Positions 1-47,829 of a DNA stretch of 47,829 nt are shown here, piece after piece. Source of the DNA: a virus; the IMG/VR virus record IMGVR_UViG_3300017990_000023, positions 1-47,829 of that record; one strand, written 5' to 3'. A program made the position numbers and the translations under genes. The notes below the pieces were generated by a model that was not told where the DNA came from, did not search any database, and saw nothing but the letters and a program-made list of their open reading frames with translations. Numbering within the stretch: position 1 is the first letter of the stretch; every line of letters begins with the position of its first letter.

Positions 1-2
1 TG

Positions 3-368
3 CTCCCGGTGTGGCAGTACAAATTGGACTGCCCCATCCAGAGCATCAAGACCGTCCTCGACATCTTGAACAAGTTCAAGAGGCCGAAGATCAACGGTGA
101 CTCGGCTGTCGCAAAGGCCCTTGAGGTGATCGGCGACAACGTCGGTGTAATAAAAGAAGCCGCAGACCGCTTGACTGAGCGGCACCAGCGGATAAACGAG
201 ATCAACTCCACGCTGGCGAGGCTCAAGGAAGAGATCGCCATACGTGAGGAGAAGATCGGAGAGTTAGAAATCGAACGAATGAAGATCGGTAAGCTCAACG
301 CACAGGACCACGAGGCCCAAGAGGCAAGCCGGGTCCTGACGACGCTTGGTTCGTTCATTGGAGATTAG
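3..368 (+). CDS. Coiled-coil protein of unknown function, probably 5'-truncated
   Basis: The reading frame is open to the left edge of the window. The first in-frame start is a GTG at 9 with no visible ribosome binding site, so the gene probably begins upstream. The visible part is about 120 residues. Residues from about 50 onward are rich in Glu, Lys, Arg, Leu and Ile with heptad-like spacing (TLARLKEEIAIREEKIGELE), which suggests a long coiled coil. The stop at 366-368 lies one base before the ATG of the next gene, so the two are probably co-transcribed. I do not recognise a family and infer no function. Confidence 0.6.
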   Translation, partial: LPVWQYKLDCPIQSIKTVLDILNKFKRPKINGDSAVAKALEVIGDNVGVIKEAADRLTERHQRINEINSTLARLKEEIAIREEKIGELEIERMKIGKLNAQDHEAQEASRVLTTLGSFIGD

Positions 369-369
369 C

Positions 370-1071
370 ATGGCTGAAAAAGGATACCTACACAAGTTCG
401 AGAGAGAAGTTCGACGGCACATTCTGTCACAGACGTCGGCGGATGCTTTCTTCGACTTGCACCCGTCAATGAAGGATGCGATGTGGGCCAACGCCCACAT
501 GTACGCGGAAACGATGCCGGACGACCCCGGAAAGGCTGCTTTGGCCTGGTACGAGGAGTGCATCAAACCGAGGTTCGAGCCCGGCTACAATGAGCTGGAG
601 GTTGAGGACGACAAGCTGGGCACCCGTATCCGGATCTGGGAAGGTGACGGCTTCCGCGTGGAGGTCTGGGACACACACCAGGATAAGGAGCCGAACCACT
701 GGCAGCTTGCCTACCGCTTCTACGACTGCGGCAAGCTGATCTTCGAGGGCACCGACTTCGGCTGTCCGAAGCACCAGGCCGTCGATAGCGACTGGGCCGT
801 GACCGAGCTGCTTTGCTGGATGTCACTGCGGCCCGGAGACACCGACTCGGAATACTTCGATCGCTACACGGAAGCCCAGATGGAGTGGTGTAGGGCTGAT
901 CGGTGCGAGTGGCTGAGCTGCTATGCGAACGACCTCCGCGACATGCTCGACGCTTTCGACGACGAGGAAGAGAGCTGGCAGTGCGAGGAATCTCAAGGAC
1001 CCGATCACTCCGTCATTACCTGCAAGGAGTGCTACGACAATTTTCTCGAAGGAGTCGCCAGTGCCCAATGA
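370..1071 (+). CDS. Hypothetical protein, 233 aa
   Basis: The start at 370 is chosen because GGAGATT lies just upstream and it follows the previous stop directly. An upstream in-frame TTG at 346 would overlap the previous gene. The protein is acidic and rich in Trp, Cys and Asp, with no obvious signal peptide or membrane segment. Cysteines near the C-terminus (CRADRCEWLSC, then CEES and CKECYDNF) could bind a metal or simply be structural. I recognise no domain. It overlaps the small gene at 1061 by 11 bases. Confidence 0.6.
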   Translation: MAEKGYLHKFEREVRRHILSQTSADAFFDLHPSMKDAMWANAHMYAETMPDDPGKAALAWYEECIKPRFEPGYNELEVEDDKLGTRIRIWEGDGFRVEVWDTHQDKEPNHWQLAYRFYDCGKLIFEGTDFGCPKHQAVDSDWAVTELLCWMSLRPGDTDSEYFDRYTEAQMEWCRADRCEWLSCYANDLRDMLDAFDDEEESWQCEESQGPDHSVITCKECYDNFLEGVASAQ

Positions 1072-1225
1072 CAAGCAGATCGAGGCGATGCTCCTCAAGA
1101 TCCACGAAGCTGGCCTGCTGACGGCCCGCGAGGTCAACCAGGCGAAACCGATCGTCCGTAAATTCTTCGACGAGCAGCCCGAGCCGTTTGTCGTCGAGGA
1201 TCGGGAGACTGTTCCCAGCGGGTAA
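1061..1225 (+). CDS. Small hypothetical protein, 54 aa
   Basis: This short gene starts at GTG 1061, inside the end of the preceding gene. AAGGAG lies six bases upstream, which decides the start. The product begins MPNDKQIEAMLLKI and is a charged, probably helical peptide with the segment LLTAREVNQAKPIVRKFF. Longer in-frame extensions upstream read as out-of-frame translation of the neighbour and were discarded. No family is recognised. Confidence 0.5.
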   Translation: MPNDKQIEAMLLKIHEAGLLTAREVNQAKPIVRKFFDEQPEPFVVEDRETVPSG

Positions 1226-1250
1226 TCCCGTCTTGACCACCTACGAGCTT

Positions 1251-1280
1251 GCTTGACATACTGTATACAGTATTTCAAGC
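1251..1280. promoter_or_regulatory. 30-bp inverted repeat, candidate operator
   Basis: Fifteen-base arms meet without a loop and have a single mismatched pair. The core ATACTGTATACAGTAT (1258-1273) is a perfect 16-base palindrome and the outer ends are GCTTGA and TCAAGC. A TTGACA hexamer (1253-1258) lies in the left arm, but no convincing -10 box stands 16-18 bases downstream. The site is in the gap between 1226 and 1344, about 65 bases before the secreted-protein gene. Its symmetry suggests a dimeric repressor or activator site rather than a terminator, because no T-run follows. Confidence 0.6.
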
Positions 1281-1344
1281 AGGATTGCGCGGGGGCGTCC
1301 AGTCGACCCCCTGCCTCTGCATCCTCGTACGAAGGAGCGTTCTG

Positions 1345-2070
1345 ATGCAGGCGCACGTAAGGTGGGTCTTAGCCGCACTGCTTCTCGTTATCCCCGGGGT
1401 TCTTCTCGGGGCCGAGCCCAAAGCAGTGATCGACGGTGAAAAGCTATCAAGGCCGGGAGACCTCGTGGTCCTCCGTACTACGGGCTCGGTTGGTACAGGG
1501 TTCGCCTGGAACATCGTTCCAGCTTCAGCCAAAAAGCACTGCTACCTCGCCGATGGCGGGAAGACGTGCATCTTCGCGACCAGGACCGAGGGCAAGTTCA
1601 CGTTCGTCTTGTCGGTGACCGCTGTGGACACCGACGCCATTGGGACTTGCATGCACGAGCTGGTCAACTCGGAGGACGGGACCATCCCGGACGATGAGGA
1701 GGAAGAAGAGGAGGAGGAAGAGGAGGACCCTGTTACACCAGAGAGCCAGTGGGCCAAGTGGGCACGTATCACCGCCGAGAAGTTGGTGGACATGCCCTGC
1801 GGCGGCCCAAGGGCAAACGCGGCCAAAGCTATCGCCGCCGCGATCGACTCTGCTGTGGCTGTTGGGGAGAAGAGCAGCCTCGACCTCAGCGAGTGCCGTG
1901 AAATCATGGCACAGAAAACCTCAGCCGCCGTGAGCGCTGACGTGCAGCGTAAGTGGAACGGCTTCTCCGTCGAGATGGACCGAGAGATCCGCAAGATCGA
2001 CGGATTGACCAAGGCCCAATGGCTAAAGGTCATGGCTTCCATTTCCGATGGCCTGAAGAAGGTGAGGTGA
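1345..2070 (+). CDS. Secreted Ig/PKD-like or chagasin-like domain protein, 241 aa
   Basis: The N-terminus is a clear signal peptide: MQAHVR, then the hydrophobic stretch WVLAALLLVIPGVLLGA, with likely cleavage near residue 23. There is no lipobox Cys and no twin arginine. Residues about 25-100 look like a beta-sandwich (GDLVVLRTTGSVGTGFAW, then TEGKFTFVLSVTAV). This resembles PKD/Ig-like domains common in secreted planctomycetal proteins and also recalls the NPTTGYxW loop of chagasin-type inhibitors of papain-like peptidases. A run of Glu (about residues 117-128) links to a helical C-terminal part of about 110 residues. The start at 1345 follows GAAGGA; the in-frame extension to 1249 lacks a binding site. 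The papain-fold gene begins 3 bases downstream. Confidence 0.72.
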   Translation: MQAHVRWVLAALLLVIPGVLLGAEPKAVIDGEKLSRPGDLVVLRTTGSVGTGFAWNIVPASAKKHCYLADGGKTCIFATRTEGKFTFVLSVTAVDTDAIGTCMHELVNSEDGTIPDDEEEEEEEEEEDPVTPESQWAKWARITAEKLVDMPCGGPRANAAKAIAAAIDSAVAVGEKSSLDLSECREIMAQKTSAAVSADVQRKWNGFSVEMDREIRKIDGLTKAQWLKVMASISDGLKKVR

Positions 2071-2073
2071 CCC

Positions 2074-2994
2074 ATGGACGGAACCGACTATGCCAAGCTA
2101 TGCGGTTGGGCAGCGGACATCGCCGAAGAAGAGTACGACCGGTTGGCTGGCAACTTTGTCAGCTTCAGTTGTGTCGGCGGCCTCACCGAACCTGGTCCTC
2201 CGATTTGGGAACCAGCGAAGAAAGTCAACGGTGGCAGCCACCTGGATACGTGGCGTCAGGAGACTGGCGACTGCGTTAGCATGGGGGCGACACAAGGCAC
2301 CGAGTATCTCCATTGCTACGAGATCGAAGTAGCGAAGGAGGAAGAAGAATTTCACCGGATATTCCCACCGTGCGTTTACGGCATGAGTCGTGTCATGCCC
2401 GACTGCGGTAACGGACGTCTGGGCCGAGGTGCTGGATCGACGGGCGCCTGGGCAGCAACGGCCATGATGAAGTACGGCCATCTGTTCGTCGACGACGAAG
2501 GTTGTCCCGAGTACAGCGGTGACCTGGCCGATAGCTGGGGATACCGTGGCGTGCCGGAGCAGTTCCAGAATCTCGCAAGAGACAACACCGTGAAGCAAGC
2601 CTCGCGGCTGCGATCGGTCGACGAGATCCGGACGGCACTCATCAACTACAACCCCTGCACCTACGCCCTCTACTTCAAGTACGGTAGCGGTGCCACGGAG
2701 TACAAGGGTTATCGAGTGTGCCGGCGTAACGATCCGGTCGGTGGGCACCAGGTGTGCTTGCTGGCGTGGATGGACGACCCGTTCCCTGCGGCGTTCATGT
2801 TGAACTCGTGGGGCAAGAGAGCACATACCGCAGGCTTGCCCGACAACGGCGAACCTCTCGGTGGTGCTTGGATTCGTGCCGAGGATCTTGAGACGGACCT
2901 CCGTCGAGAGAGCCCGGAGATCTACTCACTGTCCGGTTTCAGCGGCGTTGCTGCGAAGCCCTGGTGGGGACTCTTCGGCGGCCCGAAGACGTAA
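2074..2994 (+). CDS. Papain-fold (C1-like) cysteine peptidase, 306 aa
   Basis: The active-site pattern of papain-like peptidases is visible in order: an oxyanion-hole Gln and nucleophile Cys in QETGDCVSM (Q62, C67), the His in GGHQVCLLAW (H225), and the Asn in FMLNSWGK (N244). The last matches the classical NSWG motif. There is no signal peptide or obvious propeptide. The gap between Cys and His is of family size. The protein has many other cysteines. It follows the secreted Ig-like gene after 3 bases, so the two are almost certainly translated together. In a phage it might process virion or host proteins or act in lysis; the sequence does not decide which. Confidence 0.75.
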   Translation: MDGTDYAKLCGWAADIAEEEYDRLAGNFVSFSCVGGLTEPGPPIWEPAKKVNGGSHLDTWRQETGDCVSMGATQGTEYLHCYEIEVAKEEEEFHRIFPPCVYGMSRVMPDCGNGRLGRGAGSTGAWAATAMMKYGHLFVDDEGCPEYSGDLADSWGYRGVPEQFQNLARDNTVKQASRLRSVDEIRTALINYNPCTYALYFKYGSGATEYKGYRVCRRNDPVGGHQVCLLAWMDDPFPAAFMLNSWGKRAHTAGLPDNGEPLGGAWIRAEDLETDLRRESPEIYSLSGFSGVAAKPWWGLFGGPKT

Positions 2995-3012
2995 ACAACC
3001 AACAACAACCAG

Positions 3013-3038
3013 AACAGCGACTCAAGTGGGTCGCTGTT
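3013..3038 (+). terminator. Hairpin in the intergenic gap, possible terminator
   Basis: Perfect 9-base arms (AACAGCGAC and GTCGCTGTT) flank an 8-base loop just after the peptidase stop. No T-run follows (CCTATGCG), so it could be a weak or factor-aided terminator or an RNA-processing site. The next gene starts 22 bases later behind AAGGAG. Confidence 0.5.
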
Positions 3039-3060
3039 CCTATGCGCTAAGGAGATTCTT

Positions 3061-3804
3061 ATGTGGAGTCCTGCAACACTTCGTCGAATAAACCAAGAAG
3101 CCCACGACAAGGCCGTGAAAGCCGGCAAGCAGCCGAAGGTGCTGACGCCCAACGCCATCGAGAAGAGCCCGCCATTCAAGATCCCGAACCTCGACGGCTA
3201 CTGCCCCAAGGGTTGGCACGAGCTGGAGCGTTGGCGTGCGGCCAAGACGGACATGGACAGCCGCTCTCTCAGCCCGGCCCAGATCAAGGAGGTCATGCAG
3301 ACGTGGGTCGAGCAGTACGGCCACAAGAACCTCGGCTGGGCCATCTGCGAGGAAGGACAGTTCCAGTTGTACTTCGCGGCCTACTTGAAGCTCAAGCAGG
3401 TCAACGGGCACTTCTGGTACGGCTATACCGACGACAAGCTGGTCATCCAGGTTAGCGACGAGAAGAAGGAAGAAATCGACGAGCAGTACATGGCCGACAT
3501 CGCGGAGTTCCAGGAGCAGGCCACGCTCCGAGGCATACTGCTGCCGCTGGTGGTCAACTCCGAGCTGGTATGGGTCGAGAAGGAGGACACACCTGATCTG
3601 TATCAAGGCGCCGGCGTGTTGGATGCGTTGGGCATCCTCGGCGAGGGCATGGACGACGCGCCGATCAGCCTGCTGGGTTGCAAGACGATCGACGGGCTGT
3701 TCCACCCGATCGAGAAGCGGTGGGTCTACGTGGCACTCCGGATGTCCTCGGCACAGGACGACCTGCTGAACGACGGCGAGGTTGTGTTTGAAGCTATTCG
3801 TTAG
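3061..3804 (+). CDS. Hypothetical protein, 247 aa
   Basis: The gene starts at ATG 3061 behind AAGGAGATTCTT. The first 50 residues are basic and Pro-rich; the remainder is mixed alpha/beta with no signal peptide or transmembrane segment. A notable stretch is GWHELERWRAAKTDMDSR. I see no catalytic motif and do not recognise the family. It stands alone after the hairpin at 3013 and is followed by the 3820 gene after 15 bases. Confidence 0.6.
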   Translation: MWSPATLRRINQEAHDKAVKAGKQPKVLTPNAIEKSPPFKIPNLDGYCPKGWHELERWRAAKTDMDSRSLSPAQIKEVMQTWVEQYGHKNLGWAICEEGQFQLYFAAYLKLKQVNGHFWYGYTDDKLVIQVSDEKKEEIDEQYMADIAEFQEQATLRGILLPLVVNSELVWVEKEDTPDLYQGAGVLDALGILGEGMDDAPISLLGCKTIDGLFHPIEKRWVYVALRMSSAQDDLLNDGEVVFEAIR

Positions 3805-3819
3805 AACCAGGAGAGCGGT

Positions 3820-4326
3820 ATGAAGACCTACGAAGAGATGTATGGCAAGCACACCGGAGCGTTCTATGCACCGTGTGATTACAACCCGATCCTCGGGGCG
3901 ATCGGCGAGATTGTCCTCCAGGTGGACGACAGTGACTACCAGGGTGACAGCCGGGTGCTCTACAAGGATGGCGACAACTGGGGCGTGCTGTTCTTTGGCT
4001 GGGGCTCGTGCTCCGGGTGTGATGCCTTGCAGGCGTGCGACTCGCCCACGGAAGTAGAGGAGTTGGGCCAGCAATTAGAGTCATCTGTTCGCTGGAAGCC
4101 TCAGGAAGAGATGCTAACGTGGCTTTACGAGCACGATTGGAAAGGTGACTACTCGTGGTATGAAGAGGAGACGCACAAGTTCGTCGCGAAGGCCCGCGCT
4201 ATCCTCCACGGGTTCGGTGTGGGCACCGAGGAGGAGCGGATGGTCGCGGCGGACTGGTTCGAGGAGCGGGGCCAGGTCTACGAGGCTGCTATTCTTCGGG
4301 GTCAGGGAACCAGGCTGTCTTCCTAA
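3820..4326 (+). CDS. Hypothetical protein with TIGR02996-like C-terminus, 168 aa
   Basis: The start at 3820 has CAGGAGAG upstream. The first ~70 residues look like a compact beta-rich domain with a Cys pair (GWGSCSGCDALQAC). The C-terminus (EERMVAADWFEERGQVYEAA, then ILRGQ) resembles the planctomycetal repeat-companion motif TIGR02996, typically written LADWLEERGDPRAEFIRLQ. That resemblance is my recollection of the motif, not a search result. The stop (TAA, 4324-4326) overlaps the stop of the convergent minus-strand gene. Confidence 0.6.
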   Translation: MKTYEEMYGKHTGAFYAPCDYNPILGAIGEIVLQVDDSDYQGDSRVLYKDGDNWGVLFFGWGSCSGCDALQACDSPTEVEELGQQLESSVRWKPQEEMLTWLYEHDWKGDYSWYEEETHKFVAKARAILHGFGVGTEEERMVAADWFEERGQVYEAAILRGQGTRLSS

Positions 4327-4727
4327 CCGTTTGCGGCACCAGGAGCGCCGTAGTTCATCTTCACATCCTTCCACCCCTGGCCGGTGTGCTCGACGATCAA
4401 GTTCTTGATCCTGTTCCTGGCACAGTTGATGTCACGGACCTCGATAGCAAGGCGGCCAAGCGCTGCCATATCGCTGTCGTCGAGCAGGCCGGCACGGAAG
4501 GCCCCCTCGGTATCCCACTGTTTTGCGTTCATGTCGTACAGGTCGTTGGTCAGCTCTACGAGCCGCTCATCGTCCCAGTCGAGTCCCCCTTTGAGCCGGA
4601 AGACCTGCTTCTCAAACTCTTCCCGCAGCTCTGGGTCCATTTGATCGCCAAGTCGTTCCAACTTCAGCTTGGCGATGGTATAACGATCAGCAACCTCGGA
4701 CGGAGGCATGATAATAAGTTCGGGCAT
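4323..4727 (-). CDS. Only minus-strand gene: hypothetical protein, 134 aa
   Basis: Read on the minus strand, the ATG at 4727 is preceded by GTAAGGAGACGTC, a strong ribosome binding site at ideal spacing. This separates it from the many antisense shadow frames. The product is highly charged and helical, with the motif EVADRYTIAKLKLERLGDQ near the N-terminus. That motif recalls the [DE]-[RK]-x-T-I-x-x-LK pattern in some small uncharacterised families (DUF4254/DUF6165-like), but I would not assign it. The stop overlaps that of the 3820 gene, and the start faces the SbcD gene across a gap holding an 18-base palindrome, which could control both. Confidence 0.7.
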   Translation of the reverse strand: MPELIIMPPSEVADRYTIAKLKLERLGDQMDPELREEFEKQVFRLKGGLDWDDERLVELTNDLYDMNAKQWDTEGAFRAGLLDDSDMAALGRLAIEVRDINCARNRIKNLIVEHTGQGWKDVKMNYGAPGAANG

Positions 4728-4785
4728 GACGTCTCCTTACGGTGATGACTTGCCCAGTCTACCACCCCGTCGAGGACCAACAAAC

Positions 4786-4803
4786 CTCAAAAATGGTTTT
4801 GAG
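4786..4803. promoter_or_regulatory. 18-base palindromic site, copy 1
   Basis: CTCAAAAATGGTTTTGAG has 7-base arms and a 4-base centre. Read on the minus strand it is CTCAAAACCATTTTTGAG, which matches the copies at 24083 and 39150 including the centre. It lies in the divergent gap between 4727 and 4805 and ends one base before the ATG chosen for the SbcD gene. It could act as a DNA operator for both genes or as an mRNA hairpin masking the SbcD start. Confidence 0.65.
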
Positions 4804-4804
4804 A

Positions 4805-5947
4805 ATGCCACAAAGAAACGAAGCTTTGATCTTTGCAGATTCCCATATTACCTCTGGCCGCCTGGAATACGATTCCTACTACGGATTCGAGCAGGTGTGC
4901 CAGATGGCCGTCGACCTCAAGTGTACGTGGTTGATCGGCCTGGGAGATCTGTTTGACAAGAGAATCAACTCGCCAGCACCGATAGCGTTTGCGAAGCGGA
5001 TGCTGGACTGGGTTGCGAAGAACGGCGTGAACTTCGGCTACATCCAGGGGCAGCATGAGGGAGACGACACTCCCTGGATGTCACTCGGGACGAACGCCAA
5101 GCATCTGCACAAGCAGACGATCCGGTTCTCCGGCAAGCTCCTGGCGTACGGCCTGGACTTCCTGCCGCGAGGCCAGCTACAGGAGGAGCTGGACAACGTG
5201 CCGCCGGAGGCAAACATCCTGTTCACCCACCAAAGCTGGGCGGACTGGATGGGGGACATCACCCTGCCGCAGGGAGAGTTCGCCGACATCACCGCTGATC
5301 CACTGAAGCACCTCATCTCTGGGGACTTCCACGAGACGGTGTGCGACGAGGAGGCCAACGGCAAGGATGGCGGGGAGTTCTTCGCATGGAGCCCCGGATC
5401 GACCTACCTCACGGCGGTCAACCATCCCAAGGACAAGTTCTGCTTCCTGCTGAAGAGCGGGGGCGGGATCGTTTCCAAGCCGCTCAAGTCCCGGATCTAT
5501 GCCGAGTGGAACATCGACACCGAGGAAGCTCTCGAATGCCATCTGAAGGAGCTGGAGGACAACCTCGGCAAGATGGAGGCCCACGCGAAGGAGCTGGACC
5601 TCCCGGAGGCGATCTCTCGCCCCATGATCCGGATTGTCCATTCCCACAAGGTATCGGACATCGTCCGCAGACTTGGTAGAATAATCGACGACAGGGCTAT
5701 CCTTCGTTGGAAGGAGAAACCCCGACCGAAGGAGCAATCCGAGCTGGCCGCGAAGGCTCGCCGCATGCAGGAGGGCGGCACCAAGGCCATCACCCTGCGA
5801 AAAGCTCTGCCGGAGTGTGTCGACTCAACAAAGCAAAAGAAGGTATTCGAGCTGTCGCAGCGAATGCTCGACGCCGGCGATACCAAAGAAGAAATCGAAC
5901 AGGCCGCCCGTGCGTGGCTGAAGGAGCAAACCGATGAGAGTAGTTGA
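4805..5947 (+). CDS. SbcD/Mre11/gp47-like nuclease subunit, 380 aa
   Basis: A calcineurin-like metallophosphoesterase of the SbcD/Mre11 type, which with SbcC processes DNA ends. The metal-binding motifs occur in order: FADSHI (D12-x-H14), GLGDLFD (D48, D51), GQHE at residues 82-85 in place of the usual GNHD/E, FTHQ, and SGDFHE. The start is uncertain. ATG 4805 puts the first beta strand at residue 7, as usual for the family. ATG 4793 falls inside the palindrome, and GTG 4742 would add 21 residues of unlikely sequence. The C-terminus is charged and may bind SbcC. It overlaps the methyltransferase gene by 14 bases. The SbcC partner follows at 6610. Confidence 0.85.
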   Translation: MPQRNEALIFADSHITSGRLEYDSYYGFEQVCQMAVDLKCTWLIGLGDLFDKRINSPAPIAFAKRMLDWVAKNGVNFGYIQGQHEGDDTPWMSLGTNAKHLHKQTIRFSGKLLAYGLDFLPRGQLQEELDNVPPEANILFTHQSWADWMGDITLPQGEFADITADPLKHLISGDFHETVCDEEANGKDGGEFFAWSPGSTYLTAVNHPKDKFCFLLKSGGGIVSKPLKSRIYAEWNIDTEEALECHLKELEDNLGKMEAHAKELDLPEAISRPMIRIVHSHKVSDIVRRLGRIIDDRAILRWKEKPRPKEQSELAAKARRMQEGGTKAITLRKALPECVDSTKQKKVFELSQRMLDAGDTKEEIEQAARAWLKEQTDESS

Positions 5948-6602
5948 CCTTGGATGCGGGCTCGGCGGACACTTCACGGAGTTTGTGAAGACCGGCGGCC
6001 TGCACTTCCCGGACGACCGGGAGATCGGGATCATCCAACCGAAGGACTGCCTCGGCGTCGACAAGCAGTCCCGCTTCCAGGGTGATGTGGAAGGCCAAGG
6101 GTTCAACTTCATGTGCATGGATGTCACGGAGGACCAGGCGCTCATGGAGCTGCCCGACGCTGACTACTACCTGGTGTGGGACTTCCTACATCACCTGCCC
6201 GACCAGAACTGGGTAGCCGGCATCGTCCAGACGGCAATCCACCGGGCTCGTAAGGGAGTGTGGATTCGGATGCTGTCCTTCGAGGACGACATGATGACCG
6301 GAGAGGGCCGGCTGAAAGCTCTCGGACTTCGGTTTGCCTGGTCGAAGTGGCCAGTTACGAAGACCTTGATGGTGGACATGTTGTCGATCATCAACGAATA
6401 CAAAATGCAGACCAGCCGCAACTCTGTGGCTGCGAAGCCAAAGCCTGGTGACCGCGTTCGCGCGACGGGAGACCCCAATGTGGTCCCCGAGAACGCTGCT
6501 GCCACGGTTAAGAAATACGACCTGACCGCACAAGGCCCCAAGGTCGAAGAGAGGTTCGATCCCCCGCTGGTTGCCAAGTGGGAGATCATCGTCACCGGAT
6601 AG
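5934..6602 (+). CDS. Class I SAM-dependent methyltransferase, 222 aa
   Basis: The protein opens directly with SAM-binding motif I (VVDLGCGLGGH, residues 3-13). An acidic motif II region (CLGVDKQSRF) and a motif IV-like strand (YYLVWDFLHHLPDQ) follow. The last ~60 residues (KPGDRVRATGD onward) look like a small SH3/KOW-like beta domain. The substrate cannot be read; no DPPY is present, so DNA-base amino methylation is not indicated. It overlaps the SbcD gene by 14 bases and precedes SbcC by 7. That placement between two nuclease subunits is unusual and implies co-expression, not necessarily shared function. Confidence 0.75.
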   Translation: MRVVDLGCGLGGHFTEFVKTGGLHFPDDREIGIIQPKDCLGVDKQSRFQGDVEGQGFNFMCMDVTEDQALMELPDADYYLVWDFLHHLPDQNWVAGIVQTAIHRARKGVWIRMLSFEDDMMTGEGRLKALGLRFAWSKWPVTKTLMVDMLSIINEYKMQTSRNSVAAKPKPGDRVRATGDPNVVPENAAATVKKYDLTAQGPKVEERFDPPLVAKWEIIVTG

Positions 6603-6609
6603 GAGAGAT

Positions 6610-8748
6610 ATGCGTATCAAGCATGTGCATTTAGTTCGGTTCGGCCCGTTCGAGGACTATGAAGTCTCGTTCGAGCACGGACTGGTGGGAATCCTCGGCG
6701 CCAACGGCTCCGGCAAGACCACCCTCGTCAACAGTATCTTCGCCACGTTGACAAACGACTTCAGCCGCTTCGACGGCGTGAAGTCCGATCGGATCTGGGA
6801 TCTCGCAGGCGATGACGACGAGTCTTACAGCGAGGTCGAGGCTGAGCACGAGGGCGTGGACTTTCGCATTCGCCGCAGCCTGCGGCCCAACAAGTCGACG
6901 CTCTGGATCGGGGACTCCAAGCCGATCACCAAGGCGGGAGAGATCGACCGCCGCCTGCGAGAGCAGCTTGGCGTCGATATGAAGTTGATCGACGACTACG
7001 TGTTCGTCGACCAGTGGAAGATGTTCGAGTTCCTCGACCAGACCCCCGCCAAACGGGCCGAGGCGTTCAAACACCTGTGTCGGACCCAGCAGGCTGACAC
7101 GATCCACAGCGTCCTCAGTGCTGTCGCCAGCGAGCACGCCCTGGCGGAAGAGGTTATCGACAACTCCGATGAGCTTACGACCCAGATCGGCGAGGCAGAG
7201 GCGGAGCTGAAAGCCCTCGCGGATAAAACTACTGAGCTTAAAGGTATGTGCCTCAACGTGAAGAGCCAGGTCAGCGCCCAGCGCATCCTCGACAAGCGTA
7301 AGCGGTACGAGGAGGCCGAGGACGACATCGTGCAGATCAACCCGAGGATCAAGGATCTGTTACGGGACGCGAAGGAGGCCAGGGCCAACCACAAGACTGC
7401 CGAGCAGCAGGTTGCCATCTGGACGAAGAAGAAGCACAAGAACAAGCCGTTCAACGATCGGGCGGTCAAGGCTCTCGAAGCCTGGGAAGCGTTCGAGAAG
7501 AAGAAGCGGCGGAAGGACTTCCTGGAGCGGGAGATCGCCAACATCGAGAGCGACATGGAGGATCTTGGCGATGGCCCCGAGAAGCCCGAGGACTTCGACC
7601 GCTTTGAAGAGCTACAGGATGAGCTGTCTGACGCCCGCATGATGCAGCGTACTGCTCATCAGGTGGCTGGCCTGCGAGAGGTGCTGGACAACGAGGACGA
7701 GGATGCCCTGTGTCCGACGTGCCACCAAGTGATCGACGAGGACCATGTCACCCCGTACGAGGAGATGATCCCTGAGCACGATAAGAACGTGTCGGAGATC
7801 AAAGCCAGGATCGGGGCAATCAAGGACTACAAGCAGGCCGTTAGAGTCCTGGAGAAGAAGTCGGCTGCACTCACGGCCAACCTCGACGCTCGTCAGGAGG
7901 AGCTTGACCAGATGGAGGAGGACGACACTCCGGAGTTCGACAGGGACGAGGCCGAGCGGATCGTGGCCGATTACGAAGATCTCCTGGATCGCGTCGAAAA
8001 GAAGGAGCAGCACCTCAAGAAGGCCGATCGTGCTCTGTCCGACTTGAAGATCCGTATCGAGGAGATGGAGAACCAGGCTGCCCGCATCAACCAGAAGTTG
8101 AAGGACAACGAGGTCAAGCAGGAGCTATTCGAGCGGGCTAACGAGCGGCTGGTCGAGCACCGCGCTGCGGAGATGGAGATCAACCGCATCGAAGGCCAGG
8201 CCGAGGAGATCCAAGAGACTCTCGACGAGCGTAAGGCCGAGCTGAAGAAGCTCAAGGCGATACTCAAGAAGCGGAGGAAGCTCCTAAAGGCCGTCAAGGT
8301 CATGGAGAGCACCCGCGACGTATTCCACTGGAGTCAGTTGCCCAACGTCGTAGCTCAGGGCAACCTGGTTCAGATGGAAGACGGCATCAACGAGGTACTG
8401 CATTGGTTCGACGATCCGTTCTGGGTCGAGGCCGACGAGAACCTCGGGTTCCAAGCCCACCTTCCTGGTCATCCCCCGCGCCGCGCCGAAGGACTCAGCG
8501 GCGGACAGAAGGTGGTGTTTGCCATCGGCATGAGGTATGCCGTGTCGGATCTCTTTGGCGCCGACATCGGATGCCTGTTCCTCGACGAGCCGACTGCGGC
8601 TCTGGACGACGAGAAGCTCGACGCTTTCGTCGACGTGTTGCTGCGTCTTGCCGCAGAGGTGAGGGGCAAGAGACAGCTATGCGTGGTGACACACGCTCCA
8701 GAGCTGAAGAAGGCGTTCGATCAAGTGATCGAGGTGACACGATGCTGA
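6610..8748 (+). CDS. SbcC/Rad50/gp46-like ATPase, 712 aa
   Basis: A SMC-like ATPase that pairs with the SbcD-like nuclease. The N-terminus carries Walker A (GANGSGKTT, about residues 28-36). Long coiled coils flank a zinc hook CPTC at about residues 367-370. The C-terminal lobe holds the ABC signature LSGGQ and Walker B FLDEPTAALDD. At 712 residues it is close to the phage gp46 class and shorter than cellular SbcC. The start at 6610 follows AGGAGAGAT; an upstream in-frame ATG at 6571 lies inside the methyltransferase. Its last bases overlap the next gene by 7. Confidence 0.93.
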   Translation: MRIKHVHLVRFGPFEDYEVSFEHGLVGILGANGSGKTTLVNSIFATLTNDFSRFDGVKSDRIWDLAGDDDESYSEVEAEHEGVDFRIRRSLRPNKSTLWIGDSKPITKAGEIDRRLREQLGVDMKLIDDYVFVDQWKMFEFLDQTPAKRAEAFKHLCRTQQADTIHSVLSAVASEHALAEEVIDNSDELTTQIGEAEAELKALADKTTELKGMCLNVKSQVSAQRILDKRKRYEEAEDDIVQINPRIKDLLRDAKEARANHKTAEQQVAIWTKKKHKNKPFNDRAVKALEAWEAFEKKKRRKDFLEREIANIESDMEDLGDGPEKPEDFDRFEELQDELSDARMMQRTAHQVAGLREVLDNEDEDALCPTCHQVIDEDHVTPYEEMIPEHDKNVSEIKARIGAIKDYKQAVRVLEKKSAALTANLDARQEELDQMEEDDTPEFDRDEAERIVADYEDLLDRVEKKEQHLKKADRALSDLKIRIEEMENQAARINQKLKDNEVKQELFERANERLVEHRAAEMEINRIEGQAEEIQETLDERKAELKKLKAILKKRRKLLKAVKVMESTRDVFHWSQLPNVVAQGNLVQMEDGINEVLHWFDDPFWVEADENLGFQAHLPGHPPRRAEGLSGGQKVVFAIGMRYAVSDLFGADIGCLFLDEPTAALDDEKLDAFVDVLLRLAAEVRGKRQLCVVTHAPELKKAFDQVIEVTRC

Positions 8749-9659
8749 TGGATGACGTCCTCCGGCTGCATACTGATGGTGACGGTAACGTCTGGGCTGG
8801 CTGTAACGGCTACCTGGCGATCGACACGCAGTTGCAGCCGGAGGTGTTTGTGCGTGAGGGAATGTTCCAACACGCTTCCAAGGTACGAGTGATCGGCTGC
8901 CGGCAGAATGCTGACTTGATCGTCAAGGCGTTCGCCCAGCAGCACGGCGATTATGCGATCCACCAGGAAGTCCGGATTGTGAGCCCTGCGATCTGTCTAT
9001 CTCAGCACAGGCTCAACGACCCGGAATTTGTCCTCCAGCGTCTCTGGCAGCCCGGCCTCAACGCCATGACGCCGTGGAGCTGGCATCCTATGGAAAATGG
9101 GGATTATACGGCCTATCTTTTGGCCTCAACTATGCAGAAAGAAGGGGACGAACCAGGGGATATTTTCCTCCGTACCTTCCAGTATCATCCTGCCTGGGCG
9201 GCCTGTTCCTTCGTTCCCACCAGCGATATGTGGGAAGCTGGAAAACTCGCTGTAGAAATCGTCGATCCGAGGTGGTATAATCACCCGGAGCGGCCCCAAA
9301 GGTCCTCGAAGCTTATGTCGTACTTGGGTCTCAATCCAGCCAACTGCAACGCAGTGTGGGATGGACCCGCTGTCGGCATCAAGCAGGCCAGGGCGAGGCT
9401 CGTAGCCGACGCTTGGTTCGGGAACTACCAGGGTCACAACATAGATGAGCCCTCAAACTTCTTGTGGAGAATCTTCCGGCATCACGGTGAAAATGGCAAG
9501 GGACTGCTCCTCGCAAGTAAGGCGTTCGTCCAGTTCGTCAAGTTGGTCTGGTTGCAGTACCTTCTACCCAGCCGTCATATCTTCGATCCCGAGGTTTTCT
9601 TCAAACACGAGTACGAGGTAGAAGCGTTCAAATCGCACCTACAGCACTTAGCTGACTAA
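8742..9659 (+). CDS. Hypothetical protein, 305 aa
   Basis: The start at ATG 8742 overlaps the SbcC stop; the longer upstream frame is a shadow of SbcC. The protein is rich in aromatic residues, His and Pro (for example TPWSWHPMENGDYTAY and DPRWYNHPERPQRS), with no membrane segment or recognisable catalytic motif. It lies between SbcC and the UvsW-like helicase, so a role in DNA metabolism is possible by position only. Confidence 0.6.
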   Translation: MLMDDVLRLHTDGDGNVWAGCNGYLAIDTQLQPEVFVREGMFQHASKVRVIGCRQNADLIVKAFAQQHGDYAIHQEVRIVSPAICLSQHRLNDPEFVLQRLWQPGLNAMTPWSWHPMENGDYTAYLLASTMQKEGDEPGDIFLRTFQYHPAWAACSFVPTSDMWEAGKLAVEIVDPRWYNHPERPQRSSKLMSYLGLNPANCNAVWDGPAVGIKQARARLVADAWFGNYQGHNIDEPSNFLWRIFRHHGENGKGLLLASKAFVQFVKLVWLQYLLPSRHIFDPEVFFKHEYEVEAFKSHLQHLAD

Positions 9660-9676
9660 CACGCGGATGGGAAGCC

Positions 9677-10207
9677 ATGCGTGAACTAACCGTAAGGATA
9701 CGCTTCACCGAACATTCATTGGGTAACCGTAAGCTGAACGACAACACCGGTCGTTTCGCGTTCAGCAGGAGCCCCAGTGGGAACATCATCTTCCTCGCCT
9801 CCTGGCATCACGCCAACATGCGGCTGGCTGCCCAGCTCATCGGCAAGCACCAGGACGAGGTGGGTAAGATCCACTGGGACATAAACGTGGACGGGCAGCT
9901 TCGCGACGATAAGTGGCACCGGGTTTACTACAGAGCGCCGAGCAGCGGCAAGCGTAGGTACTCGTTGCACGAAGCGTTCTTCCCGGACCAGGTCATCGGT
10001 ATCAACTGCATTGTTCCTGAGCGGATCTCCGAGCAGGACCTATGGCGGCTGATGTCGAAGGCCGGGCAATACAAAGGTCTGTCGCCCTGGAAGCCAGGGG
10101 AGTTCGGATTCTATGAGGTCGAGTCGGTACGGCCCAGGGAACTGATCCTGGATGATGACGAGGCCGAAGAGGAGGATGAGTCAAAAGCCGACATAAGAAC
10201 AGCCTGA
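9677..10207 (+). CDS. Hypothetical protein, 176 aa
   Basis: The ATG at 9677 has GGATGGGAAG upstream. The N-terminal ~130 residues look like an alpha/beta fold rich in basic and aromatic residues (NIIFLASWHHANMRLA). Residues 115-150 (ISEQDLWRLMSKAGQYKGLS, then PWKPGEFGFYEVE) resemble a compact conserved tail. The C-terminus is acidic. No family is recognised. Its stop codon lies inside the left arm of the hairpin at 10201, which suggests it ends a transcription unit. Confidence 0.6.
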   Translation: MRELTVRIRFTEHSLGNRKLNDNTGRFAFSRSPSGNIIFLASWHHANMRLAAQLIGKHQDEVGKIHWDINVDGQLRDDKWHRVYYRAPSSGKRRYSLHEAFFPDQVIGINCIVPERISEQDLWRLMSKAGQYKGLSPWKPGEFGFYEVESVRPRELILDDDEAEEEDESKADIRTA

Positions 10208-10240
10208 TCGTCTGCGGTTGCCAGTTCGCGCGATCAGGCT
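10201..10240 (+). terminator. Hairpin with 10-bp perfect arms
   Basis: AGCCTGATCG at 10201-10210 pairs with CGATCAGGCT at 10231-10240 around a 20-base loop. The left arm contains the stop of the 9677 gene. No T-run follows. The rest of the gap to 10352 shows nothing else that I can assign. Confidence 0.5.
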
Positions 10241-10352
10241 GTGGTGAAGGTGGTTGATCCGTGTTGGTGTGCTCGCTGGGAGAACAGATGCAACCCACGA
10301 CATACACATCATACGGGTTTCCCACCGCTTTGGTCAAGAGAGAGCAATATCC

Positions 10353-11879
10353 ATGAGTGGGAAAATCCTACTGCTGAAAAACGGAAACCGGTTAGTCGTA
10401 AATCCAACTAACGAAAGGATATACGACATTCTCACGCCGGTTTTGACATTTGAAGAACAGGAATTTCTGAGGGGCTGGGAGCTACGTGAAGCGATCAATC
10501 ACGACCAGCCACGAGTCAGATTCACCTCCTGGGAGTGCTTCGGACTGGATCACAAGAAGCGGCTCGTCACGGCCTTCGGCTTCTGGCGGAAGATCTACGA
10601 CGCCCTCAAAGCCAACGGCTACAAGGTCCGCATGAAGGACACGGACCCGCACCCTGATCCCAGCGTCTACCAGCCCGAATATGAGCGACTGAAGATGTTC
10701 GGGGTCAAGCTGAAGCAGGATCAGCCCGAGTTCCTGGATGCCCTCTTCTCGAACCCATGCGGGCGATTTAGTTGTCCTCCAGGCTTCGGGAAGTCGTTTA
10801 TGATCTCCGTGGTCGGCCTGTTGTGCCCCAGGGCCAGGATCGACGTGGTCTCGAAGAACGTCGCCGTGATCCGCGATCGGATCTACCCCGAGCTATGTCA
10901 GATGCTACCTGACGTTGGAATCGTTGGCGGCGGGAAGCGACGGAAGGGCCGCAGGGTCATGTGCTACACGATTGACTCGGCCCACCACGCTGACGGCACC
11001 GCCGACATCATGTTCGGGGACGAGTGTCACCAGTTTGGGGCTGACCGGGCCGCGTATCGCTCTGGCCGCACCTGGGGCCGCTCCCGCAACTTCGGGTTAT
11101 CGGCGAGTCACGACATGCGGCTCGATGGCAAGGATCTCCGGGTCGAGGGCATCTTTGGACCGATCATCCACGAGGTTCCTTACCAGCAGTCCCAGGAAGC
11201 CGGCGTCGTGGCCCCGATCAGAGTCCTATGGACATCGTGCTCGATGGACTGGGACCCGTGCGAGGGTGAGATCGACAGCACGGAGAAGAAGCGGCATGGC
11301 ATCTGGCAGAACGACTACCGGAACGATCTGATCGCCACCGATGCCAGGCTGTACGACAAGGACACGCAGGTCTTGATCCCCTGCGAGACGATACGCCACG
11401 CGGTGCATCTGAAGGCCAGGCTGCCCGAGTTCCAGATGGTGTACCGCGAGGACGGCATGAAACCCCGAGATCGTAAGCGGTACATACTCGACAACCTCAT
11501 CAGCCGCAACGAGCCGAGCATGACGAGCGATCGGCGATCACAACTGACCAGTGCCTTCGAGCAGGGTAGGTTGAAGAAGGCTATCGTTACGACTGTGTGG
11601 AACGTCGGGGTCGACTTCCGGCAGCTCGGCGTGCTTCTCCGGGCAGACGGCGGTGGCAGCCCGATCAACAACACTCAGATACCAGGACGTCTATCGCGAA
11701 CATTCGACGGCAAGGAAGTCGGCATTCTGCACGACTATATGGACGAGTTCAATCGAGGGTTCCGTACCAAGGCACGACGCCGGGAGAAGGACTACGATGG
11801 TCACGGCTGGGAACAGCAGTTCCCGGACAAAGCGAGAAAGGGTAGCGTACGTGACCAGTTAGATCTGTTCGATCGTTAG
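10353..11879 (+). CDS. SF2 DNA/RNA helicase, UvsW-like, 508 aa
   Basis: Superfamily 2 motifs are present in order: Walker A-like PPGFGKS (about residues 142-148), DECH box in FGDECHQ (about 222), motif III GLSAS, and motif VI QIPGRLSR (about 441). The N-terminal ~120 residues precede the helicase core as in phage UvsW, which drives branch migration and restart of stalled forks. The start at ATG 10353 gives MSGKILLLKNGNRL; an in-frame ATG at 10254 is less likely, since its extension has no matching binding site and reads unlike protein. The motifs support a helicase firmly, the UvsW label less so. Confidence 0.85.
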   Translation: MSGKILLLKNGNRLVVNPTNERIYDILTPVLTFEEQEFLRGWELREAINHDQPRVRFTSWECFGLDHKKRLVTAFGFWRKIYDALKANGYKVRMKDTDPHPDPSVYQPEYERLKMFGVKLKQDQPEFLDALFSNPCGRFSCPPGFGKSFMISVVGLLCPRARIDVVSKNVAVIRDRIYPELCQMLPDVGIVGGGKRRKGRRVMCYTIDSAHHADGTADIMFGDECHQFGADRAAYRSGRTWGRSRNFGLSASHDMRLDGKDLRVEGIFGPIIHEVPYQQSQEAGVVAPIRVLWTSCSMDWDPCEGEIDSTEKKRHGIWQNDYRNDLIATDARLYDKDTQVLIPCETIRHAVHLKARLPEFQMVYREDGMKPRDRKRYILDNLISRNEPSMTSDRRSQLTSAFEQGRLKKAIVTTVWNVGVDFRQLGVLLRADGGGSPINNTQIPGRLSRTFDGKEVGILHDYMDEFNRGFRTKARRREKDYDGHGWEQQFPDKARKGSVRDQLDLFDR

Positions 11880-11886
11880 GAGTTAC

Positions 11887-12633
11887 ATGGCTAAAAGAAG
11901 AAGAATCGACCGACCTGGCTCCAAGCCCAAGCGGCGAAAGAAGCCCAAGCCTCGGGAGGAGCTGCTACAACCAATGGCAGACCTTCTCAAGGCAGCTTAC
12001 ACGTTCGAGCGTCAGCTATTCGACGGCGTGCGGACGGGTGAGAAGAGCAACTACAGGCCGGCTAAGAAATACGACGGCAAGGTTGACTACGACGGCGAGA
12101 CGCCCGTCCTGGTCAACAAGAACGCCTGGGTCGATACCGTGAAGGCTTTGCAAGCTGACGGCATCGACCCTGTGGACTATGTCCACAAGGTGTTCTTTAT
12201 GCTGTTGCACCGGCCCAACCCGGCAGCCTCGGCACCGACGCCTGCTCAACTGCTGAGCACCCAGTTCAGAAAGTTCTACAAGCAGGCCAAGACGATGGCC
12301 TTGGAAGAAATCAAGAAGAGGTTCGAGTCAGAGCGCAGGCTCGCCAAAACCCACGTAATGGCGAAGCAATCTGTCAACGAGCTGACCATGCAGGACGCCA
12401 CCGAGGAGGTCCTGCTGGATGAGGATATTGACCTATCTCCGCTTTTCCGATACTGTCTGGCACGCAGCATGAAGACCCCGGAATTTGCGGACCTGGCGAC
12501 CCGTTTCTTTTTGCAGAGGGCTGTGCTACAATATGTCCGCGCTTCGTCTGATTACGGCGAGGTGTACGGTGAGTGGATTCCTGATGACTTTAGGAGAAGC
12601 GCCAAAGTAGAGTACAATGACTTGATCTCGTGA
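11887..12633 (+). CDS. Hypothetical protein with basic N-terminus, 248 aa
   Basis: The first 25 residues are strongly basic (MAKRRRIDRPGSKPKRRKKP) and could bind nucleic acid. The remainder is mostly helical with an acidic patch (EEVLLDEDIDLSP). I recognise no domain. It sits between the UvsW-like and DnaB-like helicases, after a gap of 7 bases. That position suits a helicase loader or accessory factor, which is inference from location only. Confidence 0.6.
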   Translation: MAKRRRIDRPGSKPKRRKKPKPREELLQPMADLLKAAYTFERQLFDGVRTGEKSNYRPAKKYDGKVDYDGETPVLVNKNAWVDTVKALQADGIDPVDYVHKVFFMLLHRPNPAASAPTPAQLLSTQFRKFYKQAKTMALEEIKKRFESERRLAKTHVMAKQSVNELTMQDATEEVLLDEDIDLSPLFRYCLARSMKTPEFADLATRFFLQRAVLQYVRASSDYGEVYGEWIPDDFRRSAKVEYNDLIS

Positions 12634-12677
12634 CGGCTTGCCACCGTTGCTACAACCCGTGTTGGTGTGGAGGGAGT

Positions 12678-14327
12678 ATGAAAGCCACGACTCCTCGTAG
12701 GTCCGTTATCTCAAAACGGGACCTCGAACTTCTAATGGTGCTGTTGATTCGGCACCCCGAAGTGTTCGACGTTGCCAAGGATATGCTAAAGGCAACACAC
12801 TTCAACGAGCTGGACGCCGGCTATGCTTTGGTCTGGCAGATCCAGAAAGACTACTACCTGGAACACGAATCGTTTCCAGATCGCGAACTGATGATGACGC
12901 ATGTGGACTCCTACCTTGAGTCCGCCCCGGAGTACCTCACCGAGCCGGAGATCTCCGACCTGGAGGCGTTCATCGACCTGGCGTACGACTCCAGACAGTG
13001 GAAGAAGGCTCTGTCTGCGAAGGACAAGTCCGACTATGTCGGATGGGGAATCAAGACGCTCAAGCTCTTTATGAGTGAGCGCATCGCCTCAAGGCTCCAG
13101 CGAGAGATCAAGGGCTCTGGCCGCATTGTCGAGGACGTGCCCGACATGCTGCACAGGTATGCCGAGGAGGCCGAGGAAGCCGCCTCGATCGGAGCGCACG
13201 AGGTCTCGATCACCTTCCCTGAGGGCTGGGACGTACACGGCGGTCTCGACATACGACCGACCAACATCCAGTTCATCGACAACTTCCTCAACGGCGGGAT
13301 GGCAGTCGGCGAAGCGTACGGGCTCATGGGTCCCTATGCGTCCTGTAAGACCACGCTGGCCGTCAAGCTGGCCGTCGAGGCTGCGAGGCGTGCGGCTGCT
13401 GTCAAAGCCGACCCGGAGAGCGAGGGCCGGCACGGCTACTCCATCCTTGTCAGCTACGAGTCGAGGCTCACCAACGAGCTGCGGCATCGCATGCTGATGT
13501 ATGGGGCCAACATCCACCGTGAAAACCTGGAAGCGATGGGTGAGGCCGGATTCAGCAGCTTGTCGACCAAGGACACGCTGAGGCCGTACGAAAAGAAGAA
13601 GTACGCCAAGCAGCTCGCCGCTGGGAGGAAGGTCAAGGGCGAACGGGAGCGGGCCGACTCGCTCATGCCGTTGCTCAACAACCATCTGATCGTGATCGAC
13701 CTGACTGGCTTCGAGCCTGGGCATCGCGGTGCCGGCCACGGCTACCTGGAAGAGGTTAAGCTCCGGATCAAGCTGGAGCTGCGGGCAAGGCGTGTACCCG
13801 ATTCTGCTGTCGACGTCATCATTCTCGACTACGTCGGGGCCATGGCGAAGAACCACGTCAACGCCAACCAGATCGACCTCAACCAGCTACGCCACTACGT
13901 CGGTGGTGCCCCGCTGGCCTCGAAGAAGATCCTTGGCAACGCATTCGACTGCCCGATCTGGTTGATGCACCAGCTTGATGCCAAAGGTAATACACTCAAC
14001 CCGACAGCAGAGATGCACTCGGGACTGGCTGCCGAAGCGAAGAACTTCGCTGAGAACCTGGACTTCTGCCTGATCGTAGGCAACCAGGACAAGGCTGGCC
14101 GGTGCATAATGCAGTCCACCAAACACCGTCGAACAGGTCACGTCGACCGAGCTGTTCTACAGATCGACGGTGAGTTCAACAGGGTCAGGGATGTCTCACA
14201 CCTGTACGCTCCGCACGACGGCAAGATCGAGTCGATCGAGAATATCGAATCGGTTGCTGCCCAAGGCGACATCCATGAAGGTTATACGGAGCAGGACACA
14301 GCGGACACAGGAAGTATGCTTTACTAA
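12678..14327 (+). CDS. DnaB/gp41-like replicative helicase, 549 aa
   Basis: The N-terminal ~90 residues form a helical region like the DnaB N-domain (KRDLELLMVLLIRHPEVF onward). A RecA-type ATPase core follows. Walker A reads GPYASCKTT at about residue 216, with Cys where Gly normally precedes the Lys; Walker B is VIILDYVGA at about 380. ATG 12678 is favoured by the GGAGGGAGT just upstream; the GTG at 12630 would add a 16-residue Cys-rich leader. The stop overlaps the primase start (TAATG), so the helicase and primase are translationally coupled. This is the likely replicative helicase, since the other RecA-family gene (21950) looks like a recombinase. Confidence 0.82.
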   Translation: MKATTPRRSVISKRDLELLMVLLIRHPEVFDVAKDMLKATHFNELDAGYALVWQIQKDYYLEHESFPDRELMMTHVDSYLESAPEYLTEPEISDLEAFIDLAYDSRQWKKALSAKDKSDYVGWGIKTLKLFMSERIASRLQREIKGSGRIVEDVPDMLHRYAEEAEEAASIGAHEVSITFPEGWDVHGGLDIRPTNIQFIDNFLNGGMAVGEAYGLMGPYASCKTTLAVKLAVEAARRAAAVKADPESEGRHGYSILVSYESRLTNELRHRMLMYGANIHRENLEAMGEAGFSSLSTKDTLRPYEKKKYAKQLAAGRKVKGERERADSLMPLLNNHLIVIDLTGFEPGHRGAGHGYLEEVKLRIKLELRARRVPDSAVDVIILDYVGAMAKNHVNANQIDLNQLRHYVGGAPLASKKILGNAFDCPIWLMHQLDAKGNTLNPTAEMHSGLAAEAKNFAENLDFCLIVGNQDKAGRCIMQSTKHRRTGHVDRAVLQIDGEFNRVRDVSHLYAPHDGKIESIENIESVAAQGDIHEGYTEQDTADTGSMLY

Positions 14328-15394
14328 TGGAAGTTTTGAATCCATCGCTGTATACCCGGCTGCAACGCAAGTTCGGCACGGTTAAGATCGCCAACCAGGG
14401 AGAAGCCCAGGTAGGCATGTACCGGGACGAGTACGACTTCGTCGAAGGTAGGAAGGTCAGCAAGCTGCACCTCGTCCACCCGGGCGAGTATTACGTGGTG
14501 AACTGCCCGTTCTGCAACGACTCGAAGTACCGTCTCTATGTCAACCACATGTGGGGCGTGAGGGATGAAGAGGGCGCTACGAACCTCTGGCTTGCGATGT
14601 GTTTCAATGAAACCTTCTGCATGGCGGACTACCGCAACAGGGCAGCGCTGCTTGAAGACCTCACGGAACACCCCGACGACATAGCACGAGTTCGCATCCG
14701 TGAAGGCACCGAGGTCGACATCGACAAGATCGAGGTGGACTGGCCGGGGCCAATGACCCGCGTCGACGAGCTGCCGCGCGACCACATCGCCACGCAGTAC
14801 CTCATCGGTCGAGGCTTTGACCCGGATCGGATCGGCAAATTCTACAACGTGCATTTCTGCCACTCCAGCTTTCGTTGGATGGCAGTAGACAAACTCATCA
14901 TTCCAGTCTACGAGAACAAGGTACTCAAGGGCTGGCAAGCACGACCACCGAAGGAGATGAACTGGTCGCTGCCTGACTCTCCCCCGAAATACTACACCTG
15001 TCCCGGCACTCCCCGCCGGATGCTGGTCTACAACCTGGCCAATGCCAGCCAGTACAAGACGGGCGTGGTTGTCGAGGGCACGACAGATGTCTGGGGCTTC
15101 GGCCCGATGGCATGCTGCACCCTCGGGGATTCAATGACACACTTTCAGCGGAAGAAGATCTGCAAGGCGTTCGAGGATCAAACGCTGATCCTGCTGTACG
15201 ACCCAGAAGCGATGCAAAAGCCCAAGGTCAAGACGTTGATGCAAATACTCGACGACGACATGAAGGGCCGCTTCTGTGCGGTGACACTTCCAGAAGGACG
15301 AGACCCCGGCAACATGGAGAGATCGTTCTGCCGAGAGTACGTGCGGCAGGAGGCTCGAAAGAAAGGTATAAGGGTATCGTGGAAAAAGCGTTAA
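14327..15394 (+). CDS. Toprim-type DNA primase, 355 aa
   Basis: The N-terminus has a zinc-binding module with C60-x2-C63 (NCPFCND), H74, C92 and C98. A Toprim domain follows, with the acidic EG motif in VVVEGTTDVWGFG (about residue 249) and a second acidic motif in LLYDPEA (about 290). This architecture matches compact phage primases related to DnaG and T7 gp4. It overlaps the helicase by one base and the polymerase by 16, a tight helicase-primase-polymerase operon. Confidence 0.83.
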   Translation: MEVLNPSLYTRLQRKFGTVKIANQGEAQVGMYRDEYDFVEGRKVSKLHLVHPGEYYVVNCPFCNDSKYRLYVNHMWGVRDEEGATNLWLAMCFNETFCMADYRNRAALLEDLTEHPDDIARVRIREGTEVDIDKIEVDWPGPMTRVDELPRDHIATQYLIGRGFDPDRIGKFYNVHFCHSSFRWMAVDKLIIPVYENKVLKGWQARPPKEMNWSLPDSPPKYYTCPGTPRRMLVYNLANASQYKTGVVVEGTTDVWGFGPMACCTLGDSMTHFQRKKICKAFEDQTLILLYDPEAMQKPKVKTLMQILDDDMKGRFCAVTLPEGRDPGNMERSFCREYVRQEARKKGIRVSWKKR

Positions 15395-18300
15395 GACGTC
15401 GACGAATCGAGAAGCCGAAGAAGCGGCGTAAGATCACGCGGAAAGAGGCACAGGACGCTGTGTTCATCGAGAACCGGCGTAGGAAAATCGAGCAGAAAGG
15501 CATGTACCCGCTCAACGCACCGGGCATGCCTATACCCGGCCCCAACTTCGTACGACACGCTCAAGACCTCGGCGACGAGGACACCGAGCTATATAAGGAG
15601 CTGGTCCCGGACGAGAGTAAGAAGAGCGGTAAGAAGTCGGTAGACCGAGCCAAGATCGGCGACCAACTGCACGATCTATACCTGCGTGCTCTCCGCACAC
15701 CGGGCTTCACGCTACCGATCGAGATGCGTGGCGGCCTGATGAAGGAGGTTACGTTTGTCCCGGGGCACATCTGGGGTCAGCATATCCACCAGTACAAGGC
15801 GTCTACGGCCAACCAGGACATCGAGGTCCCGAGCGTCGACGGCCCACACCGTGCCGAGGTCATGGTCGTAGGCAAGATGCCTGGCAAGGAAGAAGAGCAG
15901 GAGTTCCGGAACCTGATCGGCCCGTCCGGTGAGGTGCTGGTCCGGCTGCTCAAGCTGCTGCGGGTGAAGGGAACACCGAGCTGGTATCTGACGAACCTGC
16001 TCAAGTTCCGGCCACCGGACGGCGGCTCTACCATCAAGGCGTCTTGGCGGAAGGACTGCATGCCGCTGCTCCACGAGGAGCTGCGTATCGTGCGGCCCAA
16101 GTACATCCTGTGCCTGGGCACCGATGCGTCCAATGCGGTCCTCGGCCCGAAGCACGGCGTGGGCTACATGGAGGGCCGCGTCGAGGAGCTGACGTACCCG
16201 ATCGGCATCAGGGGCAACGAGGTGCAGACGCACACGTCGCTCGTGATGACCGTGCTACATCCGGCGATGGTTGCCAGAGAGCAGGCCATGGAGCGGCAGT
16301 TGGAACGGGGCCTGTCCCGATTCAACATGCTCAAGAACGGTATCCGCTTCGACAAGGAAGAGAAGGGCATACGCCACGAGGTGGTCAGCGACTTGGACGA
16401 ACTCAAGGAGTTCCTCTTTGAGATGGAGCACGACCCCGAGAAGCACGACCGCATCATTGCGATGGACGCCGAGTGGCACGGTGAGCACGCTGTCAACGAC
16501 AATGCGTACCTCCGCACGATCCAGATTGCATGGAAACCCAAGCATGCACTCTGCGTCAAGCTTCGGAGCCAGGGCGGCAAGATAGCCTTCCGCGACGGCG
16601 ACGGCAAGCCTGCGATCAAGCGTGCGATCAAGATGCTACGTGACTACATCAAAGGAAAGAAAGGAGTCTACAAGAAGAAACGGATTGTCGGTCACTTCTT
16701 CAACTCTGACTTGGAGTACCTCATCGCCGCCGGCCTGGACATCCAGGATGAGTTCAAGGTCCCGCTGTACGACCTGGACCTGGACGAGGCCAGCCCGGCG
16801 CTGCGGAAGTTCTACCAGAAGAAGGGCTACAAGGACACGGTGCCGGCCTGGGTGAGGACCAGGTACGAGGGTGGAGCCGACACGGGCATGATGGCCCATG
16901 CGATCGAGGAGACCGGCGGCTACGGGTTGGAAGGCTTGCTGATGCGGTACACCACCTGCCCCAGGTACGACACCTGGCTACACGAGTGGCGTGCCGAGTA
17001 TTGCAAGGAGAACGACCTCAAGGCCGGAGCCCTCGAAGGGTATGGGGAGTGTCCTGACCATATCCTCTGTCCAACGCCCCAGGAGTGCGAGGAGCACGGG
17101 GTTCTCAACTATGCCGCATACGACGCCGATGGCACTTTGAGGCTCTTCTACGAGCTGTCAGAGCTTCTGGACTGCGATTACGACGGCAACTGCTGCCGTG
17201 AGCCGTTCTGGGAGGCGATGATCGCCACTCCGGCTGTCCTGGAGATCCATCAGAACGGTATCTGTGTCGACCGAGACCGGGCCGACTTCCTCACCGAAGC
17301 ATTCCTCAAGGCGAGGCTTGCCCAGGAGAAGAAGGTCAAGAAGTGGGCCAGGTGGAAGGACTTCAACGTCCGATCGGTCCAGCACGTCAAGGAGTACCTG
17401 TTCGGCGAGGATCTCAACGGCAAGGTGACCAAGGACGGAAGCATCGTACGAATCAGGCCGGACAAGGGCCGCTCTCTCTATCTGGACCCGCTCATCACCA
17501 CCAGCAAGCCGCCGAAGTTCTGGCGGGAGGTGCAAGAGCTGGGGAAGGAGAAGGAGTACAGCCCGTCGACCAACAAGATGGTGCTCGCTATCCTCGCTCA
17601 GGAGAACGAAGAATTCTCTGACCAGATCACCTGGATTAGAGATTACCGGTTCCTCGACCAAGTGTTGAAGACCGTGCTTCGCCCTCCTGTCGAGGACGAT
17701 GAGGGCAACTGGGTTTACGAACAAGCAGAAGGAGGTACGGAGAACCTGATCTACGAAGCTGGCCTGGTTAGCCAGATCTGCGACGACGGCAAGGTACGCA
17801 CCCACATCTACCAGACAAAGGAAACTGGCAGGTGGGCGTCGGCCAGACCGAACCTGATGAACTTCAGCAAGCAGCGCGACCCGGATTACAAGCGGCTGCT
17901 CGGCGCAAAGAAGAACGAGAAGGGCTGGTGGGTTGGAGGAAACTACAAGTACCCACTGCGATCCTTGCTGACTGCGTCCCCGGGTCATCTACTGATCGAG
18001 GCTGACTACGTCGGAGCTGAGCTGTACGGCATGGCCATCATGTCTGGTGATCCCACCATGATCGACCATGCCACACGCAACCAGCTCCCTGAGGATGATC
18101 CAAACTTCTACGACATCCACAGCAACGTAGCCGTCCTTGCGTTCAACCTGCCCTGCAAGCCGACCAAGAGCGGCATGAAGGACATCGGCAAGGAACACCT
18201 CCGGGTGATTGCCAAGAGCGTGATCTTCGGGATCGCCTACGGTCGAGGTGCCAAGGCCATCGCACTCGCTGCGAAGGAGCAGGGCGTCTACGTGACCGTC

Positions 18301-18864
18301 GACGAGGCCCAGCAGGTCATTGATACCATCTTCGCGATGTATCCCGGCCTGATCCCGTTCTTCGACGAATGCAAGAAGAGGGCTACCGAGGACAAGTGGC
18401 TGTGCCACTGCTTCGGTCGCTTCCGCCGCTTCCCGTACGCGGCGGACTACAAGTTGGAAGGCGAGTTCGAGCGGCAAGCTATGAACTTCCCGATCCAGGG
18501 CATGATTGCCTCGGCAGTGAGCCGGGCCATTGCCTATCTCAAAGACTATAAGGACCAGGGTGACGATCCGAACCTGTTTCGGATTTTGTTGCAGATCCAC
18601 GACGCCTTGCTTGTTGAGGTGCCCTACGAGCACGTTGAGTTTGTCGCTCAAGAGGTGCTGCCGTGGGCAATGCGTGAGATGGTCCCGATCTACCCAAGTC
18701 GCCTCGACGGTACTCCGACAGGCGACGGACCATACTTCCTGGGTATCGAGGCAGATGCTATGCGTCACTGGGGCGAAAAGCTCACAGAGGAAGAAGGTTT
18801 GGCCTGCGGCCTGGCCCAGAAATCCTGGCATGGAGATGGCATAGCTGTCGGATACTGGAAGTAG
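15379..18864 (+). CDS. UDG-like/3'-5' exonuclease/family A DNA polymerase fusion, 1161 aa
   Basis: Three modules follow a basic leader. Residues ~157-314 resemble family 4 uracil-DNA glycosylase (GKMPGKEEE, YLTNLLKFRPP, TVLHPAM), but the usual motif 1 Glu is Lys (GKMPG rather than GEAPG) and the Cys of KCRPP is Phe. Base excision and the iron-sulfur cluster are therefore probably lost. Residues ~354-594 carry a DEDDy exonuclease (DAEWHG, GHFFNSDLEY, YAAYDAD). Residues ~614-1124 are the polymerase: GRWASARPNLMNF, motif A IEADYVGAELY, motif B KSVIFGIAYG, motif C QIHDALLVEV. A similar N-terminal UDG-like domain is known in SPO1-type phage polymerases. GTG 15379 is the chosen start; ATG 15502 is an alternative. 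Confidence 0.9.
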   Translation: MEKALRRRRIEKPKKRRKITRKEAQDAVFIENRRRKIEQKGMYPLNAPGMPIPGPNFVRHAQDLGDEDTELYKELVPDESKKSGKKSVDRAKIGDQLHDLYLRALRTPGFTLPIEMRGGLMKEVTFVPGHIWGQHIHQYKASTANQDIEVPSVDGPHRAEVMVVGKMPGKEEEQEFRNLIGPSGEVLVRLLKLLRVKGTPSWYLTNLLKFRPPDGGSTIKASWRKDCMPLLHEELRIVRPKYILCLGTDASNAVLGPKHGVGYMEGRVEELTYPIGIRGNEVQTHTSLVMTVLHPAMVAREQAMERQLERGLSRFNMLKNGIRFDKEEKGIRHEVVSDLDELKEFLFEMEHDPEKHDRIIAMDAEWHGEHAVNDNAYLRTIQIAWKPKHALCVKLRSQGGKIAFRDGDGKPAIKRAIKMLRDYIKGKKGVYKKKRIVGHFFNSDLEYLIAAGLDIQDEFKVPLYDLDLDEASPALRKFYQKKGYKDTVPAWVRTRYEGGADTGMMAHAIEETGGYGLEGLLMRYTTCPRYDTWLHEWRAEYCKENDLKAGALEGYGECPDHILCPTPQECEEHGVLNYAAYDADGTLRLFYELSELLDCDYDGNCCREPFWEAMIATPAVLEIHQNGICVDRDRADFLTEAFLKARLAQEKKVKKWARWKDFNVRSVQHVKEYLFGEDLNGKVTKDGSIVRIRPDKGRSLYLDPLITTSKPPKFWREVQELGKEKEYSPSTNKMVLAILAQENEEFSDQITWIRDYRFLDQVLKTVLRPPVEDDEGNWVYEQAEGGTENLIYEAGLVSQICDDGKVRTHIYQTKETGRWASARPNLMNFSKQRDPDYKRLLGAKKNEKGWWVGGNYKYPLRSLLTASPGHLLIEADYVGAELYGMAIMSGDPTMIDHATRNQLPEDDPNFYDIHSNVAVLAFNLPCKPTKSGMKDIGKEHLRVIAKSVIFGIAYGRGAKAIALAAKEQGVYVTVDEAQQVIDTIFAMYPGLIPFFDECKKRATEDKWLCHCFGRFRRFPYAADYKLEGEFERQAMNFPIQGMIASAVSRAIAYLKDYKDQGDDPNLFRILLQIHDALLVEVPYEHVEFVAQEVLPWAMREMVPIYPSRLDGTPTGDGPYFLGIEADAMRHWGEKLTEEEGLACGLAQKSWHGDGIAVGYWK

Positions 18865-18867
18865 TAT
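18852..18867. promoter_or_regulatory. Imperfect palindrome resembling the core at 1258
   Basis: ATACTGGAAGTAGTAT has 5-base arms (ATACT and AGTAT) around six bases. The spacing is the same as in the perfect palindrome ATACTGTATACAGTAT at 1258-1273. It spans the end of the polymerase gene just before tmk. The resemblance is modest and may be chance. Confidence 0.25.
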
Positions 18868-18885
18868 ACTTAGTGGAAAAACACC

Positions 18886-19587
18886 ATGCTCATTGTGATT
18901 GAAGGAATAGACGGCTCGGGGAAATCCACCCAAGCCAGTAAACTTGCTACGTCACTAACCAGCCTCGGGCTCAGCGTTGGGACTCTCCGGTTCCCACGAT
19001 ACGACGTGACGAGAGGTGGAGAACTCGTCGGGGACTTCCTCGACGGAAAGTTTGGAAAAATCCTGTCGGATCTTCATCCAAAACTTGTTTCTCTTCCGTA
19101 CATGATTGACAGGTACGAAAGCAAGTCGTGGTTGGAAGCCAATATGATGGTACACGACGTGGTCGTTATCGACCGCTTCGTCGCATCCAATGCGGCCCAC
19201 CAAGTAGCCAAGCTCCCAAAGGATGATTGGGACGAGTTCATTGTCTGGGTGGCGACGATGGAGTTCTGCGTGTTCAAACTCCCCACACCCAACCTCACTA
19301 TCGAGTTCAAACTCCCCGTGGAGCAGGCGGCAAAGTTGATCGCCAAAAAGAAGAAACGGTCGTACACCGATGCGGAGTTCGACCTACATGAAGCCGATAT
19401 GGACTACCAGCGCCAAGTAGCCCAGGGTTACCGCGAAGCGGATTTCTCCGGTGAATTTAGTGAAGAATGGTGCGTGTTCGATGTCGACCGAAATGGACAC
19501 CTGCGAGACGAGAACGAACTCGCGGCAGCAGTGTTCGCGAAGGTCAAAGAAACTCTCTCAAGAAAAGGAGTGAAGTTGGATGGCTAA
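18886..19587 (+). CDS. tmk: Thymidylate kinase, 233 aa
   Basis: This enzyme phosphorylates dTMP to dTDP. The P-loop EGIDGSGKST starts at residue 6. The Tmk signature follows in DRFVASNAAHQ. A lid-like basic segment (KKKKRSYTDAE) precedes an acidic C-terminal helix region. The gene is separated from the polymerase by 21 bases that include a TATACT element. It completes a thymidine supply route with the ThyX at 28301. It overlaps the ssDNA-binding candidate by 8 bases. Confidence 0.9.
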   Translation: MLIVIEGIDGSGKSTQASKLATSLTSLGLSVGTLRFPRYDVTRGGELVGDFLDGKFGKILSDLHPKLVSLPYMIDRYESKSWLEANMMVHDVVVIDRFVASNAAHQVAKLPKDDWDEFIVWVATMEFCVFKLPTPNLTIEFKLPVEQAAKLIAKKKKRSYTDAEFDLHEADMDYQRQVAQGYREADFSGEFSEEWCVFDVDRNGHLRDENELAAAVFAKVKETLSRKGVKLDG

Positions 19588-21874
19588 GAAAAAGACCTCC
19601 AAGAAGAAGACGACCCCGCGTAAAGGAACGAAGAAGAAGACCTCGACCCGAGCGTCGAAGCGTCAAGGACGAGTCAATCGCGGCCTCAAGCGGCACGTCG
19701 ATGACTACACCAATGAGAAGTTCGGCGGGGGAGACTCGATGATCCCGCGCAACGACTTCACCATCAACCCGAAGTGCGGGCGCGTCCAGCTCGTCAGCGG
19801 GTTCGGAAGCAAAGGCCCGATCGTTGCTCGGTTCTGGCCGATGCTCGACTACAACGACCCGGAGAACAATCTCCAGCGGGGTCGTATCAAAGCCGTCGAA
19901 GGAAACGCCGGCATGGGCCACTGGCTGCGGCGTGTCCGGTGCGCTTCCTTCATCGGACTCAAGGACTGCGAGCAGATCACGTACTGCCTGTACCGGGCAG
20001 GGGACAAGGAGCGTAGGGCCAGAAGCCTCTACATCAAGCTCCAGCGTGCCGTGATCGACGCTCACGACGCCGGCGAGTTCTCCTCCAGCCGAGCCTGGGA
20101 CCCCAAGTGGAACAAGCTCGTGCCGAAGAAGGGAAGCAAGAAGAGTGGCAGCGGGCCGTTCCCCAACGCGGGCTACAAGTGGTTCGCACAGGGCGAATGC
20201 TTCCGCCACGGCGATCGGGATTACCTGGAGAACCGAGACGTTCCTCTCGGTGGCCACCCGGACGATCCCCTCCCCGTGTTCCAGTTCTCCGTCAGTGTCG
20301 GTGACAACATCTGCAAGATGATGGACCGAAAGAAGAAGAGCTGGGACGGAGATCCGGAAGAGGACCCCGCAGGCCCCTACGTGTACGGTGACCCGATCGG
20401 CGTGTACGATCCGGAGACCGAGGAGCTGAACGGCGGCGTGATCTTCACGATCTGGAACCCCGGCAGCTACACCCTCAAGCCGTTGCCGAAGCACAACTCG
20501 TGGGACGGCGAAGTCGCTCCGATCCAGGGCTACGAGGTTGGTGTCGCTCCTTCGTACAAGCACGAGGGAGAGGTCTACAAGCCCTACCGGGATTCCGATG
20601 GGACTCTGGAGATCTTCAAGAAGGTCCAGCTCTGGACCCAGTCCGCCGACGAGGATGTCACGGACGACACCAAGGGCCTGCTCTACTTCCCGAGCGTGGA
20701 AGAGGAGTTCGTGCTGCTCTGCCGCGCCTACAAGAAGGTGCCGAAGCTGTTGCAGCACGCCCTGGCCGACGATTGGACAAGCGTCATGTCCGACGAGGCA
20801 CAGGCCATCCTTGGCGACCGTGTCCAAGCCGTTGTCCCTGGTGACGACGAGGAGTACACGGAGTCGGGTGAGCCCGAAGCCTACGAGGACGAGGACGAGT
20901 TCGACGACGACTTCGACGAAACCGACGACAAGCCGACTCGGACGGACCCGGTTGTTCCGGACGACGAGGAGGACGAGTTCGCGGACGACGACGAGGAAGG
21001 CGACGAGCCCGAGCCGGAAGACGACGAGGACGAGTTCGACGAAGATGAAGCCGAAGACGAGGAGGAAGGCGACGACGGCGACGACTACTTCGGCGAAGCC
21101 CTCGAAGGCGACGAGGACGAGGAGGAGGTGTTCGACTTCGAGGTTCTCGGGGCCGCTGCCGACGAGGGCGATGCCGACGCGATCGGTGCGTTGACGGAGA
21201 TTGCCACCGAGCGTGGTGTTGATCCGGACCTCTACGGGACCTGGAAGGAGCTGGCCGACGCTCTCGAAGATGGTGCCGGCAACGCTCCCGAGGAGGAGCC
21301 TGCGGACGAACCCGAAGACGAAGAGGTCGACGAGTTCGCCGATGACGACGAGGCTCCGGAGGACGACGAGCCCGAAGAGGACGACGAGCCCGAAGAGGAC
21401 GAAGCGCCCGAGGACGACGAGCCCGAAGAGGACGAAGCGCCCGAGGACGACGAGGCCCCTGAGGATGAAGAGTCCGAGGAAGGGTTCGAGGAAGACGAGG
21501 GTGACTCCGACGAGTTCGACCCCGACGAGAAGATCAAGGAGATGCAAGAGCAGATGGAGGCCAAGCGTACGAAGGCCACCGGTGAGGCATCGAAGCGATC
21601 TTCAAGCCGGTCTTCCAAGAAGAAGACGCCCCCGAAGAAGTCGGCCAAGAAGTCGACGCCGAAGAAGACTGCGAAGTCCAAGCCGGCGAAGAAGTCGACC
21701 CCGAAGAAGTCGACAACGAAGAAGAAGACACCGGCAAAAAAGCCGACAAAGGGGTCTGGAGGCAAAGGAACCTCTTCGACTAAGAAGGCCCCGAAGAAGT
21801 CCACCAAGAAGTCGACCCCGAAGAAGTCGACCAAGAAGAAGACTCCTAAGAAGTCGACCAAGAAGAAGTCCTGA
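19580..21874 (+). CDS. Putative ssDNA-binding protein with acidic and histone H1-like tails, 764 aa
   Basis: The layout is striking. A basic tail (residues 1-37) contains the motif GRVNRGLK. A globular domain of about 380 residues follows. Then come about 220 residues dominated by Asp and Glu with PEDDE repeats, interrupted by a short helical insert (ADEGDADAIGALTEIATERG). Finally there is a Lys/Ser/Thr/Pro tail of about 100 residues (KKSTPKK repeats) like bacterial histone H1 or AlgP tails. I infer a gp32-like ssDNA-binding role from its position beside the recombinase and the acidic tail. The globular domain itself carries no motif I can name. The start at 19580 overlaps tmk by 8 bases behind AAAGGAG. 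A terminator follows at 21900. Confidence 0.6.
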   Translation: MAKKKTSKKKTTPRKGTKKKTSTRASKRQGRVNRGLKRHVDDYTNEKFGGGDSMIPRNDFTINPKCGRVQLVSGFGSKGPIVARFWPMLDYNDPENNLQRGRIKAVEGNAGMGHWLRRVRCASFIGLKDCEQITYCLYRAGDKERRARSLYIKLQRAVIDAHDAGEFSSSRAWDPKWNKLVPKKGSKKSGSGPFPNAGYKWFAQGECFRHGDRDYLENRDVPLGGHPDDPLPVFQFSVSVGDNICKMMDRKKKSWDGDPEEDPAGPYVYGDPIGVYDPETEELNGGVIFTIWNPGSYTLKPLPKHNSWDGEVAPIQGYEVGVAPSYKHEGEVYKPYRDSDGTLEIFKKVQLWTQSADEDVTDDTKGLLYFPSVEEEFVLLCRAYKKVPKLLQHALADDWTSVMSDEAQAILGDRVQAVVPGDDEEYTESGEPEAYEDEDEFDDDFDETDDKPTRTDPVVPDDEEDEFADDDEEGDEPEPEDDEDEFDEDEAEDEEEGDDGDDYFGEALEGDEDEEEVFDFEVLGAAADEGDADAIGALTEIATERGVDPDLYGTWKELADALEDGAGNAPEEEPADEPEDEEVDEFADDDEAPEDDEPEEDDEPEEDEAPEDDEPEEDEAPEDDEAPEDEESEEGFEEDEGDSDEFDPDEKIKEMQEQMEAKRTKATGEASKRSSSRSSKKKTPPKKSAKKSTPKKTAKSKPAKKSTPKKSTTKKKTPAKKPTKGSGGKGTSSTKKAPKKSTKKSTPKKSTKKKTPKKSTKKKS
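19667..19696 (+). repeat. Repeat copy A: 30 bases shared with 21953-21982
   Basis: This stretch encodes GRVNRGLKRH in the putative ssDNA-binding protein and matches 26 of 30 bases of 21953-21982, which encodes GRVDRGLKPH at the very start of the RecA-like protein. Most differences are silent or conservative. Confidence 0.6.
21358..21480 (+). repeat. Tandem acidic coding repeats
   Basis: Degenerate 18-base units of the type GAGGACGACGAGCCCGAA encode repeated EDDEPE and EDEAPE within the acidic tail of the 19580 product. They are low-complexity coding repeats that can expand or contract by slippage. Confidence 0.7.
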
Positions 21875-21899
21875 CGATTTCTAAGTTACACGTAACCAT

Positions 21900-21939
21900 G
21901 ACCACAGCACCCTCCGGGGTGCTTCGGTCGTGGTCTTTT
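21900..21939 (+). terminator. Nested-hairpin terminator
   Basis: GACCAC (21900) pairs with GTGGTC (21930-21935) and inside it GCACCC pairs with GGGTGC, followed by TTTTA. It closes the transcription unit of the 19580 gene. The binding site and ATG of the recombinase begin within 12 bases, so read-through or a promoter inside the preceding gene must serve that gene. Confidence 0.7.
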
Positions 21940-21949
21940 AGGAGATAAC

Positions 21950-23497
21950 ATGGGACGAGTCGATCGTGGCCTCAAGCCACACAGGGAACCGGATGCCGAG
22001 TATTTTGAACAGCAGGATAGCTCAGGCAAACTCCCACCCATCAAGAAGTCGGCCAAGAAAAAGGTGGCCAAGAAGACCGCCAAGAAGAAGGCCAAGAAGA
22101 AGGCCACGAAGCCGGCCAAGAAACGCAAACGCACCAGCGAAGAGCGCGAGGTGTTGTCTGGGGCAGCCGGTAAAGTCGCAGTCAAGCTGCACGACTACGA
22201 CGACCAAACTCCCCGCAAAAAGAAGAAGAAGCCCACGAAGAAGCAGAAGGAAGTGCTTGCACAATGGGCTGGCGACGACCGCAGCCGTCACCGTGACGCA
22301 CTGTTCTCCGGCGTAGCGGACCTGGCCCGTACCAAGTTCGGGCACTCATCGGTCCACGTTGCCAAGGAGGCGGACAAGCTGGTCGTCGGCATCCCGATGC
22401 CTACCATAGCCATGGAATGGTTGATCCAGCAGAACGTACTGCCACTGAGTGTGGTCTACGTGATTGTTGGCAAGTGGGCAACCTGCAAGAGTGCCTTCCT
22501 GTACGAGGTCTTCCGGTGGTTCGCCAAGTTCAACGGCGGGGCTATCCTCAACGAGGTCGAGACCAAGTTCTCGCCGGATCTCTGCTCGTCGATCATGGGC
22601 TACTCCAGCGACGAGATCAAGCCGATCATCGTCAACCGCTGCACGTCCTGCGAGGAGTGGCAGGACATGCTCACGTTCTACCTCAAGCATCAGAAGCGTC
22701 TGATGGTCGGAACCCAGAAGGACCCAGGTCCGGGCCGTACGATCCCAGTCGCCTTTGGTGTGGACTCTGTGATGGGCAAGGCTGCCGAGGAAGCGCAGAA
22801 GAAGGTAGACGACGACGGGCACGGCGGGCGTGGTTTCGCTATCGAGGCTCTCTCGATCGCCAAGTTCATGCGGGCCTCGGCCCACAAGTTCGACAACTGG
22901 CCGTTCGCTCTGTTCCTTGTGAACCACCTCAAGGAGAAGAAGGACGAGTCGACAGGCCGGGTCGAGCTTACCATGCCTGGCGGCGACTTCAGCTCTTTCC
23001 AAGAGTCGTTCGAGCTTCACACGTCAGTCTGGCGAGAGAAGATCGACACGGAGGGTTTCGACGGCGTTGGTGTTCGCATCAAGTGCAAGAAGAACGGGCT
23101 GGGCATCAAGAACCGCCAGGTCCGGACTCGCATGCTCTGGTGGGAAGAGTGGAATGAGGAGCTGGAGGAATACCAGCAGAAGACGGTATGGGACTGGGAC
23201 TGGGCAACAACTGCCCTGCTCTACGACCTGCCTGGCAAGTACAAGACGCGGCTCAAGGAGTTGGACTTCGACATCCAGTTCAAGAGTCCCGACGCCAACG
23301 TCGAATGTTTTGCACAGTCCAAGGCCCTCGGTATGGGCAAGGACCAGTGGGAGACGTTCGCCGACGTCGGGAAGATGATTCGGGAGAATACCGAGGTCAT
23401 GGAGCTGCTTCGTACCGCCTTGTTCATCAAACGTCGAGCCTTGATGAAGGGAGACTACCTTGAGCAGCTCGACACGATGCTGGGAGAGATGGAGTGA
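21950..23497 (+). CDS. RecA/UvsX-like recombinase with lysine-rich N-terminal tail, 515 aa
   Basis: Residues 1-9 repeat the GRVDRGLK motif of the 19580 protein. Residues ~32-85 are Lys-rich (KKSAKKKVAKKTAKKK and more), like a histone H1 tail. The RecA core starts near residue 110. Walker A is GKWATCKSAF at about residue 172, with Cys where Gly is usual. A glutamate strand (ILNEVETKFSP) and Walker B (VAFGVDSVMG) follow, then FALFLVNHLKEKKDE, similar to the RecA/UvsX L2-adjacent strand. UvsX also varies at the Walker A Gly. Likely role: strand exchange and recombination-dependent replication. It overlaps the next gene by GTGA. Confidence 0.8.
   Translation: MGRVDRGLKPHREPDAEYFEQQDSSGKLPPIKKSAKKKVAKKTAKKKAKKKATKPAKKRKRTSEEREVLSGAAGKVAVKLHDYDDQTPRKKKKKPTKKQKEVLAQWAGDDRSRHRDALFSGVADLARTKFGHSSVHVAKEADKLVVGIPMPTIAMEWLIQQNVLPLSVVYVIVGKWATCKSAFLYEVFRWFAKFNGGAILNEVETKFSPDLCSSIMGYSSDEIKPIIVNRCTSCEEWQDMLTFYLKHQKRLMVGTQKDPGPGRTIPVAFGVDSVMGKAAEEAQKKVDDDGHGGRGFAIEALSIAKFMRASAHKFDNWPFALFLVNHLKEKKDESTGRVELTMPGGDFSSFQESFELHTSVWREKIDTEGFDGVGVRIKCKKNGLGIKNRQVRTRMLWWEEWNEELEEYQQKTVWDWDWATTALLYDLPGKYKTRLKELDFDIQFKSPDANVECFAQSKALGMGKDQWETFADVGKMIRENTEVMELLRTALFIKRRALMKGDYLEQLDTMLGEME
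21953..21982 (+). repeat. Repeat copy B: 30 bases shared with 19667-19696
   Basis: This is the partner of the copy in the 19580 gene, located at codons 2-11 of the recombinase. It may be a short duplication that gives both proteins the same interaction peptide. Confidence 0.6.
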
Positions 23498-24081
23498 CAC
23501 CAAATCCATTCAGCATGCTCAACCAGGGCGGCGATCGGGAGGCGTTCAATCTGGCTCAGGCGATCGCCTGGGAGGACGCTCGCGTTCGCCACACCCTGCG
23601 TCGAGTAGGGCTGGTCAACTACCGCAAACGCTTGGAGAAGGAAGCTGACGAGGAAACCGGCAGCAAGCGCCTGACCTTCGAGCGATTCAATAGAAAGTTC
23701 CCCACCTTCCCGGCCTTGCTGGGTTGCCATTCATTCGTTGGGGAGACGCCGATCCATTCGAGAGGAGAGTGTATTCACCCTCGCTGGTTCCAGGCGTTTA
23801 TGAAGCTGCCATTTATCGAACCGTATGAGGAACTGTACGACGTGCTGGGTGACGAGGTAAAGCTCAGGCCGGTCGTAGCTATGGTTTTCAAGCGGAAGCG
23901 GTTCGATCAAGGACTGGTCGTCCACAACGGCGACGTAGACCGGTTCGTGGCACCGAAGAGTAGCTGTCACCTCTACCGAGGAGGCGGCGTAAGAAAGAAG
24001 ACGGTCAACCTGGTAGTCCAACCGTACGACAATTTTCTCAAGTACATCTACCGGGATGGCCACGGCTGGAAGCCTGACTGA
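23494..24081 (+). CDS. Hypothetical protein, 195 aa
   Basis: The GTG start at 23494 overlaps the recombinase stop and has GGGAGAGATGGA upstream. The product is basic and aromatic-rich, with no membrane segment. HSFVGETPIHSRGECIHPRW has several His and Cys that could bind metal. Coupling to the recombinase suggests a recombination accessory role, by position only. The stop abuts the 18-base palindrome at 24083. Confidence 0.6.
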   Translation: MTPNPFSMLNQGGDREAFNLAQAIAWEDARVRHTLRRVGLVNYRKRLEKEADEETGSKRLTFERFNRKFPTFPALLGCHSFVGETPIHSRGECIHPRWFQAFMKLPFIEPYEELYDVLGDEVKLRPVVAMVFKRKRFDQGLVVHNGDVDRFVAPKSSCHLYRGGGVRKKTVNLVVQPYDNFLKYIYRDGHGWKPD

Positions 24082-24082
24082 T

Positions 24083-24100
24083 CTCAAAACCACTTTTGAG
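24083..24100. promoter_or_regulatory. 18-base palindromic site, copy 2
   Basis: CTCAAAACCACTTTTGAG has the same arms as copies 1 and 3, and symmetry extends one pair further on each side plus one (ATCTCAAAA/TTTTGAGAT). It follows directly after the stop of the 23494 gene and precedes the 24159 gene by 58 bases. Its right arm supplies TTTTGA, 17 bases before TATGAT (24117-24122), so it may overlap the -35 region of a promoter. Confidence 0.65.
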
Positions 24101-24122
24101 ATTCAAGCTCGGGGTGTATGAT
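24094..24122 (+). promoter_or_regulatory. Possible sigma-70-type promoter
   Basis: TTTTGA (24094-24099) and TATGAT (24117-24122) are 17 bases apart in the only gap before the 24159 gene. The -10 matches the consensus at five of six positions; the -35 is poor. It overlaps the palindrome, which would allow repression. Confidence 0.35.
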
Positions 24123-24158
24123 GCACCAGTTCGTCAACAAGCACAAAGGAGCCCAATA

Positions 24159-25058
24159 GTGGCAAAGACAAGTTTGACCCCGTTTGAGCAGAAGCGGAAA
24201 TCGCTGCTCGCAGACATGACCCCGGCCTGCCGGACGGTCGCGAAGGAGTTCGAGGAGAAGATCAAGATCGGGAATCAGGGCGTGATCCTGATTCGGTATG
24301 ACATCGGCGCCAAGGTGTGCCGCGTTGTCGAGAAGGAGGCCCAGTACGGGAGCAACGCTGTCAAGCAGCTCGCCGCGTACCTCGGGTTCAAGGACGACGG
24401 ATCGGCGTTGTACTCGCTGAAGAACTTCGCCACCGCGTTCACCCGCTCGTTCGTCAAGGGCCAGGTCAGCAAGCCGTTGCTGAATGGCCGGGCCATGGAG
24501 CTGGGGCACTTCTTGCAGATTATGAAGGTCAAGAGCAAGAAGCAGCAGCACGTCCTGTTCGACAAGGTCCGTGCCGAGTGCCTCACCTGCAACGAGCTGG
24601 AGAAGGAGATCCAGGCCAACTACCAGACGAAGAACAAGCGGACCAGCGGGCGCAAGCCGCAGAAGCCGAAGTCGCCTGGTGCCGGCCTCCAGAAGTTGTT
24701 CTCGCAGGCCAAGCAGCTCGCCAACTACGCCGACATCACGGACGAGTCCATCTTCAACCCGTTGTTGAAGATCGCCGCGACGGACGTCAACGATCAGCTC
24801 GTCGAGCGGTTCGTCGACGCCAAGAAGGAGGTCTCGCGAGCACAGGGCGAGCTGGCCGGCGTGCTCCGTCAGATGGAGAGGGTCGAGGCCCGCTTCAAGA
24901 AGATCGCGCAAGGCCGTAAGGCCAGTGCCGGCGGGAAGAAGAAGGCCACGCCGAAGAAGAAGGCCACGGCCAAGAAGAAGGCCACGCCGAAGAAGAAGGC
25001 CACGGCCAAGAAGAAGGCCAAGACGAAGAAGAAGCGACCACGCCCGTCCGCTGTGTAG
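24159..25058 (+). CDS. Lysine-tailed protein, possible DUF1016-N-like domain, 299 aa
   Basis: GTG 24159 follows AAAGGAGCCCAATA; the upstream in-frame frame to 24096 runs through the regulatory gap. Residues ~20-150 (DIGAKVCRVVEKEAQYG, SALYSLKNFATAF, MELGHFLQIMKV) loosely resemble the DUF1016 N-domain found with YhcG-type nucleases, or a ParB-like helical domain. No nuclease motif is present, so the likeness is only suggestive. The last ~45 residues are Lys/Ala/Thr repeats like histone H1. It is the third lysine-tailed protein in the cluster and ends at a strong terminator. Confidence 0.6.
   Translation: MAKTSLTPFEQKRKSLLADMTPACRTVAKEFEEKIKIGNQGVILIRYDIGAKVCRVVEKEAQYGSNAVKQLAAYLGFKDDGSALYSLKNFATAFTRSFVKGQVSKPLLNGRAMELGHFLQIMKVKSKKQQHVLFDKVRAECLTCNELEKEIQANYQTKNKRTSGRKPQKPKSPGAGLQKLFSQAKQLANYADITDESIFNPLLKIAATDVNDQLVERFVDAKKEVSRAQGELAGVLRQMERVEARFKKIAQGRKASAGGKKKATPKKKATAKKKATPKKKATAKKKAKTKKKRPRPSAV
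24945..25016 (+). repeat. Tandem 18-base coding repeats
   Basis: Four consecutive units alternate GCCACGCCGAAGAAGAAG and GCCACGGCCAAGAAGAAG, giving two exact 36-base repeats. They encode the KKKATPKKKATAKKK tail. Confidence 0.85.
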
Positions 25059-25080
25059 TTCGGGACTCAACGTGGGCTCA

Positions 25081-25117
25081 GCGCTGCCCCGGTTTTACTT
25101 GCCCGCCGGGGCAGCGC
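25081..25117 (+). terminator. Strong 12-bp hairpin terminator
   Basis: GCGCTGCCCCGG pairs perfectly with CCGGGGCAGCGC around a 13-base loop, followed by the T-rich GTATTCTTTCATC. It ends the replication and recombination transcription unit. Confidence 0.8.
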
Positions 25118-25133
25118 GTATTCTTTCATCGCC

Positions 25134-25964
25134 ATGGCCTTTTCTATCTGTATGCTGTTCTACGGGGACCATGCACCGCTCGCCGGGCGGCTGCTTGATA
25201 GCTTCCTCGCCAGTAAACCTCCTGGGGACCTCATTCAGGACGTGCGGATCGGCGTCAATCATTGCGGCGTCGGAACGATGGGTAAGATCCGAGACTTCTG
25301 TAGCCGCCGCTGCGGCTTTCCCTGTATCGTCTTCCGCCCGCCCCAGAACGTAGGCAAGTATCCGCTCATGCGGAGGATGTTCTACGACAACGGGCTGGAG
25401 GACCCGAGCCACGTCATGTGGTTCGACGACGACTCGTTCTTCGGCAGGGCAGTCAAGCCAAGGTGGTGGAGCCAGGCGATGGCCTCGGCACAGAAGGCGA
25501 CCATGGTTGGCCGCATCCACACCCTCCCTCAGCGGCGACAGCAGTTCGAGGGCGTCCAGGCTCAGCCCTGGTTCAACAACAAGAAGATCGACAAGAAGCA
25601 CGTCTACAGGTACGTGACTGGTGCCTGGTGGACGGCTGACTTCCAATTTCTTAAAAAGTGGGACTATCCGTTCTACGATCTGTACCACAACGGCGGGGAT
25701 TCCATGCTCGGCGAGCTGATACGTCAGCAGAAGGGAACCCTTACCCATTGGGCTCAGGCCCAGTGCCACTGCGAGTCCTGCTCCAAAAAGCGGAGGGGGA
25801 TAGACCCGAACGTCGTCCACGTCAACATGGGAGGGCGGAAAGGCCGCCGTGGTATAGGCGTAGACAGGGAGGTCTACGTGTGGCAGAATTGGAAGCCTGG
25901 CCACGAGCCGGATCTGTCGCGACACAACTTCACCTGCCGGATCGACAAGTACGGGGACACATGA
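25134..25964 (+). CDS. Family 2-like glycosyltransferase, 276 aa
   Basis: The N-terminus FSICMLFYGDHAPLAGRLLD and the acidic metal and sugar-nucleotide motif MWFDDDSFF (about residues 96-100) fit the GT-A fold. A later GGDSMLGELI could hold the catalytic acid. Three Cys/His in CHCESCSKK may bind metal. The substrate is unknown: phage glycosyltransferases modify DNA bases or virion and host surface sugars. The gene begins just after the terminator with no strong binding site, so its promoter and start deserve caution. It overlaps the next gene by 4 bases. Confidence 0.7.
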   Translation: MAFSICMLFYGDHAPLAGRLLDSFLASKPPGDLIQDVRIGVNHCGVGTMGKIRDFCSRRCGFPCIVFRPPQNVGKYPLMRRMFYDNGLEDPSHVMWFDDDSFFGRAVKPRWWSQAMASAQKATMVGRIHTLPQRRQQFEGVQAQPWFNNKKIDKKHVYRYVTGAWWTADFQFLKKWDYPFYDLYHNGGDSMLGELIRQQKGTLTHWAQAQCHCESCSKKRRGIDPNVVHVNMGGRKGRRGIGVDREVYVWQNWKPGHEPDLSRHNFTCRIDKYGDT

Positions 25965-26398
25965 AATTCAGAACGATATGGGTCGATGTAAATCCGTACC
26001 TGGGAAGGACGCAGCCTAACGTACTCGTTGAGAGACCACTTCTCCACGGCGATGCGCCGAAGGGCGGCGTTTTCAATACAGCCGAGGTGGCTCGCAAAGG
26101 GAGGTACTGGGTCAGCAGCGACCTTGACAGCCAAGAATGGTCCTTGGTCGCGACCGATCGGTGGGTTCGGATTCCAATGTTCGGCGTACGAACACAGGAG
26201 GCCGGCGTCCCGCACATCTGGTCGATCGGATTGGAGCGAGGAATGAGATACCTCGCAGGGTTTTTAACACATCACCGTGAGCCGATCGAGGAAGTGATCC
26301 TGGCTCTTGGTAACGAATGCCACGACTGCGGCCAGCCCGGACAACCACCGGAATACAGCAGGGCGTATGTCGGGGTAGCCTTTAGAGTGAAGGAGTAA
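25961..26398 (+). CDS. Hypothetical protein, 145 aa
   Basis: The start at ATG 25961 overlaps the glycosyltransferase stop (ATGA); the longer upstream frame is its shadow. The product is a small alpha/beta protein with two Cys near the C-terminus (NECHDCGQPG) and no recognisable motif. Coupled translation suggests it works with, or is made alongside, the glycosyltransferase. Confidence 0.6.
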   Translation: MKFRTIWVDVNPYLGRTQPNVLVERPLLHGDAPKGGVFNTAEVARKGRYWVSSDLDSQEWSLVATDRWVRIPMFGVRTQEAGVPHIWSIGLERGMRYLAGFLTHHREPIEEVILALGNECHDCGQPGQPPEYSRAYVGVAFRVKE

Positions 26399-26400
26399 CG

Positions 26401-26856
26401 ATGGCAAAGCAAGATCAGGGCTTGGCGCCCCCACCGGAGATGCCGGCCCAGGAACAACCTCAGGACCTCGGCGGTCTTCTGACCACGCTCGAAGACGAGG
26501 TCGTGATGCTCAAGAGGGCCGTGGTCGGGTACAGCTCGCTTGCTCTGTTGTGCCGACAGGCCGCCGGAGAAGACATCGGGCGGAAGAAGGGGCTGCCTGT
26601 CCTGACCTTCCCCGCCGGGGCCGAGGATGGCAAGCCCTTGGAAGTTCGGACGGATCTGCGTAAAGTACCCCAAGAGTATCTAAACGGTGTACTCGCCCCG
26701 ATGTGCCACGTCCACGCTGGCGAGATGAGCGTGGCGATCGGCAAAATCAACCAGATTGCGGCGGCACTTGCTAACCAGATCGCCGTCGTGTTACAGCCAG
26801 CCCCGGCACCAGCTCCGCCGGCAGCCGAGGAGGGCGACGAAGAAACCGGAGAGTAG
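26401..26856 (+). CDS. Hypothetical protein, 151 aa
   Basis: A good AAGGAGTAACG precedes ATG 26401. The N-terminus is Gln/Pro-rich, the middle is helical (LTTLEDEVVMLKRAVVGYSS), and the end is a Pro/Ala linker with an acidic terminus (PAPAPAPPAAEEGDEE). These flexible ends suggest a protein with a structured helical core. No family is recognised. Confidence 0.6.
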   Translation: MAKQDQGLAPPPEMPAQEQPQDLGGLLTTLEDEVVMLKRAVVGYSSLALLCRQAAGEDIGRKKGLPVLTFPAGAEDGKPLEVRTDLRKVPQEYLNGVLAPMCHVHAGEMSVAIGKINQIAAALANQIAVVLQPAPAPAPPAAEEGDEETGE

Positions 26857-26858
26857 CA

Positions 26859-27473
26859 ATGGGAAATCCTTTCGAGGAGATGGAACCCAAGGACGGGTTC
26901 CACATATTCCCCCACGAGCTTGGCTCGATGGAGATTAGTCTCCATGTGGGGCTCTACCAACAAGGCGTCCTGGACTTCGATCACGAGCTGGGCGCCGCAT
27001 CCGTCGAGGTCTACGCCTGTTCCAACCCGGAGCCGGCGGACTACGGAGCCCGTAACCGGGCGTGGTTGGCTGCCGAGGCTATCTGTCGGTACATCAATAC
27101 CGGAGGTAGCTGGGACGAGCTGGCCAGCATAATAGCCACGATGCAACGAATGATCCCCGGTACAGTTGTGCGTGACGGGTGGCATCTCTTCGACACCTAC
27201 GTCGACACCGAAGGGAACCACACGCACGTTTTCTGCGAGAACAGCGCCGGGAGAGTCGTTCGATGGGTCGAAGGTGAATACGTCGACACTGGACTGACCC
27301 TTAACGATCTCCGACGAGAAGCCGAAGAGGAAGATGTCGAAGAAGAAGCCGCGAATTCCCAAGTTCGTTCCAGCCCACTACTGCGTGGACCGGATCATGC
27401 GGGATCGGGCGAAGCTGATGGAGGCGATGCTTCCGAAGTACGAGAACCAGACTGTACGCGGGAAGAAGTTTGA
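26859..27473 (+). CDS. Hypothetical protein with long overlap into the next gene, 204 aa
   Basis: The conserved-looking part is about residues 1-150 (DGFHIFPHELGSMEI, RNRAWLAAEAICRYI). An acidic segment (EAEEEDVEEEA) follows. The last 46 codons overlap the 27334 gene out of frame and read as low-quality sequence (SQVRSSPLLRGPDHAGSG). Either the overlap is real or a stop was lost and the frame extended. No function is recognised. Confidence 0.55.
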   Translation: MGNPFEEMEPKDGFHIFPHELGSMEISLHVGLYQQGVLDFDHELGAASVEVYACSNPEPADYGARNRAWLAAEAICRYINTGGSWDELASIIATMQRMIPGTVVRDGWHLFDTYVDTEGNHTHVFCENSAGRVVRWVEGEYVDTGLTLNDLRREAEEEDVEEEAANSQVRSSPLLRGPDHAGSGEADGGDASEVREPDCTREEV

Positions 27474-28299
27474 AGAGTTCTCCGACGAGTTCACTGCCGC
27501 TCTGGGTACGATCAAAAAAGCCGATCGTACCGGTTGCCATAAGTCAGAGCGGGAGCTTGTAGTTTTCGATTGTGTTCGCTACCTGGCCGGCGTCAAGCTG
27601 ACCAGGGAGAGACTATTCGAGCTTTGTTGGAGGTTCGCCGGTAACACGACGAACATTTACAGCGGCACGCTCAGACCATGGAGCGGCCAGTTCGCGTACG
27701 AGTGGTGCCCGGCTGTCATTGTGCGCTCACGGATCTGCCGTGGGGGTAAGCGAGGTGCGCAGCTTGGGCACGACATCACGTTCCGCGTCATGGGTGGCTC
27801 GACGGCTGGCATGAAGATCAAGCAATGGTGGTCGAGTAACAAGTGCCGCTACATGGCGTTCAACAAGGATGACTCCGGATTCGGTTTCGGCTTCACCCGC
27901 CCAAGAAGCAACCGGCTGGGCACCCAGCCCACCCGTTACCCGTTTAGCGATGGTCGCTTGTTCGTGTCACTACGCTGCGTGTTGCTGATCGACCCGGAGA
28001 TCTCGGACCCCGATCCGAACTTCAAGAAGATCGCATTCACCGGCCCGATGACCGACCACAACAAGGGCCAACACAAGAAGCGAGCGAGGATCGGATTCAA
28101 GTGTCCTCGCAAATATAAGATCGCCTGTGCGAGCTGCCCTGTCGGCTACGTGCAGTGCCCGGCGTCTGTGCATCGAGAGATGTTCACGCTGAAGGACTGC
28201 AAGGAATGTGGAAAGAAAGGATTCCACGACCCGGAGGAACCGCTGAAGATGTGTGTCAACTGCGTAAGAGATCAAACCCTTAAACCAGAAGGAACTTAA
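27334..28299 (+). CDS. Zinc-ribbon-containing hypothetical protein, 321 aa
   Basis: The start at ATG 27334 has GAGGAAG upstream but lies 140 bases inside the previous gene; ATG 27397 is an alternative that shortens the overlap. The last ~60 residues hold many Cys in pairs (CPRKYKIACASCPVGYVQC, CKECGKKG, CVNC), typical of one or two zinc ribbons. The central part is Arg/Phe-rich. It ends one base before thyX. Nucleic-acid binding is plausible but not shown. Confidence 0.6.
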   Translation: MSKKKPRIPKFVPAHYCVDRIMRDRAKLMEAMLPKYENQTVRGKKFEEFSDEFTAALGTIKKADRTGCHKSERELVVFDCVRYLAGVKLTRERLFELCWRFAGNTTNIYSGTLRPWSGQFAYEWCPAVIVRSRICRGGKRGAQLGHDITFRVMGGSTAGMKIKQWWSSNKCRYMAFNKDDSGFGFGFTRPRSNRLGTQPTRYPFSDGRLFVSLRCVLLIDPEISDPDPNFKKIAFTGPMTDHNKGQHKKRARIGFKCPRKYKIACASCPVGYVQCPASVHREMFTLKDCKECGKKGFHDPEEPLKMCVNCVRDQTLKPEGT

Positions 28300-28300
28300 C

Positions 28301-29347
28301 GTGTCAAAGAAAGAAAGTCGCTTCCAAGAACCCGACGTCGACTTCGTCGGGTATCCCGTTATCAACGCTCCTGGCCTGCACCGCTATCTTGAGCGGACGG
28401 GCAACACGGACTTTGAGCAGTCGTGGCGTGAGGCCGAGGAGGAAGGGCTGTCCGACGCAGAAATTCTCTGCTCGGTCTTCTCGAAGCTGTGCTACAAGTC
28501 GTTGACGGTCGGGCAGAATGCGAACATAACCCGGGTCAGGGACATCAAAGACAACCTGGTCTCGTGCTTCGACACGGGGCACGGCAGCATATTTGAACAT
28601 GTCATGTTCAACTTTATCGTCAGCCCATGCTCCCGCGTCTTTACGCACGAGCTGGTCAGACACAGGATTGGCGTGGCCTTCAGCCAGACCTCGGGCCGCT
28701 ACGTCCGGCTCGACCACATCCCAATAATCTGGGACCCAATCCTGGACGGCGACATCCCGCATGGCGGCCTGGGAGGCGGTACGATCCGCGATCTCTGGGA
28801 TCACCACCTCCAGAAGACGGAGGACCTGATCTACCTGACCGAGTGCTTCAAGGGGCTGCGCAAGCCGGCTCCAGGTCACGAAGATAAGGCACCCGAGTAT
28901 TGGATTCATTCCAGGCTCGGCCAGGACCCCGAGGTTGCGGCCCAGTGGAAGTGGGTCCCCGACAACTCGGGAGACTTCGCCCACAAGAAGAAGTTGACCA
29001 GTGCGATCCGGAGGATTGCGCCCAACGGGCAGGTCAACGAGATCGCGTACTCGGTGAATCTGCGATCGCTGCGACACACGATCCTGATGCGTACGGCCCG
29101 GGTAGCCGAACGGGAAATCCGGATCGTCTTCAACAAGATCTACGACTCGTTGAAGGACAAGTGGCCTTTGATGTTCCACGGGGCCAAAGAAGAAATCGTG
29201 GACGGCATCCCCGAGATCACCGGCATGAAGTGCCAGCCTTACGAGAAGCCGGCGGAGATGGTCCTGGAAGAAATGAGCGACGAGGAGCTGGTCCTCTACC
29301 TCAAGACGCGGCCCGACGTTATCCAGCGGGTCAACCTCGCAACCTAA
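28301..29347 (+). CDS. thyX: Flavin-dependent thymidylate synthase ThyX, 348 aa
   Basis: ThyX makes dTMP from dUMP using FAD and methylenetetrahydrofolate. The signature RHR (residues 120-122) begins RHRIGVAFSQTSGRY, the form with one residue more than the RHRxxSxNExSxRY type. The preceding FEHVMFNFIVSPCSR strand and the following segment fit the family, as does NLRSLRHTILMRTARVAEREI near the C-terminus. At 348 residues it is longer than most bacterial ThyX (about 220-260), with inserts around residues 140-230. GTG 28301 has GAAGGAACTTAAC upstream. With tmk it supports dTTP supply. Confidence 0.93.
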   Translation: MSKKESRFQEPDVDFVGYPVINAPGLHRYLERTGNTDFEQSWREAEEEGLSDAEILCSVFSKLCYKSLTVGQNANITRVRDIKDNLVSCFDTGHGSIFEHVMFNFIVSPCSRVFTHELVRHRIGVAFSQTSGRYVRLDHIPIIWDPILDGDIPHGGLGGGTIRDLWDHHLQKTEDLIYLTECFKGLRKPAPGHEDKAPEYWIHSRLGQDPEVAAQWKWVPDNSGDFAHKKKLTSAIRRIAPNGQVNEIAYSVNLRSLRHTILMRTARVAEREIRIVFNKIYDSLKDKWPLMFHGAKEEIVDGIPEITGMKCQPYEKPAEMVLEEMSDEELVLYLKTRPDVIQRVNLAT

Positions 29348-29357
29348 GGAGACCCCT

Positions 29358-29993
29358 GTGCCGAAACCCAAGGTTCTGAAGATGCCTCACGACATGTTCG
29401 TGAATTTCCTGCTGACAGAGGCCAAGGACTGGTTAATTGCCCAGTTGCTTGACCACCCTAACACTCCGATATTGTGCCCATGCTGTGATCGCACGATCTC
29501 GGTCTGGCCAGCCAAAATCGAAGCTGGCAACGCTGCTATCCTGGTTGAACTCTATAAGCGGGTAAGGGACAACCCGGGCATCGAACCTTGGGTAGCGGTT
29601 GAGCAATATCTGATCGGTAAAAAATCCCCACTCGTAGCGAGCCACTCGTTCGGGCGGCTCAAGTATTGGGGGATGATCGTAAAGGCGACTGACCTCAAGG
29701 GAAAAGAGAAAGAACACAACGGTAAGTGGAAAATAACGCCCTTCGGAGAGTTGTTCGCCAAGCGAGAGGTGCCGACCTGGCAAAGTGCTGCGATTCTGAA
29801 TAACAGGCTCCTTGACTTCATCAAGGAGCGCAACGGTAATCCCTTGCCCCTCATCGACGTCAAAGAAGCGATGCAGAGCAAGTTCGATTACGACAAGATG
29901 ATCGCCGGGGAGAGTATCGACATCGAACTCGACCCGCAAGACGTCAAAGACACCCTTAACCAGCAGAGTAACTATGATCCTCTTTCAGATTAG
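29358..29993 (+). CDS. Hypothetical protein, possible winged helix, 211 aa
   Basis: GTG 29358 follows AAGGAGACCCCT. A CxxC pair (PILCPCCDRTIS) near residue 40 suggests a metal site. Residues ~90-140 (ASHSFGRLKYWGMIVKA, then KWKITPFGELFAK) have the length and pattern of a winged-helix module, so a DNA-binding or regulatory role is possible. This is a weak structural guess. Confidence 0.55.
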   Translation: MPKPKVLKMPHDMFVNFLLTEAKDWLIAQLLDHPNTPILCPCCDRTISVWPAKIEAGNAAILVELYKRVRDNPGIEPWVAVEQYLIGKKSPLVASHSFGRLKYWGMIVKATDLKGKEKEHNGKWKITPFGELFAKREVPTWQSAAILNNRLLDFIKERNGNPLPLIDVKEAMQSKFDYDKMIAGESIDIELDPQDVKDTLNQQSNYDPLSD

Positions 29994-30480
29994 TAACCAC
30001 CAGAGCGAAGACTGTGGAGATCCTCCGCAGCTTCCAGACGACCTCGACACTGGCCCCTACTGGAGGAGCTACTTCGAGAACAAGTACGGGGAACAATGGC
30101 TGTTCCTCTACAACGAAGAGACCAAGGAGGCGGCCATCCACAGCGGCGATTGCGGCTGGAAGCACAAGCTGGGCGTGAAGCGCGTCCCGGCCAAGGTGCT
30201 ATACGCATCGTCAATGGGGCCGCTTGAAGGTCAGTTTGTCCTGGCCGGCAAGACAATCACGTCGGTTATCTTGGGCCAGACCGAAGAGCCGCCGCCGATC
30301 ACCTTTGTCATCGACGAGGACGGCAACGGGATCACATGCAATGCTCCCGAGCAAATGTGGATCGACGCTTGCATCGAAGCTTGCGGTGTCGAAGTTCCTC
30401 TGCTCACCGACAAGGAGTTCGAGGAGCATCTCGACGCAATGCGTTCGTCGAAGGACGAAGACGAGGAGGAGGACGACTAA
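29974..30480 (+). CDS. Hypothetical protein with acidic C-terminus, 168 aa
   Basis: It overlaps the preceding gene by 20 bases. The N-terminal ~130 residues look like an alpha/beta domain (GEQWLFLYNEETKEAAIH, GDCGWKHKLG); the tail is acidic (SSKDEDEEEDD). There is no recognisable motif. The following ATP-pyrophosphatase starts 5 bases later. Confidence 0.55.
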   Translation: MILFQISNHQSEDCGDPPQLPDDLDTGPYWRSYFENKYGEQWLFLYNEETKEAAIHSGDCGWKHKLGVKRVPAKVLYASSMGPLEGQFVLAGKTITSVILGQTEEPPPITFVIDEDGNGITCNAPEQMWIDACIEACGVEVPLLTDKEFEEHLDAMRSSKDEDEEEDD

Positions 30481-30485
30481 GACCT

Positions 30486-31496
30486 ATGAAAAAGTTGACC
30501 GTCGTAGCTGAGGGTGTCGGCAGAAACTCTGTCGCCATCCTTGGTCGGATGCGCCGTGAGGGTAAGAGACCCGACGCGGTAGTATTCGCAAACGTCGGTA
30601 GCGAGAAGAGAGGCACGTACGAGTTTGTGCCTCACCTGCGACAATGGCTGGCGGAGAACGACTTCCCCGGTCTTACTGTCGTGCGCTACACACCAAAGAC
30701 TGCACCGTATTGCTCGATCGAGGGCAATATGATCTTGAACGCGACGTTGCCAGGAGCATGTTTCAACTGGGGCTCCTGCACGATGAAGTTCAAGATAGAC
30801 CCGCAGAACCAGTGGTATCGCCACTGGGAGCCGGCTCAGCAGGTCTGGGCTGCCGGCGAGAAGATCACGAAGTTCATCGGCTTCGACGCCGGCGAGGAGT
30901 ACAGAACCTCACGGGCCGCCGACAAGGCCCATACGAGCGAGCAGGACAAGTTCGACATCCAGTACCCGCTTCAAGACTGGGGCATGGATCTCGATGCTTG
31001 TATCGAGGAGATCATCAGGATGGGGTTGCCAGTGCCGCCGAAGTCGGCCTGCTATTTCTGTCCTAATCAAAAAGAAGACGAAGTCGAGCTACTCGACGAG
31101 GAAGACCGGGCCAGGATCATCTTGATGGAGATCGTGGCGGAGCCATACAACCGCAAGGTCGACGGGCTCTGGCGACGGCCACGCAAGCGCGACGGTCGCC
31201 CGGGTAGCATCACTGAATACATTCTGGAGCATGAGCTGCCGTTCACGCCGCTCGACGAGATCTGCCGCCTGGTGGTTCTCAACCCAGAATGCAAGAAGGC
31301 CCGATCGGGCGCAACCTTCAACCCGCCCCACAAAGAGGTGTCGCTCACCGAGCTGATGGAGCAGCGGGGCCACTTCGTGCCTGAGGTTCGCCTCCAGGCC
31401 AAGGGAGAGATGGAGGGCATTTACCTTGAAGACGCCCGCGAGGTCCCCCCGGACCAAGAGGACGAGCTTCACAGCTACTTTGGAGACATCGTATGA
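30486..31496 (+). CDS. PAPS reductase-like ATP-pyrophosphatase, 336 aa
   Basis: A member of the adenine nucleotide alpha-hydrolase/PAPS reductase superfamily. The PP-loop appears as VAEGVGRNSVAILG (about residues 6-19), a variant of SGGxDS. Two Cys-containing motifs follow: CFNWGSCTMKFK and, near residue 187, CYFCPNQKEDE. They match phage proteins usually labelled phosphoadenosine phosphosulfate reductase. In phages these may activate a nucleobase or transfer sulfur rather than reduce sulfate, and DndC-type DNA phosphorothioation enzymes are distant relatives. No dnd partners are visible here. ATG 30486 is chosen over the upstream frame, which is a shadow. Confidence 0.75.
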   Translation: MKKLTVVAEGVGRNSVAILGRMRREGKRPDAVVFANVGSEKRGTYEFVPHLRQWLAENDFPGLTVVRYTPKTAPYCSIEGNMILNATLPGACFNWGSCTMKFKIDPQNQWYRHWEPAQQVWAAGEKITKFIGFDAGEEYRTSRAADKAHTSEQDKFDIQYPLQDWGMDLDACIEEIIRMGLPVPPKSACYFCPNQKEDEVELLDEEDRARIILMEIVAEPYNRKVDGLWRRPRKRDGRPGSITEYILEHELPFTPLDEICRLVVLNPECKKARSGATFNPPHKEVSLTELMEQRGHFVPEVRLQAKGEMEGIYLEDAREVPPDQEDELHSYFGDIV

Positions 31497-31906
31497 GGAT
31501 AACCCTAAACTTGGAAGACTTTGGCAAGCTCGTTCGAGGCCAGGTCGTCCGCAAGGATAAGACCGAGGCCGGATTCGGCAGCAGCAAGACGGACGTCGAG
31601 ATCTGCCTCAGCGACATCGGGTTCGAGGCGATGATTAACGAGGTCGAGTCATCCTTCGAGGAGTCGCAGGAAGGCGACGACAACAAGATCCACGTTGAGA
31701 TGCTGCCGCAGTGGCAGATCACTTGGGCACCGTGCCCAACTGCCTACAACCCGAGCCAGTGCTTCCGCGTGGAGGCGACAAACGAGGAGAACGCCAGGCT
31801 CGTGGCCGAGGATCACATCCGAGACCACTACGGCTGCGGCTTCTTCAACATCAGCAAGATCGAGAAGTACGTCAAGCCGACGTGCGGGAGGGTAGTTACC
31901 GGATGA
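31493..31906 (+). CDS. Hypothetical protein, 137 aa
   Basis: Its ATG overlaps the previous stop (ATGA). The C-terminal half (QWQITWAPCPTAYNPS, then FRVEATNEENARLVAEDHI) has a beta-alpha pattern of a small domain seen in many uncharacterised phage proteins, and four Cys are spread over it. I can assign no function. Confidence 0.55.
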   Translation: MRITLNLEDFGKLVRGQVVRKDKTEAGFGSSKTDVEICLSDIGFEAMINEVESSFEESQEGDDNKIHVEMLPQWQITWAPCPTAYNPSQCFRVEATNEENARLVAEDHIRDHYGCGFFNISKIEKYVKPTCGRVVTG

Positions 31907-32307
31907 AATGGTCCGACATGTTCGAGGACTACAAGATCCTCACGGACGCAGACAAGGTCCGTAAGAACAGTCGTGACGACTTCGGATTGGGGTATGGTTG
32001 GTATTTTGTCGGGGGCAGCTATGTCCCGGGCAAAACGCCGACCACCCCGGTCTGGACTGTCGTCTATGCAAAGCCTCGCGAGAAGATTCGAGAGGAAGTG
32101 GAGCCGCACATGTGCGAGGGCCGCATCGGCTCAAGCCAACTACACTTCTGGCCGAAAGACAACACCTGGCGTGTCGTCTTCGGCGATAGCCACATGATTG
32201 CCCAGCACCGATGGCCTGAAGAGGTCACCGAGATCCCCGAGGACATCTTGGATCTGCTGGCAGAAAAAGAGGAAGAAGATGCCGAGACTGAAGTATCAGG
32301 ACATTAA
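31903..32307 (+). CDS. Hypothetical protein, 134 aa
   Basis: ATG 31903 overlaps the preceding stop and has GGGAGGG nine bases upstream. The product is Trp/Tyr-rich (LGYGWYFVGGSYVPGK) with an acidic, helical C-terminus. It overlaps the Topo VI-A-like gene by 29 bases. There is no recognisable motif. Confidence 0.5.
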   Translation: MKWSDMFEDYKILTDADKVRKNSRDDFGLGYGWYFVGGSYVPGKTPTTPVWTVVYAKPREKIREEVEPHMCEGRIGSSQLHFWPKDNTWRVVFGDSHMIAQHRWPEEVTEIPEDILDLLAEKEEEDAETEVSGH

Positions 32308-33304
32308 GTTCCGAGATCAGAGACGCCTGACGGTAATCAAGCAGGCTGACCAGATCCTACGAGCTTACGCTAAGGACGGTGACGATCTAACGCTGCGACA
32401 ACTCTACTACCAGTTCATCGCCAGGGACTTGTTCCCGAGCGACTGGGTCGACAAGAAGACCGGCTCGAAGAACTGCGATGCCAACTACGACCGGCTCGGG
32501 GACATCATCGCCTCGGGTCGTCTGATGGGCATGATCGACTGGAAGCACATTGTCGATCGTGGCCGCCGGCTTCGTAGCCTGAGCCACTGGTGGGGAGCTG
32601 CCGCGATCATCCAGAGTGCATCCAAGTGGTTCAACCTGGACCTCTGGGAGAACCAGGAGCGCCGGATCGAGTGCTGGGTCGAGAAGGACGCCTTGATCGG
32701 CGTGCTCGAAACCGTCTGCACCCAGAACGACGTGCCCTACTATAGCTCCCGAGGCTACAACTCCTGGACCGAGATCTGGGAGGCGAGCCAGCGGGTGGTC
32801 AAGCGTTGGAGCGAGGACGGCCAGCCCACGACCATCTTGTACCTGTCAGACCATGACCCAAGCGGCATGGACCTGACACGGGACACCAAGGACAAGCTCG
32901 AAGGGTTGGTCGGTGCTCATCTCAACAACGAAGATGTCGACGACGTCCTGGAGGTCAAGCGGATCGCTCTGACCCAGGACCAGATCGACGAGTACGACCC
33001 GCCGCCGCAGCCGGCCAAGCAGTCCGACGCCAGATTCATCAGGTACGTCAACGAGACGGGCCTCGACGAGTCCTGGGAGTTGGATGCTCTCGAACCGTCT
33101 GTCATGCGAGAACTGATCCAGAGCGAGATCGACCAGCTCAAGGATCAGAAGCGATGGGACAAGGACACCGCCGAGGAGGTGAAGATACGGAAGCTCCTCG
33201 CAAAGGCCGCCGACAACTGGGACAAGCTCGAACCTGTCCTCACCGGCGAGTCGAAGATCATCAAGATGAAAGGAAAAAAGAAGGATGACGGTGAAAGTTC
33301 GTAG
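32279..33304 (+). CDS. Topo VI-A/Spo11-like (Mini-A type) Toprim protein, 341 aa
   Basis: The N-terminal winged-helix region carries TLRQLYYQFIARDLF, with Tyr43/Tyr44 in the position of the DNA-cleaving tyrosine of Topo VI-A and Spo11. A Toprim domain follows, with E135 (CWVEKDAL) and D191-x-D193 (YLSDHDPSGMDL). That order of 5Y-CAP domain then Toprim is the Topo VI-A/Spo11 arrangement. No TopoVI-B-type GHKL ATPase gene is visible in the window, as in the standalone Mini-A proteins of some phages and plasmids. It may nick or break DNA or be a nuclease-like relic. Confidence in the fold is good, in activity moderate. Confidence 0.75.
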   Translation: MPRLKYQDIKFRDQRRLTVIKQADQILRAYAKDGDDLTLRQLYYQFIARDLFPSDWVDKKTGSKNCDANYDRLGDIIASGRLMGMIDWKHIVDRGRRLRSLSHWWGAAAIIQSASKWFNLDLWENQERRIECWVEKDALIGVLETVCTQNDVPYYSSRGYNSWTEIWEASQRVVKRWSEDGQPTTILYLSDHDPSGMDLTRDTKDKLEGLVGAHLNNEDVDDVLEVKRIALTQDQIDEYDPPPQPAKQSDARFIRYVNETGLDESWELDALEPSVMRELIQSEIDQLKDQKRWDKDTAEEVKIRKLLAKAADNWDKLEPVLTGESKIIKMKGKKKDDGESS

Positions 33305-34205
33305 CAATGTTCCGCTGGTATCTGGAACCAACAAGCATCCCCAGGTGCGCAAGATTCCAATGAAGGGCGTGAAAGCGAAGCCAAACTTCCCTATGCACGG
33401 TGTGCCGGAAAAGATCACGGTACACGAGGGAGACTTTGTCGCCTATATCGAGAGGACCTACACGGCAGGCCACGAGGGCGATCCGGAGCACTGCCATCAG
33501 CATCATCGGCTGGCCAGGGTGTTCGCGATCGCCCATACGGACGGGTGTGGTGAAGAGCTGAAGCCTCTTCACTTGGCCGTCATCACTGTCGACGAGGCGT
33601 TCAAGTTTGCCTACCTGCGGCTCATCGACGCCAGAGACGTCTGCGGCGCCACCGAGCAGCACGAGCCGCTCCCACGCTGGTTCTTTGGCGGGGACTTCAA
33701 CATCCAGCAGGCCGAGAGGATCTTGCGGATGCACCATTACGGCTCGCTCAACAACCGTTTTCTCGGGGAGCACCTGGACGCCGCTGACAACCTGGTGTAT
33801 GCCCGCACTCAGCAGGCTTACAGGTCTGTGTTCGTCTTTGACGACAAGGGCGTGCCCAGGATGCTCCAGCAATGCGAGAAGGACTTCGAGGACTGGTTGC
33901 TCGGCGAGGGCTTTACTCCCGGCAAGCAGCTAATCCCTGAGAGCGGCAAGGAGGGCGTGAGCAGCCGGAGGTGCGCGGAGTGTGGTGAGGATACCGGTCA
34001 CCTCTGGTCGGAGCTGATCGAGAGGGACAAACCGGAAGGCGAGCGTGCTGTCGTCTTCTACCATCGGAAGTGCGCGGATGAGATATTCCATGTGACGCAC
34101 GCTTACAATCTGCTAAGATGGTTCTTCGAGAAGAACATGATTCTCCAGCAGGAGATCGTGCGAATCGAGGACCACGCCAACCGTATAGGGAGGGTAATCA
34201 AGTGA
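33285..34205 (+). CDS. Hypothetical protein with Cys-rich C-terminus, 306 aa
   Basis: It overlaps the Topo-like gene by 20 bases. A His-rich stretch (GDPEHCHQHHRLARV) around residue 70 and CAECGEDTGH followed by YHRKCAD in the C-terminal third may each bind zinc. The final helix (RWFFEKNMILQQEIVRIEDH) looks like a coiled coil. I recognise no family. Confidence 0.55.
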   Translation: MTVKVRSNVPLVSGTNKHPQVRKIPMKGVKAKPNFPMHGVPEKITVHEGDFVAYIERTYTAGHEGDPEHCHQHHRLARVFAIAHTDGCGEELKPLHLAVITVDEAFKFAYLRLIDARDVCGATEQHEPLPRWFFGGDFNIQQAERILRMHHYGSLNNRFLGEHLDAADNLVYARTQQAYRSVFVFDDKGVPRMLQQCEKDFEDWLLGEGFTPGKQLIPESGKEGVSSRRCAECGEDTGHLWSELIERDKPEGERAVVFYHRKCADEIFHVTHAYNLLRWFFEKNMILQQEIVRIEDHANRIGRVIK

Positions 34206-34429
34206 CCCCGTTATTTGCCTGGTTTGCACCAGGACCCGTAGAAATCACGATCATCGGGATCATCGCGATCCTGCTGTTCGGAAACCGCGTGCCCAAGCTG
34301 GCACGGTCCCTGGGCTCGTCGATCGTCGAGTTCAAGAAAGGAATCTCCGGGGTCACCGAAGACACGAAGGAGATCGTGGAAGAACTGGACTCGGCGGGTA
34401 AGGCTGCCAAGGAGGCAGTGGACTCTTGA
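34202..34429 (+). CDS. tatA: TatA-family protein, 75 aa
   Basis: A complete TatA: a short periplasmic N-terminus, a transmembrane helix of about 16 residues (PVEITIIGIIAILLF, with polar Glu14), the F26-G27 hinge, P31, and an amphipathic helix (ARSLGSSIVEFKKGISG, residues 34-50). A charged soluble tail then fits TatA length. Cellular TatA forms the pore of the twin-arginine translocase. It sits among nucleic-acid genes in an overlapping operon (GTG at 34202 overlaps the previous stop), so it belongs to the phage transcript. No TatC is present and I saw no twin-arginine signal peptide in the window. It resembles planctomycetal TatA. Confidence 0.85.
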   Translation: MTPLFAWFAPGPVEITIIGIIAILLFGNRVPKLARSLGSSIVEFKKGISGVTEDTKEIVEELDSAGKAAKEAVDS

Positions 34430-34710
34430 CCGAATACGAACCTGCCATCCCGAAGGGTGGCCGTCTTACCCATGCCAAGATCAAGGGCGGATGGGCCGCC
34501 ATGTGCGGCTACGCCCCCAGCGCCCCGAATCGCTTCCAGATGAAAGACCGATCCGGGTGGAGAACCTGGATTCACGCCAACCATAAAGGCATTACATGCG
34601 CGAAATGTCTTGCCAAGATCGAGAAGGAGAAACAGTGTCAATCCGAGAGCAAATCGAAGCCAAGCTCAAAAAGGAGCACGTCCCGCAAGCGGCGATCGAC
34701 GCAGCATTAG
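34426..34710 (+). CDS. Small basic hypothetical protein, 94 aa
   Basis: A TTG start at 34426 overlaps the TatA stop. The product has one CxxC (TCAKCLAK) with a preceding Cys and Trp residues (GGWAAMCG), which could form a small zinc finger, then a Ser/Lys/Arg tail. The tail lies in the 76 bases overlapping the next gene, so it may be partly passive. The start codon is inferred from coupling and is uncertain. Confidence 0.45.
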   Translation: MTEYEPAIPKGGRLTHAKIKGGWAAMCGYAPSAPNRFQMKDRSGWRTWIHANHKGITCAKCLAKIEKEKQCQSESKSKPSSKRSTSRKRRSTQH

Positions 34711-34937
34711 TGCTGTGCGATGACCTCGCCAAGTCCGAGGTGTTCAAGGGCCAGGAGGTCAGGGTCGAGCCCGGCCCGGTCTACACCCGAGTTCACGTCG
34801 GCGATATGGAAGTTGCGATCGACTTGGAGGGCCACTTCTACCTCCAGTTCGTCTTGCCGGAGGCTGGCGTGATGATGGCCATCCTGGAGTGGTGGGAGGG
34901 CCACAGCGACGAGTGGAAGGAGGGTGCCGGTGAGTGA
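34635..34937 (+). CDS. Small acidic hypothetical protein, 100 aa
   Basis: GTG 34635 follows GAGAAGGAGAAACA, which sets the start. The product begins with a helix (MSIREQIEAKLKKEHVP) and continues as a beta-rich domain (VYTRVHVGDMEVAIDLEGHF). There is no recognisable motif. It overlaps the next gene by 8 bases. Confidence 0.5.
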   Translation: MSIREQIEAKLKKEHVPQAAIDAALVLCDDLAKSEVFKGQEVRVEPGPVYTRVHVGDMEVAIDLEGHFYLQFVLPEAGVMMAILEWWEGHSDEWKEGAGE

Positions 34938-35460
34938 CGGCCAACGACCAACCTCCCTGCAAGCCCGGTTGTCCGAGAACGACCCGAGGCTCTACAACGT
35001 CAACCGGGACGTAGCCCACAACTTCGAGTATGTCGCCAACCTGGTTGCTGGCAGGCTCGAAGACGGGCTGTGGCCCGAGCTGGATCACCTGGTGCGTAAG
35101 CACAACATCAGCATGGATGACCTCGGCGAAGCATGCCAAGCTTTCTGCCTGTTCATTGGAGCAGGCGTGGAGCAGTCCAACGACATGCAGGAAGCCCTGG
35201 ACGAGTCCGGCTGGTTCAAGGTGAAGCCGGCGGCCCAGGTCGCCTTGATGGCCACACTGGGCACCGTGATCCTGGGGATGCACTTCTCCGGGGTCCGAGA
35301 AGCAACCCTCAACGGCGAGGGGCCGGCGGCAACGCTGTCCCAGGTAGCCGCACGAGGGAAAGAAACCGCAGACTACCTGGCCATGCCGAGGTGGAAGCGG
35401 TGGTTCTCTCGACGATTCAAGAGAATCAAGAAGGCTTTTGCAATACTCCGAGGACGATGA
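34930..35460 (+). CDS. Hypothetical protein with one hydrophobic helix, 176 aa
   Basis: GTG 34930 is preferred to GTG 34924 because GGAGG then sits at usable spacing. Residues ~100-120 (PAAQVALMATLGTVILGMHF) are hydrophobic enough for a single membrane helix or buried helix. The C-terminus is strongly basic (RWKRWFSRRFKRIKKA). Such a layout could be a membrane-associated protein, and it lies three genes after TatA. No family is recognised. Confidence 0.55.
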   Translation: MSDGQRPTSLQARLSENDPRLYNVNRDVAHNFEYVANLVAGRLEDGLWPELDHLVRKHNISMDDLGEACQAFCLFIGAGVEQSNDMQEALDESGWFKVKPAAQVALMATLGTVILGMHFSGVREATLNGEGPAATLSQVAARGKETADYLAMPRWKRWFSRRFKRIKKAFAILRGR

Positions 35461-36470
35461 AACGAAACCAGAGTTTACGCATGATTATCAATCACTGGGG
35501 TCCCGAGTTCACCAAACTCTACGGCCACGTCTTCCCGGAGAACTACATCGCATTCGACTGTGAGTTCTCCGGACCCACCGAGAAGGACCTCGTGTTTGAA
35601 ATAGGGCATACCCTGGTAGTAGGCTGCCGGGTCGTCGACCAGCTCAACATCGTTCTTGATTGGTCGCTCGATCCCACGGTTCCGGACCACTGGATACGCG
35701 GAGCGATCGGTAGGATCACCCAGAAGATGCTCCACCGAGGCGATAGATGGCGTGTCCAGTGGGACGTGATGAAGCGTGAGGGTATTCACCCCAAGAAGGC
35801 TCTCGACTTCTACTACAAGCTGTTCGACGTGGCGCTCGATAAGGGCTATCCTCTCGTGGGCCACAACGTCTGGCACTCCGAAGTGAAGGTTATGCAGAAC
35901 CAGTTCGAGGGCACGCTGGACGTGTCCTATCCGTTCGAGGAGCTGATGATCTTCGACACCGGCGCCATCGTCAAAGCGACGAAGGCGTTGGAGGAGGGAG
36001 ACGAGAAGATCCGGAGCCGTGCCAAGGGCTGGCTGCCCCTACCCGGGGACTCGCTGAAGGATTACTTCCAGCGGTGTATTCATGCCCAAGCGCCGGGGAT
36101 CTTGTGGAACCTCGGCCAGGCGATCAGGGATTACGACCTGCATACGGAGTACGGCCTGGACATGTCGAACCAGCACCAGGCCCAGTTCGACTCGCAGCTC
36201 TGCGTGTACCTCATGGAGGAGTTCCGTAGCAGAATCACCCGTACCAACAAGGATGAGAATCCTTTTCAAAGCCCCGAGACGTTCCAGCGGACCTTCAACG
36301 AGCAGATGGCGAAGAAGAAGCTCGCGAAGGAGAAGCGGGATCGTGCAAAGCTCGCTCGGGAGCAAGAGAAAGAGAACGAGTGGGCACAGGAAGTCGCGGA
36401 GGTAAACGAGCGCCCTTCCAAGAAGAAGAAGTTCAAACGACCCAAGGGAAGGAGACAGCGGGTGGTATGA
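35457..36470 (+). CDS. DEDDh 3'-5' exonuclease (DnaQ-like), 337 aa
   Basis: RNase H-fold exonuclease motifs: ExoI IAFDCEFSG (D34, E36), an ExoII region in YPLVGHNVWHSEVKVM, and ExoIII HQAQFD (about residue 240), giving the DEDDh type. The usual ExoII Asp is not obvious, since the strand reads HSEV, so the activity should be treated as probable. The C-terminal ~70 residues are a charged coiled coil with a Lys-rich end. ATG 35457 overlaps the previous stop. It is followed by the RuvC-like gene with overlapping stop and start. Confidence 0.75.
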   Translation: MKRNQSLRMIINHWGPEFTKLYGHVFPENYIAFDCEFSGPTEKDLVFEIGHTLVVGCRVVDQLNIVLDWSLDPTVPDHWIRGAIGRITQKMLHRGDRWRVQWDVMKREGIHPKKALDFYYKLFDVALDKGYPLVGHNVWHSEVKVMQNQFEGTLDVSYPFEELMIFDTGAIVKATKALEEGDEKIRSRAKGWLPLPGDSLKDYFQRCIHAQAPGILWNLGQAIRDYDLHTEYGLDMSNQHQAQFDSQLCVYLMEEFRSRITRTNKDENPFQSPETFQRTFNEQMAKKKLAKEKRDRAKLAREQEKENEWAQEVAEVNERPSKKKKFKRPKGRRQRVV

Positions 36471-37213
36471 AGAAACGTCCTAAGAAGAAAAGGCCATCCA
36501 AGCAGGACAAAGACTTGATGGCCGGCGTGGAGAAGAAGCCCCCACCTAAGAAGCCCAAGAAGAAAAAGAAGCCAGCAACGCCCAAGGGTAAGGAGCTGGC
36601 CGAGCTGGAGAAGAACACCCAGTCCACTCCGGATCGGGAAGACCAGCTTGCAAGGCTGGAGGGGTTCTTCGTGTCGGTCGACGACACCACCCCAATGATC
36701 TTCGCCGGCATCGACCCGGGCATGGAGGGAGCGCTCGGGTTTATCCACCCGACCGACAACAAGCAAACCATTGCTATCGACATCCCTTCAACGATGTTCG
36801 AGACCTCTAAGAAAACGAAGAGCGGCAAGGGCAAGAGGAAGCGGTCTGTCTACGACTACGGTCGTATCAACCAATACTTCGATGTCATCGAGCCCCATGC
36901 CGGTAAGATTCAGCTATGCTTGGAGCAGGGCCAGACCCGGGCGACCGACAACGGTATCACCGGGCTGGCCGTGGGCATTGGCTACGGTATGTGGCCGCTC
37001 TTCCTGCTGAGGATGGGTATCTCGTGTCACGAGGTCGTTCCGACCGTCTGGAAGGGAAAGATGAATCTATGGAAGAAGGACAAGGAGTTCTCACGGTTGT
37101 ACGCCCAACGGCTATTCCCGTCAGCTCCGTTGTTCAACAAGTGCCATCACAACCGGGCCGAGGCCCTGTTATTGGCGGAGTATCTAAGGAGGCTACATGT
37201 TTCTGACTCCTAA
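36467..37213 (+). CDS. RuvC-like Holliday junction resolvase with lysine-rich N-terminus, 248 aa
   Basis: The first ~40 residues are Lys/Pro-rich (KKPPPKKPKKKKKP). The RNase H-like core follows: a first Asp in AGIDPGMEGALGF (about residue 80), a Glu in LCLEQGQ (about 151), and the last motif in HNRAEALLLAEY (about 226). This matches RuvC family nucleases that cut four-way junctions. It would resolve recombination intermediates left by the RecA-like and UvsW-like proteins. It overlaps the next gene by 17 bases. Confidence 0.78.
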   Translation: MKKRPKKKRPSKQDKDLMAGVEKKPPPKKPKKKKKPATPKGKELAELEKNTQSTPDREDQLARLEGFFVSVDDTTPMIFAGIDPGMEGALGFIHPTDNKQTIAIDIPSTMFETSKKTKSGKGKRKRSVYDYGRINQYFDVIEPHAGKIQLCLEQGQTRATDNGITGLAVGIGYGMWPLFLLRMGISCHEVVPTVWKGKMNLWKKDKEFSRLYAQRLFPSAPLFNKCHHNRAEALLLAEYLRRLHVSDS

Positions 37214-37877
37214 GAAACAAGGAAAGGTGTATAAGCATGCACGGAGCAACCTCATCCACTTCCTCGGCACGGACGCGGAGACTCATCGGGTGTGCCTCTT
37301 TTGGGCTTACTTTGGCCTGCTTGCCCTTGCTCGTGCCGGGCTGCGGGGTGTTCTGCAAGCAGGATCGTGTTCCTGGATCATGGTCCCCGAAGAAGAAGTT
37401 GCGACCGCCGACCCAAACTCGTTCTCGATGGTCTGGGACCCGGACGATCCGCTTAGCAAAACCGCGATGTCGGAGGGGCGTCTCCCGGAGATGCACTGCT
37501 GGCTGGCAACGACGGGGCCGAAAGACGACTACCGACCAGCAGACGAGTGGGAGATAGTCGATCTTGCCGCCGGCCAGATCCCGAAGATGGCTGCCGAGTT
37601 TGACCTGGAGTGGCGGGGCAAGCTGCCACCGCAATACTTCTGGTGCAAACAAGGGCAGATGGAAGGTTGCATCTATGAACCGAACCGTGAAGCGACTCTG
37701 TTCGCTGACGGGTTGCTGAAACAACTTGTTGACCAAGGAAAGCTACCCCATGTCTCGGAAATCCTCCAAAGGGAAAGAGCAAATAAAACTGGCAAGACAA
37801 ACAGTCTACAAAGGGGACTGTCTAAGCGTCGTGCAAAAGCGCTGCAAAAAAGGAACCGTCGATCTCGTCGTAGCTGA
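37197..37877 (+). CDS. Hypothetical protein, 226 aa
   Basis: The last 42 codons overlap the DNA methyltransferase gene by 128 bases, out of frame, and read as a basic low-complexity tail (SKRRAKALQKRNRRSRRS). The body has a hydrophobic patch (FWAYFGLLALARAG) and several Cys. It may be membrane-peripheral. No function is recognised. Confidence 0.5.
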   Translation: MFLTPKKQGKVYKHARSNLIHFLGTDAETHRVCLFWAYFGLLALARAGLRGVLQAGSCSWIMVPEEEVATADPNSFSMVWDPDDPLSKTAMSEGRLPEMHCWLATTGPKDDYRPADEWEIVDLAAGQIPKMAAEFDLEWRGKLPPQYFWCKQGQMEGCIYEPNREATLFADGLLKQLVDQGKLPHVSEILQRERANKTGKTNSLQRGLSKRRAKALQKRNRRSRRS

Positions 37878-38607
37878 CCCGCCCTACAACATGGGTAAGA
37901 ACTACGAGGCGTACAGCGACAACAAGAAGGTCGACCATTACATCGGATGGCTCTGGGATCGCCTGGGTGAGATCCACATTGCAATGCGGCCTGGCGGCGC
38001 GTTCTTCCTGTTCATCAACGACGGCCTGGTGAGCGAAGTGGACATGGCCGTCAAGAGCTTGGCAACTGGACCGAACCGCTTCTACAAGAAGAGTCACATC
38101 GTGTGGCACTACACGTTCGGCCAGCACCACTCCAAGAACTTCACCCCGTCACACACGCATATCCTCTACTACGTGAAGGGGAGGAAGAACATCACCTTCA
38201 ACGATGAACCGATCCGCCATGCGTCGGCTCGGCAAGTGAAATATAACGACAAGCGTGCCAACCCCAAGGGACGCTTGCCCGATAATACCTGGGTGATATT
38301 CCCAGAACTCATGCCAGAAGCCTTCGATCCCGCAGGCGATACCTGGCTGGCATCCAGGGTGTGTGGAACGTACAACGAAAGAGAACGCCACTCGCCCAAC
38401 CAACTCCCGGAGCCCCTCGTTCAACGGATCGTTGAAGTCAGCTCCAACGTAGGTGATATAGTGATCGACCCGTTTCTCGGGTCGGGTACAACCGGTGCAG
38501 TCTGTGCCACCCTTGGCCGTAACTTCATCGGTTGTGATCTCAGCCCGACTTGTGTGGCTGAAAGCAGAAAGAGGATCAAGAGTGCCCGCGCCAAGATTCA
38601 AGATTGA
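37750..38607 (+). CDS. Beta-class DNA amino-methyltransferase, 285 aa
   Basis: The catalytic motif DPPY (ADPPYNMG, about residue 43) comes before the SAM motif DPFLGSGTT (about 240), the order of beta-class N6-adenine/N4-cytosine methyltransferases. The region between holds the target-recognition domain. No restriction enzyme is adjacent, so it is probably a solitary methyltransferase that protects or regulates phage DNA. ATG 37750 follows AAGGAAAGCTACCCC; the upstream frame to 37726 is less likely. The start lies inside the preceding gene. Confidence 0.88.
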   Translation: MSRKSSKGKEQIKLARQTVYKGDCLSVVQKRCKKGTVDLVVADPPYNMGKNYEAYSDNKKVDHYIGWLWDRLGEIHIAMRPGGAFFLFINDGLVSEVDMAVKSLATGPNRFYKKSHIVWHYTFGQHHSKNFTPSHTHILYYVKGRKNITFNDEPIRHASARQVKYNDKRANPKGRLPDNTWVIFPELMPEAFDPAGDTWLASRVCGTYNERERHSPNQLPEPLVQRIVEVSSNVGDIVIDPFLGSGTTGAVCATLGRNFIGCDLSPTCVAESRKRIKSARAKIQD

Positions 38608-38824
38608 CGAACGCCGGCGGGTACGGCGCCGTCTCAAGACTCAAGGAGGCTCGGATGTCGAAGCGAATGAAGTCCTTAGGATCGTAGAGATCATCCCTAT
38701 TGGCCAAAAGAACCCTTCGTATCTTTACATACTCGTAAGAGCCGAAGTGGAGGAACCCAGCAGCCACGACAAGGTTGCGCTGAAACACCGAGAGGTGATG
38801 AACCAGACATGCCAGTTGTCATAG
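38582..38824 (+). CDS. Small basic hypothetical protein, 80 aa
   Basis: GTG 38582 follows AAAGAGGATCAAGA and overlaps the methyltransferase end by 26 bases. The N-terminus is very basic (MPAPRFKIDERRRVRRRLK) and the rest is a short beta-rich domain (VLRIVEIIPIGQKNPSYLYI). Nucleic-acid binding is plausible. No family is recognised. Confidence 0.5.
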   Translation: MPAPRFKIDERRRVRRRLKTQGGSDVEANEVLRIVEIIPIGQKNPSYLYILVRAEVEEPSSHDKVALKHREVMNQTCQLS

Positions 38825-39147
38825 CAAGCTTCGAGGTCATCGTTGCCGAATCGACAGGCGATGACAAGGCACCACGGGTGCAAGAGAGGATGATCTGGGC
38901 CGGGGGCACCAAAGCTCTCGGCCTAATCCGTGCGGTAGTTGAAACGGTCAAGACGGGTAACTCAACCTACCTGTGCGACCCCAACAAGCCGCAGTTCAAG
39001 TTCGAGAAGAAGCCGAGCGGCAAGATCCAGGTGCTCAAGCGAAAGCGGGGCAGGCTGGAGGACGCAACGCTGGCGGATCTGCCGGCCCACGCTCTGTGGG
39101 GCTTGCAGGAACTCTTCCCAGACACGATAACCGAGATGTTCGAGTAG
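38809..39147 (+). CDS. Hypothetical protein, 112 aa
   Basis: It starts inside the previous gene (16-base overlap). The product is a small alpha/beta protein with a Lys-rich strand (PSGKIQVLKRKRGRLED). I recognise no motif. The stop is 2 bases before the palindrome at 39150. Confidence 0.5.
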   Translation: MPVVIASFEVIVAESTGDDKAPRVQERMIWAGGTKALGLIRAVVETVKTGNSTYLCDPNKPQFKFEKKPSGKIQVLKRKRGRLEDATLADLPAHALWGLQELFPDTITEMFE

Positions 39148-39149
39148 AG

Positions 39150-39167
39150 TTCAAAACCATTTTTGAG
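39150..39167. promoter_or_regulatory. 18-base palindromic site, copy 3
   Basis: TTCAAAACCATTTTTGAG matches the minus-strand reading of copy 1 at 17 of 18 positions. It ends 6 bases before ATG 39174 and provides the only purine-rich sequence (GAGATTG) that could act as its ribosome binding site. If the RNA folds, the hairpin would mask that site. Confidence 0.6.
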
Positions 39168-39173
39168 ATTGAT

Positions 39174-40526
39174 ATGACTGACCAAACCCCAGAAGAAGTG
39201 GCTGCCGACGCAAAGGCCGAGGCTGCCAAAGTGGAAGATGCTCCTGTCCAGGAGGGTGCCGTTACGGCAAGCGAGCGAGAACTGGGCGGAGCGTTGATAC
39301 GGTTGCTGGTCGACCACGAGAGAGGCCGCAAGGCTTTCTCCGAGGTCATCGGCTCCATGGTCGCAGCCAGGCAGATGTACGCAATGTGCGTGCGAGACCT
39401 GGAGATCCGACTGGGAGAGCTGACCGGCAAGGAAAAGAAGGACCTGCTCACAGCGGCGATCGCCGATCTCACCGAGGGAAGCATCTTCACCGAGAGGTGG
39501 GAGCGATTCTATCCTGAGGGCGACGAGGAGCCTCACATCCTCAAGCACGAGGAGTCGCTGAAGGAAGAGCTGGACGCCATGGACGAGTCGAAGCGCCGGC
39601 ACGCCATGAAGAAGGCTCTGGTCAAGGAGTTCGAGGAGATGGAGACGGACGGTATCTGGGAGATCATCGAAGAGATGTTCCTCCAGGCCGCCACGTTCCA
39701 GGCCAGCAAGCCGTTCGACGAAGGCGTGCTGTTCCGGGGCATGCGTGAGACCGTCTTCCCGTGGATGACACGGGTCGTCAGCGAGCACGACAAGAAGGAG
39801 CAGGAAGAACGCCGGCGGGACATCGAAGAGTCCGAGAAACATCGACGCGAGAACCCAATCCCGCTCGGTGTCAAGTACGACCCGGTTGGCGGCAAGCTGC
39901 TGGGTCGTACTCAGCCTCTTGTGCTGGCCGGCTGGCAGCCTGCGGTGTGGTGGATCATCGACCAGATGGTCAGCCACATCTTGGCGGCCAACAAGCCGCA
40001 GCTCTACACGGTGATCCGTTTGCAGCGCGAGATGCACGCAGAGGAGATGCAGCCCCGGCTGCTTCGTCTCGGCGGCAAGGACTGGCGTGACTGCACCAGC
40101 ACCAATAGCTCCTTCGCCAAGCTGTTCGAGAAGCGGCTGCTGATGCAGCTCTCGGCCACTGGCCCGATGGACGTGCTCGTCTGCGATGACCTGGCCCTGG
40201 CCGGCGAGTCGCACGGTATCGTCGGTGGCGAGTCGTCCAGAAAGGCTGGACATGCCCAACGGCAACTGAGGAAGTTCTGCGAGAAGATGGGTGCCGCTCT
40301 GATCGGTGCCGTCGTGTTCGACTCGAAGGACAAGTCCGTCCTCGAAGGTATTGGAGAGAAACCCGAATGGTCGCAACTCCGCACGCATACCATGCTGCGG
40401 GCCGTGACCGTCGAAGAAGTAAACGAGGGGAACTACCAGCTCACGCTCGGCAACAACTGTCAATCGTTCGACGTGCCGAAGGAGCTGCTGGATTCCCGTG
40501 GCCCCAAGAGGATCATTGTACCGTGA
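39174..40526 (+). CDS. Hypothetical protein, possible degenerate RecA-like fold, 450 aa
   Basis: The N-terminal half is acidic and helical (MTDQTPEEVAADAKAEAAKV onward, with charged helices up to ~220). The C-terminal part has a Walker B-like strand VLVCDDLALA, then QLRKFCEKMGAALIGAVVF, and a closing beta hairpin (LRAVTVEEVNEGNYQLTLGN). That order recalls RecA/DnaB ATPases, but no P-loop is visible, so any ATPase would be inactive. This reading is tentative. The gene sits directly behind the third palindrome. Confidence 0.6.
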   Translation: MTDQTPEEVAADAKAEAAKVEDAPVQEGAVTASERELGGALIRLLVDHERGRKAFSEVIGSMVAARQMYAMCVRDLEIRLGELTGKEKKDLLTAAIADLTEGSIFTERWERFYPEGDEEPHILKHEESLKEELDAMDESKRRHAMKKALVKEFEEMETDGIWEIIEEMFLQAATFQASKPFDEGVLFRGMRETVFPWMTRVVSEHDKKEQEERRRDIEESEKHRRENPIPLGVKYDPVGGKLLGRTQPLVLAGWQPAVWWIIDQMVSHILAANKPQLYTVIRLQREMHAEEMQPRLLRLGGKDWRDCTSTNSSFAKLFEKRLLMQLSATGPMDVLVCDDLALAGESHGIVGGESSRKAGHAQRQLRKFCEKMGAALIGAVVFDSKDKSVLEGIGEKPEWSQLRTHTMLRAVTVEEVNEGNYQLTLGNNCQSFDVPKELLDSRGPKRIIVP

Positions 40527-41137
40527 CTCAGAAGATCTTTGTCGGCTACACCTGTGCCCTGGCGGACAACGCCAAGGACCTCATGCCCGACGACATCAAG
40601 GACGAGGACGTTCACGACTGGAACGCCCAGGCGGTCTACCAGCCGTTCACTGGTCGCTTCAGCAGTGTCTACCTGATCGCTCCGGGCTACAAGAAGACGG
40701 CCCACTTCCTCCCCGAGGACGGGCTGACTGTGGAGAAGCAGGTGGTGGAGTTCCTCAACTCCTGCTTCAAGGATGCCTGGCCGTGGGATGCACATGTGGG
40801 CTTCGACCCGCAGGTGTTTTTCGTCGGCTTCGACCCCCACCGCTTCTTGAAGATGCTGGGGCTGAACTGTACCCTGCCAGCATTGAACTGTCCGATGCCG
40901 GCGTCTTTGTGGTATGGTAATACCAACAGCATTGACATCGAAGAGGTGTGCCTGGGAGACTTGGAGACCCAGGCCACCTTTGACACGGTGTTGAAAGCCT
41001 ACCAGGCTCAGTTCAACACCAAAGAAGCCGCAAGGTTCGACAAACTCACAGGTGGATGGACCGGCCCCTGGCTGAACGCTAAGCAGGACGCTGAGATTGC
41101 GGCCTGGCTCGGTGCCCAGCTACGCCTTACCTACTGA
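40523..41137 (+). CDS. Hypothetical protein, 204 aa
   Basis: GTG 40523 overlaps the previous stop and has AGAGGA upstream. The protein is rich in Phe, Asp and Pro (VGFDPQVFFVGFDPHRF) with no membrane segment. A Cys-rich loop (GLNCTLPALNCPMPA) is notable. I recognise no family. Confidence 0.5.
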   Translation: MTQKIFVGYTCALADNAKDLMPDDIKDEDVHDWNAQAVYQPFTGRFSSVYLIAPGYKKTAHFLPEDGLTVEKQVVEFLNSCFKDAWPWDAHVGFDPQVFFVGFDPHRFLKMLGLNCTLPALNCPMPASLWYGNTNSIDIEEVCLGDLETQATFDTVLKAYQAQFNTKEAARFDKLTGGWTGPWLNAKQDAEIAAWLGAQLRLTY

Positions 41138-41138
41138 T

Positions 41139-41825
41139 ATGGACACGCCCGAGTTTCCAACGGACGGGACGAATTTCGGCTACTCGATCAGTGAGGATCA
41201 AGTAGGTAAAACCGAGATGCGCTTCCCGTCCAGGGCTCGGACGGTCTGGCAGTTTACTGACCGATATGCCTTTTTCAGCATCGCAATACCCTACCTTCGT
41301 GGCCGATTCACCGAGCGTATCTTGGTGGATCTTATCGAGACAACCGGCCAGCCGGTCCACTTCCTGCACGCCAAGTTCGACAAGCCGATCTTTATCGGCC
41401 TCGACTTGCCCAACGGGGACAAGGACTGGAACCATGTGTTGTGGGCCGTTGAGCACGCATTCTGGGGTCCGCTGGTCGACCAGATGTGTGCGGCGACAGT
41501 CAAGGATCGCAGTCGTAAGTTCCTGGCGACATACCCGATGCAGGAGCTTACGATCATCGACCCGCTGTTTGCTGACAAGGCAGTCATCTACCCCGCCGAG
41601 CTGCCGGTCTTAAAGATCGGTTGCTTCGGCTTGAAGACAAACTACGAAACAGCCTACATGGCTACGGGTGACCATCCCTTGACACATCCGCCCCGCCTCG
41701 CCACCGGTGAACCGTATCACCAAATGAGGATCATGGCGGACGCGATGTTCATGGATGACGACCCGACACGAATCCCAGTGGATGGAGATGAAGATGACGA
41801 AGCACCCGATTCCCAGCGTGGCTGA
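41139..41825 (+). CDS. Hypothetical protein, 228 aa
   Basis: It starts 2 bases after the previous stop, without a strong binding site. The product mixes beta strands and helices (GLDLPNGDKDWNHVLWAVEH), with an acidic end (DGDEDDEAPDSQRG). There is no recognisable motif. It overlaps the next gene by 32 bases. Confidence 0.5.
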   Translation: MDTPEFPTDGTNFGYSISEDQVGKTEMRFPSRARTVWQFTDRYAFFSIAIPYLRGRFTERILVDLIETTGQPVHFLHAKFDKPIFIGLDLPNGDKDWNHVLWAVEHAFWGPLVDQMCAATVKDRSRKFLATYPMQELTIIDPLFADKAVIYPAELPVLKIGCFGLKTNYETAYMATGDHPLTHPPRLATGEPYHQMRIMADAMFMDDDPTRIPVDGDEDDEAPDSQRG

Positions 41826-42225
41826 ATCGCTGGTTCCCGACTCTCTCGTAGACGTCTGGATCTTCTGCGTTCATCGAGAGCTGGAGGAGCGCCCCGGGGC
41901 GGTCCCGGGCTACATCAAAGAAATACAGGACCAGATCTCCGAGTGGGTACTGGACACCGGCAACTTGATCGTAATGCCAGGGGCGGTCAATATCACCGAC
42001 AAAGACGTCAGCCTGGCCGTAACCTACGTGAGAGCCGCGAGTCATGGCCAAAAAGAAATCAGGAAAGCCGAAGAGCACGTTCGGGAAGCTGCTCGACCGG
42101 ATGCCAACAAGGGAAGCCAGGCGGACGCTGATCGAGGCGACAAGCAAGCAGACAAGCCCAGCGGAGGCGGCGGCGACAGCGGCAGCAAGCCCGGAGGCGG
42201 ACTCAAGGTTCCAGACCTTCCGTGA
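41794..42225 (+). CDS. Hypothetical protein with Gly/Lys-rich overlapping tail, 143 aa
   Basis: ATG 41794 has GGAG six bases upstream, better than ATG 41782 or 41788. Residues 1-85 look like a normal small protein (LVDVWIFCVHRELEE). The last ~60 residues overlap the 42044 gene by 182 bases, out of frame, and are low-complexity (PSGGGGDSGSKPGGGLK). The tail may be a by-product of the overlap. Confidence 0.45.
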   Translation: MTKHPIPSVAESLVPDSLVDVWIFCVHRELEERPGAVPGYIKEIQDQISEWVLDTGNLIVMPGAVNITDKDVSLAVTYVRAASHGQKEIRKAEEHVREAARPDANKGSQADADRGDKQADKPSGGGGDSGSKPGGGLKVPDLP

Positions 42226-42736
42226 CCTGCTCCCGGATGACCTACAGAGCGAACTCGACGAGGTCGCCGAGGTGGGTCAGATCACACACTGGGACACGAA
42301 CGCCGAGAGCCGGTGGTGCCTGCTGAAGTCACCCGAGGGTGAGTTTACCAGGTACATGGCATACCGCTCGCTCGATGCCCTGGTCGAGGCACTCAACAAC
42401 CTCGAAGGTACGGAGGTGTCGGTGCAGCTTGCCTACGGCGTACCGATGTACCTCACAAAGACCGATGTCCATGGCTGCCGCTATCTCATCTTGCCGGGCG
42501 GTGCCGACGCTATCCGAGTCGACGATCCGGACATGGAAGTCATCGACGCTGACCTGCTCGACCACCTGGAGCCCCAGGAGGACGGTTGGCTCGGCGATCC
42601 GGAGCTGGCCGAGTCAGCGCTGGAAGGCTACTTCAGCCGAGACGTTAAGAAGGAGGAAGCACCCGTCCAGGCTGACGACGAGAGCGACGATGATGACGAC
42701 GATGAAGGCGAGTTCAAAGAAGAACCAGCCGGCTGA
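42044..42736 (+). CDS. Hypothetical protein with acidic C-terminus, 230 aa
   Basis: It begins with a basic helix (MAKKKSGKPKSTFGKLLDRM), then an Ala-rich linker, a folded region (SVQLAYGVPMYLTKTDVHG) and an acidic tail (DDESDDDDDDEGE). The charge layout, basic head and acidic tail, is shared with several proteins here. No family is recognised. A strong terminator follows at 42764. Confidence 0.55.
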   Translation: MAKKKSGKPKSTFGKLLDRMPTREARRTLIEATSKQTSPAEAAATAAASPEADSRFQTFRDLLPDDLQSELDEVAEVGQITHWDTNAESRWCLLKSPEGEFTRYMAYRSLDALVEALNNLEGTEVSVQLAYGVPMYLTKTDVHGCRYLILPGGADAIRVDDPDMEVIDADLLDHLEPQEDGWLGDPELAESALEGYFSRDVKKEEAPVQADDESDDDDDDEGEFKEEPAG

Positions 42737-42763
42737 ATAACAGACGTTTTTGCGTCACAATAT

Positions 42764-42812
42764 ACGGAGTCCGCTTAGTTCGGTGACCCTAAGCGGAGGC
42801 TCCGTTTTTTAT
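42764..42812 (+). terminator. Rho-independent terminator
   Basis: ACGGAG pairs with CTCCGT and CCGCTTAG with CTAAGCGG, separated by a one-base bulge region, followed by T6. It closes the 39174-42736 run. The remaining part of the gap (42737-42763 and 42813-42844) shows no promoter that I can support. Confidence 0.88.
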
Positions 42813-42844
42813 TGCGCTGTCACCTATCACATGGAGGAGTCGGA

Positions 42845-44374
42845 ATGACTACTACGCAGAGACCCCGTAGTAACCGAAGCAAACCCAAACCGAGTAAGAA
42901 GGAGAAGCGAAAAGCTATTCGTAGTTTTGACAACCTCAAAACTACCGAGCACGAGCGCTGGCGTCGGGCCAACGACTCGGTCGGCATCATCGCCACGAAG
43001 GACTTGTGGCCAAGCTGTGTCGGCATGGCGATGTTGTTCGAGACGGACGACATCGTCGACGGGAACTTCATCTGGAATGGGGATGTCAAGTGGCTTACCC
43101 TGTTCAACGTCCCGCCTGGTCAGCTCGTCGGGTCCCGCACCCAAGAGACCAGGTGGGCAACCGTGTCCACTGCTTCCCTGCGTTACGGGGCCGTGATGAT
43201 CGGCAGGGAAGGGCTCAACTACGACTTCCGGCAGTGCCCGTTCAACACCCGGAAGGTTGGGCATCGCATCCTCACCGCCGGGGAGGGTGATGTCTTGAAC
43301 CTTAACCACGAACAGCACCCGCAGATCTTCAAGGTCTCCAACAAGGTGTTGGAGTCCGTGATCTCGTTCGGCTTTCGGTTCCGCCGGAACTGGGGCAAGC
43401 CGGACGGCAAGCTGATCTACGGCAACGGTGCTCACGACCGGCTGATGAAGCCGGAGGAGTGGTTCCCCACTCCTTACGTCGAGCTGCCGTACGGGCTAAC
43501 CGTGGACGAGGCGTTGGACGCACAGAGGGATCACAAGAATCCCTACATCGTCCCGACGTCGATCCGCGAAGCGTTCACCAAGGAGGTCGACGCCGGCCTT
43601 CCTCTGCGATCGCTGATCGACGGCACCTACCTCGGCGAGGACTCTCCCCAGCCGGGCGAGTTGGAAGGCAAGTGGGCTCAGAAGAACCTGGTCGTCCACG
43701 AGGTGCTCGGCAACGAGCGTAACTTCCGCTTTGTCCTTCACAAGGAGTGCCGGCCTGTTGTCCACGTCGGCGAAGACGTCACCCGTGGTTCCGTGTTCGC
43801 CTACCGGCTGCCCAAGCTCCCCGCAGAGTACGAGGGCAAGCCGTGGGAAACCGTGAACCCAAGCCGTAAGTGGTTTGCTCTCCCCCGCATCCTGGGCAAA
43901 TCCAGATTCGAGTTCGAGTACCGCAGTTGGTTCAAAGGAGAATCCCGCGTCTCCTCGACCAACGGCGAAGATTTCCCCCTGGTCCCCTGGCACCTGGTGT
44001 CTCACCTCGGGACCCACCCCGCGAACGACGACTTCCCCTTACAGTTCTGGAAGCTGCCGAACAACTGGGGTGATCTCTACGATCATGCGTGTGGTGCGCT
44101 GATCGCCCCTCCGATCCGTATCCACGGCTGGGACACGTTCAATGCGGCCATGCCCCACGACGTGGCTATTCAGTTCCTCGACCGAGGCGATCGTCGTCTC
44201 CCGTTCAAGCCTCGGCTGAGCAACGAGGAGAAGAGAAAGAAGAGAGCCGATCGCAAGGCGAGCCGCCGCAAGCGAAAAGGCGATAAGACCAGGCGGCAGA
44301 CCCAGGAGAAGAAACGTGCGAATCGTCCTGCTCGGGTGCGGAAAGCAAAAAGCCAGCAAGGCGACAATAGCTAA
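42845..44374 (+). CDS. Hypothetical protein with basic ends, 509 aa
   Basis: ATG 42845 follows GGAGGAGTCGGA. The first 30 residues are Lys/Arg-rich (PRSNRSKPKPSKKEKRK) and the last ~60 are highly basic (KRKKRADRKASRRKRKGDK). The middle ~420 residues look globular and aromatic-rich, with no recognisable catalytic motif. A 10-bp hairpin lies at codons 26-34. The size and basic tails suggest DNA or RNA binding. It overlaps the next gene by 59 bases. Confidence 0.6.
   Translation: MTTTQRPRSNRSKPKPSKKEKRKAIRSFDNLKTTEHERWRRANDSVGIIATKDLWPSCVGMAMLFETDDIVDGNFIWNGDVKWLTLFNVPPGQLVGSRTQETRWATVSTASLRYGAVMIGREGLNYDFRQCPFNTRKVGHRILTAGEGDVLNLNHEQHPQIFKVSNKVLESVISFGFRFRRNWGKPDGKLIYGNGAHDRLMKPEEWFPTPYVELPYGLTVDEALDAQRDHKNPYIVPTSIREAFTKEVDAGLPLRSLIDGTYLGEDSPQPGELEGKWAQKNLVVHEVLGNERNFRFVLHKECRPVVHVGEDVTRGSVFAYRLPKLPAEYEGKPWETVNPSRKWFALPRILGKSRFEFEYRSWFKGESRVSSTNGEDFPLVPWHLVSHLGTHPANDDFPLQFWKLPNNWGDLYDHACGALIAPPIRIHGWDTFNAAMPHDVAIQFLDRGDRRLPFKPRLSNEEKRKKRADRKASRRKRKGDKTRRQTQEKKRANRPARVRKAKSQQGDNS
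42921..42945 (+). repeat. Perfect 10-bp inverted repeat inside coding sequence
   Basis: GTAGTTTTGA and TCAAAACTAC flank CAACC early in the 42845 gene, about 75 bases after its ATG. The half-sites TTTTGA and TCAAAA are those of the 18-base palindromes but in the opposite order. Confidence 0.55.
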
Positions 44375-44750
44375 GCACCTCTATACAGGTTCTCTGTTTC
44401 GGGCTCGGCTCAAGTACGTTCGTGCTAACGAGCCGGACAAGTGGTTCATCATCAGCGCGAAGGGCGGCCTAATGACCCCAGACCAGTGGGTCCAACCCTA
44501 CGACAAGACGATGCAGAACCTCAACCCGATGGCTCGGGCAGCCTGGCATGCCTACGTGGCGGCCAGCCTGACCGACCATCTGCCCGACATGACTCAGGCC
44601 GAGTTGAAGAGGACCGAGATCGAGATCTTGGCGGGGGCTTACTATTACACCCCGCTGGACAAAATACTGGAAGCCATGGGCTTTCTCGTGACCGTGCCCA
44701 CCAGGGGTATGGGGCAGGGAGAGCAGATGCGCTTCCTGACTCAAGCCTAA
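44316..44750 (+). CDS. GCGKxK (DUF6884/YaaA-like) protein, 144 aa
   Basis: It begins with the strand VLLGCGKQKASK and continues with LYTGSLFRARLKY and IISAKGGLMTPDQWVQPYD. These match the uncharacterised phage and bacterial family with a GCGKxK N-terminus and the pattern AxxLYxGxLF, SAKxGL, which I recall as DUF6884. The biochemical role is not established. GTG 44316 lies within the preceding gene, behind AGGAGAAGAAAC. A terminator follows directly. Confidence 0.7.
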   Translation: MRIVLLGCGKQKASKATIAKHLYTGSLFRARLKYVRANEPDKWFIISAKGGLMTPDQWVQPYDKTMQNLNPMARAAWHAYVAASLTDHLPDMTQAELKRTEIEILAGAYYYTPLDKILEAMGFLVTVPTRGMGQGEQMRFLTQA

Positions 44751-44756
44751 CGGGCT

Positions 44757-44794
44757 GGGAAGGTGGAGAGAATTTCTCCCCTTCCCTTTTTCTT
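44757..44794 (+). terminator. Rho-independent terminator
   Basis: GGGAAGG and GGAGA pair with TCTCC and CCTTCCC across one bulged T and a GAATT loop, followed by TTTTTCTT. It separates the early and middle genes from the structural module. No promoter is obvious between it and 44842. Confidence 0.9.
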
Positions 44795-44841
44795 AGCTAT
44801 CGGCCAAGATGGGTAGGTCCCATAACCCGAAGGAATCTGTG

Positions 44842-46221
44842 ATGAGTGGAACCGCTGCTTCATGGTGGGAATCACCGGGAGCAAAGGACGAAGTCAAGGC
44901 TCACACCCCGGACGAGACGAAGTATTGGTTACCCGACGAACGCCAGTCAGATCGCATGCGATCGGGTATCAACTCCGGCACCGTCATCCCGCGAGCTAAC
45001 GATGACGGCACCTCGAAAGGTTTCGATGGTCGCGTAGCCGGCGTCGTCCATGTCGATCCAGACGCCCCAGATGGTGGAGCGGTCGTAGACCTATCCCAGG
45101 TCCGATCGAACCAGCTCTACGGCGCATTCTCCGACTCGACTTACCCTCACGAAGTTTACTACAAGCTTCAAGGGTCCTCTCCCGTTGCCGTCCAGCAACA
45201 ACAACCCCAAGCATCGCCGGCACCAGCGCCAGCTCGTGTCAATCCGCTGGTCCCAGACGGGACCTATGTGGTGCCCGATTCAAACAAAGAAGGACTACAA
45301 GTCTACCAGCAGGAGAAACAAGCCGTGGACCCCGTACCCCCGCTTCCGCCCCTCGGCCAGCCAGCCCCCCAACCGTCAGATCCCATGCCACAACAACCGA
45401 TGCAGCCGCAGATACCCGGCCAGGTGCCACCGGCGATGCAGATGGCTCCACAACAGCCGCAGTATCCACAGCAGGTGCCGATGGCTCCACCGCAGCCGCC
45501 AGCTCCGGTCTACTCGCAGCCTCAGGATGGCATGCAGCAGATCATGGGAGTGCTCGGCCAGCTTACCAGCCAGGTCAACCAGCTCCAGGCCCAGGCCCAG
45601 GCCGTGCCACCTCTGCCGGCTCACCAGCCGCAGCCTGCACCGCTGCCGCCCGCACCGGCCCTCCAGACGCTCCCAGAGCCCCGTCCAGGGCAGAGCACGA
45701 TGCAACCGGCTCCTCAGCCCTCGGAACCGCAGCCGCAGAGGCAGCCGCCTCCGAAGCCCCTGGCGCCGTCTCCCGAGGTCGACGAAGACTTCGAGCCACA
45801 GCAGACTTTGGAGGATCTAAAGGCTGAGACGGCACCGGTGCGAGACGGCATGATTATCGGGTTCGAGGAGTTGGACATCCCCTTCATCAAGGGACCCAAG
45901 CCGGAGAAGGCCAGGAAAGAGGTCTACTTCGAGATCCCGAATGGGGGTACAATGGCGGCACGCTATCACCAAGTGGTGGATGGCGGCGACTGCCTGGCCC
46001 TTGTCTACGACACGCGATACGAGGACGGGCACCAATACTTACCACCTGACCTGGGAGCGACGGAGATCCTTGTCACCCTTCCGAGGACCAGAAACGGCGC
46101 CAAGAAGTTTGCCTGCTCCTCCATGGGAATCCACTTCAATGTTGGAGTGATGGACATCGTGGTGCTTATCAAACACCGAGATGTCGCCGAAGGGGACTTC
46201 GTCGAAGACGAGGAAGACTGA
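44842..46221 (+). CDS. Pro/Gln-rich protein preceding the portal, 459 aa
   Basis: ATG 44842 follows GAAGGAATCTGTG. Residues ~1-120 are folded, residues ~125-330 are a long low-complexity Pro/Gln/Ala segment (VAVQQQQPQASPAPAPA and similar), and the last ~130 form a beta-rich domain (KEVYFEIPNGGTMAARY) with an acidic end. Its place just before the portal suggests a virion-assembly or structural role, but no motif proves it. Confidence 0.6.
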   Translation: MSGTAASWWESPGAKDEVKAHTPDETKYWLPDERQSDRMRSGINSGTVIPRANDDGTSKGFDGRVAGVVHVDPDAPDGGAVVDLSQVRSNQLYGAFSDSTYPHEVYYKLQGSSPVAVQQQQPQASPAPAPARVNPLVPDGTYVVPDSNKEGLQVYQQEKQAVDPVPPLPPLGQPAPQPSDPMPQQPMQPQIPGQVPPAMQMAPQQPQYPQQVPMAPPQPPAPVYSQPQDGMQQIMGVLGQLTSQVNQLQAQAQAVPPLPAHQPQPAPLPPAPALQTLPEPRPGQSTMQPAPQPSEPQPQRQPPPKPLAPSPEVDEDFEPQQTLEDLKAETAPVRDGMIIGFEELDIPFIKGPKPEKARKEVYFEIPNGGTMAARYHQVVDGGDCLALVYDTRYEDGHQYLPPDLGATEILVTLPRTRNGAKKFACSSMGIHFNVGVMDIVVLIKHRDVAEGDFVEDEED

Positions 46222-46222
46222 T

Positions 46223-46399
46223 ATGACTATGGAGAAGCGAGGGGTCATCAACGAAGAGACCCCGCACATGGGCCAAGTCCCGTGTAATGGTCCTGAGGGC
46301 GAGCCGACTACCAAGCAGGCCGCCGACCAGCTCCAGAGCGATCTGAGCCAGGACGCCATTGACGCCGTCGCGGACCAAACTGCCCGCAACAAGTCGTAA
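46223..46399 (+). CDS. Small hypothetical protein, 58 aa
   Basis: ATG 46223 begins one base after the previous stop (TGATATG). The product is hydrophilic, acidic and helix-prone at the C-terminus (ADQLQSDLSQDAIDAV). It lies between the Pro/Gln-rich gene and the portal. No function is recognised. Confidence 0.5.
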   Translation: MTMEKRGVINEETPHMGQVPCNGPEGEPTTKQAADQLQSDLSQDAIDAVADQTARNKS

Positions 46400-46426
46400 G
46401 CCGACAACCTGTCACGGAGGACTGCG

Positions 46427-47829
46427 ATGGCCGTCACGCCATACAACTCAACGTATGGGCGCTTCAACGCCCTTGGGAGTCAGGAAAGCTTTCCTGACCC
46501 GTTCCTCGACATCGCCACGTTGTCCATGCCGGACAACTTCCGCAACACGCTGTACTGGTGCGAGTACATCTACACGATGTTCGGCACGTACCGGATGGCC
46601 ATGGAGCGGATCATCTCGTACTTCCTCACCAACGTCGAGATCACCGGGGATGACGTCTCCGACGATGAGAAGGACAAGTACGGGGACTTCCTGACTGAGA
46701 CGATCGACGCCATCACGGTTCTCCAGAGCTTGATGCGCGACCGCATGTGCTATGGCAACTCGTTTGCCAGCGTCATCGTTCCGTTCAAGCGTTACCTGAT
46801 GTCACCGGGTGGTGACCTGTTCCCGCTGCGCGAGGTCTACAAGAACCCCAACTTCAAGTTCGAGTTCAGCGAGTACAAGTTCATCGCCACCTGCCCACGG
46901 ACGAAGAAGCGTGGGCCGTGGAAGGTCATCGACAAGCCCGACGACGAAGAGAAGAAGATCCGGGTCAAGCGTTGGAACCCGCACGAGATCGAGATCCTCC
47001 ACGATCCGTACACCGACGAGGTTGCATACCTCTGGCGAATCCCCGAGGACTATAAGAAGCTTGTACGAGACGGCAACCTGTTCCACCTGGAGCGTGTCAG
47101 CGAGCAGGTCCTCAAGTGCATCCGACTCAACAAGATGTTCCGGTTCAACCCGGATGTCATCCACCACATGAAGGAGCCCACGCTCTCCGGTATCCGCATC
47201 CGGGGCTGGGGCCTTCCACGTATCCTGTCCAACTTCCGACAGATCTGGTACGTCCAGGTGCTACGACGCTACAACGAAGCGATCGCATTGGACTATGTCA
47301 TTCCCTTCCGCCTCATCACACCGATGCCTCGGCCCGGTGCAAGCCAGGCCGGCGGCCTGCAAGGCGGGGACATGCTCCAGATGTTCCACGGCGGCGACTT
47401 CAAGTCACAGATCAACAGTATGATCCGGCGGAGACGCCGAGATCCTGCGAGTTGGCAAGTCCTCCCGTTCCCCGTCCAGTACCAGATGCTCGGTGGCGAT
47501 GCCAACCAGCTCGCTCCCACCGACTTGCTGGATCAGGGCATGGAGTCGCTGTTGAACGAGGCCGGCACCCCGGTCGAGCTGTATAAGGGCTCGTTGCAGC
47601 TCCAGGCAGCTCCCGTTGCCCTGCGTCTGTTTGAGTCCACCTGGCATCACCTCGTCCACGATGCCAACCACTTCCTGCAATGGCTCGTCGACCAGACCAG
47701 CCAGATCATGTCGTGGGAGGTTGTCGAGGCATCCCTCAAGAAGGTGCAGATCGCCGACGACATGCAGAAGCAGATGGCGGCCTTGCAGCTTATGATGGGT
47801 CAGCAAGTCTCCGGGACCACAGGTCTCAA
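46427..47829 (+). CDS. Portal protein, 3'-truncated by the window end
   Basis: This frame stays open from ATG 46427 (behind CGGAGGACTGCG) to the last base, about 467 codons. Features typical of large-phage portals: WCEYIYTMFGTYRMAMERI near the start, LMRDRMCYGNSFASVIVPF, the WNPHEIEILHDPYTDEV strand, IHHMKEPTLSGIRIRGWGLP, and a long helical region after RLFESTWHHL. Portals form the dodecameric ring through which DNA enters the capsid. I assign this by pattern, not by search. The C-terminus lies beyond the window. Confidence 0.75.
   Translation, partial: MAVTPYNSTYGRFNALGSQESFPDPFLDIATLSMPDNFRNTLYWCEYIYTMFGTYRMAMERIISYFLTNVEITGDDVSDDEKDKYGDFLTETIDAITVLQSLMRDRMCYGNSFASVIVPFKRYLMSPGGDLFPLREVYKNPNFKFEFSEYKFIATCPRTKKRGPWKVIDKPDDEEKKIRVKRWNPHEIEILHDPYTDEVAYLWRIPEDYKKLVRDGNLFHLERVSEQVLKCIRLNKMFRFNPDVIHHMKEPTLSGIRIRGWGLPRILSNFRQIWYVQVLRRYNEAIALDYVIPFRLITPMPRPGASQAGGLQGGDMLQMFHGGDFKSQINSMIRRRRRDPASWQVLPFPVQYQMLGGDANQLAPTDLLDQGMESLLNEAGTPVELYKGSLQLQAAPVALRLFESTWHHLVHDANHFLQWLVDQTSQIMSWEVVEASLKKVQIADDMQKQMAALQLMMGQQVSGTTGL

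Follow-up and report, generated by a model that had tools for sequence, protein, structure and literature searches.

A phage-encoded TatA, probably of planctomycete type, and twin-arginine signal genes beside tatA in other viral contigs

What use could a phage make of a gene for TatA if it brings none for TatC, and which proteins might such a subunit serve? The question arises from IMGVR_UViG_3300017990_000023, a linear viral fragment of 47.8 kb that was analysed over its full 47,829 nucleotides (hereafter the window). A 75-residue ORF on the plus strand at 34202–34429 (GTG start; translation VTPLFAWFAPGPVEITIIGIIAILLFGNRVPKLARSLGSSIVEFKKGISGVTEDTKEIVEELDSAGKAAKEAVDS, then the stop) had been described in a first-pass annotation as a TatA homologue with a transmembrane helix, an FG hinge, a proline and an amphipathic helix, and independent lines of evidence now agree with that description. 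The ORF matches the Pfam family TatA_B_E (PF02416) over residues 11–57 (3.7e-12; 45.7 bits against a curated cut-off of 21), a profile result that bears out the family assignment proposed earlier. The top NCBIfam model is tatAE (1.3e-11), while tatB is far weaker (6e-4; 20.3 bits, cut-off 56.5); on these scores the protein appears clearly nearer to tatAE than to tatB, though its 43.8 bits for tatAE lie under that model's cut-off of 53.9. A profile combining the window TatA with its relatives hits TatA proteins of solved structure (9e07 at 7e-13; 7b7o, 2mn6/7, 2lzr/s and 2l16 between 7e-13 and 1e-8). The AlphaFold2 model (pLDDT 81) consists of a helix at residues 12–26, a break at 27–28 that corresponds to the FG hinge, and a helix at 29–74; a Foldseek search of the PDB with this two-helix model, which is too small to be informative, gave no match.

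The predicted transmembrane helix (codons 12–26, 34235–34279, +) contains the invariant residues E14 and F26. It is followed by the stretch from the FG hinge to the conserved proline (codons 26–31, 34277–34294, +), in which F26, G27 and P31 are invariant in an alignment of 28 viral and planctomycete TatA proteins, and by an amphipathic helix with the conserved motif SIVEFKKG (codons 29–50, 34286–34351, +; modelled helix from residue 29), in which E43, F44, K45 and G47 are invariant. Judged from its sequence, the product is a member of TatA_B_E and probably a genuine TatA.

The gene stands among replication and nucleotide genes, outside any lysis cassette. Its GTG start overlaps the stop of the upstream gene (GTGA), as had been noticed at first reading, and its stop overlaps the TTG start of the next ORF (TTGA; 34426–34710, +, 94 aa). 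A purine-rich, Shine-Dalgarno-like stretch, GGGAGGG, was read by eye 5' of the GTG (34187–34193, +; TATAGGGAGGGTAATCAAGTGACC). The overlapping upstream gene (33285–34205, +) encodes 306 aa to which Pfam and PHROG searches assigned no family and for which no viral relative was found. Two genes upstream of tatA lies a topoisomerase VI A-like protein (32279–33304, +; phrog_6247, 2.6e-85, scanned from 32198) with 36–42% identity to many cultured phages; a search for its relatives returned one contig, which ends before the tatA position and shares no other gene. PHROG matches also agree with the earlier naming of topoisomerase-like, exonuclease-like (6e-5) and RuvC-type resolvase-like (phrog_1770, 5.6e-16) genes alongside tatA. 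The GC content (0.579) and GC3 (0.75) of tatA are the same as those of neighbouring genes. Together with the start/stop overlaps on both sides, this native composition does not point to a chimera around 34 kb, which the first-pass annotation had named as a possible refutation of its reading.

The window itself is a phage contig. It carries genes for SbcC-like, DnaB-like helicase, primase, thymidylate kinase, UvsX-like, ThyX-like, topoisomerase-like and RuvC-type resolvase-like proteins, and it ends in a portal gene, a phage hallmark, that is cut by the contig end (46427–47827, +; 26–29% identity over >90%). It is the portal together with the DnaB-like helicase, primase and UvsX-like genes that identifies the contig as a phage. 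Relatives of the portal are found in Salmonella phage Arash and in Vibrio phages of about 180 kb; because the fragment ends in a portal related to phages of that size, it is probably part of a large genome. PAPS-reductase-like and thymidylate-synthase-like genes were also seen, at 30486–31496 and 28301–29347. No TatC was found in the 47.8 kb fragment, and our motif rule for twin-arginine (RR) signals found none beside tatA and accepted none elsewhere in the fragment; both absences had been noted at first reading and hold for the window. Two candidate RR motifs were set aside: one at 37237 lies inside a longer ORF (37197–37877) in another frame, and one upstream of MQAHVRW near 1300 is too far from the hydrophobic stretch.

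We then compared the window TatA with bacterial TatA proteins. The best 80 matches, taking one genome per species, come nearly all from Planctomycetota, as the earlier mention of planctomycetal TatA had anticipated; those under other names belong to a 'Nealsonbacteria' bin that shares the tandem-tatA layout of planctomycetes, to a Gemmatimonadota MAG and to one further bacterium. The sequences closest to the window TatA are bacterial and 54–65% identical over part of the protein. Its FG-to-EFK spacing is also of the planctomycete type, one residue shorter than in the standard motif: a DNA pattern written for the planctomycete type fits 84 of 86 loci (the other two are parts of a single viral contig that lacks the gene), and the standard pattern fits none. 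This affinity of the gene suggests that the TatA is of planctomycete type and that the host is probably a planctomycete. TatC is present in four of five planctomycete genomes. Searching 392 planctomycete genomes for a prophage capsid gave a best identity of 34%, which does not decide the host. In several planctomycete loci (L007–L011, L014, L015 and L017) two tatA-type genes often stand in tandem with differing tails, and one of the two often ends in an APKFEPP-like motif.

Is the window an isolated case? IMG/VR was scanned twice with DNA patterns, giving 53 and 11 contigs, and translation then sorted true TatA from chance matches. Besides the window, 28 contigs, all of them metagenomic fragments, carry tatA, in each case above the Pfam cut-off. 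TatC is absent from 27 of them, and the sole contig with TatC is a fragment of 6.9 kb, probably of host DNA. About 12 of the contigs form one clade, six members of which have HK97 capsid genes, five of these six also having a portal gene; the presence of tatA, HK97 portal and capsid in the same contigs indicates that bona fide tailed phages have tatA in their genomes. These hallmark genes were tested with three Pfam families, to which some viral contigs gave no match. Among nine clade members the median pN/pS of tatA is 0.33 and no pair exceeds 0.56 (uncorrected, with synonymous sites near saturation), which argues that tatA is kept by selection in the clade.

A TatA tree (69 columns, weak) requires five label changes compared with 16.1 in shuffles (0 of 500 as low) and places the window TatA within a viral lineage (SH-aLRT 80). 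In this tree, of the kind envisaged at first reading, viral TatA proteins cluster more than chance would give, with the window among them, although the support is weak. Because several other viral TatA proteins are placed outside that group, tatA was probably acquired more than once; an alignment this short gives no firm date or number of transfers. With the other tatA phages, the window phage has hardly anything in common except tatA. Two viral contigs, G010 (135 kb) and G003 (27 kb), have a TatA near that of the window on the tree and otherwise unrelated gene content. In the clade, contigs G002, G013, G014 and G016/G019 have short genes, CsrA-like by eye (MALVLTRRPGQKLILERPRIEIIVDS...), just 5' of either tatA or the RR gene next to it.

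These comparisons bear on whether tatA is a mere passenger or artefact, i.e. a fragment of host DNA that joined the contig recently and has no phage function. The bacterial origin of the closest sequences would fit such a fragment, but the native GC and GC3, the overlaps at both ends, the lack of bacterial neighbours, the recurrence of tatA in 28 other viral contigs and its selection in the clade all oppose it, and we regard it as hardly credible.

The main new result, as read with our own motif rule, is that RR-signal genes stand beside viral tatA. The rule (used in place of TatP or SignalP) requires RR-x-hydrophobic near the start followed by an uncharged hydrophobic stretch. Of 25 non-redundant viral contigs, 17 have an RR-signal ORF on the same strand and within 1 kb of tatA, compared with 2.34 expected if positions were random (0 of 20,000 randomizations as high), and the other eight lack one. 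The density of such signals is 0.291 per kb near tatA versus 0.038 far from it, while control versions of the rule with KK, RK or KR give 0.000–0.009 per kb near tatA, with no excess. Examples include genes directly 5' of tatA in G016 (MNRRELIQWLSAGTVGIAASV), overlapping it in G002 (MNETRRTLLQSIFTVPALAAVP), directly 3' in G024 (MNRRRFLQLAAGAGVATATMA) and 3' in G001 (MINRRNFFGSVSVAAVAIGSKAVLG), and contig G027 has five RR genes within 3 kb of tatA; weak calls also occur (e.g. in G005). In the gene directly upstream of the clade tatA, both arginines are invariant in six divergent homologues that are 23–31% identical to the reference. An AlphaFold2 model of the conserved RR-signal protein (pLDDT 55) was set aside.

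Adjacency of RR genes has the look of a translocase subunit with its cargo, and it therefore favours export of phage proteins. The suggestion in the first-pass annotation that the gene 'could help export a phage protein' thereby gains strong comparative support. Its further argument, that the missing RR signal favours interplay with host Tat or membrane permeabilization, holds for this fragment but not for TatA phages at large: RR genes are common beside tatA in the relatives, and the TatA positions are kept. The window has no adjacent RR substrate, so that function is assigned to its phage by analogy; and because it shares almost only tatA with the others, the analogy crosses unrelated phages.

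We hold with moderate confidence, from sequence comparison and this analogy, that a phage TatA of planctomycete type would join the host TatC in exporting folded proteins encoded by the phage. The steps would be as follows: (i) tatA was acquired by a phage whose genome is probably large; (ii) the N-terminal helix of its product would insert in the host inner membrane, with the amphipathic helix lying on the cytoplasmic face; (iii) the protein would partner the host TatC, because the phage fragment brings none, and a TatB-like host protein; (iv) the additional TatA would raise or retune Tat capacity during infection; and (v) phage-encoded folded proteins with twin-arginine signals would then cross the membrane. 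Substrates of the window phage may be encoded in genome regions beyond the sequenced fragment, or may differ from the adjacent type. A broader proposal, which we hold with about as much doubt as confidence, is that a portable Tat module, made up of a phage TatA and at least one RR cargo gene and run on the host TatC, occurs in phages, chiefly those of Planctomycetota; its cargo would include the conserved family of small proteins encoded immediately 5' of tatA, enzymes of papain-like type, and proteins with pieces resembling the capsid or portal proteins of the phage itself.

Alternatively, TatA could be an auxiliary gene that tops up the host's own Tat export during infection or replaces a short-lived subunit once host expression stops. 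The planctomycete type of the protein, the lack of a visible substrate in the window and a TatC that presumably stays from the host would suit this idea; it gives no reason, however, to expect unrelated phages to have RR genes of their own beside tatA, and we think it unlikely. Single phage-encoded subunits of host machines are often inhibitors, and with no TatC present a dominant-negative TatA might poison host Tat complexes or exclude superinfecting phage. However, the TatA hallmarks are intact, no helix appears broken, and the RR genes adjoining tatA in relatives need a working system, which makes such an inhibitor quite improbable.

A different possibility is that uncoupled TatA thins or permeabilizes the host membrane in a holin-like, TatC-independent manner, leading to lysis or depolarization. 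PMC9527704 makes the case that membranes are weakened in similar ways by TatA and by the small holin TpeE, and the absence of TatC from 27 of 28 viral relatives would be compatible with such a role. But TpeE is without the essential TatA positions (PMC9527704), while the positions that host TatA proteins conserve (E14, FG, P31 and EFK) are kept here; TatA_B_E is the only Pfam match of the window protein, which has no PHROG match, and no similarity to TpeE/BhlA was found. A holin has no need for RR-signal genes clustering beside it, the window tatA lies between unknown and nucleic-acid genes rather than in a lysis cassette, and in two relatives with a lysis-like block tatA is >4 kb from that block. 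We therefore rank this explanation, which seems unlikely, clearly second to the export of phage proteins with host TatC.

Which window proteins might be connected with export? A papain-like (C1-type) protein without an RR signal is encoded at 2074–2994 (+), with Q62, C67, H225 and N244 invariant in a papain-like alignment; its profile matches cathepsin H at 0.014, and it is 27% identical to a protein of G020 (2e-21, pairwise). Directly before it, 1339–2070 (+) encodes an exported protein with a Sec-type signal (MQAHVRWVLAALLLVIPGVLLGA, by eye), 28% identical over 75 aa (3e-6) to G020:17948–18166; no Pfam match was found for this product, which on our reading may have a beta-sandwich fold. The exported and papain-like pair thus occurs in the window (1339–2994), in G020 (17843–20330) and, by position, in G006 (58315–60232, minus strand). 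The papain-like relatives in the TatA phages G020 and G006 bear RR signals (MSISRRNLLLAGGAAFLSS and MKRRDFIKAAALPFFLPKISLAF). Thioredoxin-like and holin-like genes stand beside the pair in both contigs, the holin-like call having been made by eye and not confirmed by Pfam. The shared block is possibly a lysis or periplasmic module. As the window papain-like copy has no signal, the shared pair is a lead to, and not evidence for, the window cargo.

Several RR-signal proteins near viral tatA also hold short head-protein-like stretches (in G018, G007, G024, G027 and G023 (L192)). The RR protein of G018 (L177:19174–19812) matches Phage_capsid at 4.4e-7, and its contig has a real capsid gene as well; that of G007 (contig position 41962 onward) is 27% identical over 74 aa to the contig's own capsid; that of G024 (minus strand, about 90.4 kb) resembles a capsid-like ORF (judged N4-gp56-like by eye), with about 38–40% identity over 53 aa; and two RR proteins of G027 (L201) match the C-terminus of its own P22-type coat.

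Phages use host Sec and make holins. In the literature searched (partial coverage, few subscription journals), no description was found of a phage TatA without TatC and with RR cargo in its relatives, nor any earlier description of a phage-supplied subunit of a folded-protein export machine. A tblastn search of 50,697 phage records gave no match to the window TatA or the clade TatA, and standard-type TatA gave weak matches only, in unannotated records (best E 2e-3); no annotated cultured-phage match was found. Phages may run part of the host's protein-export system. If they supply TatA together with cargo, Tat would be an infection pathway with periplasmic effectors, and phage TatA would offer a natural means of studying how a TatC core is retuned when TatA is added in excess or comes from a foreign source. 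The gene could also give access to phages whose hosts are probably Planctomycetota.

Compared with known systems, the window protein has in common with the TatA/TatE family (PF02416, TIGR01411) and the planctomycete paralogues its length, N-terminal helix, FG hinge, proline, amphipathic helix and EFKKG. It shares with planctomycete TatA the FG-to-EF spacing that is shorter by one residue, but it is phage-encoded, without tatC and without the second tatA that stands alongside in many planctomycetes. The Bacillus TatAd–TatCd system with PhoD is a minimal TatAC system with a linked substrate; most viral relatives likewise have the subunit gene beside an RR substrate gene, whereas no tatC is present here and the window has no adjacent substrate. 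The small holins TpeE and BhlA also have one short transmembrane helix followed by an amphipathic helix, but they are unrelated to TatA in sequence (PMC9527704), while the window protein has the TatA hallmarks. A marine virus with a circular genome has an annotated TatC (figure legend, PMC10564846): there, as here, a Tat component is encoded on a virus genome, but it is TatC in that virus and TatA in ours.
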